From: Paraprevotella sp.
GTDB lineage: Bacteria > Bacteroidota > Bacteroidia > Bacteroidales > Bacteroidaceae
Reading direction: 5' to 3'
DNA length: 64,000 bases
Assembly: GCA_017937925.1 (NCBI GenBank)
Contig: JAGBCQ010000018.1
Span: forward strand, 62,001 to 126,000
Numbering within the stretch: the first letter of the stretch is position 1; each line of letters starts with the position of its first letter. This document shows, in pieces, positions 1 to 64,000 of this stretch. The notes below the pieces were generated by a model that saw nothing but the letters and a program-made list of their open reading frames with translations, was not told the DNA's origin and made no database searches. A program made the translations under genes and the position numbers.

Positions 1-243
1 GAAATCTTTGGACAGTACGGAAAGTCTAACACTGATACTGGTTCAGCTGAGAGCCAGATTGCATTGTTTTCATACCGTATTTCCCACTTGACGGAGCACA
101 TGAAGCAAAACCGTAAAGATTATAGTACTGAAAGAGCTTTGACTATGTTGGTAGGTAAGCGTCGTGCTTTATTGAACTACCTAAAGGATCGTGATATCGC
201 AAGATATCGTGCCATTGTTAAGGCTTTGGGCTTGCGTAAGTAA
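1..243 (+). CDS. rpsO: 30S ribosomal protein S15, 3' part
   Basis: The reading frame is open from the first base and ends at TAA 241-243, so the N-terminus lies outside the window. The 80 visible residues carry the S15 signature ([20 protein letters not shown], then [20 protein letters not shown] and [20 protein letters not shown]). S15 binds 16S rRNA in the central domain of the small subunit. The family is about 89 residues long, so only about nine residues are missing. A terminator follows directly. Confidence 0.97.
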
Positions 244-270
244 TTCTTTCGCAGCTCGCGCTGAAGATTT

Positions 271-304
271 AACCGCTTTCTTACAGAAGAAGGCGGTTTT
301 TTTA
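271..304 (+). terminator. Rho-independent terminator of rpsO
   Basis: A stem formed by AACCGCTTTCTT and AAGAAGGCGGTT (one G-U pair, short ACAG loop) runs into a run of T residues. It starts 28 bases after the rpsO stop. Confidence 0.85.
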
Positions 305-305
305 T

Positions 306-313
306 TACTTTTG
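306..313 (+). promoter_or_regulatory. Possible -7 box (TACTTTTG) for the YfhO gene
   Basis: TACTTTTG matches the Bacteroidetes -7 consensus TAnnTTTG and lies 35 bases before the ATG at 349. No clear -33 TTTG lies 19-21 bases upstream, because that stretch is the rpsO terminator stem. A weak call. Confidence 0.35.
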
Positions 314-348
314 CACCGATTGAAAGTTAATACCTTATTATATATAGT

Positions 349-2877
349 ATGGAGAAAATCAAACGTTTTTTGCCTGATGCTTTGGCAGTGGCCTTTTTTA
401 TTTTGGTTTCATTAGTTTATTTCTTCCAACCGGCGGTGGAAGGATTGACGATTATAGGTCACGATCATACCGGAGCAATAGGTGCAGGAAGAGAGATGCA
501 AGAGTATATGGAGCGCACTGGCGAACGCACACGGTGGACCAATACGTTGTTCTCAGGAATGCCGACTTATCAAATGGCGCCGAGTTATGATTCTACCGAA
601 ACATTGTCCGGTTTGCAAAAAGTATATCAGTTAGGTCTGTCCGGATTTGTGATGTACGTGTTCATACTCTTATTCGGTTTTTATATTCTTCTACGTGCTT
701 TCGACTTTAAGGCTTGGATGGCAGCATTGGGAGCAGTGATTTGGGCATTCTCCTCTTATTTCTTTATCATTATTGCAGCAGGACATATTTGGAAAGTATT
801 GGCTTTGGCATATATTCCTCCTACCATAGCAGGGCTGGTGCTTTGTTATAAAGGGAAATATTTGTGGGGAGGTTTAGTTACGGCTTTCTTCGTGGCGTTG
901 CAGATTCTCTCCAATCATGTACAAATGAGTTACTATTTCTTGCCGGTTATGGCAGCGGTGGCACTGGCCTTTTTGGTGCAGGCTATCCGCGAGAAGAAGT
1001 TGGCGGAATGGTGTAAGGCGTCATCGGTTTTGGTGCTTGCAGGTCTTATGGGAGTTGCTATCAATGCATCCAACTTGTATCATACTTATGAATATAGTAA
1101 GCACACCATGCGCGGGAAGAGCGAGTTGACCAGCAAAATCAACAAGAATCCGGAGAATCAGACGAAGGATGGGTTGGAGCGTGATTACATAACCAGTTGG
1201 AGCTATGGCATTGATGAGACATGGTCGTTATTGATACCAAATGTTAAGGGTGGCGCGTCTGTTCCTCTTACAGCAAGTAAGACAGCGATGGAAAAGGCAA
1301 ATCCCAATTATGTACCCGTATATCAAGCCATGACCCAATATTGGGGCGAACAGCCAGGCACCAGCGGACCGGTTTACGTCGGTGCTTTTGTGCTGATGCT
1401 TTTTGTATTGGGATTGTTTATATGTAAAGGACCGATGAAATGGTGGCTTTTGTTTCTTACTGTCATCTCAGTGATGCTTTCATGGGGTCGTAACATGATG
1501 TGGCTGACAGATTTCTTCTTGGATTATGTACCGATGTACGATAAGTTCCGTGCCGTGGCGTCTATCCTAGTTGTCGCAGAGTTTGCGATACCTCTCTTGG
1601 CAATGTTCGCTTTGAAGAAGATAGTAGATGAGCCGGAAGTGTTAAAGACTAATTTAAAATGGGTGTATGTTTCTTTTGCTCTGACCGGAGGGATAGCCTT
1701 TTTGTTTGCTGTAATGCCCGATGTCTTTTTCGGAAACTATATCTCAACTTCCGAGATGCATATGTTACAGGATGCAGTGGATAAAGGCTATATACCAAGA
1801 GAAATGTTTGCTCCCATATTGGACAATCTGCATGAAATGCGCAAAGCCGTCTTTACCACCGATGCGTGGCGCAGTTTTGCTGTGGTAGCAGTAGGATTGA
1901 TTCTGCTCTTGGCGTATAACATCAAGAAGATAAATGCGAAAGCTTTAGTCGGATGTTTGTTGGTGCTTTGTTTGGTTGATATGTGGACCATCAATAAACG
2001 TTATTTGAATGATGGAATGTTTAGAGAACCATTGCCAAAGACCAATGCTATTTCTAAGACACAAACGGACGAAATGATATTGCAGGATTCGGATATGAAT
2101 TATCGTGTCATGAATTTGGCAGGCAGTCCGTTCAATGAGAATAATACTTCTTATTATCACAAGAGTATAGGTGGTTATCATGCGGCCAAACTCCGTCGTT
2201 ATCAGGAAATGATTGAGGAACATATCGCTCCTGAAATGGCAGCGTTTGCGCGTGCCGCTATCAATGCCGGAGGCGATTTGCAGAAAGTTGATGGCGACTC
2301 CATTTTCCCGATATTGAACATGTTGAACGTGAAGTATGCCATTATGGGTCAGGAAGGCGGACAAACATTCCCCATCCCCAATCCCTATGCGGCAGGAAAC
2401 GGTTGGTTTGTTGATGAAGTGAGATATGTGAATAGTGCCGATGAGGAAATGCAAGGTCTGCACCAAATCAACCCTAAGCGGACGGCGCTGGTCGATGCTC
2501 GATATAAGGGTATAATTGGTGAAGGTGGAATGATGCCGACAGACTCCATGTGCGCAGTGACTTTGACCCAATATGATGCCAATGCTTTGACTTATGAAAT
2601 TACCTCAACCAATGGTGGTGTGGTGGTGTTCTCAGAAGTATATTATCCCGGATGGCAAGCAACGGTCGATGGCACACCGGTGGAAGTGGCTTGTGCCGAT
2701 TACATTTTACGTGCCATAAGAGTAGAACCCGGCAAGCATATTGTTGAGTTCAATTTCGATCCGAAAAGTTTGCACGTCACTGAAGCGGTGGCAAATACAG
2801 CGCTTGTTCTGTTGATGCTGATATTTTTGGTTTTAGCAGGACGTGAGATTATGAAGAAATATAAAAACAAAAAATAA
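349..2877 (+). CDS. YfhO-family polytopic membrane protein
   Basis: This 842-residue inner-membrane protein has many hydrophobic segments (for example near residues 6-26, 95-125, 155-215, 335-390, 430-455) and two soluble stretches. The early HDHTGAIGAGREMQEYMERTGE and WTNTLFSGMPTYQ segments are typical of the YfhO-like proteins found throughout Bacteroidetes. The Gram-positive relatives take part in glycosylating cell-surface polymers with a GT-C-like fold; the Bacteroidetes substrate is not known. The region near residues 745-790 (VVFSEVYYPGWQATVDG, then a final membrane helix) is also characteristic. The ATG at 349 follows a short AT-rich leader. The next gene starts three bases after the stop, so the two are probably co-transcribed. 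Confidence 0.88.
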   Translation: MEKIKRFLPDALAVAFFILVSLVYFFQPAVEGLTIIGHDHTGAIGAGREMQEYMERTGERTRWTNTLFSGMPTYQMAPSYDSTETLSGLQKVYQLGLSGFVMYVFILLFGFYILLRAFDFKAWMAALGAVIWAFSSYFFIIIAAGHIWKVLALAYIPPTIAGLVLCYKGKYLWGGLVTAFFVALQILSNHVQMSYYFLPVMAAVALAFLVQAIREKKLAEWCKASSVLVLAGLMGVAINASNLYHTYEYSKHTMRGKSELTSKINKNPENQTKDGLERDYITSWSYGIDETWSLLIPNVKGGASVPLTASKTAMEKANPNYVPVYQAMTQYWGEQPGTSGPVYVGAFVLMLFVLGLFICKGPMKWWLLFLTVISVMLSWGRNMMWLTDFFLDYVPMYDKFRAVASILVVAEFAIPLLAMFALKKIVDEPEVLKTNLKWVYVSFALTGGIAFLFAVMPDVFFGNYISTSEMHMLQDAVDKGYIPREMFAPILDNLHEMRKAVFTTDAWRSFAVVAVGLILLLAYNIKKINAKALVGCLLVLCLVDMWTINKRYLNDGMFREPLPKTNAISKTQTDEMILQDSDMNYRVMNLAGSPFNENNTSYYHKSIGGYHAAKLRRYQEMIEEHIAPEMAAFARAAINAGGDLQKVDGDSIFPILNMLNVKYAIMGQEGGQTFPIPNPYAAGNGWFVDEVRYVNSADEEMQGLHQINPKRTALVDARYKGIIGEGGMMPTDSMCAVTLTQYDANALTYEITSTNGGVVVFSEVYYPGWQATVDGTPVEVACADYILRAIRVEPGKHIVEFNFDPKSLHVTEAVANTALVLLMLIFLVLAGREIMKKYKNKK

Positions 2878-2880
2878 AAC

Positions 2881-4536
2881 ATGAAGAAGTTATTTTATAC
2901 AAAAATGATGGTGCTATTGATTGTGATGTTATCAGTAGCGATGAATGTAAGAGCACAATTGACGGCTGATGCTCCGTGGGTATTTGAGTCGGGAGTAACT
3001 TATGATGTAGCAGAGGAAAATTTCCAATTCAAGAATATTTATGCTACGTTTACCGCTCCTTCGGATGGTGTTTTGACGATGACGTATGTTGGAGCCGATG
3101 AATTAAGTCTTTATACGGATGCTACTTATACGGAGTTTGCGGAGGTACAACCGGTTTGGCAGGGTTCATACTCTCCGCGAGTGTATGAAATGGATGTTAA
3201 GGCGGGCGAGACATATTACTTTCATCGTAGTTTTATCATGAATTATGGAACAATCAACGTAAAACTCGGAGCGACATCAGCTCCGTTGGAAATTAAGAAT
3301 ATTTATCCGAAAGAAGGCGATTTGCTATATGCGTCAAGCGGTCAGTTGTCAGTAGAGTTCTCAAAACCGGTTTCTTATGGAGCTGCTACACTGTCTGTTG
3401 GAACTGTTGAAGAGAGTTTGATTGGAAATGGCATGATGGGAATCATTACTTATGATGTAAAATCAGTGTTGATGAGTTGGTACAACTTGGGATATATAGC
3501 AGCAGGTGACGAAGTGACGCTAACCATAAACGATGTGTGCAATAATTCGGATGAAACGGATATTTTTGGAACGGATGGTAGAGTAGTTAAAACATTTAAG
3601 GTGGGGGCTAAACCCATACAGTTGATTAGGGGCGAAAATTTACCTACAGGATTTGAGACCCCGATGGTAGATTTCCTTTCTTACTATGTAAATCCAACTA
3701 AGATTGTGTTGGAGTTTGATGGTGCTATATCGCTCGAAGAGAACAAGAAACCTATTGCGACCATATCGTTTGGAGATATGGAGTCTGGATACTATTATAC
3801 GGAAACATTGGAAATAGATATTGCAGAATTGTCAAGCGGTATCATTAGTCTGGATATTTCCAATAAGTTACGCCGCATGGTGGACATGATTCCGAATTAT
3901 ACCGATTTGGGGGAGGATATGCGGCCAACTACCATTGTTCTTTCCATTGATAATGTACGTGGCACAGATGGTAATTATGCTTATTCGACTGGAAGTGGTG
4001 CTTTGGGTTCCTATTCCTACGAATATACTTATAAGGAACTGAAGAATGATATTGTATCCGATTTCACACCGGCCATAGGGGCTAATTTTGACGATGTTAA
4101 AAGCATAGAACTTTATATCCGTGGCGAAAAGGAATTGCAGTATGAAGGGGTTGCCTTTATGTATATCTCTTCCGGTGAGGAACAAACTGAGATTGTACCT
4201 TTGAGCAGCATTACTCGCGAGCCTGACTTCTTTGATACCGAGGCTATGGTCTTAACCATCCCGGTGCCTGAAATCACGCCCGATGCGGGAACAGAGGTAA
4301 CAGTGACATTGGCTAAACTTCGTTCGACTGATGGTTTGGATTATTCTTCCGAATTGACAGCCAAATATAAGGTGACAGCAAGCGGCATAGAACAAGTGAT
4401 GAGTGGTGGTGACGATAAAGTTACGGTGTACTCCATGAGCGGAGTAAGACTGATGAAGAATGTTGATAAGACTTCTTTGGGAAGACTGAGAAAAGGCATC
4501 TATATCATCAACGGCGAAAAGAAGCTTTTGAGATAA
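2881..4536 (+). CDS. Secreted protein with Ig-like region and T9SS-like C-terminal tail
   Basis: This 551-residue protein starts with a signal peptide (MKKLFYTKMMVLLIVMLSVA...VRAQ). Residues about 25-130 form a beta-rich region (YATFTAPSDGVLTMTYVG) resembling the first domain of other Bacteroidales surface proteins. The middle, including IKNIYPKEGDLLYASSGQLSVEF, looks like bacterial Ig-like modules. The C-terminus reads VTVYSMSGVRLMKN...LRKGIYIINGEKKLLR, the short tail typical of Prevotella/Bacteroides secreted proteins that NCBI often labels as T9SS type A sorting domains. No enzyme motif is visible. It sits three bases after the YfhO-family gene; whether the two share a function is unknown. 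Confidence 0.75.
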   Translation: MKKLFYTKMMVLLIVMLSVAMNVRAQLTADAPWVFESGVTYDVAEENFQFKNIYATFTAPSDGVLTMTYVGADELSLYTDATYTEFAEVQPVWQGSYSPRVYEMDVKAGETYYFHRSFIMNYGTINVKLGATSAPLEIKNIYPKEGDLLYASSGQLSVEFSKPVSYGAATLSVGTVEESLIGNGMMGIITYDVKSVLMSWYNLGYIAAGDEVTLTINDVCNNSDETDIFGTDGRVVKTFKVGAKPIQLIRGENLPTGFETPMVDFLSYYVNPTKIVLEFDGAISLEENKKPIATISFGDMESGYYYTETLEIDIAELSSGIISLDISNKLRRMVDMIPNYTDLGEDMRPTTIVLSIDNVRGTDGNYAYSTGSGALGSYSYEYTYKELKNDIVSDFTPAIGANFDDVKSIELYIRGEKELQYEGVAFMYISSGEEQTEIVPLSSITREPDFFDTEAMVLTIPVPEITPDAGTEVTVTLAKLRSTDGLDYSSELTAKYKVTASGIEQVMSGGDDKVTVYSMSGVRLMKNVDKTSLGRLRKGIYIINGEKKLLR

Positions 4537-4549
4537 TAATAGTCAAATA

Positions 4550-4709
4550 AACAACTGACGTCCGTACGAATATAGCATTTCGTGCGGACGTTTTTGTTTT
4601 TATTTACCTATGGCGTTGTCGTGTAGCATTTGCTTCACGCGTGTGACACGTTCGAGTCACATGTGTGATACGGTCGTGTCACATGCGTGACACCATCGGG
4701 TAACGACAA
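4550..4709 (+). repeat. Composite intergenic repeat, copy 1 (three 22-bp units)
   Basis: The element begins AACAAC, continues as the terminator hairpin, then a shared TTTTTGTTTTTA spacer, then a segment bounded by the inverted 7-mers TTGTCGT (4616-4622) and ACGACAA (4703-4709). Inside it are three tandem 22-bp units at 4636-4657, 4658-4679 and 4680-4701. Each starts CAC, has GTGACAC or GTGATAC in the middle and ends in GT. Unit junctions form palindromes such as GTGTCAC-ATGC-GTGACAC. The second copy lies at 41317-41432. Confidence 0.85.
4558..4601 (+). terminator. Rho-independent terminator after the secreted protein gene
   Basis: ACGTCCGTACGAA pairs with TTCGTGCGGACGT (one G-U pair) around a short loop and is followed by TTTTTGTTTTT. 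It starts 22 bases after the stop at 4536 and forms the left part of the composite repeat. Confidence 0.88.
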
Positions 4710-4742
4710 AGATGTCAGTATTTGAGGACAATTTAACCATGA

Positions 4743-4774
4743 TTTCGTAAGAAAAAGGTATTTGCGTATATTTG
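4743..4774 (+). promoter_or_regulatory. Likely promoter of the polysaccharide-degradation gene cluster
   Basis: TATATTTG at 4767-4774 matches the Bacteroidetes -7 box TAnnTTTG. TTTC at 4743-4746 is one base off the -33 TTTG and lies 20 bases upstream. The expected start of transcription, about 4780, leaves a leader of some 30 bases before the ATG at 4813. This also argues against the in-frame TTG at 4762 as the start codon. Confidence 0.55.
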
Positions 4775-4812
4775 AGGATAGATACGTATTCAAAATAAAA
4801 ACATATAAGACG

Positions 4813-7155
4813 ATGAGAATACTATTGACATTAGCTTTAGCAATGGCGTTATTGCAAGTTAACGCACAGAAGGAGTATAAAATGGCGGGGCCTTACGAGA
4901 TTGTGGCTCGCGACGGACAGTATGCCCGCACGAAGGGGGGTAGCGAACGCGACATGTGGCAGGCATGGCAATGCGCCAAGGCCGGCGACGATAAAACGGC
5001 ACTGACCATTATAAATGCCTATTCAGCAAAGTTACAAGGATTTGATGGGCATGACGCTCCGCTCTGTACCATTCAGGCCTATTGGATGCTGAGGGCTATG
5101 ATAATACTCAAGGACCAGCAGACGCCCGAATGGGAAGCAATGGTGCGCAGAGCGATATTGCCGGTTCTCGAGAAGTTCGAAGCCGACAGTCCTTATGCTA
5201 ATGGCAATTGGGGTCACATCGTGAACCGTTGTCGCATGGCGGCCGCTATCTTCTTGGCCGACAAGGAACTCTACCGTCACGCCATAGATGTCTATCTGTA
5301 TGCCAATGACAATGGGTCGTTGCCCAACTATGTGTCAGAGACAGGACAGTGTCAGGAGACGGGGCGCGACCAAGGACACGCCCAGTTGGGATTAGGAGCC
5401 ATGTGCGAAATTTGCGAAATGGCATGGGAACAAGGTGATGACTTGTGGGGAGCATTGGACAACCGCCTGATGAAAGGAATGGAATACACAGCCCGCTACA
5501 ATTTGGGTTACGACGTACCTTTCGAAACGTGGAAGGACTGTACCGGTCTGTACAATGACTGGACGGAGCCCGGCTCTATGGGACGCGGTCGTATAAGGTG
5601 CATCTACGATTTGCCTTATCAACACTACGTCGGACGTAAAGGACTGAAGATGCCTTATACCAAGAAGGTGCTTGAATTGCAGAAGAAAGCAGAACGTAAA
5701 GGCAAAATCACGCGGAATCCCGAAGCCGACCGATTTGACGTGAAGGGGGTAGAGGAAGGAGCGAAGTTACATAGCATCACTACCTACGCCGCACCTGAGG
5801 GAGCACCGCTGAAGCACGACTACGATGTCTTTATCCAACCTCGTGGTCATAAGGAGTGGACGAAGATAGATACCTATATGGCGAAAGTGAGAGCTCTACA
5901 GAAGAATGGCAAACACCAAATTTCGGAAATCAGCTATTGTATGTTCGACTTTACGGGCGATGTGTTCGTCAAAGTGGTGTGCAAAAACAAAAAGTTTCAA
6001 TCAGCTCGCATTCGCCCGGACTATCGTGGTACAATAGCCAGCGTACTGAATGACTCAACCGTGAAGTTCCTATTGTTCCAACCCGAGAACGTCAGCGTGG
6101 AATTTGATGGCGACATCAGTAATAATCTGCTTGTCTTTACCTCCAAACCTACTATCAGCAAGGAAGAGGCAGAGGCAGAAGCTCGGAAGAATGGTCGTAA
6201 GTTCCAATATTACGCTCCCGGCATCTATCGGAAGGACACCATCCACGTCGGGTCAAACACCACTATCTATTTGGCCGGCGGTGCTTATCTGAAAGGTACG
6301 TTTGCTATTGAGGACGCCGAGAACGTGAGTATTTTAGGGCGCGGTATAGCCCGTCCTGAAAGGGGTTACGAGGGTTGTCACGTATATCGTTCAAAGAATG
6401 TTTTGATTGACGGACTGGTGCTGAATACCTGTCCCATCGGTGAGTCGCACAACGTCACGCTTCATGATGTGCGTAGCATTTCGCATCCGCAGTGGGGCGA
6501 CGGACTGAACGTGTTCGGTGGCTCAAGCAATATACTCTTCGACCGTGTCTTCTGCCGTAATAGCGACGACTGCACCACAGCCTATGCCACTCGCAAAGGT
6601 TTCAAAGGCTCGGTACGCAATGTACGCATGACCAACTCTACATTGTGGGCAGATGTGGCTCATCCCATTTTCATTGGTTTGCACGGCAATCCTGCTGTAG
6701 GCGACAGCATTGTAGGTTTGAAATACGACAACCTAGATATCATCTGTCAGGACGAATCACAAATTGATTATCAAGGCTGTTTGGCCATTAACTGTGGGGA
6801 TGGCAACTATGTAAAAGACGTCTTGTTTGATAATATCCGCATTGAAGGTATCCGTAAAGGTTGCATTACACAGGTGAAGGTAGGATGGAATCAGAAGTAT
6901 TGCACAGCTGCCGGAGCCGGAGTGGAAGGTGTGACGTTCCGCAATGTCCGTCTTTATGGTGAGCAACCTCATTTGTCCATCATTACCGGATACGATGCCC
7001 AACATAAGGTAAAGGACGTCACCTTTGAAGGACTGAAAATTAACGGGCGCGCCGTTTACGACGAAATGCCGGGTAAGCCCAAGTGGCACGTGACTAGCGA
7101 TTACGTGCCCATGTTCGTAGGTTCACATGTTGAAAATCTAAAGTTTATAAAATAA
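4813..7155 (+). CDS. Secreted alginate-lyase-like / GH28-like fusion enzyme
   Basis: A 780-residue protein with a signal peptide (MRILLTLALAMALLQVNAQ). Residues about 25-300 resemble the alginate-lyase superfamily alpha-toroid (PL5/PL38-like), including GQCQETGRDQGHAQ at 178-190. A beta-rich linker (about 310-440) leads to a right-handed parallel beta-helix (about 465-780), opening YYAPGIYRKDTIHVGSNTTI. The helix carries WGDG (Asp563) and NSDD (Asp585, Asp586), spaced as the catalytic aspartates of GH28 polygalacturonases; His617 or His624 could be the histidine. A lyase-type and a hydrolase-type fold in one chain would suit a uronate-containing polysaccharide. ATG 4813 is chosen because the in-frame TTG at 4762 lies before the -7 box and the signal peptide begins at 4813. 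The stop overlaps the next ATG by one base. Confidence 0.8.
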   Translation: MRILLTLALAMALLQVNAQKEYKMAGPYEIVARDGQYARTKGGSERDMWQAWQCAKAGDDKTALTIINAYSAKLQGFDGHDAPLCTIQAYWMLRAMIILKDQQTPEWEAMVRRAILPVLEKFEADSPYANGNWGHIVNRCRMAAAIFLADKELYRHAIDVYLYANDNGSLPNYVSETGQCQETGRDQGHAQLGLGAMCEICEMAWEQGDDLWGALDNRLMKGMEYTARYNLGYDVPFETWKDCTGLYNDWTEPGSMGRGRIRCIYDLPYQHYVGRKGLKMPYTKKVLELQKKAERKGKITRNPEADRFDVKGVEEGAKLHSITTYAAPEGAPLKHDYDVFIQPRGHKEWTKIDTYMAKVRALQKNGKHQISEISYCMFDFTGDVFVKVVCKNKKFQSARIRPDYRGTIASVLNDSTVKFLLFQPENVSVEFDGDISNNLLVFTSKPTISKEEAEAEARKNGRKFQYYAPGIYRKDTIHVGSNTTIYLAGGAYLKGTFAIEDAENVSILGRGIARPERGYEGCHVYRSKNVLIDGLVLNTCPIGESHNVTLHDVRSISHPQWGDGLNVFGGSSNILFDRVFCRNSDDCTTAYATRKGFKGSVRNVRMTNSTLWADVAHPIFIGLHGNPAVGDSIVGLKYDNLDIICQDESQIDYQGCLAINCGDGNYVKDVLFDNIRIEGIRKGCITQVKVGWNQKYCTAAGAGVEGVTFRNVRLYGEQPHLSIITGYDAQHKVKDVTFEGLKINGRAVYDEMPGKPKWHVTSDYVPMFVGSHVENLKFIK

Positions 7156-9044
7156 TGAGAAAAGTACTTTTACAGTTGGCACTTCTGCCCTTACTCGCAT
7201 TTGGGCAAAGTCTGTCGTCGCCCGATGGCAAATACGTTATCGGTATTGATGGGATGACTTACACGATAACCTATAATAATAAGGTGATTGTAGAAAGAAG
7301 TCAATTGGGCGTGGATATTGACAATCGTTTGTTCGAGTCGGCGTTGGCTGTGCCACGAGGCGAGAACGAGAATTGGTGTAGCGACTTGCAACTCAAAAGC
7401 GAGGAACGCATTACAGTGGACACTACATGGACACCACTCTATGGTGAAAACAATCGCATCCGCGACCACTATAATCAGTTGGTACTTCATTACGAGAAGG
7501 GGAGCAACGGACAAGGTGTTGTGAGCGATGGTTACGATAAACGCAAATACTATGCGATGGACATCGTGGTGAGAGCCTACAACGAGGGCATAGCCTTCCG
7601 CTACCATTTCCCCCAGGTCGCGAACAACCTGTTCCTACACGTCAAAGGCGAGCAGACATCGTTCAGAATGCCGGAGGGTACAATGGCATGGTACGAAGAG
7701 TGGGCGCAAGGACCATACATTAAACAGCCTTTAAATATAAAAAATGAAGGGTTTGAATGGTTTGAGAGTGAACGTCCGCTGTTGTTGCAAGTGCCATCGG
7801 GTTGCTACGTAGCGTTGTTAGAGGCGCAGATGAAGGATTACACTCGCGGAAAATTCCGTCTGAAAGCGGAAAATGAACTGCAAGTGGCGATGTACGATTG
7901 TGCCGACATCATATCGCCCTACTACACACCTTGGCGTGTGGTAATGGTTGGTGAGAAGGCAGTGGACCTTATCAATCATAAGGAAATTGTTTTGAATCTC
8001 AACGAAGAACGTGCTGACGCCGATTGGACATGGGTACGTCCCGGTAAGGCCTTCCGCAGTTGTCGCCTTGATAAGGAAAATATCATGCGGAGTATTGACT
8101 ATTGTGCGGAATTTGGTATCGACTATGTGGAATTGGATGCAGGATGGTATGGTCCTGAAGGTAGAGTGGAGAGCGATGCTCGCAAGGTTATTGAGACGCG
8201 TGACTTTACGATGCCGGAAGTATGCCAATATGCCCGTTCAAAAGGTGTTGGTGTTTGGGTGTATGTCAACCAACGCGCTCTTTATCGTCAACTTGACGAA
8301 CTGTTGCCGTTGTACCAGCAATGGGGTATCAGTGGTATAAAGTTCGGATTTGTGCATGTGGGCAACCAGAAGTGGAGCACATGGCTTCACAATGCCATTG
8401 AGAAGTGCGCCCGTTATCATATTATGGTGGACATCCATGACGAGTATCGTCCTACAGGCCTTTCACGCACCTATCCCAACTTGTTGACGCAGGAGGGTAT
8501 TCGTGGTAATGAGGAGATGCCGGATGCCGATCACAATACGTTGTTACCGTTCACACGCTATCTTTGCGGTCCGGCTGACTACACGCTATGTTATTTCAAC
8601 AACCGCGTGAAGAATACCAAGGGACACCAGTTAGCCATGGCGGCCGTTTACTATTCTCCGTTACAATTCTACTTCTGGTATGACGACCCCTTTGTGGACA
8701 AAGGCGAGGAGGAACTTGAGTTTTGGAAGGATTGTCCCACTACGTTTGACGAGAGCATTGCCCTCGATGGCACGCCCGGTGAATATATCATACAAGCCCG
8801 ACGCAGTGGCAACGAATGGTATGTGGGAGCAATGACGAACACTCAAGCGCGGACAATATCCATCCCGACTGACTTTTTACCTAAGGGCAAGTATGTGGTT
8901 GAAGTATATAACGATGACCCGACGTTGTCAACTCGAACAAAAGTGAAACGTGAACAAATGAAAGTGAAAGGTGGAGGCAAACCTATTGTTTTGCAATTGC
9001 AGCCGTCGGGTGGTGCCGCACTTCACTTTACACCTATAAAATAA
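7155..9044 (+). CDS. Glycoside hydrolase family 97 protein, probably inverting subgroup
   Basis: A 629-residue exported protein (signal peptide MRKVLLQLALLPLLAFGQ). It has the GH97 layout: N-terminal beta-sandwich (about 20-260), (beta/alpha)8 barrel (about 270-550) with YVELDAGWYGPEG and HDEYRPTGLSRTYPNLLTQEG, and a small C-terminal beta domain. GH97 enzymes act on alpha-glucosides or alpha-galactosides. In the retaining subgroup (BtGal97a) the nucleophile is Asp415 and the acid/base Glu470, 55 residues apart. Here Glu453 fits the acid, and the residue 55 before it is Gly398 (KFGF), so the nucleophile is missing as in SusB-type inverting members; Glu430 is a candidate base residue. The ATG overlaps the upstream stop by one base, suggesting translational coupling. 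Confidence 0.9.
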   Translation: MRKVLLQLALLPLLAFGQSLSSPDGKYVIGIDGMTYTITYNNKVIVERSQLGVDIDNRLFESALAVPRGENENWCSDLQLKSEERITVDTTWTPLYGENNRIRDHYNQLVLHYEKGSNGQGVVSDGYDKRKYYAMDIVVRAYNEGIAFRYHFPQVANNLFLHVKGEQTSFRMPEGTMAWYEEWAQGPYIKQPLNIKNEGFEWFESERPLLLQVPSGCYVALLEAQMKDYTRGKFRLKAENELQVAMYDCADIISPYYTPWRVVMVGEKAVDLINHKEIVLNLNEERADADWTWVRPGKAFRSCRLDKENIMRSIDYCAEFGIDYVELDAGWYGPEGRVESDARKVIETRDFTMPEVCQYARSKGVGVWVYVNQRALYRQLDELLPLYQQWGISGIKFGFVHVGNQKWSTWLHNAIEKCARYHIMVDIHDEYRPTGLSRTYPNLLTQEGIRGNEEMPDADHNTLLPFTRYLCGPADYTLCYFNNRVKNTKGHQLAMAAVYYSPLQFYFWYDDPFVDKGEEELEFWKDCPTTFDESIALDGTPGEYIIQARRSGNEWYVGAMTNTQARTISIPTDFLPKGKYVVEVYNDDPTLSTRTKVKREQMKVKGGGKPIVLQLQPSGGAALHFTPIK

Positions 9045-9050
9045 TAAGGT

Positions 9051-10310
9051 ATGAAACGCATCATCTTTTTCATCATAATGACGTGCAACTTGTGCACAAT
9101 GTGGGCTGTCGGACGTAGTGGCATATACCAACATTCCGTCGCACTTGCGGGCTATATTTCGGCAGAGACAGGTAAGGCTCCAACTGCCTATATCTGGATT
9201 CCTGACGGTTGCCAAACTGTGAAAGCAGTCGTACTCGCTCAACAGAATATGACCGAGGAGATGCTTTTTAAAAACGAAACTTTCCGCAAGAGAATGTCTA
9301 AACTGAATGTGGCGCTTGTGTGGGTGGCACCATGGTTCTCGCAGAATTGGGACCCTGCGACAGGCTGTCAAAAGGTGTTTGAGGAAATGATGGTAGGACT
9401 GGCCGGTCAGAGCGGTCACAAGGAATTGGAGTCGGCGCCCATTATCCCTTTAGGACATTCGGCTCAAGCAACCTTTCCTTGGAATTTCGCTGCTTGGAAC
9501 AATCAACGTACGCTTTGCATTATTAGTTTCCACGGTGATGCTCCCCGTACTAATCTGTGTGGTTATGGTACCGCTAACGTGGAATGGGGACGCACGCGCA
9601 ACATTGATGGCATACCGGGTTTGATGATTGAAGGTGAGTACGAATGGTGGGAGGCTCGCGTTCGTCCGGCTCTTGCTTTTCGCATGATGTATCCGCAGAG
9701 TTGTGTGTCCTTTTTGGCAGACGCAGGAAGTGGGCATTTTGAGATTATGCCGGAAACGGCTGATTATATAGCGACGTTTATTGAGAAGGCAATGGCGAAG
9801 CGATTATTACCTAATGGTTCGCTTTGCAAGATTGACCCGCGTGACGGGTGGTTGGCCTGTCGTTACAATCCGGACCTCCAACCAAATGATGGAGATGGGG
9901 CAAAGGATGATATTTTTACCATAGACCAACGCCCAAAGGCTGCTCCATATGCGCTTTATAAGGGCGACCCCCACGATGCCTTCTGGTATTTTGACCGTGA
10001 GATGGCAGAATGGACAGAGGCGCGTTATGCCGAAACTTGGGGCAAACAACCGCGTGAGGTGGGGGAGGTGAAAACTCGTTGGAGCGATGATGGGCAAACT
10101 TTGATTGTTGAGGCTGCTCGCGATGTGCGCATCGAGGTTATCAGTGGTCCACTCTGCAAGGAGACGAATTACCGATTCAAAGTTTATCCCTACGAGGCAG
10201 GAGTGGACAATCCCAAACGCTCCTTCACTGCATGGCTGATTGCCATTAAGGATGGTGACAAGACTTACAAGCGTTGTGTGAAACCCATTGAGGTGAAGAT
10301 TCCACATTAA
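9051..10310 (+). CDS. Secreted alpha/beta-hydrolase-like protein, possible carbohydrate esterase
   Basis: A 419-residue protein with a signal peptide (MKRIIFFIIMTCNLCTMWA). PTAYIWIPDGCQTVKAVVLAQQNMTEE followed by PLGHSAQATFPW resembles an alpha/beta hydrolase with the nucleophile elbow G-H-S-A-Q (Ser137). Candidate acid and histidine lie near DAGSGHFEIMPE (about 225-235). The C-terminal 150 residues are beta-rich and unassigned. Six bases separate it from the GH97 gene, so it belongs to the same enzyme operon, where removing acetyl or methyl groups from the polysaccharide would be a plausible role. The substrate is inference, and I recognise no exact family. Confidence 0.65.
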   Translation: MKRIIFFIIMTCNLCTMWAVGRSGIYQHSVALAGYISAETGKAPTAYIWIPDGCQTVKAVVLAQQNMTEEMLFKNETFRKRMSKLNVALVWVAPWFSQNWDPATGCQKVFEEMMVGLAGQSGHKELESAPIIPLGHSAQATFPWNFAAWNNQRTLCIISFHGDAPRTNLCGYGTANVEWGRTRNIDGIPGLMIEGEYEWWEARVRPALAFRMMYPQSCVSFLADAGSGHFEIMPETADYIATFIEKAMAKRLLPNGSLCKIDPRDGWLACRYNPDLQPNDGDGAKDDIFTIDQRPKAAPYALYKGDPHDAFWYFDREMAEWTEARYAETWGKQPREVGEVKTRWSDDGQTLIVEAARDVRIEVISGPLCKETNYRFKVYPYEAGVDNPKRSFTAWLIAIKDGDKTYKRCVKPIEVKIPH

Positions 10311-10343
10311 TATAATATATAAGGATTAGAATTTTGAAATGAT

Positions 10344-12092
10344 ATGAAACTATTCCTTTTTATCCTTTCTTGTGTTTTATCGCTTACACAGGTTCTGGCA
10401 CAAAGTACTGTACGTCAGTTTGCACTTACAGACGTAAGGTTATTGTCATCGCGATTCCAACGAAATATGCAACGCGATTCGGCATGGATAGTATCGATAC
10501 CTGTTAATTCGTTATTACACTCTTTCCGTAACACGGCAGGTGTGTTTTCCAGCAAGGAAGGCGGATACATGACGATGCAACATTTGGGTGGATGGGAGTC
10601 GATGGATTGTGACCTTCGTGGACATACTACGGGGCATCTTTTGTCGGCAATGGCATACTTGCAGATGAAGGAAAAAGCAGACTCTCTTGTACAGGGCTTG
10701 GCTGAAGTGCAACGCCAATATGGTACGGGTTATCTTTCGGCGTATGGCGAGGGGTTAATAGACCGTAACATCGCAGGCAAGAGTGTGTGGGCTCCATTTT
10801 ATACATTGCATAAGATACTTCAGGGATTGATTGATCAATATACAATGTGTGGCAATGAGACAGCCCTTGAGGTTGCTAAAGGTATGGGTAATTGGGCTTA
10901 TAATAAACTCAGTCCGCTCAGTGAGGAAACGCGCTTAAGAATGATTCGTAATGAGTTTGGAGGTTTTAACGAGGCTATGTACAATCTTTATAGTATTACA
11001 AAGGACGAGAAACATCTTTGGGTGGCACGTTTCTTTTACCACAATGATAAAATAGACCCACTTAAGCAAGGGAATAATGATTTAGGCACGGCCCATGCCA
11101 ATACGTTTATCCCTAAACTTTTGGGCGAATGTCGCAATTATGAATTGTTTGGTGAGACGGACAGCAAACGTGCTGCTGAAAATCTATTTTGGACACTCGT
11201 TAACGACCATGCTTTTGTGACAGGTGAAGTGTCCGATAAGGAGCATCTCTTCAAACCCGAGGAACAATCAAAACATTTGACCGGTTATGACGGGGAGAGT
11301 TGTTGTACCTATAATCTTTTAAAACTAGCCGACCGTCTGTTTACTTATAAACCGGACTCTCGGATAGGAGATTATTATGAACGCGCGCTCTACAATCATA
11401 TATTGGGGCAGCAAGATACCCTATCATCAATGGTTTGCTACTTCACACCGCTGATGACGGGTGGATATCGTCTTTATTGTAAGCGAGATAGTTCTTTTTG
11501 GTGTTGCGTAGGTAGTGGATTTGAGAGTCATGCCAAATATCAATCTTCAATTTATTTTCATTCCAACGACACCCTTTATGTAAACCTATTCATACCCTCG
11601 GAAGTGAATTGGAATGGAACAAAAGTTCGTCAGAGTACCGACTTCCCAAATACGAACAAAACCATCGTTGAGGCTTCGTCGAAGATAAACTTAAAGGTCC
11701 GTTTCCCGTATTGGGCAACTTATATGAAGGTGAATGGCAGAAAAGTGAAGGCGGGTAGCGATGGTTACGTACTGCTGAAAAAAGTCAGACGTTGCGAGAT
11801 TGAGATGGGGATGACTATTCGTGAGGAACCTACGAAAGACGATGCGTCTCGCGTGGCACTAATGTATGGTCCCATTGTTCTTGGCGGTCGATTGGATGCT
11901 GTAACCCATCCTTTCAGTGACCCTAAGAAGTACAACGATTACTACACCTTTGATTATGGCAAACATCCAAATATAAGATTGAAGCAACTTGAACGCTTGA
12001 ATAATCTGCAATATCGAACCGCAGATGGCATCTCGGTAGAACCACTTTATGATTTACAGCGTTGTCGTTACGTGGTATATTGGGAAAAATAG
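10344..12092 (+). CDS. Beta-L-arabinofuranosidase-type glycoside hydrolase (GH127/GH146, DUF1680)
   Basis: A 582-residue protein with a signal peptide (MKLFLFILSCVLSLTQVLAQ) and an (alpha/alpha)6 barrel typical of DUF1680: GGYMTMQHLGGWESMDCDLRGHTTGHLLSA near residue 75, then APFYTLHKILQGLIDQY. The Zn-thiolate site known from HypBA1 (Glu338, Cys340, Cys417, Cys418) can be traced to GESCC (Glu318, Cys320) and FWCCVGSG (Cys387, Cys388), one of which would be the catalytic cysteine. These enzymes release beta-L-arabinofuranose, pointing to an arabinose-decorated target glycan. Whether it belongs to GH127 or GH146 cannot be settled by eye. It is the fourth gene of the enzyme cluster. Confidence 0.9.
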   Translation: MKLFLFILSCVLSLTQVLAQSTVRQFALTDVRLLSSRFQRNMQRDSAWIVSIPVNSLLHSFRNTAGVFSSKEGGYMTMQHLGGWESMDCDLRGHTTGHLLSAMAYLQMKEKADSLVQGLAEVQRQYGTGYLSAYGEGLIDRNIAGKSVWAPFYTLHKILQGLIDQYTMCGNETALEVAKGMGNWAYNKLSPLSEETRLRMIRNEFGGFNEAMYNLYSITKDEKHLWVARFFYHNDKIDPLKQGNNDLGTAHANTFIPKLLGECRNYELFGETDSKRAAENLFWTLVNDHAFVTGEVSDKEHLFKPEEQSKHLTGYDGESCCTYNLLKLADRLFTYKPDSRIGDYYERALYNHILGQQDTLSSMVCYFTPLMTGGYRLYCKRDSSFWCCVGSGFESHAKYQSSIYFHSNDTLYVNLFIPSEVNWNGTKVRQSTDFPNTNKTIVEASSKINLKVRFPYWATYMKVNGRKVKAGSDGYVLLKKVRRCEIEMGMTIREEPTKDDASRVALMYGPIVLGGRLDAVTHPFSDPKKYNDYYTFDYGKHPNIRLKQLERLNNLQYRTADGISVEPLYDLQRCRYVVYWEK

Positions 12093-12115
12093 AAGTTTTG
12101 TTGCGTAAAAACTTC
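12092..12115 (+). other. Hairpin without T-run after the arabinofuranosidase gene
   Basis: GAAGTTTT (12092-12099) pairs with AAAACTTC (12108-12115) right at the stop codon. No T-run follows, so it is not a convincing terminator; transcription may continue into the gene at 12179. It could protect the upstream mRNA 3' end. Confidence 0.4.
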
Positions 12116-12178
12116 CAACCGTTCGTATTATAGAATAATCGTTAGTGATAAAGGTCTCATTAAATACAAATATCGTCT

Positions 12179-14914
12179 ATGAAAAGGACTTTTAAGAAAT
12201 TTATAATTGTGGCAGTAATGCTTCTCGGCTTGCAATATGCCTTTGCCGGTCGTGTTTTTGTGCATCCGGGCATTTCTTATACACAAGCAGATATTGACCG
12301 CATGCGTTCGCTGATTGCAGCAAAACAGGAACCTTATTATAGTGCATTCGTTGCGCTGAAGAATAGTTCTTATAGTAGTACTTCTGCTGGTGTTTCACAG
12401 CGAGGAACCCAGATTAAAGAGGGAAAGTTTAATGGCACTGTTGGTATAGATGGTCGTCGTGCTCACGATTTGGCTTTGCTTTACGTCTTGACCGGTGATA
12501 CCAAATATGCGGACAAGGCAGTACAGTTCTTGAATGCCAATAGTTACTATACCAATACGAGTGCTCGTGGTACAGGCCCTTTGGATAATGGTAAGATAAA
12601 TTTGCTCATTGAAGCGGCGGAATTGTTGCGTGATTATCCGGGATGGGCTTCAGCCGACCAGCAACGTTTCAAGGATATGCTTACCTATCCGTACTTCACT
12701 ACGAAAGAGGACCTTTATGAGAAATTCGCCACATTGGATGACGAAACCAATGGTATTACATTCTATTGGAATTGTTATAATTTTGATTCAGGGCGTTTTG
12801 GTAATCAAGGAATGTTCGCAGCCCGTGCCTTATTGGCAATGGGAGTTTATTTGGATAACGATACTATCTTTGATCGTGCTTATCAATATCTTAGTGGTAA
12901 CCAATGGCAACATTTTGAGAACTATGACGATATTGATTATAAATCAGGACCTAGTCAAGGTAAGGGAAGTGTCAATAACACCGACTACATTTTCTCTTTT
13001 TCCACTTCGTCACCTGTGAGTTCTTCAGATCCGTCTTACGTTCGCAATTATGGTTATAGCGAACAATTACCTTATTATATATTTAAGAATGGACAATGTC
13101 AGGAATCTTGTCGCGATCAAGGTCATACGTTGTGTGGTGTTATGATGTATGCCCATCTGGCAGAAATGTGTTGGAATCAGGGAGAAGATCTTTGGGGGGC
13201 ATTTAATAATCGTATTCTGAAAGGTATAGAGTATAGTTTCCGAGTGAACACAACAGCACTGAGCGATTATTCCAACTATCTTAACGATAAGGACTGGAAT
13301 GGTCAATGGAAACCTTCTGCATGGAGTGTACGTGCGCCGTCCTCTCATACTAATTTTGCTAATTGGGATCCGCGTGTAGCCGACCTTTCAAATAATATTG
13401 AGCCTGAAAGTCCGGACACATTCTATCAGACTTGGGATCGTTGTGGACGCACGTTCTATAAGGATCTTATTACGACCGATGCCGGCGATGGATTAGGGTC
13501 TAGTGGTTGCCGTGAGATGGCTTTGGCTCATTATAATGTACGTATGGGAATTTCCCTCAAGCAGATGCCTTGGCTTAAGCGTTATCGCGATTACATGATT
13601 GCTAAATACAAAGTTGAGAACTACGGTAAGGACAGCGGACATGCCTACGAATGGTGTGGTTGGGGTACACTGAGTAAACGTCGCGAAAACTATATGGTTG
13701 GAGACCCCGTAAGTTATCAGAGCGGTCGTAGAGTGATGGGTATCCATCAACCATTTGAGACAATCCGTTGTGCAGATTACGACTACTTTGCCGCAGATGG
13801 TAATGGACGTACTTATCAGACCTCAAATACGACGGTATCAAGTTATCGTCCTGATGGAACTTTGAGAGTTGAAGAGGGTGACGATAATTGGGTTGCAGTT
13901 CTCCGTAATCTTGAATGGGTTACTTATACCATCAATGTGCCTGTCGATGGTGAATATACATTTAACTTGCGCTATTTGACAGGAGAAAACTCTCCAATGA
14001 TAACATTATTTATTGATAATGAAGAGAAAGACGATATTTTTAGTGATGATACTAAGGGAGCGTATATAGATAATGCGTGGAGCACTCAAACACTCAAAAA
14101 GGGTGTGCACGTTGTCAAAATTATGATTCAAGGTGAGAATGCGGAAGTGAATTTAAGTACTTTGACGTATAAGGCAGACATAGATACCTATAATATTACA
14201 GCTTCGGACGGTTTTTTTTGTCCGCAACAGGCTGCTGAAGGACAGTCTGTCACCGTAACTACAGATGAATGCATTGTGCCAGGTTCCGTTATTATCTATG
14301 ATCCAACAACCGATGCGAAAATCTCAGGCGTTGCTACGTTGAATGGATATACATTTACAATGCCTGCACATGCTGTTGAGGTTACAGGGTTGCAACATCC
14401 GGATGATGGTCAGACAATAATTGCAACAATTGCTGCAACAACAGCCGGCGTAGGTAGCGCATTTGCAAGAAACGATCATCCTGATGTATGGACAGTTGAC
14501 ATTCCGGCTGAACCGCGCTTTCGTAAAGCGGTGTTTGTTCATCCTTATAAAACCCACGGCTATAACCGGACAAACCTAACACTTATATGTCCCGATGGCG
14601 AAAAAATAGACATCAATGCTATCTATGATCAACCATGGGATGTCAGTGGTCATATCTTGCCGGGTCAAAAGAATACTTTTACCATTACCAACGAACGCAC
14701 AGCCGGTATAGATTATTGGGCAAACGGCATAGCCACAAAAGCTTCGTATCTTACACGCTTAGAACTTAGTGAACCGGAAAATGTCGCTATCGATATGTTG
14801 AAGTATGACTCTAAAGAACCTCTAATATTTTACGATCTCCAGGGACGGAAGGTAACACCGTCTCGTTCGGGACTATATATTACAAATCGTCGCACGATAT
14901 ACTTACGTAAATAA
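12179..14914 (+). CDS. Secreted alginate-lyase-family protein with carbohydrate-binding module and T9SS-like tail
   Basis: A 911-residue protein with a signal peptide (MKRTFKKFIIVAVMLLGLQYAFAG). Residues about 25-500 form an alginate-lyase superfamily alpha-toroid (PL5/PL38-like): FVHPGISYTQADIDRMRSLI, HDLALLYVLTGD, and GQCQESCRDQGH at 305-316, the same motif as in the first enzyme of the cluster. Residues about 545-665 (RVEEGDDNWVAVLRNLEWVTY, VPVDGEYTFNLRYLTGENSP) look like a CBM6-type beta-sandwich. The last 30 residues (FYDLQGRKVTPSRSGLYITN...YLRK) are a sorting-like tail. Likely role: cell-surface or secreted cleavage of a uronate-rich chain. The exact PL family needs a profile search. 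The gap to the next gene is 38 bases. Confidence 0.8.
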   Translation: MKRTFKKFIIVAVMLLGLQYAFAGRVFVHPGISYTQADIDRMRSLIAAKQEPYYSAFVALKNSSYSSTSAGVSQRGTQIKEGKFNGTVGIDGRRAHDLALLYVLTGDTKYADKAVQFLNANSYYTNTSARGTGPLDNGKINLLIEAAELLRDYPGWASADQQRFKDMLTYPYFTTKEDLYEKFATLDDETNGITFYWNCYNFDSGRFGNQGMFAARALLAMGVYLDNDTIFDRAYQYLSGNQWQHFENYDDIDYKSGPSQGKGSVNNTDYIFSFSTSSPVSSSDPSYVRNYGYSEQLPYYIFKNGQCQESCRDQGHTLCGVMMYAHLAEMCWNQGEDLWGAFNNRILKGIEYSFRVNTTALSDYSNYLNDKDWNGQWKPSAWSVRAPSSHTNFANWDPRVADLSNNIEPESPDTFYQTWDRCGRTFYKDLITTDAGDGLGSSGCREMALAHYNVRMGISLKQMPWLKRYRDYMIAKYKVENYGKDSGHAYEWCGWGTLSKRRENYMVGDPVSYQSGRRVMGIHQPFETIRCADYDYFAADGNGRTYQTSNTTVSSYRPDGTLRVEEGDDNWVAVLRNLEWVTYTINVPVDGEYTFNLRYLTGENSPMITLFIDNEEKDDIFSDDTKGAYIDNAWSTQTLKKGVHVVKIMIQGENAEVNLSTLTYKADIDTYNITASDGFFCPQQAAEGQSVTVTTDECIVPGSVIIYDPTTDAKISGVATLNGYTFTMPAHAVEVTGLQHPDDGQTIIATIAATTAGVGSAFARNDHPDVWTVDIPAEPRFRKAVFVHPYKTHGYNRTNLTLICPDGEKIDINAIYDQPWDVSGHILPGQKNTFTITNERTAGIDYWANGIATKASYLTRLELSEPENVAIDMLKYDSKEPLIFYDLQGRKVTPSRSGLYITNRRTIYLRK

Positions 14915-14952
14915 GATATATACATTTTTAATAACCCTTTAAATTAACTATT

Positions 14953-17900
14953 ATGAGACACATTCTATGCAATTTGCTTACAGGCATGTTATTATGCTTG
15001 TTTGCACTTACATCTCAGGATGTTTTGGCAGGCGATGCCCTGGCAAAGTACAAACTCAACCTTGCTGACCCAGATGTCTGCAAGGTGTATTACATGAGAG
15101 CAGGTAACTACCAAGCTCAAGACTCGCTTAAGGTGGGAATAAAGGCCGATGGTACCGACTCACTTGCAGCTCCTTATGAGCGCATTAAGTATGCATTCGA
15201 TGGCAAATTTATTGATTGCCGAGGTATCGAAAGCACTAATGTTGGAGATTACGATGGTGAAAACTTCGTAGCTGCCAATCAAGGTTTCCTCGTATTTGAC
15301 TTTGGTGAGGAAGGTATTGACTTAAACAAAATTGTGCTTTACAATGATGGTTATTATAATCGTCACCAGCAAGGTACAGTGTTTGTGGCTTTTGCAGGTC
15401 CTACTGCTGAAGGTCCTTTTACTGAGGATTGTGTGGAGGCGAAGTATCAGAAAGCTCAATTTGAAACTGCTACTACAAAACTTCTTCGTACCAATGGTAG
15501 CAACCAATCATTCTCGTCAATGGTAACCAATGTCAACAATTGGGCAACAGGAACTGAAAATCCTTCAGAGAATGAACCGGGATACTATGCAACTACAGTG
15601 AAGACAGGTAATCACCTGAAATATCGCTATATTGCTATTTATGACTGGTCAAACTATTCCTATCTCTCTGAGGTGGAAATCTATGGTACATTATTGAAGA
15701 ATAGTACTTATAGTGATGCACAATTGGATCTTGAGCGCGCAATTGCCGAAGCTCAGGTATATGCCGATGAGTTCTCTATGAGTAATCCGGATGCTGTGGA
15801 ATCACTCAAGTCAACTATCGCTACTGCACAAGCTTTGCTCAATGAAAATGTAACAGATGAGGCTCAATTGGCAGAAGCTAGTACAAACTTGATAACTGCA
15901 ACAGAAACATTTATGGGTGATATTACTTATAAATTAGGTGAGGACGAGTTCTATTGCACTATCACTACCGCTTCTCAGGAGAATGGTCTGAAACTTTCTT
16001 CCGAGATGACTACTGTAGGTAACTATACTGGTTACGTTCTTCAGAGTTGCCTTCCCGATGAGGCTATTCCTTTCTCTGTAGCAAAGAGCGAAATCATCAA
16101 CGGACAACAAGCATATCAACTTTCTACAGAGGATGGCGTTGTTATTCAAACCGGTTCTACTTTGATGTTGGTTGACGCTAACCAAGTAACTGCTAGTAAC
16201 CCTGCTAAGTTTGTGTTTACAATGCGTTATAGCGAAGGTGAAGATGCTCTTTACGATTTCAAGGCAGGCAACTACTTCTACTATTTGTCTGATGAAGGTA
16301 CTCTTGCAACTACAGAGACATTCCCTGTTTATGAGTCCTTCGAAGAAATCATTCCTTATACATTCATGCTAACTCCTTCTTCTTATGTCAAGAATGACGA
16401 GGAGGCTGCAGCCAACTTTAAGGGATGGGAATTCAACGAAGCTACAAAGGAAGTAACTGAAATATTTAAGGATACACTTGGTCTCAACGCAGGTAATATT
16501 CTTGAGGGCTGGCGTCTGAATAAGTGGCGTATGTACACCCGCGTAGGTCAGGTAAATGGCTTCATGACTATTTCCGTTAATAATCCATACTATGCATGCG
16601 AAGATACACTCGCACAAACACCAATCGTTCCTGCTATTGATGAACAGAGTGCATTGACGACGGCTAACAATGGCGCAGGTATTTGCCGTGAGTATGGTAA
16701 ATATGCTGATAAAGCTTCACGTGACCCAATAGATCAGGTGCGCGACTCAACTTATTTGGAAATCGTTAATCCTATCTACTGTCCTTACATTGCTGTTAAG
16801 ATGGCCGGAACAGATGAGAATGTTGATCTTTCAGGATGGTCGTTCACATTCTTCATCAAGAAGGGTGGTGTTGAACCACAATTAAATATGACGAATGTCG
16901 CAGGTCGTAAGGGAGATGTGTATTATTGGCGTCTCAGCGATTGTGGATTTACTGTTGGTCAAGTTGGCTACTCTGCTCAATACATGGGCTTCAATAGTGC
17001 ATTCCAAAGTACAAAACAAGCGGTTATGTTTGATTGGATTCGTCCTTATGAAAGCATAGATGCTATTCCTGAGGAAAGCTTTACAGCTGAAGAAAAGGCT
17101 GCTGTAGTCGCTTCTCTTCCGGAAAATCCTGTTTATGTGGCTCCTGTATACGAAGTAAAGAAGGTTGAATACCTTGGTCAATACTTCAAGGCAATGAACA
17201 GCAGCAATGGTGACCTTACTGAATCTTATCTTGATGTTATTGCCCAACTTACAGATGGTGATACTCAGACCAATCTTACTTCCGGAACTTCTGATGTTTA
17301 TTACGTTTTGGCAGTACCCGAAGCTATTCGTAAGTTCCAAAGCATGAAAGTATATTACAAGGGTGGAAACAATTACTCTACTAATGTATTCTTCTACAAG
17401 AACACGGAACTTGATGTCGCAGCTGACGATTTCGCCAACTATGTGCCTGACTGTAGTGGTTTATGGCAACATACTGCTTTCTCTGGTTCTCTAGAAAACG
17501 ATGCTGACAACGGCGTAGTAACTATTACGAATACAAATAACGAAAGTGTTGCATATATTGCACTACGTGGCGACAATGCTGGAAACCCACTTAGTGTTAC
17601 TGAAGTAGAATTTTACTACTACGATGAAGGAAACTTTGAGGACGTTCCGGGTGAAGAATCACAACCAAAGGAAAGTATAAAAGTGATGTATTTGGCCGAC
17701 TTCATTACTGCTGTAAATGTAGATAACGGTGATGAAACAGAGAACTATGCTGAACAGGTTGCTGCACTTACAGACGGTGACACAGAGGCTACTCTAACTA
17801 ACGGACTCTCAGGTATCTATTATGTAATCACTTTGCCCGAGGGACTTAAAGACTTCCAGAGTCTGAAAGTGTTCCATAAAGGCGGCAATGAATACTCAAC

Positions 17901-18879
17901 CAACGTATTCTTCTACACTGCTGACGAACTCAATGTTAGTGCTGATACCTATGCGAACTATGTGCCAAATGGAGGCGCTCTATATCAACACGCAGGATTT
18001 AATGGAGCAGTTGAAAAGAATGCTGATGAGAACAGCGTAACGTTCAACAACACCAATAAAGATAAGTTCAATTTCATCGCAGTGCGCGGTGATAATGCCG
18101 GTAACCCATTAAGTGTTACTGAGATTGAACTTTACTATACGGAAGGTAACTATAAAGAAAATGTACGCTTGGAGCCTATCAACTATTGGACTATCACAGA
18201 GAATTGGACTTCTACACGTAAGGACGGTAAAGTCACAATTAACGATGATGGTTCTATGACAGCTACAGCCGGTTCCGACAATGCTAAGCGTGCTGATATC
18301 AAGAACCCAACTGAAAGTTTCTATATGGGCGACCATAAGGTTGTATTCTATATTGTTGAACCTACAGCCGCTGCTTCAGGTGTAACCCAAAACTATGGAG
18401 ACATGAAGTTTGGTTATACTGCAACTGTAGCATCATTTAGTGAAACAGCAGTTGTTAATGAGCAGCATCTTCGTGGTAATTCAAGCAATATTCAATATCC
18501 TGTAGAAGGTGGTTACCTCGTTTATTTCGATCTTAGCGCACGCAATGCTAATGTGGCTTACTATGAAGGTGATAGCGGTACTAAATTTGATGGCGCAACA
18601 AAGGATAGTTTCCGTAGTGCTCTTACAGAGACAACAGATTTGACTATCAGTGTTCCTAACATCACGCTGATTGGTAGTGATGCTACAGATTTCAATATTA
18701 CTAAGATGGGCTCTGCAAAAGACGTAGAGACATTGATTTATCTTTTAACTAGTATCTCTAATGTAATCAAGACACAGGTTCCTGTAGATGCTATATTCGA
18801 CCTTCAAGGACGTCGTGTTAGCGAACCTACTGCTCCTGGTATATACATTATCAATGGTAAGAAGATACTAGTGAAGTAA
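14953..18879 (+). CDS. Large secreted discoidin/FIVAR-like repeat protein with T9SS-like tail
   Basis: A 1308-residue protein with signal peptide (MRHILCNLLTGMLLCLFAL...LAG). Residues about 30-250 resemble an F5/8 type C (discoidin-like) domain (KYRYIAIYDWSNYSYLSEVEIYG). Residues about 255-325 are helical and FIVAR-like (LDLERAIAEAQVYADEFS). A beta-rich middle region follows. Two tandem copies of a 173-residue module start at residues 737 and 910 (LTDGDTQTNLTSG / LTDGDTEATLTNG; RGDNAGNPLSVTEVEFYY / RGDNAGNPLSVTEIELYY); they also resemble discoidin-type binding modules. The end, FDLQGRRVSEPTAPGIYIINGKKILVK, minus its last residues is the common sorting-like tail. No catalytic motif is seen; a surface glycan-binding or scaffold role fits the enzyme operon. 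A terminator follows. Confidence 0.75.
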   Translation: MRHILCNLLTGMLLCLFALTSQDVLAGDALAKYKLNLADPDVCKVYYMRAGNYQAQDSLKVGIKADGTDSLAAPYERIKYAFDGKFIDCRGIESTNVGDYDGENFVAANQGFLVFDFGEEGIDLNKIVLYNDGYYNRHQQGTVFVAFAGPTAEGPFTEDCVEAKYQKAQFETATTKLLRTNGSNQSFSSMVTNVNNWATGTENPSENEPGYYATTVKTGNHLKYRYIAIYDWSNYSYLSEVEIYGTLLKNSTYSDAQLDLERAIAEAQVYADEFSMSNPDAVESLKSTIATAQALLNENVTDEAQLAEASTNLITATETFMGDITYKLGEDEFYCTITTASQENGLKLSSEMTTVGNYTGYVLQSCLPDEAIPFSVAKSEIINGQQAYQLSTEDGVVIQTGSTLMLVDANQVTASNPAKFVFTMRYSEGEDALYDFKAGNYFYYLSDEGTLATTETFPVYESFEEIIPYTFMLTPSSYVKNDEEAAANFKGWEFNEATKEVTEIFKDTLGLNAGNILEGWRLNKWRMYTRVGQVNGFMTISVNNPYYACEDTLAQTPIVPAIDEQSALTTANNGAGICREYGKYADKASRDPIDQVRDSTYLEIVNPIYCPYIAVKMAGTDENVDLSGWSFTFFIKKGGVEPQLNMTNVAGRKGDVYYWRLSDCGFTVGQVGYSAQYMGFNSAFQSTKQAVMFDWIRPYESIDAIPEESFTAEEKAAVVASLPENPVYVAPVYEVKKVEYLGQYFKAMNSSNGDLTESYLDVIAQLTDGDTQTNLTSGTSDVYYVLAVPEAIRKFQSMKVYYKGGNNYSTNVFFYKNTELDVAADDFANYVPDCSGLWQHTAFSGSLENDADNGVVTITNTNNESVAYIALRGDNAGNPLSVTEVEFYYYDEGNFEDVPGEESQPKESIKVMYLADFITAVNVDNGDETENYAEQVAALTDGDTEATLTNGLSGIYYVITLPEGLKDFQSLKVFHKGGNEYSTNVFFYTADELNVSADTYANYVPNGGALYQHAGFNGAVEKNADENSVTFNNTNKDKFNFIAVRGDNAGNPLSVTEIELYYTEGNYKENVRLEPINYWTITENWTSTRKDGKVTINDDGSMTATAGSDNAKRADIKNPTESFYMGDHKVVFYIVEPTAAASGVTQNYGDMKFGYTATVASFSETAVVNEQHLRGNSSNIQYPVEGGYLVYFDLSARNANVAYYEGDSGTKFDGATKDSFRSALTETTDLTISVPNITLIGSDATDFNITKMGSAKDVETLIYLLTSISNVIKTQVPVDAIFDLQGRRVSEPTAPGIYIINGKKILVK

Positions 18880-18922
18880 ATATTGGTAAAGTGCGTTAAA
18901 TCTGATAACGCAGCTCTTAATT

Positions 18923-18956
18923 AGAGGATCGTCAGTGTGACGGTCCTCTTTTTTTA
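18923..18956 (+). terminator. Rho-independent terminator closing the enzyme block
   Basis: AGAGGATCGTCA pairs with TGACGGTCCTCT (one wobble) around GTG, followed by seven T residues. A smaller hairpin (GCGTTA...TAACGC) precedes it just after the stop at 18879. It separates the enzyme genes from the uptake block. Confidence 0.9.
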
Positions 18957-19031
18957 TAAATAAATTTTGATAATGTTTAAGTGAAAATAGGGTTAGATTC
19001 GTATTATAGATATATAATTTGATGTTATACA

Positions 19032-21104
19032 ATGAAACATACTCTTATTACAGTGTTAATATGCTTGGGACTCAGTTTCTTGGTTACAAGCTGTTTTGAC
19101 TCGGACGATGTTGGCGATAGCTATACTACGTTTACAGGACAAAAGATCGCAGACTTTCTTAATGAACATCGATCCGAGTACTCAGAATTTATCTACGTAT
19201 TGGAAAAAGCCAACGCTTGGCCTTTAATGGAGTCGTATGGTAAATATACCTTATTTGTACCCACTAATGAAGCCATGCATGCTTACTATTTAGAAAAGGG
19301 TGATGGTGTGAATCCAATGGATATAGATACACTTAATGCTAAGGATTTAAGGAAATTGGTTTTCTATCATATCATTGATGGTGAAACGAATTCGGATAAG
19401 GCTTATACTACATTTGACTTTGAAGAGGGTGCTATTCCAACAAAGAATATGGTGGGTAGGTATATCATTGTTCATTTCCCTGAGAATGCTGTGAGTACGG
19501 CTTGGATTATTAACGATGAAGCGAACATTGTTGAGGCTAATGGCGAGATGATAAATGGAGTGGTACATGTTATAGATCATGTGATTGAAGGTAATAATGA
19601 CTTGTTGCCCAATCTTATCAAAACAAACGGTGAATATGGTATTTATGGTGAAGCGATTGCTGCGACAGGACTAGATAAAAAGATGATGCTCATTGAGGAT
19701 GAGACTTACGTGGCTCCCACTACATTGCCCGATGGAAGTGTCGTAACTACGCGTGCACATTATCCTGAAGAAAAGAAATATGGGTGGACGGCTCTCCTTG
19801 AACCTGATGAATTGCTTAATAATTGGAATGACGAATATACCCAGGCTGCCGGCATAAATGGTATTAAAAGTATTGACGACATGGAGGCATATGCGCGAGC
19901 TATTTATCAAGATATGATTGATAATGGTAGTGCAGTTCCTGTTGACCTCAGCATTACAGATAGAAAGAATGAGAAAAACGCCCTCAATCATTTTGTTGCC
20001 TATCATTTCCTACAGGCTGCCGTACGTACAGATAATTTTGTTACTACTTATGGTTATGTATCAGAATATGACTGGTTTGAACGTAAGGCCGAGATTTGCG
20101 ATGAAAACTATCGTATAGAGCAATACTGGCCTACGATGGCACCAGGTTCTCTTATTCAATGTCAGAAGCATAATATCATCAATACAATAGATAATCCATG
20201 TTGGCAGGCGGGTATGGCCAATAGTCAAGATTATATACACTTTGTGGTTTCCAAATCCAATAAGGATTGCCAGAATGGATACCTACATCAGTTGAATCGT
20301 GTAATGGCTTATAATAAATATGTAGAGAACGAAGTACTACACCGTCGTCTGCGTATGGAACTTCGCACATTCTTGCCTGAATTGGTGACAAACGACGTTG
20401 TTGCTTACACCAATAAGTATAACCAATGGCATCGTTATATTCCTACTGGTTATTGTAAAAATTTAATCTTTGAGGAGCAGAGACCAAGCATATATATGGT
20501 ATATTATGCTGCTAATGTTCATCATTATTTGTATGGGGATGAATTGAATGCAACAGGTTTCTTTGATGTAACATTTCGTGTTGGTCCTATTCCTGCTGGT
20601 AAGTATGAAGTGCGTTTTGGTTATCATGTTTATGGAACAGCAAGGTCTAATTCCGAAGCTGGTGTAACTCAGATATATTTTGATGGTACACCATGTGGTA
20701 TTCCATTAGATATGCGCGCGAACGCCTTAGAGGGAGATATTGGCTGGCAACAAGATTATAATATCATTGAGACATATGGTGCAGCTGGTGTGCAATTAGC
20801 GCGTAATGCTACTTATAGCGAGGATGATCCTTATGGCTATGAGAATGATAAGTCGTTGCGCAACCGCAATTTCATGAAAGCTCCTGATAGCTATGTGGGA
20901 ACAAATTGGCATAACGACTATGGAACTTATTTCGGTACAGCTCGTAACTCTTCGCAAGATCTTCGATATATATTAGGAACATTCTCCTTTACAGGTAATG
21001 ACGAACATAATATCCGTTTTGTACAGATGTTAGCAGGAAAGGGATTGTTTGACTATATAGAATTCATACCAACTGACCTAATTAACGACGAAGATCAACA
21101 TTGA
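19032..21104 (+). CDS. Fasciclin-domain lipoprotein (first of three)
   Basis: A 690-residue lipoprotein: signal sequence with lipobox LVTSC (Cys21). A fasciclin (FAS1) domain spans about 40-190, with YGKYTLFVPTNEAMHAYY, LRKLVFYHIIDGE and INGVVHVIDHVIEG. A second, degenerate FAS1-like region lies at about 280-430 (NALNHFVAYHFLQAA). The C-terminal third (GFFDVTFRVGPIPAGKYEVRFGYHVYG) resembles a beta-sandwich binding domain. FAS1 domains mediate adhesion, and in Bacteroidetes such lipoproteins often sit beside SusC/SusD, where they may bind glycan at the surface. It begins the uptake transcription unit after the terminator; the gap to the next gene is 21 bases. Confidence 0.82.
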   Translation: MKHTLITVLICLGLSFLVTSCFDSDDVGDSYTTFTGQKIADFLNEHRSEYSEFIYVLEKANAWPLMESYGKYTLFVPTNEAMHAYYLEKGDGVNPMDIDTLNAKDLRKLVFYHIIDGETNSDKAYTTFDFEEGAIPTKNMVGRYIIVHFPENAVSTAWIINDEANIVEANGEMINGVVHVIDHVIEGNNDLLPNLIKTNGEYGIYGEAIAATGLDKKMMLIEDETYVAPTTLPDGSVVTTRAHYPEEKKYGWTALLEPDELLNNWNDEYTQAAGINGIKSIDDMEAYARAIYQDMIDNGSAVPVDLSITDRKNEKNALNHFVAYHFLQAAVRTDNFVTTYGYVSEYDWFERKAEICDENYRIEQYWPTMAPGSLIQCQKHNIINTIDNPCWQAGMANSQDYIHFVVSKSNKDCQNGYLHQLNRVMAYNKYVENEVLHRRLRMELRTFLPELVTNDVVAYTNKYNQWHRYIPTGYCKNLIFEEQRPSIYMVYYAANVHHYLYGDELNATGFFDVTFRVGPIPAGKYEVRFGYHVYGTARSNSEAGVTQIYFDGTPCGIPLDMRANALEGDIGWQQDYNIIETYGAAGVQLARNATYSEDDPYGYENDKSLRNRNFMKAPDSYVGTNWHNDYGTYFGTARNSSQDLRYILGTFSFTGNDEHNIRFVQMLAGKGLFDYIEFIPTDLINDEDQH

Positions 21105-21125
21105 TGGGATAAAGAATTAAGTATT

Positions 21126-23654
21126 ATGAAGATACATCGTTTATATATAGTAATAGGACTGGGCTTGACCTTGTTTGCAACGTCTTGTACCGATCGTTTT
21201 GAAGAAGAGGAAAACAATGAACCGGCATGGTTGGGCCCTAATGTGTACGACTATTTAGAACAGCGTGGCGATTGTCGCTACTTCTGTCAATTGATCAGAG
21301 ATTGTGGTTATTATGAATCTATGAAGCGAACAGGTAGCAATACGTTGTTCTTTTCACCGGACTCGTGTTTTGAAACATTCTTCCGATCGGCCGATGCTGT
21401 GAATAAGGGATATACTTCGTACGATAAATTGCCACAATCCATGAAGTATATGATGTTGCGCTCTTGCATGGTCGAGAATGCACAACTGATTGAACGTCTG
21501 TCAAAGACTGATCACGGTGGTACACTTTTCCGCCGCACAACTATGATGGAATTGGAGGATACAATACCTGTTGTAACCTATGCAGACATGCCCCACAATA
21601 TCTATTTTGACCGTTACAAGGATGACGAGATGAAGTTGCTGATGGACGCATCACCATGGACATTAGTACAGTTTTTCCCCGATGTGATGTCGGCACTAAA
21701 GATAACCGACAAAGATATGAAATACATTTGCGGTGATGGTGCATCAATTGACCGTACTTACCTATTTCAAAGTCGTATAGTGAGACAGGATATAACGTGT
21801 AAGAATGGTTACCTACATGAACTAGATAGAATCTGTATGGTGCCCGACAATATGGCGGGTTATATACGCAATGAGAACCGCCTGTCTACTTTCAATCACC
21901 TCATGGACCGTTTCTGTGAGCCTGTTCTATATCGTACAACGGTTGATGGCGAACGCATTTACGAATTGCGTTACTTTAACGAATCAGTGTCCCATCCACA
22001 CCGCACAGATATTGACGGACGTATCGCACCAGGAATGTTGTATTTTGATCCCGGCTGGAATCTTTATCAATACGGTTCGTCGGGGACCAATAGTAACAAT
22101 GCGTACGAGGGCGACATGGCTGCTATGTTCGTGCCAACGAACGAGGCTATGGCTGAATATTTCAGTGCCGACCCCAATGCTGAAGGACATGATATTTATG
22201 AGTCGTTTGGGGGGAGTTGGGACAACGTTCCAGACCAAATAGCAGCTGATTTGCTGAAAAATCATCAGTTGTCTTCTTTTGTCAATTCCACACCTAGTCA
22301 TTTTGGAACATTGAAGGATATGGCGGGCTACGATATGGAGATTAAAGAGGATAATATTGTAGGGTCTTATGTGGCACGTAATGGAATAGTTTATCTTATC
22401 AACAAAGTGCTACCTCCATTGGATTATCGTTCGGTAATGGGTCCGGTGAAAGTGGATCAAGGACTGAAAATATTTAATTTAGCCATGGGCGATAACTACT
22501 GTCAATTCCAGTACTATTTACGTTCGTTGAAGTCCACTTTTAACTTCTTTGTGACACCAGATGAGTATATGAAAGATTATCTTGATCCGATATCAGCAGG
22601 ATATAGTGGTGTTCGTATGAACTCTATTTACGATTTCCGCCTAAATACTAATACCAACACTATTGAAGCAGTCGTGCGTAATGCAGCAACAGGCGACTCT
22701 ATCGGCATCAATACAAGTGGCGGAATATCCGGGGCATTAACTAGTCGTCTTACCGATATATTGAATCAGCAAACGCTAGTTGGTGAGATTATACCGGGTC
22801 AAGAGTGGTACATTACGAAGGGGTATGCCCCCATTCGTTTAGTATGGGCAGGTGATAAAGTTGTGGCAGCACAAGGTGCAGGAAATGCTAGTCCTATAGA
22901 TGTTATCGATGAATATGATAAGACAAATGGAGCAACGCGCTACTTGAATGGAATATTACGTACGTCTCCCTATTCTATGTATAACATTCTACGCCAGCAT
23001 GCCGGAGCCTCTGCATCCGGTAGTGTAGATGACAAGTTCAAGGCCTTTTATGACATGTGTGAATATTGTGGATTATTTGAAAAGAATCCAACCACAACGT
23101 GTGCTGCCATTGACTACCGTCTTTCGTTCCTTAGCCAGTACCACTACAGTGTTTACATTCCTGGAAATGACGGTGTTGAGGCGGCTATAGGTGACGGTAT
23201 TATCCCTTCAATCAGCGATATTGAAAACTGCAGCCTTACTTCAGAAGAAGAAGCGGCTGGATTAGACCTTGAAGAGAAGCGTGAAATGTTACGGCAACGT
23301 ATGATCCGTTTCATTCGTTACCATATTCAGGATTACTCTATTATAATAGGTGGACAAAACGAGAACGAAGGTCAATTCTTAAGTTCTACGCTTAATACCG
23401 CAACCAATAAGTTTTATCCTATTTATGTGGACCAAGATGGTAGCAATGTAAGAATTTTAGATAACTATAACTATCAGCGCCGTCGTCAAGGGCTTAGTTT
23501 TGAAAAAGTTGATGTTTCTAGTGAGCTTAATAATATTATGGCGCGCGACCTTATCGTTAATAGTGCTGCAACGACTGCAGCCACCGGTATAGAGACTTAT
23601 TCCTATAGTGTGATACATCTTTTAGAGGATGGCAAATATTTAAGATTTGAATAA
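21126..23654 (+). CDS. Fasciclin-domain lipoprotein (second of three)
   Basis: An 842-residue lipoprotein with lipobox FATSC (Cys21). Several FAS1-like segments are visible: YDYLEQRGDCRYFCQLIRDCGYYESM with NTLFFSPDSCFETFF near residues 40-85, MAAMFVPTNEAMAEYF near 330 with GIVYLINKVLPP near 420, and a third beginning SMYNILRQHAGASASGS near 620 and ending YSVIHLLEDGKYLRF. Tandem FAS1 domains usually give an elongated adhesive rod, so a surface-exposed accessory binding protein for the neighbouring SusC/SusD is likely but not shown. Its stop (23652-23654) lies one base before the ATG of the SusC gene. Confidence 0.82.
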   Translation: MKIHRLYIVIGLGLTLFATSCTDRFEEEENNEPAWLGPNVYDYLEQRGDCRYFCQLIRDCGYYESMKRTGSNTLFFSPDSCFETFFRSADAVNKGYTSYDKLPQSMKYMMLRSCMVENAQLIERLSKTDHGGTLFRRTTMMELEDTIPVVTYADMPHNIYFDRYKDDEMKLLMDASPWTLVQFFPDVMSALKITDKDMKYICGDGASIDRTYLFQSRIVRQDITCKNGYLHELDRICMVPDNMAGYIRNENRLSTFNHLMDRFCEPVLYRTTVDGERIYELRYFNESVSHPHRTDIDGRIAPGMLYFDPGWNLYQYGSSGTNSNNAYEGDMAAMFVPTNEAMAEYFSADPNAEGHDIYESFGGSWDNVPDQIAADLLKNHQLSSFVNSTPSHFGTLKDMAGYDMEIKEDNIVGSYVARNGIVYLINKVLPPLDYRSVMGPVKVDQGLKIFNLAMGDNYCQFQYYLRSLKSTFNFFVTPDEYMKDYLDPISAGYSGVRMNSIYDFRLNTNTNTIEAVVRNAATGDSIGINTSGGISGALTSRLTDILNQQTLVGEIIPGQEWYITKGYAPIRLVWAGDKVVAAQGAGNASPIDVIDEYDKTNGATRYLNGILRTSPYSMYNILRQHAGASASGSVDDKFKAFYDMCEYCGLFEKNPTTTCAAIDYRLSFLSQYHYSVYIPGNDGVEAAIGDGIIPSISDIENCSLTSEEEAAGLDLEEKREMLRQRMIRFIRYHIQDYSIIIGGQNENEGQFLSSTLNTATNKFYPIYVDQDGSNVRILDNYNYQRRRQGLSFEKVDVSSELNNIMARDLIVNSAATTAATGIETYSYSVIHLLEDGKYLRFE

Positions 23655-23655
23655 T

Positions 23656-26600
23656 ATGGAACTAATGGTGGATATACAAAATAGTGTAAAGCGTCTGTTG
23701 GTGTGCGTTACGATGTTGCTGTTAGTCAGTGGTGTATGGGCGCAAAACGAAATTGCAATTAACGGACATGTTGCCGATGAATTTGGTGGCGTACCGGGTG
23801 CATATGTAACCGAATTAGATCCAAACGATCGTGTCTTAGGTAGTGTGACTACTGACATCAATGGTAATTTCTTTATCCGTGCAAAAAATATTCGTAATCG
23901 CATTCGCATTCAATGTATGGGTTATGAAACGCAGGTTCTGCATATCAGCAAAACAAAGAAGTGGCACATCAGTTTGAAGGAGGCTGTCCATACAATGAAA
24001 GAGGCCGTGGTAACGCATGACCGTCGACAGGATATAGGTATGGGTAGCATTCCTAGTCGTGAAGTTTCTATGGCAATCTCACATTTTGAACTCGGAGAAG
24101 ATGTGGAAGGTATTTCAGTGGCTTCTCCAGAGGACTTGTTGCAAGGTCGTATCGCAGGTCTTGACATTGTGGCATCGTCAGGTGCTCCGGGAGCATCAAG
24201 TCAGATGCGTATTCGTGGTACTACAACACTTTCTAGTAATGCCAATCCCTTAATAGTGCTTAACGATATTCCGTTTGATGGTGATATTTCTGGTGATTTT
24301 GATTTCAATAATGCTACAGACGATCAGTATGCTGACTTGCTTTGTGTGAACGTGGACGATATTTTGAGCATTGATGTATTGAAGGATGCTTCAGCCACTG
24401 CTCTATATGGTTCAAAAGGCTCTAATGGTGTAATCAAAATTACGACACGAAGAGGGAAACGAGGAAAACCTGTTATCAAGTATTCCTACAAATTGACAGA
24501 AAAGTTCCAACCTAAAGGGATGAAAATGCTTACGGGTGACGATTATACAATGCTTATGAAGCAGGCATATTTTAATCGTACGTTAGCGCGTAACGAATCA
24601 TATTCCCAATATAGTCGTGACGAATATAACTATAATCCCTCGTTTCCAGAGTATGAACAATTTAATAATAATACTGATTGGGTTGATGCTGTGACTAAGC
24701 ATGGCTGGACTCACGATCACTATCTTAGTGTGAGTGGTGGTGGAGAGCGTGCTACATTCTTAATCTCTGGTGGCTATCTCTCTCAGACAGGTACGATCAT
24801 TGGTCAGAAATACACCAAGATGACCAATCGCATGAATCTAGAATACGACATTTCTAAACGTATTAAAGTAATTACTGAATTTCAGTTCACTTATAGTAAG
24901 AATAGGAAAAATTTGGAGAATTATGGTACCATACTTGGAATAGCATATAAGAAGATTCCTAATGTTGGTATTTATGAACAGGATGCGAATGGTAATGATA
25001 CAAAGAATTACTACAACATCCATAGTAATTCCCAACTGGCCGGTTCGCAGAAGAATATGTTTAATCCCGTAGCTTTAGCGCGTTTGGCCAAGAACGAAGA
25101 AGTGAATCGTCGTATTCTTCCTATGGCTCGAATTCAATATTACATTGTCAATCCTAGTCTTGATGATAAGCGCTTCTCTCTTAAATATTCAGCATACATC
25201 AATTTTGATATTAACAATCTCAATCGTAGTCAATTCCTTCCAGCGTCAGTCTCAAACTCTAATTGGGATAGCGAGACAATCAATAATGCACAAGAATATA
25301 GTACAGAACGTCTGAACATACAAACGGAGAATAAAATCTCCTTTGAGAGTGATTGGGATAATGGGCATTTTCTTGTCGCAAACTTGGCTTGGCAAACAAA
25401 TAGTGCAACGCAATCGGCTCAAACTACAAAATCCTATGGTCATCCAGACGAGTCATTAACCAATGCAACAACAGCGGCATACTTGAATTCTTTGAGTAAC
25501 GGTAATTCCAAATCGCGTTCACTTGCGGGTCTTGGTAATGTGCATTATTCGTATAAAGGGAAGTATATCGTTAGTGGTGTTTTGCGTGTTGAAGGTTCAA
25601 CTAAGTTTGGTGCTGCCCGCCGTTGGGGTATTTTCCCGGGAGCATCTGCAAAATGGATTATTTCAGAGGAGAAGTTCATGAAACCATTGGAGAAATATGT
25701 CTCAATGCTTGCTATACGTCCAGGATGGGGAATTACTGGTAATCAACCCGGCAAGGACTATTCACAATATAGCGTATATTCTATTGATAACTATGGCTAT
25801 ATGGGCGGTACTGTGGTACGTCCGGTTAATATTCCTCTTACGGACTTGCGTTGGGAAAAGACGAACTCCTATAATCTTGGTTTTGATTTTGGTTTCTTTA
25901 ATAATTTGATAAACATTAAGGTGGATATTTATGACAAGGAAACCACAGATTTGTTGTGGTCTAACTATACGATTCCTACGACTTCTGGATTTCCTTCATT
26001 GTCGTACAAGAACGATGGAAAACTTCAAAACCGTGGTTGGGAAATGGAATTTAGCACCAACAAAATTGTTAATAGAGGCAAATTCTCAATGGACTTTAAT
26101 TTTAACATCGGTAATAACAAGAACGTGATAAAGGAAATCAACCCATCCATCATGAATCAGTTCAATGATAATGCAGCAGCAATCAATAATGGTGTTTACC
26201 TTACTCGTATTCAGATGAACAACGCCTATGGCTCTATTTATGGTTTCCGTTACAAGGGGGTGTATAGTTATAGTTATGAGAAGTTTGACAAAGCAGTGGC
26301 TGAAGGGAAAACTTGTCCAGTGGCTTATGATGCTAATGGCAATGTAATGTACGACTATAATGGCAAGCCAAAGCAAATGAAGTATGACTATCTAGGTACT
26401 AATTACAAATTCCAAGGGGGTGATGCTATTTATGAGGATATCAACCATGATGGTTCTATTGACGGATATGATGTCGTCTATTTAGGCAACTCTAATCCAA
26501 AGTTGGAAGGAGGTTTCGGTACTACTCTTCGTTATGGTAGTCTTTCGCTGACTATTTTCTGTAATTTCCGCTACGGTGGCAAGATTATCAATAATGCCCG

Positions 26601-27000
26601 AATGCATGCTGAGAACATGTACACTGACGATAATCAGTGTCGTACCGTAAATTGGCGTTGGCGCAAAGAGGGTGATAAGACGGACGTACCACGTGCTCTT
26701 TATCAGCAAGGTTATAATTGGTTGGGTTCTGATCGCTACGTTGAGGATGGTTCGTTCTTACGTATCAAATATGTCTCTCTTCGTTATTCCTTCCCTAAAA
26801 AATGGGCACAAACTTTGCATGCAACCGCTATTAATGCCTACTTTACCGTCAACAACTTGTTCTGCTTTAGCAAGTACTCAGGCACCGATCCGGAGGTCGC
26901 TGTGCAGAATTTCAATGCGTCGTTACCAGGAGTGGCTTATGACACGTCCCGTACTCCTCGTTCAAAGGATTGGACAATGGGTATATCCGTTAACTTCTAA
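23656..27000 (+). CDS. SusC-type TonB-dependent outer-membrane transporter (pair 1)
   Basis: A 1114-residue outer-membrane protein: signal peptide ending VSGVWAQ, a carboxypeptidase-regulatory-like N-terminal domain (INGHVADEFGGVPGAYVTE), a plug domain (LLQGRIAGLDIVASSGAPG, MRIRGTTTLSSNANPLIVLND, DVLKDASATALYGSKGSNGV) and a long beta-barrel ending FSKYSGTDPEV...WTMGISVNF. It would import oligosaccharides using TonB energy together with the SusD encoded next. The usual DEVVVVGYG stretch before the plug is absent; MKEAVVTHDRRQ stands in its place. ATG 23656 is chosen because the in-frame TTG at 23647 lies inside the upstream gene; ATG 23665 is also possible. Confidence 0.93.
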   Translation: MELMVDIQNSVKRLLVCVTMLLLVSGVWAQNEIAINGHVADEFGGVPGAYVTELDPNDRVLGSVTTDINGNFFIRAKNIRNRIRIQCMGYETQVLHISKTKKWHISLKEAVHTMKEAVVTHDRRQDIGMGSIPSREVSMAISHFELGEDVEGISVASPEDLLQGRIAGLDIVASSGAPGASSQMRIRGTTTLSSNANPLIVLNDIPFDGDISGDFDFNNATDDQYADLLCVNVDDILSIDVLKDASATALYGSKGSNGVIKITTRRGKRGKPVIKYSYKLTEKFQPKGMKMLTGDDYTMLMKQAYFNRTLARNESYSQYSRDEYNYNPSFPEYEQFNNNTDWVDAVTKHGWTHDHYLSVSGGGERATFLISGGYLSQTGTIIGQKYTKMTNRMNLEYDISKRIKVITEFQFTYSKNRKNLENYGTILGIAYKKIPNVGIYEQDANGNDTKNYYNIHSNSQLAGSQKNMFNPVALARLAKNEEVNRRILPMARIQYYIVNPSLDDKRFSLKYSAYINFDINNLNRSQFLPASVSNSNWDSETINNAQEYSTERLNIQTENKISFESDWDNGHFLVANLAWQTNSATQSAQTTKSYGHPDESLTNATTAAYLNSLSNGNSKSRSLAGLGNVHYSYKGKYIVSGVLRVEGSTKFGAARRWGIFPGASAKWIISEEKFMKPLEKYVSMLAIRPGWGITGNQPGKDYSQYSVYSIDNYGYMGGTVVRPVNIPLTDLRWEKTNSYNLGFDFGFFNNLINIKVDIYDKETTDLLWSNYTIPTTSGFPSLSYKNDGKLQNRGWEMEFSTNKIVNRGKFSMDFNFNIGNNKNVIKEINPSIMNQFNDNAAAINNGVYLTRIQMNNAYGSIYGFRYKGVYSYSYEKFDKAVAEGKTCPVAYDANGNVMYDYNGKPKQMKYDYLGTNYKFQGGDAIYEDINHDGSIDGYDVVYLGNSNPKLEGGFGTTLRYGSLSLTIFCNFRYGGKIINNARMHAENMYTDDNQCRTVNWRWRKEGDKTDVPRALYQQGYNWLGSDRYVEDGSFLRIKYVSLRYSFPKKWAQTLHATAINAYFTVNNLFCFSKYSGTDPEVAVQNFNASLPGVAYDTSRTPRSKDWTMGISVNF

Positions 27001-27024
27001 TTCACCGAAACAATCTTTTGCGTT

Positions 27025-28710
27025 ATGAAAAAATATATCTCATTTATATTAACAGTAATTGCCACAGTAACCACTCTTTCACTATCTTCATGTAGTGATT
27101 GGCTTGAGTTGATGCCAGAGGATAGCACTATAGAGGAAGAGTTTTGGAAGAATGGCAATCAAGTGGAGAGTGTAGTTCGTGCTTGCTACCGCTTTATGCA
27201 GGAGGATAATTTGATGCAACGTATCATTCTTTGGGGCGAACTTCGTTCCGATGAGGTGCAGAATGGTCCAAGCTTATCATCTGCTGAAGCAGAAATTGTG
27301 AATGCCAACGTAAAGTCCAATAATGGTTTGTGTAATTGGGCTTCATTCTATACTGTTATCAATTACTGTAACAAAGTGCTTGAATATGCACCATCCGTTC
27401 GTGAACTTGATGCCAACTTCAGTGAGGCTACTTGCAATGCCTACCTTGCTGAAGCATATACGTTACGGGCTTTGTGCTATTTTTATCTACTCCGTACGTT
27501 CCGAGACGTACCGCTTGTTTTAGAGAGCAGTAAGACGGATGAGTACGATTACAATGTGAGCAACCGCGATACACTTGCTTGGATAAATTATTATCAACTA
27601 CCTGTATCTATCGCTTCGTTCACATCTGAAGCGTATCCTTTGGTTAATCAAGAAAACTATGTGCTTGATCGTATGATTGAGGACCTTAAACTAGCTAAAG
27701 GTTATGCAGCAATAGAGTGGGAGAATGAAGAGGAAAATCGAGGTCGTGTAACCCGTCGTGCTGTTGAGGCTCTACTTGCCGACTATTACCTTTGGCGTGC
27801 ATCTGTCAACCATATTTTAGATGCAGCGAAAGCTGAAGCTGACTATCGTGAATGCATCGCATTGTGTAACGAGATTCTTAATCAATCTGCCGATATGGAG
27901 GATGTGGAACTTGTTTTAGGTGCCAATTTGTTACAAGATGTATTTTACGATGGCAACTCATACGAAAGTATCTTTGAACTGAATTTTACTACCAATGGTT
28001 ATGCCAATAATGCAACATCAACTCTTTATGGTAATACGGTTAAGAGTCGTAATCCACACTTGTTGGCCGCAGTTGGATTGTCGACACTTTTCAACCAAAG
28101 CAAAGCAAATAGCGATGATGCAGATTACGATTTCCGAAGCAAAGACTTTTTCAATTCCAAAGATAACCGAATCTTCAAATACGAAGGACAGACACCTCCT
28201 GCGGAATTCAATTCTCGCAGCGCTAATTACACCTTTCGAAGTTCTAGCAGTCAGGCTAACTGGATTTTCTACCGTTTGGCTGATATATACTTAATGAAGG
28301 CTGAAGCAACGGCGCAAATTGCAACAACGGCAGATGAGATTAGCGCTGTGGTTACACTTTGCAATAAAACCTATATACGTGCTTGCACCGATAATTCAGA
28401 GGTCAAGGATTCTTTAGATCATGCTTCGTATGGTTCTCCGTCAGACATCCAACGGCTTGTTCTTGAGGAACGTCAGCGTGAACTAATGTTTGAAGGTAAA
28501 CGTTGGTTCGACCTTCTTCGTTTGGTACGTCGTAGCGGAAGCACTGCAGCTAGTTGGCAATATATAGAATCTCGTTATGATGAAGACGTAACTACTATTC
28601 GCAATAAAATGACTTCTATTGATGCATGGTATCTACCTATATATCTCAACGAAACAAAGATTAACGGCAATCTTCGCCAAAACACATATTATGAATCACA
28701 AGATGAATGA
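27025..28710 (+). CDS. SusD/RagB-type surface lipoprotein (pair 1)
   Basis: A 561-residue lipoprotein with lipobox LSLSSC and the SusD opening SDWLELMPEDSTIEEEFWKNGNQVESVVRACY. TPR-like helices (AYLAEAYTLRALCYFYLLRTFRDVPLVLE) and the C-terminal LEERQRELMFEGKRWFDLLRLVRR are family hallmarks. It should form the lid over the SusC channel encoded 24 bases upstream and capture the glycan. The last bases overlap the ATG of the third fasciclin gene in an ATGA arrangement, implying translational coupling. Confidence 0.94.
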   Translation: MKKYISFILTVIATVTTLSLSSCSDWLELMPEDSTIEEEFWKNGNQVESVVRACYRFMQEDNLMQRIILWGELRSDEVQNGPSLSSAEAEIVNANVKSNNGLCNWASFYTVINYCNKVLEYAPSVRELDANFSEATCNAYLAEAYTLRALCYFYLLRTFRDVPLVLESSKTDEYDYNVSNRDTLAWINYYQLPVSIASFTSEAYPLVNQENYVLDRMIEDLKLAKGYAAIEWENEEENRGRVTRRAVEALLADYYLWRASVNHILDAAKAEADYRECIALCNEILNQSADMEDVELVLGANLLQDVFYDGNSYESIFELNFTTNGYANNATSTLYGNTVKSRNPHLLAAVGLSTLFNQSKANSDDADYDFRSKDFFNSKDNRIFKYEGQTPPAEFNSRSANYTFRSSSSQANWIFYRLADIYLMKAEATAQIATTADEISAVVTLCNKTYIRACTDNSEVKDSLDHASYGSPSDIQRLVLEERQRELMFEGKRWFDLLRLVRRSGSTAASWQYIESRYDEDVTTIRNKMTSIDAWYLPIYLNETKINGNLRQNTYYESQDE

Positions 28711-30479
28711 GCCATATGAAAAGAATCTATAAATATCTGACGTTATTAGCCTGTTCCTATGTAGTGGTGCTATTGTTCAATTCATGTCAGGATGCTGCAT
28801 GGGACGACCATTATTGTCCGACGGGCTCTACAGCTACAGCATCACTGATGGAGCAACTGAGTACCCATAGTGAATTTTCAAGTTTCCTTTCTCTACTCAA
28901 GCAAACAGGGGGCGATAGTCTCCTCTCCTGTGATCAGACGTTTACCGTCTTTGCACCTACCAATGCAGCTCTTGCTGGTATAAATGCAGATGCCAATACA
29001 ATGGCTGAAGTTATCAAGAATCATGTAGCTCGTTACATCTATAGTCCTTCCAATTTGGTAGATACTACATATTTGCGCATAAAGATGCTCAATGGCAAGT
29101 ATCAGGAGTTTACTCGCAATAAGTCCACAATTTCGTTTGCTGGAATAACTCTTGGTGATGAGCCAATTCAGGCTACGAACGGTATCATTTATCCCCTCAA
29201 TAATAAAGCGGAATATTATAGTAACCTATGGGAAATGTTGACTAATGGAGTTGAACGCTATGATTCGCTTTATAAGTTTATTGCAGGTTTCAACGACACC
29301 ACTACAGTGAAGTCACCCATAGAAGTAGGTAAGAATAGCAAGGGGCAGATGCTTTATTTCCATAACGAATGGATGAAGAAATATGGTGCTATTCATCTTG
29401 AGGATAGTCTTTATACAGCCTTTTTGCTTACCAATACAGGTTGGAACGATGCCTATCAAACCATCAGTCCGTATTTCCGTACTTTTGGAAACCTTGTTGT
29501 GGATAAAACTACTAGCAGTTCATTCAATTATCGTAGGACATACGAGACCGGCACACCTTTGTGTGATTCGTTACAGCGTGCTCATACAAACGAGACTATA
29601 GCTCGCGATATTCTTTTCCGTCGTCGTCCCGATTTTATGGCTCCTCTTGGAGATACGCTCACTACTACTTCTGGTAATACATATCACCACCCATCCTATC
29701 TCATTGAAGGACTCAATTCACAGACGGCTAGTAACGGACAATACTTTTCTGTGGACCATTTGCCTCATAAAGCAAGTGAACTATTCCTCAAGGAGATAAA
29801 GATTGAAGCAGAGAAGAGTGCTGGTCGTGAGTTCCTGTATTCTACGCTTACAAATCGTAACGCTGCCGAAGGGAATATGAAGGACACCGTTTCAAATATG
29901 CACTTTTTGGAGATTGTCAATACGTCAACCAACAACTTGACACCGCCACAGGTAGTATTTAATTTACCCGACGTATTAGCTGCCAAATATAATATCTATG
30001 CGGTATTTGTGCCTGCCCAAGCTTTTGACACACTTGCGGTAGGTTATCATCATCCTGACACTATCGTTTGTCAGCGTGATACGGTTATTAATCGTATTCA
30101 GTATCAAGCAGGAGATGAGGCTATTATTCATTATCCTTATTATGATGCTGATAGTACTAAGGTATGCTTCTATCTGAGCTATGTTCATGAAACTCCCAAT
30201 AGCTCAGGATATAATATGTATCGCGATGCGAAGATAGATCGTGACCCCGATACTGGCGAGTATTTCATTACTAAAGGTTACGAAGTCACGAAATTCTTAG
30301 TTGCGCGAAATTTCCAGTTCCCATTTGCTAACTACTCCGGTTCAGCATTTGCTGATAAGGATGCACAGGCTGTATCTGCCAAATTGTGTGTTGCCACAAA
30401 TCTGACCAATACCGATAAACGTACTATGGGCTATACGATGCGACTTGATTACTTGATACTTGAACCCGTAATAGAATAA
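28707..30479 (+). CDS. Fasciclin-domain lipoprotein (third of three)
   Basis: A 590-residue lipoprotein with lipobox LLFNSC. One clear FAS1 domain covers about 35-180: HSEFSSFLSLLKQTGGDSLLSCDQTFTVFAPTNAALAGI, minus its last residues, is the classical core, followed by NGIIYPLNNKAEY. A second FAS1-like stretch lies near 185-360. The C-terminal part (PPQVVFNLPDVLAAKYNIYAVFVPAQ) resembles the C-terminal domain of the first fasciclin protein. The start overlaps the SusD stop (ATGA); the internal ATG at 28716 is an equally good start. Position between two SusC/SusD pairs suggests it serves one or both as an accessory surface protein. Confidence 0.82.
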   Translation: MSHMKRIYKYLTLLACSYVVVLLFNSCQDAAWDDHYCPTGSTATASLMEQLSTHSEFSSFLSLLKQTGGDSLLSCDQTFTVFAPTNAALAGINADANTMAEVIKNHVARYIYSPSNLVDTTYLRIKMLNGKYQEFTRNKSTISFAGITLGDEPIQATNGIIYPLNNKAEYYSNLWEMLTNGVERYDSLYKFIAGFNDTTTVKSPIEVGKNSKGQMLYFHNEWMKKYGAIHLEDSLYTAFLLTNTGWNDAYQTISPYFRTFGNLVVDKTTSSSFNYRRTYETGTPLCDSLQRAHTNETIARDILFRRRPDFMAPLGDTLTTTSGNTYHHPSYLIEGLNSQTASNGQYFSVDHLPHKASELFLKEIKIEAEKSAGREFLYSTLTNRNAAEGNMKDTVSNMHFLEIVNTSTNNLTPPQVVFNLPDVLAAKYNIYAVFVPAQAFDTLAVGYHHPDTIVCQRDTVINRIQYQAGDEAIIHYPYYDADSTKVCFYLSYVHETPNSSGYNMYRDAKIDRDPDTGEYFITKGYEVTKFLVARNFQFPFANYSGSAFADKDAQAVSAKLCVATNLTNTDKRTMGYTMRLDYLILEPVIE

Positions 30480-30490
30480 TTGACTCTACC

Positions 30491-33400
30491 ATGATGAAAA
30501 AATATCTCTTTGCAATAATTTTGTCTGTTAGCTCTTTACAGACGATGGAACTGTTTGGCCAAAGTGTGGTCGAAGGACGAGTGGTAGACATTGCTACTGG
30601 TAAAGGTATCGTGGGCGTTTCTGTTCAGACCGGTTCATTACAGGTTTATACAGATACGTTAGGAAACTATTGTATTCCCAATCTCTCCGGTGTGGTTGAG
30701 CTTGATTTCAATAGTGAAGGTTATTGTAGTCGCAGTCTGCTGGTTCATGTGGATTCAGACAGCATATCTTTGAACGATGTTTATCTATCCAGTATTGCAT
30801 TTTCTCCGATTTCAGCACAGTATCAGGCATATACCAATACGCCTAGCCTTTCTGTTGACGATGCTATTGCCGAATACTTAGCCCATGATGTTCGTAGCAT
30901 ACGTCGGAGCGGACAACTTGGTATGGGCAACAATATGTTCATTCGTGGCTTAAATTCTTTGAATACCAATGCCAATCCACTTATTGTTCTAGATGGTGTC
31001 GTACTTGACGAACTACATGGAGAATCTTCTGTCTTCAGTGGTTTCTATACCAATCGTCTTCTTGATATAGATCCTTTAGATATTGATAGGGTGGAAGTGA
31101 TGAAAGATGCAACATCTCTCTATGGCTCGAAGGGGGCTAATGGTGTCATTCTTATTTACACGAAACGAGGAATCAAAGATAGGACGCGAATCACGCTCAA
31201 TGCAAGTCTTTCTACTAAGCAACGCCCGCATTTGCCAAAGGTTTTGGATGGTTCGGAATTTCGTCGTTATATAAGTGAAATATATCAGGGTAGCGAGAAT
31301 GGCAATGCTGCTGCTGGCGGTTTTGAAGGTGTTTTCAGTGAGAATCCTGCCGATCCCCTTTATTCCGTTAGCCACAATGCTACCGATTGGTCTGATGAGG
31401 TCTATCGTGTAGGTTTGCTTCAACGTTACTCCCTCGGTGTTCAAGGAGGTGATGATGTTGCTCGTTACAATGTTTCCGTAGGTTATACCTTTGGGGATGA
31501 TAACGTACGCAATGTTGATTTTTCTCGCATTAACACCCGTGTCAATGCTGATATCAACTTAACGAAGTGGTTTGAACTAGGTGCAGAGGTTTACTTCACT
31601 CGCGTGGAACGTGAGTTGCGTGATGATGGAGTGAATCCTTTTACTTCGCCGAGTTATGTGGCGCGCATCAAATCACCATTCTTCAGCCCCTTTAGTTATA
31701 CCGATGATGGTTCAATGCTGACAAATAATATTGCAGATGTTGATGCCCTTGGTGTTTCCAATCCTAGAGCTCTTATTGAGAATGCCATGGGTGGTTACAA
31801 GCAATATCGCTTTGGTATCAATGCTACGCCTACTTTTCATATAACCAAGGATTGGACCGTTCGCGGTCAGTTCTCCTACTATCAGGATAAAACCAATGAG
31901 CATTATTTCTCACCGATGTTAGGAGTTACACCCCAGAAATTGGAGAATCTTGGTACCAGTCGTAATAAAGTCAGTGTGCAGGATATCAGTAAGTCTAGTA
32001 TCTATGGTGACGTCAATGTTGGTTATCACCATCTCTTCAAAGGCATTCACGATATAGATATCCATTTAGGACAACGTATATATTCTAATTCATACAAGAG
32101 TACTTATGGTGAGGGACATAATACGGGTGATGACCAAATTTATAATCTTTCTACCAACTTGGATTACCTTCGGACTGATGGAACAGATGTTCATTGGAAT
32201 AGTACCTCTCTTTATCTGCAAGCTAATTATGCACTCTATCGTAGATATGCCATGTGGGCAATAGTCGCAGCCGACGCTTCATCACGTTTCGGTGCTAAAG
32301 CTTCTGGTGCTGTCTCTGCGTTGGGTACGCAATGGGCAATCTTCCCATCTGCAGGATTGAGTTGGGATGCCAAGGGTGAGAAATTTCTTCGCGATGTTTC
32401 TTGGCTTGATGCGTTGAAGGTTAAAACATCTTGGGGAATGAGTGGTAACGATGCTATTGATGCCATAGCCTCATGGGGTTATCTTTCTCCAATTAACTAT
32501 GCAGGTGTTGCCACTGGTCATATTATTGGAAATCTTCGTAACGATAAACTTAAATGGGAAACTACAAAGAAATGGTCGGCAGGTATAGAAATGGCCTTCT
32601 TACAGGACCGTCTTGGCATAAACTTTGATATTTATCATCACCAAACAGAGAATCTTCTCAACTATCGCAATGCAGACCTACTGAGCGGTCAGTCCTATTA
32701 TCTGACCAATGCGGGAAGTCTCAAGAATTTTGGTTACGAGGTTCAAATCAATGGAAAGTTAGTTGCCCGTCCCAAGTTTAGTTGGCATATGGGATTGTCA
32801 CTTAATCATTATAAAAATGAGATTACAAGTCTGCCTGAAGGTGAATTTATTACAAATGTACTTGATGGTTATGTCCTTTCAAGGCAAGGCGAGGCAGCAG
32901 GTGTATTCTATGGTTATAAGACAGCAGGTGTCTTTACTACAACAGCTGAAGCTGCTGCCGCTAATTTGAAAGTACGTAATGCCGATACTTCGCTGAGGAC
33001 TTTTGCTGCAGGTGACGTACACTTCCTGGAACCTAACGCAGAGTATGCTGACGGCATCATTGATGAGAATGACCGCACCATCATCGGAGACCCTAATCCT
33101 GATCTTACAGGTGCGTTGCTTAGCCGGTGGACATGGCGTCATTGGGAACTTGATGTCCATTGTTCATTCCAATTGGGTGGTGATATGTATAACTATCAAC
33201 GCAGTCAACTTGAGTCTATGAGTTCGCTTCATAACCAGAGTCGCAATGTCCTTAACCGTTGGCGAGGAGAAGGGCAGTTGACAGATGTGCCTCGTGCTAC
33301 TTATGGTGATCCTATGGGGAATGCTCGTTTTTCTGATCGTTGGATTGAGGATGCTTCCTATTTTAAGATTCGTCAGGTGCGACTTGCTTACAATTTGCCT

Positions 33401-33586
33401 ATCAACAAACCTTTCATTGAAGGGCTTTCCTTATGGGCATCCGTTGACAATGTCTTTACATTTACACGTTATTTAGGAGCCGATCCGGAATGCTACTATG
33501 GCAATTCGGTCCTTACCCAAGGTGTAGATTTTGGCCTCATGCCTTCGTGTCGTTCATTTACTTTTGGTCTTAAATTGAATCTCTAA
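30491..33586 (+). CDS. SusC-type TonB-dependent outer-membrane transporter (pair 2)
   Basis: A 1031-residue outer-membrane protein: signal peptide, carboxypeptidase-regulatory-like domain (VVEGRVVDIATGKGIVGVSVQ), plug (MFIRGLNSLNTNANPLIVLDG, VEVMKDATSLYGSKGANGV) and beta-barrel ending FTRYLGADPECYY...SFTFGLKLNL. As in pair 1, no DEVVVVGYG-type stretch precedes the plug. It differs clearly in sequence from the first SusC, so the pairs are not a recent duplication. ATG 30494 is an alternative start. It would transport a related or second product of the same polysaccharide. Confidence 0.92.
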   Translation: MMKKYLFAIILSVSSLQTMELFGQSVVEGRVVDIATGKGIVGVSVQTGSLQVYTDTLGNYCIPNLSGVVELDFNSEGYCSRSLLVHVDSDSISLNDVYLSSIAFSPISAQYQAYTNTPSLSVDDAIAEYLAHDVRSIRRSGQLGMGNNMFIRGLNSLNTNANPLIVLDGVVLDELHGESSVFSGFYTNRLLDIDPLDIDRVEVMKDATSLYGSKGANGVILIYTKRGIKDRTRITLNASLSTKQRPHLPKVLDGSEFRRYISEIYQGSENGNAAAGGFEGVFSENPADPLYSVSHNATDWSDEVYRVGLLQRYSLGVQGGDDVARYNVSVGYTFGDDNVRNVDFSRINTRVNADINLTKWFELGAEVYFTRVERELRDDGVNPFTSPSYVARIKSPFFSPFSYTDDGSMLTNNIADVDALGVSNPRALIENAMGGYKQYRFGINATPTFHITKDWTVRGQFSYYQDKTNEHYFSPMLGVTPQKLENLGTSRNKVSVQDISKSSIYGDVNVGYHHLFKGIHDIDIHLGQRIYSNSYKSTYGEGHNTGDDQIYNLSTNLDYLRTDGTDVHWNSTSLYLQANYALYRRYAMWAIVAADASSRFGAKASGAVSALGTQWAIFPSAGLSWDAKGEKFLRDVSWLDALKVKTSWGMSGNDAIDAIASWGYLSPINYAGVATGHIIGNLRNDKLKWETTKKWSAGIEMAFLQDRLGINFDIYHHQTENLLNYRNADLLSGQSYYLTNAGSLKNFGYEVQINGKLVARPKFSWHMGLSLNHYKNEITSLPEGEFITNVLDGYVLSRQGEAAGVFYGYKTAGVFTTTAEAAAANLKVRNADTSLRTFAAGDVHFLEPNAEYADGIIDENDRTIIGDPNPDLTGALLSRWTWRHWELDVHCSFQLGGDMYNYQRSQLESMSSLHNQSRNVLNRWRGEGQLTDVPRATYGDPMGNARFSDRWIEDASYFKIRQVRLAYNLPINKPFIEGLSLWASVDNVFTFTRYLGADPECYYGNSVLTQGVDFGLMPSCRSFTFGLKLNL

Positions 33587-33592
33587 TCAGCT

Positions 33593-35248
33593 ATGAAACA
33601 TATCATCTTTAAACATTCTATTCCCTTCGTTGTTCTATCATGGCTTTTGATATCCGTATCTTGCGATGACTTCATCGAAGTAGATTCCAACAGTGTGATA
33701 CCTGTTGAAGATTATAAAATTGACAATCCGGCTACTGCACGGAATACGATGTTTGGAATCTTGGCCCAATTGCAGCGTGTAGCCGATAAGTACGTGGTAG
33801 TAGGTGAACTGCGTGGCGATCTTCTAACAACTACTGAAAACTCTACGCAAGACCTTCGCGACATTGCTGATTTCTGTGCAGATTCGCTTAATGCCTATCA
33901 TCTTGAATCCGAACTTTATGCAATCATCAATAGTTGTAACTATCTTCTTAGTCGTATTGATACAAATGTTACGATTACAAACAATCAAGGAGAACGGGAG
34001 AAAGTGCTTAAATATGAGATGTCGCAGGCTAAAGCAATACGCGCTTGGTGTTATTTACAGTTGCTTCTAGACTATGGTGTAGCGACTTATTATACTGAAC
34101 CAATCATAGCTGTTGATCAACCTGTTGATGGTGTTGAACGTCATCTCAATACACTTGTGCCAATACTGATTGCAGATTTACTTCCCTTGGTGCCTTCTGA
34201 TCCTGAAATTGCAGAATCTTTACCAGACTATGGTACGGTTGACCGCTATCCGTCTAAACAATTATTTATTCCGGTGCGTGTACTTCTAGGTGATTTATAC
34301 CTATATATGAATGAGTATGAGCAGGCTGCGCAAATGTACTATGCTCATTTGCTCAGTAATAGTCTTACGGTGCTTCCACGTCGCAATGTATGGACAGACA
34401 ATACCTTTACAAAGGAATCGGGCAATTGGACGAGTCTTTTCTCTGAAATGAGTGAGATGCAAACTGTGATACAATGCTCTGCCGATTACATAGAAAGTCA
34501 GTCCCATTTGATGGATATGTTCGATAACAAGAAGGATTACCTTTTTGCACCTTCTGCTGTAGGGTTAAATACGTGGGAATCGCAGACATATGCTTATGGT
34601 ACAACTGTCAGTACCCAAGGAGACCTACGCGGTCCGTATGGAACCTATGGGTATGTTACTATCAATAAAGATGGGTCTGATACAGAGATAGCTACAGTTA
34701 CGAAATATAAGAATCTAGAGCAGATAGTTGTTCTTTATCGTACGTCCACAGTCTATTTGCGTTATGCTGAAGCTATCAATCGTTTAGGTAAACACAATAT
34801 GGCTTTTGCACTACTGAAATATGGACTTAACCGTGAGAAACTTCTTGTTCCTTCCTATGTTCCTCCAACTGAATATATGGACGATTCAGGTAATATCATT
34901 AGTTATCTAGATTTCGGTCAGGGTAATCTTAACTATGACAGGATTTTCTCTTCCAATGCTGCTATGCATTCTCGTGGTTGCGGTGAGCGTATTTCTGATT
35001 TCCGTAGTTTCGCAATAGAGTCGGGAATGGACAGTTTGTTGTACGTTGAGAATCTTCTCCTCACAGAGATGGCGCTTGAGACTGGTTATGAAGGCAACCG
35101 CTTTGGTGATATTATGCGTATCGGACTGCATCGTGGTACTCCAGATTTTGTGGCGACTACAATAGCTCGTCGTAATCCTTCGCTTGAAACTCTTCTTCAG
35201 GACGAGCAAAAATGGTATCTTCCACGTAGTTACTCAGGAAAACGCTGA
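33593..35248 (+). CDS. SusD/RagB-type surface lipoprotein (pair 2)
   Basis: A 551-residue lipoprotein with lipobox LISVSC followed by DDFIEVDSNSVIPVEDYKID. It is a more divergent SusD: GELRGDLLTTTENSTQDLRDIADF, KAIRAWCYLQLLLDYGVATYY, and the C-terminal LLTEMALETGYEGNRFGDIMRIGLHRG in place of the usual ERxxELxFExxRWxDL. It lies six bases after the SusC gene and closes the uptake operon before the terminator at 35273. Confidence 0.88.
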   Translation: MKHIIFKHSIPFVVLSWLLISVSCDDFIEVDSNSVIPVEDYKIDNPATARNTMFGILAQLQRVADKYVVVGELRGDLLTTTENSTQDLRDIADFCADSLNAYHLESELYAIINSCNYLLSRIDTNVTITNNQGEREKVLKYEMSQAKAIRAWCYLQLLLDYGVATYYTEPIIAVDQPVDGVERHLNTLVPILIADLLPLVPSDPEIAESLPDYGTVDRYPSKQLFIPVRVLLGDLYLYMNEYEQAAQMYYAHLLSNSLTVLPRRNVWTDNTFTKESGNWTSLFSEMSEMQTVIQCSADYIESQSHLMDMFDNKKDYLFAPSAVGLNTWESQTYAYGTTVSTQGDLRGPYGTYGYVTINKDGSDTEIATVTKYKNLEQIVVLYRTSTVYLRYAEAINRLGKHNMAFALLKYGLNREKLLVPSYVPPTEYMDDSGNIISYLDFGQGNLNYDRIFSSNAAMHSRGCGERISDFRSFAIESGMDSLLYVENLLLTEMALETGYEGNRFGDIMRIGLHRGTPDFVATTIARRNPSLETLLQDEQKWYLPRSYSGKR

Positions 35249-35272
35249 TAGTTAATACGACAATATAATCAT

Positions 35273-35314
35273 GAACTTTTCGGATATTTTTGAAATGTCT
35301 GAAAAGTTCTTTTG
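35273..35314 (+). terminator. Rho-independent terminator after the uptake operon
   Basis: GAACTTTTCGG pairs with CTGAAAAGTTC (one wobble) around a 15-base loop, followed by TTTTG. It separates the second SusD gene from the regulator gene. Confidence 0.75.
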
Positions 35315-35358
35315 CGTAAAAAAATGCATATAATCTAATCTTATTTATTGATTTGTTG

Positions 35359-35366
35359 TATATTTG
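35359..35366 (+). promoter_or_regulatory. Possible -7 box (TATATTTG) of the regulator gene
   Basis: TATATTTG fits TAnnTTTG and lies 19 bases before ATG 35386. No -33 TTTG is found at the right distance, so support is partial. It favours ATG 35386 over the in-frame GTG at 35377. Confidence 0.45.
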
Positions 35367-35385
35367 CTCCTAAAGAGTGCAAATT

Positions 35386-38205
35386 ATGACCTTAAGACAT
35401 ACCATTGAAAGATACTGTTGTTTAACATTTTTCCTTGTGACATTACTGATGTCGCCCATCGTCCGTGCTGCTACTATTGGCGAGGAAACAATGATTAATC
35501 TTACGCTGATGGATGGGTTGGCAGGTGAGACGGTAAACAAAGTGTTGACCGATCACTATGGTATGGTATGGATAGCCACAACTAGCGGAATCAGCGTTTT
35601 CGATGGCCGTTCGCACTCAACTTATAGAATTTGTAATGCTCGTGGCTTTAAGGCTGAAGTCTATGACATTTGCGAAACCAAGAGTAATGAAATCTATGCC
35701 GCTACTCAGTTTGGCCTTTATCGTTTGTGCGAAGGTGCCGAAGTTTTTGAGCATATACTGCCCGAAGTGGAACGCCCTCTTTCACTCTTAGCTGTCGGTG
35801 ATACGGTGTTCATTGGGAGCGAACAAGGTTTCCAATATTGGGATGGAAATCGCTTGCATCATCATGATGTTGGCGTCAGTCGTTATGGACTTGATAACAT
35901 TGTACGTTGTTATCAACAAGATGCAGAAGGGCTCATTTGGTTCTTGAAACGGCACGACCTTGGTTGTTTCAATCCTCAAACCGGTGAAAGTCGAACCATT
36001 GACTTACAAACACCACTAAGCGGTAAGCATGTGTTACATCGTTTTGCCATTTTTGGTACAAAGTTCTTTATTGGTACTAGTCCCGGTGGGCTCTATGTAT
36101 ACGAACTTTCCTCGCCATCTTCCGCTCGTCGCATCAAGGAAGTTGGACATTTAGTAACGGATGTAAGTCTCAGTCAAGATGGTTTTATTTGCGTGGCAAC
36201 TGATGGCTCAGGAGGTTACCTTATTGACCCGCAAACTGAGCAAGTAGTGGAACGTTATAATATGGACGCTTCCGGTATGCATCGTCTGCCAACCAATGCC
36301 CTTCATTGTTTCAATCGCGATGCAAACGCAATCAACTGGTTTGGTTTGGTTCGTTGTGGATTGGCTTACGAACCTCACAATAGCCATCTATTCAAACCTT
36401 ACAAACCGGATGGGATGTCCACACAAGGTATGAATATCCGCAGTTTTTTTGTTAGAGGACCGCATACTTTGTTGGGGTTGCAAGACGGACTTTGCTTTAT
36501 TGATAGCGAACGTCATATCCGCCGGTTTTTCTCAGATGAGGAATTAGGCGGGCACATTGTTAATAATATTATGTGGTGGCAGGGAAAATATTATATAGGA
36601 ATGTTTGATGGTGGCGTACGCATATTTGATGCGCAAACCTTGACGGTAAGTCATCAGACTTTCAGTCCACTCCTTACGAAAAACTCTATAGGTGACATTC
36701 AGGTTGGGCCTGACGAGAATCTATGGGTGGGTTGTACCGATGGACTTTTCATTATTCGTCAAGATTCAGCGATATCCCATTTTACCGAACAAAATTCCCA
36801 TATTACCGGAGGTATTATTATTGATATTACATTTGATAAGGATGGCAATGCTTGGCTTTCTGGTAGTAAAGGGTTGTCGCTTTATAGTGTCACAAGTCAT
36901 GATATCGTTGAGGTGCATTTCCCTGATGGTTTTTGGAATAATGAATCATTCATGCGTGGTTATCTAGGGAGCAATGGAACCGTTTATATGCGTAACGGAC
37001 CGCAACTTTTTTACGTCCGAAATGGAATCACCGACTTCGGAGAGATTTGTCTTCCTATTTCCTTGTCTGACAAATGGCATCGTAGTATGGCGGACGATGG
37101 AAAGGGGCATTTATTACTGTCATCCGAACGTGGGCTGCTTTATATGAACGTTGACGGTAGCGGTCTCATTCAAATGGGAGCAGGTGAGGGATTGCTTGGT
37201 AGTCAGATTAGCGATATAAGGTTTGATGCAGATCAACGCCTTTGGGTTGCCACGTCTAATGGACTGTTTACTACAACGAACGATGATATACTTGAGTGGA
37301 CCACCAATCAGCGCTATAAGGTCATCTTGTATGATGTACGTAAGGGAGGTGATTTGTTAACGACTCATGAGATGGGACTCATGAAAGACGAGCAAACTAT
37401 TAGTCTATCATGGAATTTCGTGTCTCAACCTCTGCAAGCGTCGCCATTATTGTTGGACTATGCTCGACATATAGGTCGCCTCTATGAATATCGTTTGGAT
37501 GATGGCGAGTGGTTGTCGGTTGCCGATGGAGAACCGATAGACGTGCGAAGATTATTTTTAGGTTGGCACCGATTGACGGTTCGTCTTATGGGTGTGGAAG
37601 GAACAGAAACGGAGTATCAACTCACAGTATTACCATCCTTTTTTGCATGCTTGGAATTGATATTATTGATTATAGCTCTTGTGTCGTTCATGGTATCTTT
37701 GCATTTCCGAAAGAATACGAAATTGTTGCTTCAAGAGCGTAATGAGATTGAGGATGCTCTTATTGAGAGTGAAACCCTGCGAATGCAGAACGAGGAATTC
37801 ATCAGCGAGCAGGAGGCTTTAACACAGAAATATCAAAAGGTGCGCTTGGATGAGCATGAATGTGCTGACATAGTCGAGCGAATGAAGGAATACGTTGAGC
37901 GAGAACGTGTTTACACCGACCCAAAACTGAAGATGAAGGACCTTGCCGACGTTCTCCATCTTTCTGCTCCCAAGCTCTCCCAAGTGTTTAATCTATACTT
38001 AAAGGAGAATTATTATGAGTTCATCAATCGTTATCGTTTGGAGGAGTTTAAGCGTCTGATAGATGCCGGGGAATACAAGCGATATACCATTACAGCACTC
38101 AGCGAACAATGTGGTTTTAAGAAATCAAACTTCTTTTCCACCTTCCGAAAGGTTGAAGGTATGACACCTGCTGAGTATTTAAAGAAGCGAGGCGTCAAGG
38201 TTTGA
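35386..38205 (+). CDS. Membrane-spanning beta-propeller sensor with AraC-type DNA-binding domain
   Basis: A 939-residue protein. An N-terminal signal/anchor (about 1-28) is followed by two-component-regulator-type propeller repeats (about 35-690; DHYGMVWIATTSGISVFDG, DADQRLWVATSNGLFTT), a Y_Y_Y-like domain (about 690-745), one membrane helix (about 748-775), a charged coiled coil (about 775-840) and an AraC HTH domain (about 842-937; SEQCGFKKSNFFSTFRKVEG). The layout is that of hybrid two-component sensors, but histidine kinase, ATPase and receiver domains are missing; the helix leads straight into the DNA-binding part. It probably senses a periplasmic glycan fragment and controls the adjacent utilisation genes; that target is inferred from position. 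Confidence 0.88.
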   Translation: MTLRHTIERYCCLTFFLVTLLMSPIVRAATIGEETMINLTLMDGLAGETVNKVLTDHYGMVWIATTSGISVFDGRSHSTYRICNARGFKAEVYDICETKSNEIYAATQFGLYRLCEGAEVFEHILPEVERPLSLLAVGDTVFIGSEQGFQYWDGNRLHHHDVGVSRYGLDNIVRCYQQDAEGLIWFLKRHDLGCFNPQTGESRTIDLQTPLSGKHVLHRFAIFGTKFFIGTSPGGLYVYELSSPSSARRIKEVGHLVTDVSLSQDGFICVATDGSGGYLIDPQTEQVVERYNMDASGMHRLPTNALHCFNRDANAINWFGLVRCGLAYEPHNSHLFKPYKPDGMSTQGMNIRSFFVRGPHTLLGLQDGLCFIDSERHIRRFFSDEELGGHIVNNIMWWQGKYYIGMFDGGVRIFDAQTLTVSHQTFSPLLTKNSIGDIQVGPDENLWVGCTDGLFIIRQDSAISHFTEQNSHITGGIIIDITFDKDGNAWLSGSKGLSLYSVTSHDIVEVHFPDGFWNNESFMRGYLGSNGTVYMRNGPQLFYVRNGITDFGEICLPISLSDKWHRSMADDGKGHLLLSSERGLLYMNVDGSGLIQMGAGEGLLGSQISDIRFDADQRLWVATSNGLFTTTNDDILEWTTNQRYKVILYDVRKGGDLLTTHEMGLMKDEQTISLSWNFVSQPLQASPLLLDYARHIGRLYEYRLDDGEWLSVADGEPIDVRRLFLGWHRLTVRLMGVEGTETEYQLTVLPSFFACLELILLIIALVSFMVSLHFRKNTKLLLQERNEIEDALIESETLRMQNEEFISEQEALTQKYQKVRLDEHECADIVERMKEYVERERVYTDPKLKMKDLADVLHLSAPKLSQVFNLYLKENYYEFINRYRLEEFKRLIDAGEYKRYTITALSEQCGFKKSNFFSTFRKVEGMTPAEYLKKRGVKV

Positions 38206-38300
38206 CTAAATTAGGCGAACTATATAAGGCATTAGTAATTAGGTAGTAAAACAATTGGACTTTTAACTAAATTATATGGATGCAATTGCAGCCTAAAATA

Positions 38301-38330
38301 TTTGTTGTATATTTATATGCGCTAAATTTG
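38301..38330 (+). promoter_or_regulatory. Promoter of the sigma-factor gene
   Basis: TTTG (38301-38304), 18 bases, then TAAATTTG (38323-38330) matches the Bacteroidetes -33/-7 pair. Transcription would start near 38337, only about six bases before ATG 38343. The in-frame ATG at 38370 therefore fits better as the start codon. Confidence 0.65.
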
Positions 38331-38369
38331 CAACTGAAACAAATGAAAAACCGATCTAATACTAATACT

Positions 38370-38885
38370 ATGGAAACGACCATTCAGAAGAAGAACCGTG
38401 AAATAATTGGCGCGACCTATCATAAGATTCGCCATGAAATTTTCTCTATCTTCCGTCAGGCGGGTATTGAAGAGAATATTTGCGAGGACTTGGTTCAGGA
38501 TGTTTTTCTTAAAATACTAGGTCTTGATGTCATCATTGAGGAACAACTAAAAGGGTTGGCCGTATATATTGCCTATCAAAAACGTATTGATTATCTTCGC
38601 CATATTGCGTTTATACGTCGTGCGAAGAATGATTGTTTGTGGCGAATGGAGCAAAGCTACACCAATACAGATGCTGAGGTTAAAGATATATTGCATGTTG
38701 AGATGAGTATTGTTAGTCGTATGTCAGAGCAAGACGCTAAAGTGTATCAATTGATGCGTTTTGAGAATAAGACTGCCGATGAAATCGCACTAAATTGTGG
38801 ATTGTCGAAGCGTGCTGTTGAGTCTCGCATCTATCGTACTCGTCAGCAAGTCCGTGATGCTGTGCGTCGTGCTATTGGTTTTTAA
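38370..38885 (+). CDS. ECF-type RNA polymerase sigma factor
   Basis: A 171-residue protein with sigma-70 region 2 (about 10-80; ICEDLVQDVFLKILG, YIAYQKRIDYLRH) and region 4 (about 110-165; VYQLMRFENKTADEIALNCG then LSKRAVESRIYRTRQQVRDA). The size and the two regions alone are typical of ECF sigma factors, which redirect RNA polymerase to a small regulon. No anti-sigma gene or FecR-like protein lies next to it, unlike many Bacteroidetes ECF/SusC systems. It is 40 bases upstream of a secreted-protein gene and may be co-transcribed with it. ATG 38370 is preferred over ATG 38343 because of the promoter position. Confidence 0.88.
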   Translation: METTIQKKNREIIGATYHKIRHEIFSIFRQAGIEENICEDLVQDVFLKILGLDVIIEEQLKGLAVYIAYQKRIDYLRHIAFIRRAKNDCLWRMEQSYTNTDAEVKDILHVEMSIVSRMSEQDAKVYQLMRFENKTADEIALNCGLSKRAVESRIYRTRQQVRDAVRRAIGF

Positions 38886-38925
38886 TTTACCCTAAATACA
38901 ATACCAAACAAGTTGTCATATAGTC

Positions 38926-40989
38926 ATGAAACAAAAATTATTAAATTTATTTGTACTTGTGCTCCTTTTAGGAAGTGTAAATCTTGCGTGGTCACAAAGT
39001 ACGTACAAATGGGTCGCCAGTGAGTGGTCGCCTGAAGGTGGTTATGAAATTAGTATAAATGCGGAAGACAACCAATTTACGACTACAAAATATAATTGGG
39101 GTTGCTGTTCTGTAGTCAATAGTTCGGCGTATAAATTGCCCAAGCGCCAGACATTCCTTGTGGTGAAGGGTGAAAATATTACAAGCGATTCAAACAATCC
39201 CAAACTTTCAACCTTTAATGGTGCAGCAGTGGACATGAAAATGAATGTTGTAGGTACGACTTTAGCGTACTATGACATTACAGATTACTTGCCCTCAGAG
39301 ACTGATTTCTTTGGGAATGTTTCTATCGATGGTCAAACAAAAATCTATATCGACGAGCCTGCGGAAGGAAGCACTACTATCACAAGCATAGAATTGGTAG
39401 CTGCCGATTTATTGGATGCAGCGTCAATAATGGATACTGACATTGAACTATTAGGAGGCTCACCTGTTAAGTATGGTGATGATATTGCTACAGATAGAAG
39501 TCTGGCAGCCACCGACGGAGAGTTTAAGAAAACGCTCACTTTTACGCAAGCAACAGCGAATGGCGATATGGGTATTAGAATTAAGAATATCAATCAGCAA
39601 TTGAACTCCAGCGATATGTTTCTTGTTATTGAAAGTGACAATAATGCCTTGAATACAAATAGTCGTATCAAACTCCGTAACTTGACTGCCGGCGGAACTA
39701 AATATGAAAACAACACCGGAGGCTGTTATGTAAAAGGAAAAGAAGTGAGTCCGGGTCATTATTTGGATATTCACAGTTTTTATAAAGGCTCAGATAATTC
39801 AAGTACTTTATTGAATAGATGGGCTACTACACCTACGATGGATATCACAGAAGCTACACTTTATATCAATAACAGTAATGGGACAACAGTAAATATCTAT
39901 CGTTTGGGTCTCTACAACCTCAGTGAGATTATGCAGATGTATGGTTTGTCCGGAGAAAAGTGGTGGTACACGATGACGAATGAGGGCAGGCTCGATGTCG
40001 AGATACATGGTAACGCTATAGTAAATGAGATTAAGGTAAATGGTAGTTATGGTACGGCAAATACCAATACCACTGCATACGCTGCTCAAATGATTCGTAG
40101 TATGGGTGTACTGCCAGCGAATTATACTAAAATAAATTTGCGTAGTAAGTTCTCGTTTAAGACCGACGAAACCCCATGTGACGAAGATGTCTTTGTTGAT
40201 ATGCCGTCAACGATAACAACAATAGAGTTGGATGACGAAGTTTCTTATTTGCCAACGGCGAATACCAATATCTATTATAACAATCAGAAGTATTTTGCTT
40301 TCAAGGAAAATTCAATAGAAGTGCCAACTCAAAACGGAACAAGTAATGGTAATTGGACTTCATTGACCCGAACATTCAAGGCAGGTTACAACTCTCTATG
40401 TGTGCCGTTTAATAAGCTGCAGGTTACCAAACTACCCGCAGGACTAACGGTTTACAAACTCAGTGCTTACAATAGTAGTACAGGCGAAGTGACTTTTACG
40501 AAAGTGACTGAGAATGAGAGTGCTAATACAAAGAATGTGCCATACATTGTTCATGCAGAAAAGGCGGGAACATACGTTCTTCTTGGTCGTGATCCGGAAA
40601 AAGATTTTACTTCTTCATATTACAAAGCACAGCAAGGCGATTTGAATTTTGTCGGTTCTTACGTTAATAAGGTTCCCGATGGAGATTATGCAAGCACCAT
40701 CAACTACGGTATTACTGCGGATGCTGCAAGACTTGCCCGGATGGGTGCGGAGACAAAAACGGCGTTGTATCGAGCTTTCATTGCAGTTCCTGCAAGTGCC
40801 AATGTTGCGCCCCTTGTCTTGTCGTTCAGCGATGATGACATCACAGATATTGTAACTCCTGAGGCTGTAGATGGTCTGGGCATGATGGGTGATGACAAAG
40901 TGTACAACCTGAGCGGAGTGCAAATGCAGGAAGGCAACTTGCCTCGTGGCATTTATGTGAAGAATGGACGTAAGTTTATTATAAAATAA
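38926..40989 (+). CDS. Secreted protein of unknown function with T9SS-like tail
   Basis: A 687-residue protein with a signal peptide (MKQKLLNLFVLVLLLGSVNLAWSQ). It is rich in beta structure, Thr and Asn and shows no catalytic motif. Residues about 480-600 (LTRTFKAGYNSLCVPFNKLQVTKLP..., KNVPYIVHAEKAGTYVLLGRD) match a segment common in Bacteroidales surface proteins just before the tail. The C-terminus, KVYNLSGVQMQEGNLPRGIYVKNGRKFIIK split by a short linker, is the sorting-like tail. It lies between the sigma-factor gene and a 61-residue peptide gene, 14 bases before the latter. Confidence 0.72.
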   Translation: MKQKLLNLFVLVLLLGSVNLAWSQSTYKWVASEWSPEGGYEISINAEDNQFTTTKYNWGCCSVVNSSAYKLPKRQTFLVVKGENITSDSNNPKLSTFNGAAVDMKMNVVGTTLAYYDITDYLPSETDFFGNVSIDGQTKIYIDEPAEGSTTITSIELVAADLLDAASIMDTDIELLGGSPVKYGDDIATDRSLAATDGEFKKTLTFTQATANGDMGIRIKNINQQLNSSDMFLVIESDNNALNTNSRIKLRNLTAGGTKYENNTGGCYVKGKEVSPGHYLDIHSFYKGSDNSSTLLNRWATTPTMDITEATLYINNSNGTTVNIYRLGLYNLSEIMQMYGLSGEKWWYTMTNEGRLDVEIHGNAIVNEIKVNGSYGTANTNTTAYAAQMIRSMGVLPANYTKINLRSKFSFKTDETPCDEDVFVDMPSTITTIELDDEVSYLPTANTNIYYNNQKYFAFKENSIEVPTQNGTSNGNWTSLTRTFKAGYNSLCVPFNKLQVTKLPAGLTVYKLSAYNSSTGEVTFTKVTENESANTKNVPYIVHAEKAGTYVLLGRDPEKDFTSSYYKAQQGDLNFVGSYVNKVPDGDYASTINYGITADAARLARMGAETKTALYRAFIAVPASANVAPLVLSFSDDDITDIVTPEAVDGLGMMGDDKVYNLSGVQMQEGNLPRGIYVKNGRKFIIK

Positions 40990-41003
40990 AGGAGAACGAA
41001 GAT

Positions 41004-41189
41004 ATGAAAAAAATATATAAAAGTCCGTGTATATTGATTGTTGAAACAAATGCTCAACAGATGCTTTGTGGTTCAACATTTACCCAAAGTGGTGATGACC
41101 TAAAGGTTAACATTGGCAACGATGAAGGCTACTTTGGCGAAGACAATACCATCAATGTCAATTCGTTTAATTGGGATATGGACTTCTAG
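41004..41189 (+). CDS. Small peptide of 61 residues, unknown function
   Basis: The frame starts at ATG 41004 after AAAGGAGAACG, one of the few Shine-Dalgarno-like sites in the window, and ends TAG 41187-41189. The peptide opens MKKIYKSPCILIVETNAQQM and continues LCGS, then has an acidic, Gly/Asn-rich tail ending FNWDMDF. Short Bacteroidales proteins with the pattern MKK-Y-x-P...LLxGS are common downstream of secreted-protein genes but unassigned. There is no signal peptide. The LCGS break between a leader-like half and a polar tail recalls precursors cut after a Gly-containing motif, but no maturase or peptidase gene lies nearby. Confidence 0.7.
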   Translation: MKKIYKSPCILIVETNAQQMLCGSTFTQSGDDLKVNIGNDEGYFGEDNTINVNSFNWDMDF

Positions 41190-41230
41190 TAGAATTCATA
41201 CGATGAGAGGTTAGGTTAATAAAGTTTTCG

Positions 41231-41258
41231 GGGCTGTTGCTTATATAAGTGGCAGCCC
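41231..41258. other. Long perfect hairpin without T-run
   Basis: GGGCTGTTGCTTA pairs with TAAGTGGCAGCCC (13 pairs including three wobbles) around a minimal TA loop. No T-run follows on either strand, so it is not a typical terminator. It lies 42 bases after the small-peptide gene and could block exonucleases or act as a structured 3' end. Confidence 0.55.
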
Positions 41259-41316
41259 TGATTGTATAAACCGCCTTGATTGTTGCTCGCACACAAGAAG
41301 ATAATCATAGAGGAAA

Positions 41317-41432
41317 AACAACCGGCGTCCGTACGGATATAATATCTTGTACGGGCATTTTTGTTTTTACTTGCCTTAGGTCTTGTCGTGTAGCTATAGG
41401 CACACGCATGTGACACGAATGTGTAACGACAA
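41317..41432 (+). repeat. Composite intergenic repeat, copy 2 (one 22-bp unit)
   Basis: This matches copy 1 (4550-4709) from AACAAC through the terminator hairpin, the TTTTTGTTTTTA spacer, TTGTCGTGTAGC (41383-41394) and the closing AACGACAA (41425-41432). Only one internal 22-bp unit is present (41403-41424). The length is 116 bp against 160 bp in copy 1, a difference of 44 bp or exactly two units. Confidence 0.85.
41327..41369 (+). terminator. Terminator-like hairpin inside repeat copy 2
   Basis: GTCCGTAC pairs with GTACGGGC, extended by two wobble pairs, followed by ATTTTTGTTTTT. It is the decayed counterpart of the 4558 terminator and probably ends transcription from the sigma factor/small-peptide genes. 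Confidence 0.65.
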
Positions 41433-41455
41433 AAAAGTAATTACATGAGAATGAT

Positions 41456-42508
41456 TTAATAGTATTCTAACGCTCTAAGTGTCATAATGTCGTCGTTGGA
41501 ATGGTTGAGGCTTACATGTTCGTTCCATGTAAAACGGCCCTCATACCAATTGCCGTGAGCGTCAATTCGTGGGTATAGGTAGAGTTCGGTGTACGTGTCG
41601 TCTGCATCTGTCCGTGTGATGCTGCTCTGCCATCCATGTTCCTCATAACGATACTCCCAAGTCGAACAATCGCCGTTGGAATGGACAATTTCTCGTTGCG
41701 TGACTTTGTGTGGTAGGGTGGGATGATACTGTCTGTTTTCCGTTTCTATGAGTGTTCCGTATTCGTACCGTTCTGTTTGTGATGCAGTGATCCTTCCGTC
41801 TTCCGAGAATGTATAGACGGTATGTTCTCTGCTCACTTCTCCTTCGCGTTCTGAAGTTTCCGTTACGGTGCAGGATGCAGGTAGTACAGCTCCTTCATTA
41901 TAGGAATAAGTCGTTTCCGTTAGCCAAGTATCACGCCACACATTTGTGACAAGTGTGTATTTTACGTATGTATCTTCGATGTCACAAGTAAATCCGCTTT
42001 GGTCCGATTGTACGGCAGTAAGTCCTTTTACTAGCGTGAAATCCATATTGCCGACTTGAAACGGCAGAGGGATGTAGCGTGAATGTGTCCCGTAACTCAG
42101 GAGGTATGTATTTACTTCTCCGCCGACGCTGGTTATAGTGGCTTTAGACATATTCCCGTTGGGGGCGTATTCGTATCCGAATTGGTTGATTTCAACCCCA
42201 ATCCATCGTTTATTTGGCTGTTTGTAAATACCATTCTCCAAACTTAAACCCGTAGGGTCGTAGAAAGAAATGTTGCCGTCCGCAGTGAATTGGGTAAGGC
42301 ATATTCCTGAGGTCTCCCATTCGCCGTCGATACTGATGTAAGTTCTCTCTTCTATCTGTCGGATGTTCCCTTTCAATCCTAAAAAATAACTGTGAGGTTG
42401 TTCAAGGTATGGCTTGGTGGGTGTCTCCGGTGTGTATGGCGGCTCCTCCGAGTTGCATCCATAAAGAGCCAGTACAGAGAAACAAAGTATGACGGCTGAT
42501 AATTTCAT
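41456..42508 (-). CDS. Lipoprotein of unknown function
   Basis: A 350-residue lipoprotein with signal sequence MKLSAVILCFSVLALYGC and a Pro-rich linker (EEPPYTPETPTKPYLEQP). The remainder has beta-strand repeats with a YD-repeat flavour: FTADGNISFYDPTG, YEYAPNGNMSKATI, YTFSEDGRITASQTERYEYG, YRYEEHGWQSSI, YPRIDAHGNWYEGRFTW. Similar patterns occur in Bacteroidales lipoproteins related to RHS/YD-repeat folds. No catalytic motif is visible. It is convergent with the small-peptide gene and separated from the eight-gene operon by that operon's terminator, so it is its own unit. I found no clear promoter in 42509-42686. Confidence 0.7.
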   Translation of the reverse strand: MKLSAVILCFSVLALYGCNSEEPPYTPETPTKPYLEQPHSYFLGLKGNIRQIEERTYISIDGEWETSGICLTQFTADGNISFYDPTGLSLENGIYKQPNKRWIGVEINQFGYEYAPNGNMSKATITSVGGEVNTYLLSYGTHSRYIPLPFQVGNMDFTLVKGLTAVQSDQSGFTCDIEDTYVKYTLVTNVWRDTWLTETTYSYNEGAVLPASCTVTETSEREGEVSREHTVYTFSEDGRITASQTERYEYGTLIETENRQYHPTLPHKVTQREIVHSNGDCSTWEYRYEEHGWQSSITRTDADDTYTELYLYPRIDAHGNWYEGRFTWNEHVSLNHSNDDIMTLRALEYY

Positions 42509-42679
42509 GTTTAAATGCTTTTTAAATGCGGTTTAACTGCCGTAAAAATACAAAATAGTCAGTGAATAGGTGTATAAAAGCTTGTTTTTATTTATCGGTT
42601 GTCAGTAGTAAATTAAAGTTACGGGAAGAGGTGAGATGTTGAATATGCGTATTAACTATGAGTTGTGTGTTCGTCAGAT

Positions 42680-42725
42680 AAAAAATATTCCGGACGTGTA
42701 GAGCAAGGCCCCTCACGTCCGGAAT
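42680..42725 (-). terminator. Strong terminator of the eight-gene SusC/SusD-LRR operon
   Basis: On the - strand, ATTCCGGACGTG and CACGTCCGGAAT form a perfect 12-bp stem (42687-42725) with a 15-base loop, followed by a T-rich tail (ATTTTTTAT). It begins 28 bases after the stop of the T9SS-tagged gene. Confidence 0.92.
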
Positions 42726-42752
42726 GATGTTTATGCTATGGTTATTTTATCC

Positions 42753-45494
42753 TTATTTTACGATTAACTTCGCAGTTTCAACCGAGTTGCCGTTGCTAAC
42801 GGTTACTAAATAAATACCGCCGGTTGTATTCAATGTTACGTTGGTTACGTTAGAACTGATGCTTGCGTTGTAAACAACCTTACCTGTCAAAGTGGTAACA
42901 GTTATCTTCGCACCATTTTCTACGGTTGGGACATTGACGTAGAAAGTGCCGTCGGTAGGATTCGGATATACAATCATACTGTTTTCAGCGTTGATATCGT
43001 TGATAGACTCTCCACCGTCTAAAGTGATGTCCCACCAATGCAAGTTCTTTTGGTAACTAGTTTTGATATATACTATGCGGTCTGTTTCTCCGGCAGCAAA
43101 AGTGTAGGTTTTACCACACATTTGGTTGTTAGCGTTCTTGTTGTTCGTCTGAGTGAAGTCGCCTTTGTATGCGCTCATGGTTGTAGTTTCGTCAGAGTAG
43201 AACGCTAAGCTACCGTATGAAGGGGTGATGTCGCTTCCGATGTTGAAGATGCACTCTGTTCCTGCCGGGATGGTATAAGCGTACCAAGTGTCGTAAGCGT
43301 CATCCGTGTTCGGTAAGTAGTAAGTGGTTCCTGCTACTGCTTGAATCGGACTGCCGAAATATTCACCGGGACGTGCTTCTGCGAACGAAGCGATGATGTA
43401 ACGGTTGGTTCCCGCAGTCTCGCCCGGGTCGGAACTGATGGTTACGCATACGAAGAACGGAGTACCTTGTTCAACGTAAATTTTGCTTACCTTATAACCT
43501 GCCATGTACGCATCGCTATAGCTGTTGTCAGTAGCGGAATTTACCAAATCGGCAGTACATTCGGCTGTCATTGTTTTCATGGTAGAGCCACGACCGATTT
43601 TTGATTTGATGGTATAGAAACCGCTCTTGTCGGCGGTATAAGTGTACCAAACGGTCAAGTCAGGTGTATTAGGAATCTCTATTTCCTCGCCTAAGTTTTC
43701 AATGGCAATAGCCGTTTCACAGTTTGAACCGGTTGTTGCAGCCTCGAAACGGGATGTTACTATAGCATCTGCCCCATCATTAGCAAACGAACTGATTTCA
43801 ATAATGTAGGTCTCGCCTTTAGTCACAGGAATACGGTAAGATAAGCCTAAGTCGCCGTTATTTTCGTCTTCATATTCGTTGCGGACATAATCAATTGCTC
43901 TGCCTTCGCAGTCGTTGCGGAACACTACACTCCAGAAGTATTCAACCCAGTTGGCGCAAGTGGTTTCAAAAATAGCAGTTCCACTCTCTTCGGCAACGAA
44001 ACGGCGGTAGTTGATAACATCATCACCACGGTCTGCAATAACAACGTTTTCGCCTAGTACGAAGTCGATAGGACGGTCGCAGTAGTCTCCGTCAACGAGT
44101 TCTTTTTCACTGATGGTGATAGTATTGGTTTCTGTGTTATTGGTAGTGATACAGAAGAAGAATGTTTGTCCTTCATTGACACGATAAGTATCTGTACCGT
44201 TGTAGTTGTTTGTGTCATCACAATTGAAACTGATGTACTTTAATGTTCCGGTAGAAGTGATGGTCATTTCAGCGTCTTTGGTAGCTGTGTAGCTGAACCA
44301 TTGGTCGCGTGCCAACCCTTTGAATTGATTCTCGCCCAATTGGATAGGTGTTGCCATGTTACAACTTTCTCCTTCTTTGGGCTCGCGGAGTGACAAGGTC
44401 AGTCCATTGTCCGGAGTACCATTGGTTACTTGTACGTTGAAGTATAGGTATTCTGCTGTTTCAAGTCTTACCGGATTGATATCCTTGTAGAACGTTTCAC
44501 TCGTACCAATGATGACATCGCTAGTCAACCATTCGTTGGTAACGTTGCAGTTGTTCCAATATTCAATATTGCCTTCCCAACCTGCAGTTGATACGATTTC
44601 CATGAAGTTGGTAGTACCCAACTCGCTGACATTCATCTTGAACCAGTTGTTTCCTTTGACGAGTGAGAGGTTAGCCGGGAATTCTGTAATCTCTACCGGG
44701 AAAGCACAGTTCTCTCCGAGGCGGTCGCTCGTAATTCTCAATGAAACATTGGTAGGACGAGTCACAGGAATCATCAGGATGTAAGCCTTACCGTTTTCGA
44801 TAGCGAACTCATGGTCGTCGGTCATACTGGCTTGTACGGCATATTTCATTTCTTGTGAACCATAGAGTTCTTCTTCGATGTAATATACAAGGTATTCGCT
44901 TGTCATTACGCTGACAACGCCATCGGTAGGAGCTTCGAAACGTGCAAAAGTAGCATGACTGAAGTCAGCCAAGTAGTCCACGTCATGGTTGGCATAAACA
45001 GGGAAACTTACGGTTTTGCTTATGTTCATATTGATGGGGTTTTCCCAAGTGTCTCCGCCATAGTTGCTTGCGTAAACAGAACTCTTCATTATGAATGAGG
45101 TAGAAGTCACTGCGTCCTCTCCTTCAAAAACTTCGTCAGCAGTCAGCGTGAAGCGTATCTCGTCGCCGCTGAATACTGCGATGGTCGCAAAAATACCGGC
45201 ACCATTGTCATAAGGTTCAGCAGTATCAAATGGAGCATCTGCGTCGTATGCGCCGTCATGATACCATCCGCCACTGATGCTGATACCTAGGTTGGTAGAA
45301 GCCGTTGTTGCCATGATATACAACTTTCCTTGTTCGGTAGCTGTATAGCTGAAAGTTTTGCTTTCGCCTGCATTCAATGTTACGGACAAATCTGTTCCGT
45401 CCCATGTCGTGATGCTTTCATTCGCGTCTTGTGCGTTGATGGTGGCAGTCATACCAAACAATAACGACAAGAGCAAAAAGTAAAATTTTCTCAT
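42753..45494 (-). CDS. Secreted protein with PPC-like repeats and T9SS type A sorting domain
   Basis: A 913-residue protein with a signal peptide (MRKFYFLLLSLLFGMTATINAQ). It holds about five or six modules of roughly 115-130 residues, each opening with a G-x-x-C-x-x-A/P-I-type segment (GENCAFPVEI, GESCNMATPIQLG, GDYCDRPIDFVLG, GSNCETAIAIENLG) and then W-F/Y-x-Y-T-A (DQWFSYTATKDAE, TVWYTYTADKSG), like pre-peptidase C-terminal (PPC) domains. The last 75 residues (MIVYPNPTDGTFYVNVPTVE ... GGIYLVTVSNG ... AKLIVK) are a textbook type A sorting domain, directing the protein through the type IX secretion system. No protease domain is attached. The start is the ATG at 45494, where the signal peptide begins, not the upstream in-frame codon. 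Confidence 0.85.
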   Translation of the reverse strand: MRKFYFLLLSLLFGMTATINAQDANESITTWDGTDLSVTLNAGESKTFSYTATEQGKLYIMATTASTNLGISISGGWYHDGAYDADAPFDTAEPYDNGAGIFATIAVFSGDEIRFTLTADEVFEGEDAVTSTSFIMKSSVYASNYGGDTWENPINMNISKTVSFPVYANHDVDYLADFSHATFARFEAPTDGVVSVMTSEYLVYYIEEELYGSQEMKYAVQASMTDDHEFAIENGKAYILMIPVTRPTNVSLRITSDRLGENCAFPVEITEFPANLSLVKGNNWFKMNVSELGTTNFMEIVSTAGWEGNIEYWNNCNVTNEWLTSDVIIGTSETFYKDINPVRLETAEYLYFNVQVTNGTPDNGLTLSLREPKEGESCNMATPIQLGENQFKGLARDQWFSYTATKDAEMTITSTGTLKYISFNCDDTNNYNGTDTYRVNEGQTFFFCITTNNTETNTITISEKELVDGDYCDRPIDFVLGENVVIADRGDDVINYRRFVAEESGTAIFETTCANWVEYFWSVVFRNDCEGRAIDYVRNEYEDENNGDLGLSYRIPVTKGETYIIEISSFANDGADAIVTSRFEAATTGSNCETAIAIENLGEEIEIPNTPDLTVWYTYTADKSGFYTIKSKIGRGSTMKTMTAECTADLVNSATDNSYSDAYMAGYKVSKIYVEQGTPFFVCVTISSDPGETAGTNRYIIASFAEARPGEYFGSPIQAVAGTTYYLPNTDDAYDTWYAYTIPAGTECIFNIGSDITPSYGSLAFYSDETTTMSAYKGDFTQTNNKNANNQMCGKTYTFAAGETDRIVYIKTSYQKNLHWWDITLDGGESINDINAENSMIVYPNPTDGTFYVNVPTVENGAKITVTTLTGKVVYNASISSNVTNVTLNTTGGIYLVTVSNGNSVETAKLIVK

Positions 45495-45544
45495 TTGTTG
45501 TTTTAGTTTTTGGTTAATAAAATATGAATAAATTTGTTCTCTAT

Positions 45545-47071
45545 TTAGTTCCAACTACCGTCTGTGTTAATAGACGGCAACATAATTTCATCGTAATGCT
45601 CTTGAGTGAGGAAGAAATGGTTGGGAGAGAGGTTGGGCAATCCGCTGATGTCCACATCCGCATCCGTGAGTCCGCAATCTATCAAACTAAGATAACCTAA
45701 ATTCTTATTTTCAATCTTCGGGAACCCGGTCAGAGGATTCCTGTTAAGGACCAATGTATGAAGGTCTGTCATTTTCTCCAACTCTTCTTTGGTAACGTGG
45801 GTTATTTGGTTGTCTTTCATGGAAAGCATATTGATTTCCGGTCGTAGAATGACTGGCGGAATTTGAGTGAACGAACAACCGTCAAGGATAAGACCTCTTA
45901 TGGATTTCTGAGTATATCCACCTCCCTCGTATGGAACTTTCGTATCGGCAAGCGACGCCGGTAGAGAGTTAAGGTTTTTGTTATTAGAGAAGTCCAAAAC
46001 GGACATACGATAGAGGTTGTTAAAGACATCCGGTAAACTACTGATTTCCGAACCGGTAATAATGAGGTTACTCAGTTTGTTCCAATTCTTGATGCTCTCA
46101 GGAATTTCACGAATCTTCTCGTTGACCATCACGAAATGGTACATATTTTTGTTGCTTGTCAGCACCTCCGGAAACTCCGTGAATTGGTTGTTCAGCAAAT
46201 AGACATTGATAAGTTGCTTCATATCTGCGACAGCTTCCGGAAGTTCCGAAAGTTGGGTGTTTTCAATGTGTAATGTGATGATATTTGTATAGCGCAATTC
46301 ATCCGGCAATTCTTCAAGGTCGCAGTTGCGAATGGTCAAGTTGACCAATGACGACATGTTACCAATGACGGAAGGTAGTTTCTTCATGTGTTTGAACTCT
46401 GTAAGAGCCATGTTTACCCATTCGCCTTCTTTGTTGTAGTTGTATTTAGGTTCTCCGTCTATGATGATACCATTAACGGTGGTAGGGTCGCCGTAGTCGT
46501 CAATGGCAAATTCCAATCCAGCCCAACTATCATCAATAGTACCGCTTTCAAAGTCCCAACTTTCGGGCCATTTGCTCTTGTCTTCTCCCAACACTTCCAA
46601 ACAAAGGGCGTATAAGGAGTTATAGTAGTTGTCCATTGAAATCATTTGTTTTATTTTTACAGGCAATTCGTAAGAAGTCTGCTCTTGGGCTTTAATTTCA
46701 AAGTCGTTGTTTTTCTCAACTTCTATGTCCAATACGTCTATCAGGTTGCCGTCCGGGTCGAAGACGCGGTATGAAACCAACTTATACATGCCGGCTTCTA
46801 ATGCTATATATGGAGTGCTTACGATATTCTCATCTCCTTCCAGCGGTTGACTGGGGAGAGTCTGTTTGACTCCATTCTTTTCTATCGTAACAATTACGCT
46901 GCGCAGTTCTGACAAATCGGTTATGGTATAAGTCTTTTGCATTGTGAATTGGAAACGAATTTCTCCTTGCGTAGGTGACAAGGCATCGTTATCATCATCG
47001 CATGAACAAACGAAAGTGATGGTTGGCAGTAGGACTGCGAGCATCAGCAAATATGTTTTTATTCGATTCAT
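45545..47071 (-). CDS. Leucine-rich-repeat lipoprotein (third LRR gene of the operon)
   Basis: A 508-residue lipoprotein (MNRIKTYLLMLAVLLPTITFVCSC). Residues about 35-150 form a beta-rich N-terminal domain (GEIRFQFTMQKTY, ALEAGMYKLVSYRVFDPDG) like the DUF4458-type domain of Bacteroides LRR lipoproteins (assignment tentative). From about 225 to 490 there are about ten LRRs of the L-x-x-L-x-L-x-x-N/C-x-L-x-x-L-P type (LVNLTIRNCDLEELPDEL, LINVYLLNNQFTEFPEVL, LHTLVLNRNPLTGFP). LRR solenoids bind protein or peptide ligands. It lies 50 bases upstream of the T9SS-tagged gene. Confidence 0.85.
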   Translation of the reverse strand: MNRIKTYLLMLAVLLPTITFVCSCDDDNDALSPTQGEIRFQFTMQKTYTITDLSELRSVIVTIEKNGVKQTLPSQPLEGDENIVSTPYIALEAGMYKLVSYRVFDPDGNLIDVLDIEVEKNNDFEIKAQEQTSYELPVKIKQMISMDNYYNSLYALCLEVLGEDKSKWPESWDFESGTIDDSWAGLEFAIDDYGDPTTVNGIIIDGEPKYNYNKEGEWVNMALTEFKHMKKLPSVIGNMSSLVNLTIRNCDLEELPDELRYTNIITLHIENTQLSELPEAVADMKQLINVYLLNNQFTEFPEVLTSNKNMYHFVMVNEKIREIPESIKNWNKLSNLIITGSEISSLPDVFNNLYRMSVLDFSNNKNLNSLPASLADTKVPYEGGGYTQKSIRGLILDGCSFTQIPPVILRPEINMLSMKDNQITHVTKEELEKMTDLHTLVLNRNPLTGFPKIENKNLGYLSLIDCGLTDADVDISGLPNLSPNHFFLTQEHYDEIMLPSINTDGSWN

Positions 47072-47102
47072 TGTGAATATGTTTTCTAATATATGAATTC
47101 CT

Positions 47103-48869
47103 TTATTTTCTCATTGGTTGGTAGTTCACGCGCCACCCTCCTTGAAGTCCGAGTATCGGATAATTGCCGCTACTTGCGTCAAATTCCATGTTATATCGGA
47201 AATTGGCATTGAATGAATTGGCTTTTGTTAATTCTGTGTCCTCATCATCTTCACTCCATAATGGGCATGCCCGACGGATATAAGATGGTTCATTATCGAA
47301 GCCGACGCGTTTGCCTGTTGAGTCTTTACCGTTTTCGTATTGATTAAAGATCAATGTATAGGGGTCCCAACATTTCAAGTTTTTATGATATAGAATCCAA
47401 TCGGGAAGATTGCCGGTCAGAAAATTCAGATTAAGCGCAAGATTCTCCAACTGAGGCATAATAGGATTATTGGCAATTTTTTCCTCTTCCGATTCGTATA
47501 GGCTTGCGTCATATCCCATGTCGGGTATTTCTCCTTCAAAGTAATTATATGACAAACCGATGTAAACGACATTCTTCAGAGTAAATAACGCTTCGGGTAA
47601 TATACCATGCAACCCAAGTGTATTTTTCTCTTCTGCATTTTCGTTCAACTTCCCGAAAACATCTTTCACTCGGTTGTTTGCCAGATTGATGTATTCCAAA
47701 TTGTGTTTGTCCAATTCGGTAATGATGTCTATAGGAATTGATGTCAAGTTGTTTCCGCTCAATTCCAATTCTTTAAGTTGGGTCATTTGTTTCATTCGTT
47801 CTGGAAGTTTGCTGATACCATAACCCAATAAACTTAATGATTTCAGATTAGGAAGATATGTAATATCATCCTCCAATTCTATATTTTTTCCGGCAGCGTC
47901 AGTGTTTCCCGTCAGAATCAAAGTGCGTAGTTGATCCAACTTACGTATCTGGTATGGAATGGATTTATCCGTATCAAACATAGAGAATCTTAAACCAACG
48001 ATGCGAAGTTCGTCAACGGTTTCTCCTTTTTCATTTACGTACTCTACTTCTTCAGTCATAATATTATTCCAATGAATCAGAGGTAGGCTTGTGTCCCAAT
48101 TGAATGCACAACGCATGATGCGTGCTATGGCAAGTACAGCTAAAGAGTCACCCTCGCGTGATGGAATGATTTCTTGTGCTTTCTTTTGGCGGAAAGTCAG
48201 TCGTGTTTCGATGGGAGTTTCATTGTTTTCAACCTCTTTTTGTCTGAAAATGATAGTAGCAGTACGGTCCTTGTCGCTTTCAGTGTAAAGTTCATAATCA
48301 AATCTGACAGTTGAAGGACGTGGGATAGACTCAACGGAAGGCGCTTCATGTTTCACTTTAATCCATCCGGTGCGTTGAGGGTCATCATATTCTATTTCAA
48401 TGTTATATGATATGTTGGAAGTTACTTTTATAGTTTCAAACATATCTTCGTAGTCTGTAAAATCAGCAACTTCTATTAAGTCTTTGTCTAACTTGATAAC
48501 CTTTTCATAGCCTAATTGATTGATGACGACTTGTTTGCTAAATTTTCCGCAACGGAATGTGAGATGTGCTTCGCGTTCTTTATATAGATAGCTACTATCG
48601 ACACGGATTTCGCAAACGGTGCTTCCGTTTGTTCCGTTAGCCGGAGATACCATGCACCATTCGCGGTCGCTCATGACGGTCCAATCTTGTCCTGCAGTCA
48701 GATTGATAGTGTATGTGCCTCCGTTGGCATTGAAATTCAGGTTTTCTTCACTGAGTGTAATCCCCGTTATAAAAACTTCATCTTCTTCGTTACATGAAGC
48801 AATGCTCAACAAAGCGAGTCCTAGTAGCAGGAATAAACTTTTTCTTATAAAATATGAATATATGCTCAT
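47103..48869 (-). CDS. BACON-domain leucine-rich-repeat lipoprotein
   Basis: A 588-residue lipoprotein (MSIYSYFIRKSLFLLLGLAL, then LSIASC). Residues about 35-125 match a BACON domain (LNFNANGGTYTINLTAGQDW, then EWCMVSPANGTNGS), a module proposed to bind carbohydrate or mucin. A second beta domain follows to about 235. LRRs run from about 290 to 520 (LRTLILTGN, LKELELSGNNLTSIPIDI, VVYIGLSYNYFEGEIPD). The short tail (DASSGNYPILGLQGGWRVNYQPMRK) is not a sorting tail. ATG 48869 is chosen because the signal peptide begins there and it leaves a seven-base gap after the upstream gene; the longer in-frame start would overlap that gene. Confidence 0.85.
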   Translation of the reverse strand: MSIYSYFIRKSLFLLLGLALLSIASCNEEDEVFITGITLSEENLNFNANGGTYTINLTAGQDWTVMSDREWCMVSPANGTNGSTVCEIRVDSSYLYKEREAHLTFRCGKFSKQVVINQLGYEKVIKLDKDLIEVADFTDYEDMFETIKVTSNISYNIEIEYDDPQRTGWIKVKHEAPSVESIPRPSTVRFDYELYTESDKDRTATIIFRQKEVENNETPIETRLTFRQKKAQEIIPSREGDSLAVLAIARIMRCAFNWDTSLPLIHWNNIMTEEVEYVNEKGETVDELRIVGLRFSMFDTDKSIPYQIRKLDQLRTLILTGNTDAAGKNIELEDDITYLPNLKSLSLLGYGISKLPERMKQMTQLKELELSGNNLTSIPIDIITELDKHNLEYINLANNRVKDVFGKLNENAEEKNTLGLHGILPEALFTLKNVVYIGLSYNYFEGEIPDMGYDASLYESEEEKIANNPIMPQLENLALNLNFLTGNLPDWILYHKNLKCWDPYTLIFNQYENGKDSTGKRVGFDNEPSYIRRACPLWSEDDEDTELTKANSFNANFRYNMEFDASSGNYPILGLQGGWRVNYQPMRK

Positions 48870-48876
48870 TGTTATT

Positions 48877-51498
48877 TTAGTTTTCAAATGTGATGTCTTG
48901 GTCTTCATCGAATGTTAAACCGAATAAGCCATTTTGTATGCGATAAACGATGCTTGCGGGAACCGTCATTTTGAGATTTGGATTATTTGATACGTCTAAT
49001 GAGTTCAGATTAGAGGGGAACGTGCTTACCGTTCGGAAGTCATTTCCTGAGAAATCTACGATAACCAATCCTGTATGCTCATGTAGGTATGCAGGCCATT
49101 CGGTCATGGTGCGAATCCATTTTGTTTGCGCTTCATCGCGGAAATAACCTTGGCTTCCCATCAGTAGTTGACTAATTCTCGCTGGTTGTAATACGTTGTC
49201 CGGAAACTCTCTGAATTGATTGAAACTAAATTCTACTCCTGATAGATATGGCAGATTCTCTGTGTTAAATCCACTCGGGATGCTTTTAAGATAGTTTCCT
49301 GCACAATCCAATGCTTGTAATGAATGAAAGTTTTTTAAGGCTGCGTTATGAATTGTGTCTATGTTATTATTGGCTACAACCAAATAATTGATTTCCGATT
49401 TAGTATCAGCAAATTCTCGCGGGAACTCACCTTTTCGAGAGTCGTTTTCTCGTCTTCCGAGTTCATTCATTGCCATGCTGAGTTTTTCTACGTTAATACC
49501 CTTAAAACCTGTTTGGAATCCGTGTATTTTATTGGTCGTAAGGTCTATCTCTTCTATCGTGTATTCACCGGATTTATTAGATAGAAAAGCAGGGAACTGT
49601 TGTAGGTTGTTGGCAACGGCTGAGAATAATTCCATGTCATCTACACTGCAAAAGTCAGCAGGAAACTCGCTGATTTTGTTAAAGTCCAAAATGAGTTGAA
49701 TGGGTGCTATAGGACGAATGCTTTGTACTTTTGAGATTTTGTTAAAAGCGGCATCGAGCAGACGTAAATCGCTCATGCGATAAAGGTTCTTGGGGAGAGA
49801 GGTCAATCGGTTGTCGTTTATATAGAGTAGTTGCACTTTTTCACAATTTGTACATAAGTCTTCTAATGCCGTAAGAATATTTTCGGGCGACATTTTATAC
49901 AAACCGGAAATATTAACCGATATAAGCTCTTTCATATTTTTAAAGATATTACCGTCCAATTCCGTTAGTGGCAGGTTGAAGAGTTCGAGGTCCGTCAGTT
50001 GTGTCAGTTGTGACAAAGCTTTAGGTAGTTGTGTCATTTGTGTGTTGGCGATATATAGAATCTCCAAATTATTTAGATTCCCGATAGCTTCGTCAATGCC
50101 TGTAATTCGGTTGGCAGGTTCTCCGGTAGCTTGCGCGTAAGGTTGAACGAACTTGAATGTACCGGTATTGTTTCCAAATTTAAGTGGTGACTTGTAGATA
50201 CCCTTATTATTTCCTTTCCTTTTTAATGTTGTGCGTTCTTTTGCAATTTCCATTCTATGTTGACGGATGTCAATACCGTTTTTTGCTAAAGAGTAGGGTG
50301 AGTATCTCAATTTTTCCATTCCTTCATTAACGTCTCCTTCATATTCTTCATCATGAGTTCCAAGATAAAGAATTTGTAATGCAGTAAGTTGTCCGATGGC
50401 TTTAGGAACTATACCGCGTGGGTTGAATGCTCCTAAGTTCAAAGAAATGACACGTCCCTGTGTGTTCAACTCAACACCGGGTTGTTTACCCCATGCGTCA
50501 ATAGGTCTTGCCGTTCCGTCCTCAAATTCAAACATCCAATTGGCACCCGCTGTTTCTGCATCGCCGGTAAAACTCCAATTCTTTCCATCCATTGCGTCCC
50601 AAATTTGCTTTAGGGCAATATAGTCATGTAGTGCTTCGCTTTCCGGAATCTCCACGTTTACCTTGCTCTCGGTTAAATTAAAGTGCTGAATATTGAATGT
50701 GTAGTTCGTATCTTGAGCATACATAAATTTTTTACTTTTATTGTATAACTCGTAGTGTTCCAATGTATATTCGCCTACTTGTAAGGTGAGCGTATCGGTA
50801 TGGAAAAATCTGTCACCTTTTTTTCTCCATGCTTTTACCTTATGTTCCTCGCGATAGTTGATGCCGTTGACATTTCTTGCAAAAACGAATTCGATACTGT
50901 CAATGTCGTCATATTTGAACAAGTTGGTGTAAGTCGGTTCATTATTTTTCTTTAATGTGATTTCGGGAAGGAGTTTTTCCAACACCGCATAGAATGTTCC
51001 GTATTTAAGGCTATGGATATACAATGCGTGGGTTGTGATACGATTTGGTTCAATGACGAAAGAGTGGGCTTCATCCGGAGTCCCGACTTGAAGAATCTCA
51101 GCCATAGAACCTTCTTTATGTTTACCGTATATTACGTAGCCTGCTATGATATACTCGCCGGCAGCCAACTTGAGATTTTCAGATGTCAGCCCGAACTCAG
51201 AACCATTTTCTCCGGTTGATGAAAGGTTCAAAGTCTGTTTGATACTCTTACCATTGAAAAGGAGCGAAAGTTCGATTTTCTTGGCATCTGATAAATGGTT
51301 CAGTGGATTGCCTTCAAGTAGAGCCTTTGTTCCTTGCTTGTAGAGCTTTAGTTGGATGTAACCGTATGTGCTTGACGGATTTACCGCATCTTCATCCTCA
51401 GAGCAACTGCCTATAAATATGGTTGCAGAAGCAACAAGTATCAACAATAAAGTCTTGTAAATGACAGTCATCTTTGTCTTATTGAGTTTCATCTTCAT
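48877..51498 (-). CDS. Large leucine-rich-repeat lipoprotein
   Basis: An 873-residue lipoprotein with lipobox IFIGSC. Two N-terminal beta-sandwich-like domains (about 40-165 and 170-285; AAGEYIIAGYVIYGKHKEG / LQVGEYTLEHYELYNKSKK) look like a duplicated DUF4458-type domain. A linker with LRR-cap-like IWDAMDGKNWSFTGD follows, then LRRs from about 345 to 860 (LEILYIANTQMTQLPKALSQ, LRLLDAAFNKISKV, LNSLDVSNNPNLKM). No enzymatic motif. ATG 51498 is preceded by GGAGG at eight bases, an unusually strong ribosome-binding site here, and that site overlaps the in-frame ATG at 51513, ruling it out as the main start. Confidence 0.85.
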   Translation of the reverse strand: MKMKLNKTKMTVIYKTLLLILVASATIFIGSCSEDEDAVNPSSTYGYIQLKLYKQGTKALLEGNPLNHLSDAKKIELSLLFNGKSIKQTLNLSSTGENGSEFGLTSENLKLAAGEYIIAGYVIYGKHKEGSMAEILQVGTPDEAHSFVIEPNRITTHALYIHSLKYGTFYAVLEKLLPEITLKKNNEPTYTNLFKYDDIDSIEFVFARNVNGINYREEHKVKAWRKKGDRFFHTDTLTLQVGEYTLEHYELYNKSKKFMYAQDTNYTFNIQHFNLTESKVNVEIPESEALHDYIALKQIWDAMDGKNWSFTGDAETAGANWMFEFEDGTARPIDAWGKQPGVELNTQGRVISLNLGAFNPRGIVPKAIGQLTALQILYLGTHDEEYEGDVNEGMEKLRYSPYSLAKNGIDIRQHRMEIAKERTTLKRKGNNKGIYKSPLKFGNNTGTFKFVQPYAQATGEPANRITGIDEAIGNLNNLEILYIANTQMTQLPKALSQLTQLTDLELFNLPLTELDGNIFKNMKELISVNISGLYKMSPENILTALEDLCTNCEKVQLLYINDNRLTSLPKNLYRMSDLRLLDAAFNKISKVQSIRPIAPIQLILDFNKISEFPADFCSVDDMELFSAVANNLQQFPAFLSNKSGEYTIEEIDLTTNKIHGFQTGFKGINVEKLSMAMNELGRRENDSRKGEFPREFADTKSEINYLVVANNNIDTIHNAALKNFHSLQALDCAGNYLKSIPSGFNTENLPYLSGVEFSFNQFREFPDNVLQPARISQLLMGSQGYFRDEAQTKWIRTMTEWPAYLHEHTGLVIVDFSGNDFRTVSTFPSNLNSLDVSNNPNLKMTVPASIVYRIQNGLFGLTFDEDQDITFEN

Positions 51499-51506
51499 AT
51501 TATTAT

Positions 51507-51511
51507 CCTCC
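51507..51511 (-). promoter_or_regulatory. Strong Shine-Dalgarno site (GGAGG) deciding the LRR gene start
   Basis: GGAGG lies eight bases before ATG 51498 on the - strand. Most genes here lack such a site, so this gene may be translated more strongly than its operon neighbours. Confidence 0.7.
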
Positions 51512-51522
51512 ATCTGTTAGAA

Positions 51523-53436
51523 TCATTTAAGCATGATATCAAACGTAAAGATTGTTATGTCGCTGTATCCGTCTCCGCGGAATGCGTTTATCTTATATCT
51601 GAATCCTCTGTTGCTTGTCACCATATTCGGACCTACGTTGAGAATTAAAGTTTTGAGCATACCAGTGTTTGTATCACGTTCGTAGTCAATTGTGATAGAC
51701 TTTTCTTGATTGCTAGTGGGTTGGTTCTCCTCCCATTCACCGGTTGTGCCGTTTTTCCATAAACGTATAAGTTGCGGTGTAAGTTGATCTGTTGTAATGT
51801 CAAGCACATCGAAAGCAAATGAAGCGCCTTCGGCCGGAACGTATATGGTTTCTCCATTCTCCAAACCATCCAATTTTAGGATATATGTGGTGTTGTGGTC
51901 TTGTTTTTGAACAATATGTGAGAAAGATTCCGAATATTCGTCTTTTAAGGTTGTACCCCCGTTGATAAACAAATCTTCAAAGCCGACGCTTTTGGGTACT
52001 ATAAAGATAAACGCCTCTCTCATTTGTGCTGGGGTGGTCAGTCCATTCATGTCATCCGTATCGCCACGGTCGTTTGCAGTTAGATAGATTTCTTTTGTAA
52101 AAATACCGTTGGATTCGCTCTTATTAGCTTCATCGCCCATTCTGAGTGTTGCCCAATGTACTTCTTCTTTGATAATACGACCATTGTTGGCATTACACAT
52201 AATTAAGTGAAAAGGAGCGTCCTCAATAGAAGAGTAGTTTACAGAAGTTTTGATATTGAAAGGCAATTCAATTTTTTTCCAATAATCATCTTGATTGTCC
52301 GTATTAATATATGCGGCTTTCGCTTCAAAAGAGAAATCATTGCCTAATGGGTCGTATGAAGGGAATGCAAAATCGTGTTGTAAAAAATTGTTTCCAATAC
52401 CTTTGAACTCTATTTTGATTTCTTTGAGTGTTTCTCCTTTGGTGTCTTTTAAGAAAATGTTTGCGGTTTTCGTTTCGTTGGAAAGGGCGTCTTCCTTTAC
52501 TAATAGACCTACGCCAACTCTGCGTGTTTGCAATGTTCCGTCTTCTTTGCGATTGGTGGCAATGCCAAGTCCATTAGCTATTTCAACCCATTCAGGTACT
52601 TCGTCCAATTGCCACGCAATATTTGATTCTACATAGAATGTCAATTGGAACGTACCGCTTTGTAAGGTATCAACCATTTCGTAGGTTACTCTTTCCGTTT
52701 CCTTCTCCTTCTTGACATCCTTTTCATAAATATTGCAATAGGCTTGGGCTTTCACTTGAATAGTGATGGGTGTTGTGCCCGGAACTTGTAGCATGAATTC
52801 ACCGTTCATTTGTGGTGCTGTGAATTTGTTATAGTCACCGGTAACGGAAAGTCTTACAGTTGTCTCTTTGCCGTCTTGAGGTTCTTTGTCTTTGGAGAAA
52901 GTCAACCAATTCTCGTTGGTGACGATATCCCATTTGTTTGATGAGGTGATTTCCAAAACACCTGTAAATTGGCTTCCGGTAGCGTCTGCGTTCAGTGTCA
53001 TGATGCCTTCGTTGACGTCACCTGTAATTTCCAGGTCACTCTGTGCTGCGGATTTTTGAGTAATTTCTACCATATACGGTTCTTCTGAGCCGTCAACAAG
53101 TACCATCAGTTGCGCTTTGCGTAGCGTACTGCTCTTGTTGTCGCTGTAAGGAGTTACTGTGATTACAGCATCACCGGCTTTTCCTTGAGTAGGAGAAGCA
53201 TCCACCCAATTGTTAGAGCTTGTGAATGTTGCAGTCCAAGGCGCTCCGGCTACGAATTGTATTTCAGCAGTCTGCTCTCCGGCTATACCCTCAAAAATAA
53301 TGGGTTCCACTTCGAATATTGTTTGCCCGAAATTTTCTTCTGCCGGTCCTTTATCTTCGGAACAAGCCGTATGGTTGAACAAGACCAATGCGCTTATTGT
53401 CGCGCTGTATATGAGTGATAATAGAGTCTTTTTCAT
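51523..53436 (-). CDS. BACON-like multi-domain lipoprotein
   Basis: A 637-residue lipoprotein (MKKTLLSLIYSATISALVLF, then NHTAC). Two BACON-like modules occupy about 40-125 (AEIQFVAGAPWTATFTSSNN, then WVDASPTQGKAGDAVITV) and about 135-230 (FTGVLEITSSNKWDIVTNEN, then WLTFSKD). Two or three further beta-sandwich regions make up the rest. No catalytic motif. Placed after the SusD and DUF4984-like genes, it corresponds to the position of surface binding proteins in SusCD operons. Nine bases separate its stop from the ATG-proximal region of the next LRR gene. Confidence 0.78.
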   Translation of the reverse strand: MKKTLLSLIYSATISALVLFNHTACSEDKGPAEENFGQTIFEVEPIIFEGIAGEQTAEIQFVAGAPWTATFTSSNNWVDASPTQGKAGDAVITVTPYSDNKSSTLRKAQLMVLVDGSEEPYMVEITQKSAAQSDLEITGDVNEGIMTLNADATGSQFTGVLEITSSNKWDIVTNENWLTFSKDKEPQDGKETTVRLSVTGDYNKFTAPQMNGEFMLQVPGTTPITIQVKAQAYCNIYEKDVKKEKETERVTYEMVDTLQSGTFQLTFYVESNIAWQLDEVPEWVEIANGLGIATNRKEDGTLQTRRVGVGLLVKEDALSNETKTANIFLKDTKGETLKEIKIEFKGIGNNFLQHDFAFPSYDPLGNDFSFEAKAAYINTDNQDDYWKKIELPFNIKTSVNYSSIEDAPFHLIMCNANNGRIIKEEVHWATLRMGDEANKSESNGIFTKEIYLTANDRGDTDDMNGLTTPAQMREAFIFIVPKSVGFEDLFINGGTTLKDEYSESFSHIVQKQDHNTTYILKLDGLENGETIYVPAEGASFAFDVLDITTDQLTPQLIRLWKNGTTGEWEENQPTSNQEKSITIDYERDTNTGMLKTLILNVGPNMVTSNRGFRYKINAFRGDGYSDITIFTFDIMLK

Positions 53437-53447
53437 TGTGTCAAAAA

Positions 53448-54320
53448 TTAGTATGGGTTAGAAATGCCGTTCTTTTCGGCTTCGGCTTGTTCGGGTGTTA
53501 CCCATTCAAAGATATAATAATAATTGCCGAATGCACCGAGTTTGGGGATAAATACATTCAAGATAAGAACGAATGCTCTGTCAGCAGGTAGATAATAGCT
53601 ATCCACTCCGTCAATGGTTGACATGGCTACTTCGCCATAGTATGAATCTGTAAAAGCAATCTGTTCCACAAGGTCGATCGTCGTGTCAAACGGATTGTCC
53701 TTAGCGGTGTGGAACTTCAGTGTCAAATCGTGTGTCTCATCAAATGGAGCCTTCACAATCAGTGTGCTGTCGTTCTTCTTTTCTGTCTCGATAAGAAAAC
53801 TTGTTACTTGAGAAGTACTGAATGGGAAGGTGCAAGTCATTCGCATATCGCCCACGTAATCGTCGATATTGAACGGCATGCACTTGTGCAAGCGGACATT
53901 AACCCAATTGTTGTAGATGGCGAATTGTTCATTCTCTGCTCCTAGAAGTTGGAGTGTGACGGCGATGCTGTCCGTAGGTTGGATGTGGTCGTAATAGCCT
54001 TTCAAAGTTACTTTACCAGTACGTTCGCCGGCTTTTATGAGTACGTTGCGTGATACGATATCAAAGTGATAACCTTCAATGGCATTCGTACGTTTCAAGT
54101 CAACGTCCACGGCATAATATCGGTCTGTTTCGCTGCTTTGTGTTGTTGCTACGTAAATATCGAACAATCGGCCTTCGTTGGTCGTGACGGGCATATCCAA
54201 TAATGAATCGGAGAACTGCACGTAATTGGGGCCTTCGTAATAAACCTTTTCGCTTTCGCAAGCCGTCATGCCGATGAGCATCATGGCAAGCATAGACATA
54301 TATATGATAGTTTTCTTCAT
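53448..54320 (-). CDS. DUF4984-like lipoprotein
   Basis: A 290-residue lipoprotein (MKKTIIYMSMLAMMLIGMTAC). VYYEGPNYVQFSDSLLDMPV, then FDIYVATTQSSETDRYYAVD and GYHFDIVSRNVLIKAGERTG resemble the DUF4984/Calx-beta-like proteins found directly after SusD genes in Bacteroidetes. The function is unknown; a surface ligand-binding role is assumed from context. ATG 54320 starts the signal peptide and removes the overlap with the SusD gene that the longer in-frame version would have. Confidence 0.75.
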   Translation of the reverse strand: MKKTIIYMSMLAMMLIGMTACESEKVYYEGPNYVQFSDSLLDMPVTTNEGRLFDIYVATTQSSETDRYYAVDVDLKRTNAIEGYHFDIVSRNVLIKAGERTGKVTLKGYYDHIQPTDSIAVTLQLLGAENEQFAIYNNWVNVRLHKCMPFNIDDYVGDMRMTCTFPFSTSQVTSFLIETEKKNDSTLIVKAPFDETHDLTLKFHTAKDNPFDTTIDLVEQIAFTDSYYGEVAMSTIDGVDSYYLPADRAFVLILNVFIPKLGAFGNYYYIFEWVTPEQAEAEKNGISNPY

Positions 54321-54343
54321 TGTCAATCGGTTTTTTGAATGAA

Positions 54344-55867
54344 TTATTGTTCGTTTTGGATTACAAGTCCTTGTGAGGCAGTAATTTCGTGTTGCGGAAT
54401 GAGCCAAACGAACTTCTTGTCAGTGCCGTTAATTTTGAGCGAAGTATAACGTTCTCCTGTGATGGTCCCCGATTGGGGTTGGCGTTCAAATCCTTTTCCC
54501 CATCTTTTCAAGTCATGTAGGCGGAAGCCTTCCAAGAACAATTCTTTGGCACGTTCTTCCTGAATCTCTTCCAGAAGTTGGTCTTGTCCATGTGTTGCTA
54601 CGCCATAGCCTTGGTAGCGAGCCTTTCTCAAGGCAGTCAAATCGTTGTTGGCTTTGTTGGTTTCTTCCATCATGGTGTATGCCTCGGCACGAATGAGGTA
54701 AGTTTCGCTCAAACGCAGTACCTTAGGCATGTTGACATAGAAATTGCCGGCAGAACCATCGATGTTAGGGTTACCCGGAAATTTAACAGCTACTTCCGTT
54801 TCTACTCCTTGCATGGTAGTAACCAATTTGAAGAATGTGGTATAACGCATATCATAATTATCGTATGCGTTAATCAACCACTTGGCAGGTACATAGTTGG
54901 GATTGTACATTCCTCCTGTGATACCCATATAGAGTGTTCCTAACGAGCCACCCATATCGGTGGTGGAGAAACTGATTTTCCAAATGATTTCGTCTGCGCT
55001 GTCATAGGTCCACATGGCGGCATATTCGTTCATGACGCCACTGGCGGTCGAAACATAAGAGTTGACATCGGCAAGACTATATACCTTGTATGAACCGGAC
55101 TTCGCATCGATGACGTTTGTGGCATATTCTATTGCCTTTTCCCAATTCTTCATGTGTAGATAGACGCGTGCAAAGAGGGCGTCAACAGCTCCTTCGGTAA
55201 TAAAAGCAGCATCGCTGCCTACGCGTGTCACCAGTTCGTCTGCTTTTTTCAAATCGGACAATACTTGAGCGTAAGACTCTTCCAATGTGGCACGAGGTTT
55301 TTTGACCGTACTGCCATTACCCTCACGATAATGCAAATAGAGAGGAACGCCCATTTTTTGTGAAGCGGTAGCGGGCTCGTATGACTCGCAGAATGTACGA
55401 ATCAGGTCGGAGTATGCCAAAGCACGCATGAAACGAACGTCACCTTCATATTTGTTCAATGTAGCTTTGTCTGCTTCGGTTCTTAATGTTGAGCGAACGA
55501 GTTCCACATTATCCATAAAGAAATTACATCTGGCGATGATTTGGTACAAGCCGGCATATACGCTGAGCAGTACACTCTCATTCGGGGTTGTCTCCCAACG
55601 GTAGAAACTACCATATTGATTGGTATATCCGATAGAGGCATATACAAGGTCAGCTTGAATATCGGAGGCTTGAATCAATGCACCGCTGTAAAGAGACGAA
55701 TTTTTGAAACAACTATAGATACCTACTACAATCTGTTCCGCCGACTCCAAGTCGGTCATGGCTTCTTCTTCCGGCACAGCTGTTTCAGGTATTTCGGTCA
55801 GGAAGTCGTCGCAGGCTCCTAATCCCAATAGAAGGAAACCGAGTAAATATATCTTGAATGCTTTCAT
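54344..55867 (-). CDS. SusD/RagB-type surface lipoprotein (LRR operon)
   Basis: A 507-residue lipoprotein (MKAFKIYLLGFLLLGLGAC) with the canonical start DDFLTEIPETAVPEEEAMTD, TPR-like helices (VRFMRALAYSDLIRTFCESY) and the C-terminal LEEIQEERAKELFLEGFRLHDLKRWGKG split over the last 60 residues, all SusD hallmarks. It pairs with the SusC gene 28 bases upstream. Ligand unknown. Confidence 0.94.
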   Translation of the reverse strand: MKAFKIYLLGFLLLGLGACDDFLTEIPETAVPEEEAMTDLESAEQIVVGIYSCFKNSSLYSGALIQASDIQADLVYASIGYTNQYGSFYRWETTPNESVLLSVYAGLYQIIARCNFFMDNVELVRSTLRTEADKATLNKYEGDVRFMRALAYSDLIRTFCESYEPATASQKMGVPLYLHYREGNGSTVKKPRATLEESYAQVLSDLKKADELVTRVGSDAAFITEGAVDALFARVYLHMKNWEKAIEYATNVIDAKSGSYKVYSLADVNSYVSTASGVMNEYAAMWTYDSADEIIWKISFSTTDMGGSLGTLYMGITGGMYNPNYVPAKWLINAYDNYDMRYTTFFKLVTTMQGVETEVAVKFPGNPNIDGSAGNFYVNMPKVLRLSETYLIRAEAYTMMEETNKANNDLTALRKARYQGYGVATHGQDQLLEEIQEERAKELFLEGFRLHDLKRWGKGFERQPQSGTITGERYTSLKINGTDKKFVWLIPQHEITASQGLVIQNEQ

Positions 55868-55895
55868 ATCTTGTTCGTAAATGATGCGTTAGTGA

Positions 55896-58838
55896 TTAGA
55901 ACGAAACTTCGACGCCGAAGGTAAATTGTCTGGACATAGGGTAAGCCGCTTGATAGACATTACTGCTTGATTCCGGGTCCATTCCTGTAAATTTAGTGAA
56001 AGTCAATAGGTTTTGCCCTTGTGCGAAGATTCGGGCATATTCAATGATTTTTGTCTTTTTCAACCATTTAGTGGGCAGACTATAAGCCAATGTGAGGTTC
56101 TTCAAACGAAGGAATGAAGCATCTTCCAATAAATGACTGTCCATTTGTGGGGTAACACCGTAGCGTGGAATGCTTGTGATGTCGCCGGGCTTTTTCCAAC
56201 GGTTCAACAATTCTTTGGATTGATTGAAAGCAGAACTATACATACCGTTACTTTCATCAAAGAAACGGTCGTTGTTCAGCATCCAGCGGTTTTTGACCCA
56301 ACTGAACTGTGCGCTCAGTGAGAGACCGCGCCATGAAAGTGTGGTGCCAAATCCGCCTTGCCAAGGAGCGATTGACGATTTGCCTAATAATACTTTATCC
56401 TCCTCGTTGTACTCGTTCGTAATTTGGCCGTCCTTAGTGTACCACAACGCGTCACCATTGGCGGGGTTGACACCTGCATAGCGCACAGCATAATGCTCAC
56501 CATAAGGATGTCCCACCTTTAACATCAGGTTCGATCCCGGTATTTCATATTCATCCAATCCGTTGTACAACTCTGTAATCTCGTTGTGGTTGTATGAGGC
56601 GTTGGCATTGATGTTCCAATTGAAATCGTTGAGGTTGAGAACGTTCACGTTTAAGTCTAGTTCCACACCTCGGTTCACCATAGCACCGATATTATCCCAT
56701 TCCATATTGGTCCCATTACCCAAGGTGATAGGTACTTCCATCAGCATATCTGTGGTTTTCTTGTTATAGAACTCTGTCGTCAATTGTATGCGGTCAAGGA
56801 AACCAAGTTTTAATGCTAGGTTGAACGTACCCAATTTCTCCCAAGTCAAATCGCTGTTACCGCGTGTATAAGGAGCGATACCTGTCATACCGGCATATTG
56901 CGGACCGGCTGCAAACAAAGCCATGTGGTCATAGTTGGGAATACTTGAGTTTCCTGAAGTACCATAACTTGCGCTCAATTGTGCCATGTTCAACCATTCG
57001 ACATCCGAAAGGAACTTCTCTAACTTAGCGTCCCACATCGCGCCTACCGACCAGAAGTTCGCCCAACGTGCATCCTTACCGAATTTGGAAGATGCGTCGC
57101 GACGAACCGACAAATCAACGAAATAATTGCGTTTGAAGTTGTATTCACCACGAGCGAAAACAGAAACGTAGGTCGAAGCGGCAGAACTATCATCCCATCC
57201 GCTTGCCATTGTACCGGTACTAAGGGTCAGCAATTTGTCGTTCGACTGTCCGCGTGTTGTTACAGAGAACGCATCCGAACCATTCTTAGTCACCTCATGT
57301 CCCAACAACAGGTTGATGTTATGGGCATTTTTGATGGAGAAAGAATAATTGGCCGTATTGGTCCATGTAAGGTTAAAGACTTGTGCGTAACCTTTACCTA
57401 CAGCACCGCTACCATAGTTGGAAGGGTAGGAAGGCAATGAGGTTGTGTTGCTACGGGTATCCGAACCGTCAATACCTACCATGGTACGGATTTTGAGGTT
57501 CTCGATGGGCGTCAATTCCAAGAATGTTGACGACATGACATGAACCTTATTTCTTGTCAATGGATTCGCCGCCAAATATTCCATAGGGTTGCCGTATGCA
57601 CCTACCCATGAACCGTCCTTCGTAGTGGTAAAGCTACCGTCAGCCTTGTATGGAGTCCAATAAGGCATCATGAATTTGGAGGCAGAGATGGGAGCGAACA
57701 CGCTGTAACTTCCATATTCGGTTTCTTCCGATTCAGAGTAAGTCAAGGCGGTGTTGGTTCCTATCTTGAGCCATTTGGTGGCCTCTGCTTCTACATTGGC
57801 ACGTATGTTATAACGCTTAAAACTTGAGCCAACGGCCGTTCCTTCTTGTGAGAAGTATCCCGCAGAAAGATAATAGTTGACGTTTTTAGCACCACCGGCA
57901 ACGCTGACTTCGTAGGATTGTGTAGGGGCATTATCTCTGAATACGACATCTTTCCAATTCGTATTGATTTTTTCCAAAGCTTCACGGTCATATTGTCCGG
58001 GTACACGTATGCCCACTTCTTCTTCAAAGTTGAGGCGCTCCGTCGTGTTCATCTGATTCCAATTGCCTACGGCCAAATTTGAGAATCCGTATTGTGCGCG
58101 AAGCGTCACTTTGGCCTTGTCGCCGGAGCGTCCGCGTTTGGTGGTAATCACTACAACACCATTGGCTGCACGCGCACCGTAAATAGAAGTAGATGACGCG
58201 TCCTTCAACACTGAAAGATTCTCAATGTCGTTAGGATTGATGGATGCAAAGTCGGATGCTGAGATAGGAGTACCGTCAAGGATGAACAGTGGCTCGGTGT
58301 CGGCGTTGATAGAGTTGATACCACGAATTTGGAAATTGGCAGGAGCATTTGGCTCTCCCGAATTTTGCAACACGGTCAAACCGGTAGCTTTTCCTTGAAG
58401 AGCCTGGTCGAAACTTGCTACGGGAGCATTCTCGAGAACATCGCCTTTTACTACGGATACAGAGCCGGTAATGGTTCCTTTCTTACGTGTTCCGTATGCT
58501 ACGACAACCACTTCGTCCATGTCTTCTGTGATGCTTTCCATCACGATGTTCACAGTCTGGTCTTTTCCTTTCTTGACTGTGCGTTCTACCGGTTTCATTC
58601 CGATATAGGTAAATTCCAATACGGCTTGTTCGCCTTTCACTGTGATGCGATAATTACCGTCAAAATCGGTAATGGCCGCTGCTGTTTCGCCTTTCTGTCG
58701 GACATTTACACCGATGAGTGGTTCTTTTAATTCGGCATCGGTTACGGTTCCTGTCACAACAAAATCCTGCGCGTTGACAGTCAAAGCACAGAACATCATC
58801 ATGAACAGAAAGAGTGCTGATGATACTTTTATTCTCAC
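55896..58838 (-). CDS. SusC-type TonB-dependent outer-membrane transporter (LRR operon)
   Basis: A 980-residue outer-membrane protein and first gene of the eight-gene operon. Signal peptide (MRIKVSSALFLFMMMFCALT, then VNAQ), carboxypeptidase-regulatory-like domain (VVTGTVTDAELKEPLIGVNV), MDEVVVVAYGTRKKGTITGS (the canonical SusC segment), plug (ANFQIRGINSINADTEPLFI; LSVLKDASSTSIYGARAANG) and barrel ending FTKFTGMDPESSS...RQFTFGVEVSF. In contrast to the two + strand SusC proteins it has the standard plug entry. A promoter at 58973-59004 drives it with a leader of about 130 bases. Confidence 0.95.
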   Translation of the reverse strand: MRIKVSSALFLFMMMFCALTVNAQDFVVTGTVTDAELKEPLIGVNVRQKGETAAAITDFDGNYRITVKGEQAVLEFTYIGMKPVERTVKKGKDQTVNIVMESITEDMDEVVVVAYGTRKKGTITGSVSVVKGDVLENAPVASFDQALQGKATGLTVLQNSGEPNAPANFQIRGINSINADTEPLFILDGTPISASDFASINPNDIENLSVLKDASSTSIYGARAANGVVVITTKRGRSGDKAKVTLRAQYGFSNLAVGNWNQMNTTERLNFEEEVGIRVPGQYDREALEKINTNWKDVVFRDNAPTQSYEVSVAGGAKNVNYYLSAGYFSQEGTAVGSSFKRYNIRANVEAEATKWLKIGTNTALTYSESEETEYGSYSVFAPISASKFMMPYWTPYKADGSFTTTKDGSWVGAYGNPMEYLAANPLTRNKVHVMSSTFLELTPIENLKIRTMVGIDGSDTRSNTTSLPSYPSNYGSGAVGKGYAQVFNLTWTNTANYSFSIKNAHNINLLLGHEVTKNGSDAFSVTTRGQSNDKLLTLSTGTMASGWDDSSAASTYVSVFARGEYNFKRNYFVDLSVRRDASSKFGKDARWANFWSVGAMWDAKLEKFLSDVEWLNMAQLSASYGTSGNSSIPNYDHMALFAAGPQYAGMTGIAPYTRGNSDLTWEKLGTFNLALKLGFLDRIQLTTEFYNKKTTDMLMEVPITLGNGTNMEWDNIGAMVNRGVELDLNVNVLNLNDFNWNINANASYNHNEITELYNGLDEYEIPGSNLMLKVGHPYGEHYAVRYAGVNPANGDALWYTKDGQITNEYNEEDKVLLGKSSIAPWQGGFGTTLSWRGLSLSAQFSWVKNRWMLNNDRFFDESNGMYSSAFNQSKELLNRWKKPGDITSIPRYGVTPQMDSHLLEDASFLRLKNLTLAYSLPTKWLKKTKIIEYARIFAQGQNLLTFTKFTGMDPESSSNVYQAAYPMSRQFTFGVEVSF

Positions 58839-58972
58839 GTTATCTTATTTATGTATGATTTATTATGTTTGATTGACTGTAGAAAGCGACATTTTGCTAC
58901 AAATTGCACCTTTGAATCAAAGTAGCGCTTGTATTTTGCTTTCAGTTTGTCAAAATTCGTTTAAAACCGTTG

Positions 58973-59004
58973 CAAAGTTACGGTTTTTAGCGTTAATTAG
59001 CAAA
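58973..59004 (-). promoter_or_regulatory. Promoter of the eight-gene SusC/SusD-LRR operon
   Basis: On the - strand TTTG (59004-59001), exactly 20 bases, then TAACTTTG (58980-58973): a full match to the Bacteroidetes TTTG / TAnnTTTG promoter. The predicted start near 58966 gives a leader of about 128 bases. Confidence 0.8.
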
Positions 59005-59098
59005 TAATTAGGTGTTAAAAAGGAGAAACTGTAAGTAAAAGACCGATTGTTTTTAATCAAGCAATAAATCCCTCAAAAGCGCGGTACTTTGCTCACAA

Positions 59099-59164
59099 AA
59101 ATTCCGGACGTCCGTCATCGCGACGCCGGACGTCTTGCGTTTCAACGCCGGACGTCCGGAATTT
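59099..59164. repeat. Palindromic intergenic repeat with 22-bp period
   Basis: A perfect 16-bp inverted repeat (AAATTCCGGACGTCCG at 59099-59114; its complement at 59149-59164) bounds the element. Within it the core CGGACGTC recurs at 59105, 59127 and 59149, exactly 22 bp apart, and both complete units end in ACGC. It lies between the promoter of the SusC operon and the terminator at 59184. No T-run follows on either strand. Confidence 0.8.
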
Positions 59165-59183
59165 CGCTGACTTCAGTATGGGT

Positions 59184-59220
59184 AAAAAAAGAGCGGCGCG
59201 CCCATCGGCGTGCCGCTCTT
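59184..59220 (-). terminator. Terminator of the 1499-residue protein gene
   Basis: On the - strand AAGAGCGGCACGCC pairs with GGCGCGCCGCTCTT (one mismatch) around GATG, followed by seven T residues. It begins 21 bases after the stop. Confidence 0.93.
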
Positions 59221-59241
59221 CATAGAGTTTTATTGAAATGA

Positions 59242-62200
59242 TTATTTAATAACCATTGTCTTACCGTTTACGATGTACATACCCTTCTTCAAGTTCTTCA
59301 ACTCGCTTGCAGGTTTGTTGTCAATCAACTTAACACCGTTCAAAGTGTAAACAGTTACGTTGCCATCTTCAGCGTAGATGCTGTTGATACTATTACCACC
59401 TTCACAAATTACAGTTGCTGTAATCTCGTCAGTGTAACCGAGTACGTTGTAAGCATCGTCCATCAAGCTGATGTATTCAGCAGGAATCTTAAGTGTATAA
59501 GTACCCTTAGTTGCAATAGGAGTATTCAACTTCAAGATCATTACTGTCCAGTTGTCGTTCCATTTAACTTGTCCACCCTCGATTTCCTCAACAACGTTGC
59601 CGTCAGCGTCAACCACTACAGGATTTTCTGTTGTAGCATAGCTTCTGTCTAATTGATGAGCAAATGCGATTTCAAATTGAGTGATAGTCTCTACAGTTGA
59701 ACCGTCAGCAGGTGTAAGAGTAGTAGGCTCTTTAACAACTACCAATTCTTCAGCAGTGAAGTTGTAAGTCAACTCTGGGTTAGCGTTACCAGAAGTGAAT
59801 CCGGACTCAATCCATGCGTTGTTACCGAACAAGCCCTCAGCGAATGTGATGTAGTATGAACCAGGAGCCAAAGCTTCAGGGAATTGAACCTTCAAACCTT
59901 TACCCCAAGACATCATGTCTGTGCTCAAGATACCGGTGTAAGCAGCCTCGTCGGTCTCAGCGTTGTAAACTTTGATGTTAGAATTCATTTCGTAGTTGAT
60001 GTTTACATATTCATCAAATGACAAAACGAATGAACTCATACCAACAGCAGTTTCACCATCAGCCGGATTAGTAGATGCCGGAACGAAGTCGTAAACTGTA
60101 GGACCACTGATAACAGCAGTAGTAGTAAACGCGTTGTTTGTACCGATTTGGTTGTTACTATCGTCCATCAAAGAGATGAAGCCTTCCGGCAATACGAATT
60201 CGTATGTTCCGGTCTCAGTGATAGGTTCTTCCAAAGCGAAGATCATCGTTGTCCAATCGTCGTTCATATTGATATTCTTGTAAGCGAATGTAGCAACAGT
60301 TTCGCCATCAGCGTTACGTAAGATAGGCATTTCGCTAGTAGCGTAGCTCAAATCGAACTTGTGAGCGAATGCGATTTCAAATTGAGAGATAGATTGAACA
60401 TACTCACCATCGTACGGAGTGCAAGTAGTAGGATCTTTTTCTACAACCAAATCTTCTGCAGTGAAGTAGTAAGTCAACTCCGGATTTGCGTTACCTGAAG
60501 TGTAACCTGACTCAACCCATGCGTTGTTACCGAACAAGCCTTGAGCGAATGTAATGTAGTATGAACCTGCAGCCAAAGGTGCGTCGAATACTACGTTCAA
60601 TCCCATACCGCGTGACATCCAGTTCGGAGTCAATGTACCTGTGTAAGCAGCTTCGTCAGTCTCAGCGTTGTAAACAGTGACAGTAGAACTATTCTCCATG
60701 TTGATGTTTACATAGTCGTTGAACATCATAGAGAACATGCTCATACCAACAGCAGTACCACCATCAGCCGGAGTAGTAGTTTCCGGAGTGAAGTCGTAAA
60801 CTGTAGCAGGTAATTCAGTCATGTAGATGTTTACATTGTCGTACCACAATTTTGCAGTAGAGCCTGAACCGATGTTGTTAGAAGTGTAACCTACAGTTAC
60901 GGTTACTGTGCTTTCTTCTGTCAACTCGAATGCAATTGCTTCAGTAGTCCACTTGCTACCTTCATAGCTAGTAAGAGCTGAGTTGAATGAAGTTTCACCG
61001 ACAGTTACACCGGTCAAGTTGGTTGCTACATTTGCAGTAGGATTAGAGTTGTATGCCTCGTAAGACAAGATGTACTTACCGGCAGGAAGAGTTACATCTT
61101 GAGTGTAGCTCATCTTGTTACCCCATGCTGCAGAAATACCCAATGCACTACCCATACCACCGGCGATATCAGTAGCAGGAGCTAATGTGCTGTTTACTGC
61201 AGTCTCTGAGCCATAAGCAGCTACGCCTGAATAAGCGTATTGACCTTCAGAAACAGCTGTCCAGTTTTCCAATTCGCTTTCGAAAGAGCCATTCAACAAG
61301 TTCTTGCTGATGTATAGATTCAAAGCGTTGTGAAGTTCTGAAGCCTTGTACTCAACATCCCAAAGAGTAGCCTCTGCATCATCATAAAGAGCTTGAGCCT
61401 CTTCCAAGAGAGCTGTACAAGCAGCGTCGTTGATAGTAGCATTCAAAGTAGCCATCTTAGCGCCTACTGTGTAAAGCACTTCTTTAGCGGCAGCCACTTT
61501 AGCAGCTTCTATTTCTTTTTCAATCTCTGCAAGTTCTTCGTCAGTAACTGTAGCGTAGTTCACATTCTTGAATGAAAGCCAAGAAACGTTGTTGCCATCA
61601 GCTACGTTGAGTGCGATTGTCAACTTACCGTCTTCAGCAACGGTAGCAATCAATCTGTAGTTGTCATAACGGAATTGAGCACCGTCGTCGCAAGTTTTAC
61701 CGTCACAAACCTCTACGCTTGCATCGTTAGCAGAGAATGTAATGTTGTCACTTGAACTAGCACCGTTCTTCAAACGAACACGTACCAAAGCGGTAACTTT
61801 ATATGTTCCGGCTGCCAAACCTTCAACAGTAGTATCGATGGTCTTTGCGCCAAGTGAGTTGCCGTCAGCAGTCCAATATTCAACGAAAGGAACAGTCATG
61901 CCTGAGCCGTTAGCTTTGTTGTCAGCTTCAACACTCCAGTTATTGGTGTAAACAGCATCATCCTCAGACCATACGCTGCTGATGAATGGACGTGCCAAAA
62001 GATTGCCATCCTTGTATCCTGTGTTCCAAAGTTTGTTGATAGTGTTAGCGTCAGCTATGTAAGTACCTGCTTCGTAAGCTGCTTTAGCGTCGTTGTAAGC
62101 AGTTTCGTATGCCACCTTGTCAGCTTCTACGTAAACATTAGTGCTTGCAAGGATTTCGGCAGCCTTGTCAAGAGCTTTCTTCAAGTTGGCATAGTCAGTG

Positions 62201-63741
62201 ATAGAAGAGTTTGCTGCAGTGATTGCTGTAGTAAGGTCGGCAAGAGCAGTTGTAAGAGCCTCTTCGGTTTCAGCTACGTTCTTTGCATTGGTAATAGCGG
62301 TAGTAAGTGCTGCTAAAGCCTCTGCGTTCATAGCAGCTGCTTGGTCGATAGCTTCAGCTTCAACCAACTTCTCTGCCAATGTAGCTTGCAATTCAGACAA
62401 ATCAACAGTTCCGGCAAATGCGATAGAAGCGTTGTCGATACCCATCCAACCGGTATTGTTGTTGTTGACGATACCGAACTTCAAAGTTCCATTGGATACC
62501 ATGGTTTCAACTTCGTACCAAGTACCCTCGTCAGATGTCATTTGAACTTGAGTGTCGTTTGCAAATACGTGTGCACCATTACCGAACGCAGCTACTTTAA
62601 CTTTGTACTTACCATTAGGTAATCCGTTTATAACTTGGTAGATTGTTCCTGTAAAAGGTGATGGATTCCAGTTCTCAAAGAAACCACCAGTGATGATACC
62701 ATTGCTCTTGTTAGAAGCGTGAGCCTTGTTTTGCGCGCCACCTTCACTGGTCCAACCACTTATATTAGTATCGAAAGTGGGGTTGACAATCAACCATGAC
62801 ATATCAAGAGTTTCGCCTTCGCCCAATTCGATAGTTGGGATGTATGCCATCTTAGCTGCGTTCAAATCAGCAACGATAGCGTCTGCAACAGTTGCATCTT
62901 CGGCAGCGTCTAAATCTGCTTCAGCTTTTTGAATAGCAGCTTCAAGTGTTTCAACGTCACCGGTAGAATTTACTGCATCCATCAAATCATAGCAACCATT
63001 CATTGCGTCAAGAACTTTGCTCATAGCAGCTTGCATAGCAACAGCTTCTGCATAAACAGCATTCAATTTTGCTGTTGCTGCTTGCAAATCGTCCTTAGTT
63101 TGTGCTACGTTTTCTGTTTCTGACAATACGGTTTGAATCTTATTGTTCATTGCTGTGTTCAAAGTAGCTGCTTCTAAATTATTTACCTTAGAGTACGCAG
63201 TTTCGTAGTCAGCAATGAATGCATCAAGAGCCAATTGATACAATGTCAACTGACCTACGATGAACCATGATTGTTTCAATGCATGAGTACATCTGTAACC
63301 GATGGTTATGGTGGTTTCCTCTGTCAAAGAGAAATCCAACGTGTTCAAGTAGTAGTTATTGGTGTAGAAAGCTGTTTGAGCTTGGCCTGGATTGTCTGCG
63401 TATGAGCCCAAACCTTCAATACTACCCAATGTTACAACGGTTACCTCTTTTTCACCGGCAAACATGTAACCGGTAGAAATAGTTGGGTCGGTGGATGATG
63501 ATATACCATAACGATAGAATGCATATCCGGTTAAACGATAGTCACCGGCCGGAAGTGTCACTTCCTGTGTAAATTGTCCAGAAGGAGTATCTACAGCACC
63601 CCATCCGGCATAGACTTCCTTCGCCTGTCCGGCGTAGTTGTCTGTCAAGTAAGTAGACGTCACGTCGGTCATACCGTCTTGCGCCCAGCTACTTGCAATG
63701 GCGAATATGGCCGCCATTAATCCGAGTAATCTTTTTTTCAT
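59242..63741 (-). CDS. 1499-residue secreted repeat protein with FIVAR-like helices, Ig-like repeats and T9SS-like tail
   Basis: Signal peptide MKKRLLGLMAAIFAIASSWA. Residues about 25-190 and about 350-470 are beta-rich binding-like modules (AGDYRLTGYAFYRYG; LPNGKYKVKVAAFGNGAHVF). Ala-rich helical stretches near 195-345, 475-590 and 760-850 (LEAAIQKAEADLDAAEDATV, LTTAITNAKNVAETEEALTT) are FIVAR-like. Two tandem 235-residue units begin at residues 981 and 1216, each with an Ig-like module (TPADGxTAVGMS) and VYNAETDEAAYTG and FGNNAW segments nearly identical between copies. The tail (VYTLNGVKLIDNKPASELKN, LKKGMYIVNGK) is sorting-like. It is probably a large surface adhesin or glycan-binding protein. 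ATG 63741 is chosen for the signal peptide and promoter position. Confidence 0.8.
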   Translation of the reverse strand: MKKRLLGLMAAIFAIASSWAQDGMTDVTSTYLTDNYAGQAKEVYAGWGAVDTPSGQFTQEVTLPAGDYRLTGYAFYRYGISSSTDPTISTGYMFAGEKEVTVVTLGSIEGLGSYADNPGQAQTAFYTNNYYLNTLDFSLTEETTITIGYRCTHALKQSWFIVGQLTLYQLALDAFIADYETAYSKVNNLEAATLNTAMNNKIQTVLSETENVAQTKDDLQAATAKLNAVYAEAVAMQAAMSKVLDAMNGCYDLMDAVNSTGDVETLEAAIQKAEADLDAAEDATVADAIVADLNAAKMAYIPTIELGEGETLDMSWLIVNPTFDTNISGWTSEGGAQNKAHASNKSNGIITGGFFENWNPSPFTGTIYQVINGLPNGKYKVKVAAFGNGAHVFANDTQVQMTSDEGTWYEVETMVSNGTLKFGIVNNNNTGWMGIDNASIAFAGTVDLSELQATLAEKLVEAEAIDQAAAMNAEALAALTTAITNAKNVAETEEALTTALADLTTAITAANSSITDYANLKKALDKAAEILASTNVYVEADKVAYETAYNDAKAAYEAGTYIADANTINKLWNTGYKDGNLLARPFISSVWSEDDAVYTNNWSVEADNKANGSGMTVPFVEYWTADGNSLGAKTIDTTVEGLAAGTYKVTALVRVRLKNGASSSDNITFSANDASVEVCDGKTCDDGAQFRYDNYRLIATVAEDGKLTIALNVADGNNVSWLSFKNVNYATVTDEELAEIEKEIEAAKVAAAKEVLYTVGAKMATLNATINDAACTALLEEAQALYDDAEATLWDVEYKASELHNALNLYISKNLLNGSFESELENWTAVSEGQYAYSGVAAYGSETAVNSTLAPATDIAGGMGSALGISAAWGNKMSYTQDVTLPAGKYILSYEAYNSNPTANVATNLTGVTVGETSFNSALTSYEGSKWTTEAIAFELTEESTVTVTVGYTSNNIGSGSTAKLWYDNVNIYMTELPATVYDFTPETTTPADGGTAVGMSMFSMMFNDYVNINMENSSTVTVYNAETDEAAYTGTLTPNWMSRGMGLNVVFDAPLAAGSYYITFAQGLFGNNAWVESGYTSGNANPELTYYFTAEDLVVEKDPTTCTPYDGEYVQSISQFEIAFAHKFDLSYATSEMPILRNADGETVATFAYKNINMNDDWTTMIFALEEPITETGTYEFVLPEGFISLMDDSNNQIGTNNAFTTTAVISGPTVYDFVPASTNPADGETAVGMSSFVLSFDEYVNINYEMNSNIKVYNAETDEAAYTGILSTDMMSWGKGLKVQFPEALAPGSYYITFAEGLFGNNAWIESGFTSGNANPELTYNFTAEELVVVKEPTTLTPADGSTVETITQFEIAFAHQLDRSYATTENPVVVDADGNVVEEIEGGQVKWNDNWTVMILKLNTPIATKGTYTLKIPAEYISLMDDAYNVLGYTDEITATVICEGGNSINSIYAEDGNVTVYTLNGVKLIDNKPASELKNLKKGMYIVNGKTMVIK
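59392..60801 (-). repeat. Intragenic tandem duplication, 705-bp period
   Basis: Unit 1 runs 60801 to 60097 and unit 2 runs 60096 to 59392 on the - strand, both opening with codons for VYDF. Shared stretches include VYNAETDEAAYTG and GLFGNNAW. The copies are similar but not identical, so the duplication is not brand new. Confidence 0.8.
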
Positions 63742-63831
63742 GTTTTGAAATGAGATTAAGTTTATAAATAAATTAATTAACACGTTCGCCGTTAAGCGTG
63801 TGAGGAGGTGTGTACTCCGCACAATACGCCC

Positions 63832-63862
63832 CAAAAGTAGTTTAATTTTGTTAAACTGACAA
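63832..63862 (-). promoter_or_regulatory. Promoter of the 1499-residue protein gene
   Basis: On the - strand TTG (63862-63860), 20 bases, then TACTTTTG (63839-63832) fits the Bacteroidetes promoter. The predicted start near 63825 gives a leader of about 84 bases before ATG 63741 and excludes the far upstream in-frame start. Confidence 0.7.
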
Positions 63863-63920
63863 GAAAAAGTTCATAAAATTATAAAATCGTAGTAAAATGA
63901 GCGTCAAATCATTGCGATTC

Positions 63921-63952
63921 TTTTTTTATCCGCTGACCTTTCCGTATATTTG
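63921..63952 (+). promoter_or_regulatory. Possible promoter of the rightmost gene
   Basis: TATATTTG at 63945-63952 matches the -7 box; the base run TTTT at 63921-63924, 20 bases upstream, is one base off TTTG. The gene start lies 30 bases downstream. Confidence 0.5.
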
Positions 63953-63981
63953 TCCCCATATATATAATAAGGTGTAACAAG

Positions 63982-64000
63982 ATGAAGAAACTGTACGTCA
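63982..64000 (+). CDS. Start of a further gene, truncated by the window end
   Basis: ATG at 63982 followed by codons for KKLYV at the window edge. Support comes only from the -7 box 30 bases upstream and the MKK start common to exported proteins here. The product cannot be named. Confidence 0.5.

Follow-up and report, generated by a model that had tools for sequence, protein, structure and literature searches.

The current study describes arrays of palindromic 22-bp units that are dispersed among the Bacteroidales and that recur immediately upstream of genes for one subfamily of HU proteins. Two such arrays lie in the window, by which we mean the whole 64,000-nucleotide stretch of Paraprevotella sp. 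DNA that was analyzed. We consider it probable that the element is a tandem array of binding sites for an HU-family protein carrying a C-terminal winged helix (Pfam HU-HIG). HU proteins are DNA benders that are largely sequence-independent, and Bacteroidales genomes encode many HU-like paralogues that have no assigned role. For one HU subfamily, there is now a concrete candidate target, which is tied to promoters in its position, constant in its geometry, and specific to each paralogue in its code. The function of HU-winged-helix proteins is thereby directly testable, and the protein-site pairs offer material for reading DNA recognition. The protein family already has a Pfam name, and DNA-binding proteins that regulate themselves and have dispersed operators are a known kind of system; the unusual aspects are that the protein belongs to the HU family and that its sites combine a fixed geometry with a fast-changing sequence. 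A literature search that covered few subscription journals returned no description of a HU-HIG DNA site or of such arrays.

Architecture of the arrays in the window

The two copies are laid out as follows.

4550..4602, + strand: terminator-like hairpin with T-run, 5' of array 1; 14-pair stem and T-rich tail
4603..4615, + strand: sequence spacer from the terminator to array 1
4616..4709, no strand assigned: array 1, 94 bp; TTGTC, four 18-bp palindromic units, GACAA
4621-4638, 4643-4660, 4665-4682, 4687-4704: units of array 1, in 22-bp steps
41317..41370, + strand: terminator-like hairpin with T-run, 5' of array 2; 80% identity to the first hairpin
41383..41432, no strand assigned: array 2, 50 bp; TTGTC, two 18-bp units, GACAA
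41388-41405, 41410-41427: units of array 2, in a 22-bp step

The first-pass annotation had reported a composite repeat at these two loci, and both copies were indeed found at the positions and with the order of parts that it gave. The array ends are inverted (TTGTC/GACAA), and the flanking terminator-plus-spacer is of equal length, 66 bp, in each copy (4550-4615 and 41317-41382). The unit count required correction: when a unit is taken as an 18-bp palindrome plus a 4-bp linker, the copies contain four and two units rather than three and one. The summed lengths (5+4x18+3x4+5=94 for array 1 and 5+2x18+4+5=50 for array 2) preserve the reported difference of exactly 44 bp. Folded as single-stranded DNA, the 94 bp of array 1 gave z=-4.6, with 0/200 shuffles equally good, and the same shuffle comparison of the 50-bp array 2 was unremarkable (z=-1.6). 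The hairpin preceding array 1 folds strongly (z=-6.9) and its counterpart before array 2 more weakly (z=-1.5). Array 1 precedes window positions 4813-9044, which code for a protein resembling alginate lyases and for a GH97 glycoside hydrolase. The window also contains a third and different 22-bp array at 59100-59165, consisting of three CGGACGTCCG-type boxes between the inverted ends AAATTCCGGACGTC/GACGTCCGGAATTT; no HU gene is known for its dialect.

Copies in the source genome and its genus

In the genome from which the window derives (G000; 2.06 Mb in 33 contigs, 78.6% complete), the pattern CACRYRYGTG-N12-CACRYRYGTG occurs 16 times, as compared with 0 for the reversed control. These correspond to eight arrays containing two such pairs each, and thus four units, which together with the two-unit, 50-bp window copy bring the known arrays of this genome to nine. 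A search of the same genome with the terminator returned three matches, two of which are the window loci; the remaining one spans just 17 bp (E 0.79). We therefore reject the composite of terminator and array as what is dispersed, since it has two copies only. The outcome that would have refuted the first-pass annotation, just two loci, was accordingly seen for the composite and not for the array itself. In two copies (L002 and L003), homology ends sharply and is confined to the array.

Within the genus, CACRYRYGTG arrays were detected in 2 of 18 genomes, G000 and G007, and these same two genomes encode the strong members of the HU-winged-helix family described below. The one strong member of G000 (C13:5577-6164) is located about 60 kb from array 1 on the same contig, with an array immediately 5' of the gene and TATCTTTG preceding that array. 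Three weaker family members in the genus have no upstream array, and L304, scored alongside them by the upstream-array score described below, reaches 73. The G007 orthologue of the C22 array measures 50 bp rather than 94, i.e. it is 44 bp shorter. A separate observation concerns the arrays L006 (G000:C22:1649) and L007 (G000:C13:5441), which have common upstream DNA and paralogous upstream genes; the HU gene follows L007 only, and L006 looks like a duplicate of the L007 locus without its HU gene.

A constant 22-bp grammar across the Bacteroidales

Scanning GTDB genomes for three CAC-N4-GTG boxes at 22 bp yielded at least 120 loci. Bacteroidota were named in 71 of 80 titles among the loci listed, and 83 of the 120 loci listed had four units after extension by a relaxed rule. 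When the gaps were left free from 0 to 30, 72 of the 75 places among the matches listed for four named genomes had the 54-bp span produced by two gaps of 12; the other three, all in Prevotella vespertina, were 1 or 2 bp longer. The same pattern had 9 matches in P. distasonis, which lie outside those 75 places, and 103 in Phocaeicola oris, about half of them among the matches listed, and the reversed control had 0 matches in all five genomes. Across genomes, it is evident that array sequence varies while geometry stays constant. Inverted ends are common among the scanned loci as well. Of 20 arrays fetched from P. oris, 12 have four units, 4 have five, 2 have three, and 2 have six. Integral unit steps, as anticipated in the first-pass annotation, are therefore seen both here (three to six units) and as the 44-bp step within G000 and G007.

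Placement is largely intergenic, for 19 of the 20 P. oris arrays and for 89 of 102 scanned loci, with genes called in both sets by a crude choice of open reading frames. The 102 loci are what remained of the 120 once nine had been dropped by title and nine (after L158) by sequence alone. Gaps bearing arrays comprised 20 tandem ++, 14 tandem --, 17 convergent, and 16 divergent, versus 30, 28, 19, and 37 for other gaps, respectively, such that array gaps lean mildly toward the convergent arrangement at most. None of 13 stretches of viral contigs inspected by eye was a clear member of the array class.

An HU-family protein adjoins the arrays

Clustering of 500 proteins from the 102 loci identified one family as the most recurrent neighbor, at 10 of the 102 loci. 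In all ten, the gene adjoins the array and its start faces it. The family consists of HU-family proteins of about 200 residues. Pfam HU-HIG (PF18291) was matched by 9/9 proteins scanned, some of which also had helix-turn-helix matches, and the member from the window's genome scored 114.5 bits against this profile, which exceeds the curated score of 26.2. TIGR01201 (HU_rel) was likewise matched by 9/9, with the window genome's member (66.3) slightly below the cut-off of 68.6. An AlphaFold2 model (mean pLDDT 85.8, pTM 0.55) places three helices and two short strands after an HU fold, which would correspond to a helix-turn-helix plus wing as in winged-helix proteins. Its top matches among solved structures are HU-type proteins, the first being Bacteroides vulgatus BVU_2165 (4fmr), and a comparison with defense systems in PADLOC gave weak matches to the C-terminal part of the protein. 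HU-like profile matches number 18 in B. xylanisolvens. In four plasmid-collection records (L323, L325, L326, and L328), the divergent neighbors are annotated as BT4734/BF3469 family or as carrying a DUF3874 or VapE domain.

The identity of this neighbor bears upon an obvious alternative, raised in the first-pass annotation as a REP-like element with a built-in terminator: the array could be a MITE- or REP-like mobile element that is non-autonomous, with inverted ends and tandem units serving as transposase signals, in which case the copies at HU genes would stem from insertions that are frequent there or from the capture of a promoter piece. The sharp ends and array-confined homology of L002 and L003, the common inverted ends, the likely several dozen copies in P. 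oris (103 pattern matches), and the lack of arrays in most genomes of the genus all fit such an origin. Nonetheless, we regard it as an unlikely identity for the array, whose copies may still have spread by mobility. The protein that recurs beside the arrays is an HU protein, and no transposase was found among the recurrent neighbors inspected. The promoter-linked position at HU genes and the pairing of dialects with paralogues, both presented below, go beyond what insertion alone would produce, and no precise empty site was seen at L003, the single locus tested. When this locus was compared in 18 genomes, both flanking genes were found in relatives, and the intergenic DNA was not conserved. 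Target-site duplications were sought by eye only. As for the built-in terminator, it accompanies just two of the nine known arrays of the genome. The other reading offered at the outset, phased protein-binding sites, is by comparison well supported, since 22-bp phased palindromes recur 5' of HU-winged-helix genes in matching dialects.

The array is linked to the promoters of HU-winged-helix genes

The link between array and gene was quantified with a sequence-independent score that combined the presence of four palindromes at a chosen period with the identity among units, calculated over 430-bp upstream regions, with the threshold placed at the 99th percentile of 378 control upstream regions. 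At a period of 22, 39 of 49 HU-winged-helix genes exceeded the threshold, versus 1-3 of 49 at each of eight other periods and 3 of the 378 controls at period 22. Removal of four Bacteroides finegoldii orthologues left 35 of 45 above threshold. Ten of the 49 upstream regions fell below it, including that of the P. oris paralogue L253, which is without an array. Of 20 HU-HIG genes in which profile coverage and length indicated no winged helix, 2 exceeded the threshold (Fisher p 1e-7). The 49 genes (from 50 upstream regions, minus one that was N-masked) and the 20 were hand-chosen among the 111 matches to the profile that 18 genomes contained. Two short HU-HIG proteins lacking the winged helix, L287 and L288, nevertheless have strong 22-bp upstream arrays (scores of 74 and 71) and perhaps represent a second subfamily with such sites. 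Among the controls, 22-bp arrays were also noted 5' of other genes, in L155 near 6233 and in L120 near 1908 and 4459.

Because the genomes of the 49 genes had mostly been reached via arrays, 13 further genes were taken by protein similarity instead; plasmid records supplied 8 (of 14 records) and phage records 5 (of 5). Eight of these 13 exceeded the threshold. Five of the 13 (L324, L325, L327, L328, and L329) are orthologous or closely related to genes of the first set; among the other eight, three were above the threshold and one was equal to it. With a looser cut of 50, which was picked post hoc, the counts are 13/13 for the genes found by protein alone, thus including all eight non-orthologous ones, 45/49 for the first set, and 5/378 for the controls.

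The array at the HU gene sits between a promoter box and the start codon, and its distance from the box is a preferred one. A TAnnTTTG box, which we take to be the Bacteroides -7 consensus, starts 20-25 bp before the array at 27 of 42 HU genes and at 9 of the 13 that were taken by protein similarity, as compared with 93 of 18522 control positions (0.5%). Beside dispersed arrays, the box was present on 4 of 184 sides, and on 0 of 40 in P. oris. Since the array begins shortly after the -7 box, just past the expected transcription start, the protein is probably autoregulatory, repressing the gene that encodes it.

Array dialects match HU paralogues of the same genome

The arrays upstream of HU genes are diverse in sequence (e.g. 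GTTCCACTATAGTGTTCC, GTTTGACTTAAGTTAAAC, and GTCCACCCGCGGGTGGAC), and this diversity made it possible to pair dispersed arrays with HU genes by dialect. When 43 dispersed arrays were compared with 42 HU-gene arrays, 36 best matched the array of an HU gene from their own genome; 0/5000 label permutations reached this number, the largest being 25. The 43 include seven arrays of G000 and leave out L093 and L103, which are HU genes' own arrays, as well as L121, which is a duplicate, and L198, whose genome of origin was an assumption. By genome, own matches were the majority in 8 of 14, absent in 5, and split in 1, and P. oris alone contributed 20 of the 36 (20/20 own matches). In the window's genome, 6 of 7 arrays best match the own HU-gene array. 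Array 1 scores 16.2 against it and 14.8 against the next of the 42, and array 2, having two units, stood outside the dialect scoring. In two or three arrays of this genome, the cores do not resemble that of the known HU-gene array. The C20 array, of ATTTGC type, has a marginally better fit to a foreign HU array (15.5 versus 15.2), and the second C5 array is a weak fit (14.2). One possible reason for such poor fits is that a cognate HU gene is absent from the incomplete genome.

The HU gene of G007 has an array in a dialect other than that of G000, and two of the three dispersed arrays in G007 clearly favor the G007 HU array over that of G000; the third does so barely (16.5 versus 16.2). The orthologues of B. 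xylanisolvens and B. finegoldii have dialects in common. L252, a B. xylanisolvens paralogue with a non-CAC dialect, has partial extra copies in B. xylanisolvens, and full four-unit arrays of this dialect occur in B. finegoldii. The P. oris arrays are split between two paralogues, L218 and L238, and in B. caecigallinarum three arrays were assigned to one paralogue, L231.

It could be argued that the array is the operator of the HU gene only and that the dispersed arrays serve other regulators that use a similar grammar. In accordance with this, 5 of the 14 genomes lack own matches and one is split, and arrays do occur 5' of some other genes (3/378 controls, and the third array in the window, where the scan scored 63 at 59087). 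We find this explanation quite improbable, as the own-genome match is well beyond chance and the dialects within P. oris and B. caecigallinarum go to different HU paralogues (70 of the 111 profile matches in 18 genomes were covered). Dispersed arrays of the same dialect, both window copies included, are probably further sites of the HU-winged-helix protein.

It was also considered whether the winged helix could be the sole reader of the site. A Mantel test did not single it out: the HU domain and the winged helix both correlate with dialect, with partial correlations of 0.27 and 0.15, respectively. As both domains correlate, and the HU domain more so, either may be the one that reads the site.

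Inferred mode of action

The location of the HU-gene array between promoter box and start codon implies that it should be transcribed, and each window copy comes after a terminator. Both features would accommodate an array that acts as RNA, with tandem hairpins in 5' leaders or 3' regions controlling termination, stability, or translation. Selection for RNA hairpins should favor G-U pairs. Among the imperfect pairs of the HU-gene arrays, read in the transcript sense, G-T (94) is no commoner than A-C (87; p 0.66), such that RNA-type palindromes are unsupported. Furthermore, the period of 22 bp is constant across dialects, and a search of 17 array loci against Rfam at the gathering threshold returned three tRNA matches and nothing else. 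An RNA function is hence highly improbable. The near equality of G-T and A-C, combined with the fixed period, points to recognition by a protein on double-stranded DNA.

From the geometry of the sites and their pairing with HU genes, we infer the following mode of action. One protein dimer would bind each 22-bp palindromic unit, and since the four units lie about two helical turns apart, an array may hold four dimers along approximately the same side of the helix. Where the array precedes the HU gene, occupancy by these dimers would presumably exert the proposed repression, and at the dispersed sites it could shape the nucleoid locally or control neighboring genes. More tentatively, as a possibility that we would not yet call probable, Bacteroidales may hold an unrecognized class of sequence-specific histone-like proteins, in which each HU-winged-helix paralogue reads a private four-by-22-bp dialect, controls itself via one copy, and marks chromosomal loci via others, with several orthogonal nucleoprotein networks coexisting in one genome and diverging fast.

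Relation to known systems

The BrickBuilt MITE of Porphyromonas gingivalis (PMC4596501) is similarly intergenic and dispersed in a member of the Bacteroidales, with a near-equal unit length and a variable unit number. According to the accessible portion of that report, it is built of 23-nt units without spacers, reaches up to 22.8 units, has a long leader and tail, and carries IS5-like ends (GAGACCTT/AAGGTCTC). The present arrays differ from what is described there in having mostly four palindromic 22-bp units, TTGTC/GACAA ends in the window's genus, and the link to HU genes. On the basis of the ends and unit size given in that portion, identity with BrickBuilt is ruled out. REP elements tagged with GTAG or CGTC (PMC3733652) are likewise short palindromic extragenic repeats; the available part of the source describes each as one palindrome of 20-40 bp that carries an unpaired tag, with dimers being frequent and some elements having RAYT transposases. 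The fixed 22-bp four-unit arrays and the HU link found here are absent from that part of the description.

Regarding the protein, a related system is the P. gingivalis HU protein PG0121, which, in the excerpted account of its role at the capsule locus, binds and acts at a 77-bp inverted repeat and has its top affinity for loops and bulges (PMC3969353). It is thus an HU protein of the Bacteroidales that acts at an inverted repeat. The same account presents PG0121 as a classic 10-kDa HU without a winged helix and its target as one long inverted repeat, unlike the arrays of this study. The library entries HU-HIG (PF18291) and HU_rel (TIGR01201) describe the protein only, and the array-linked proteins match both.
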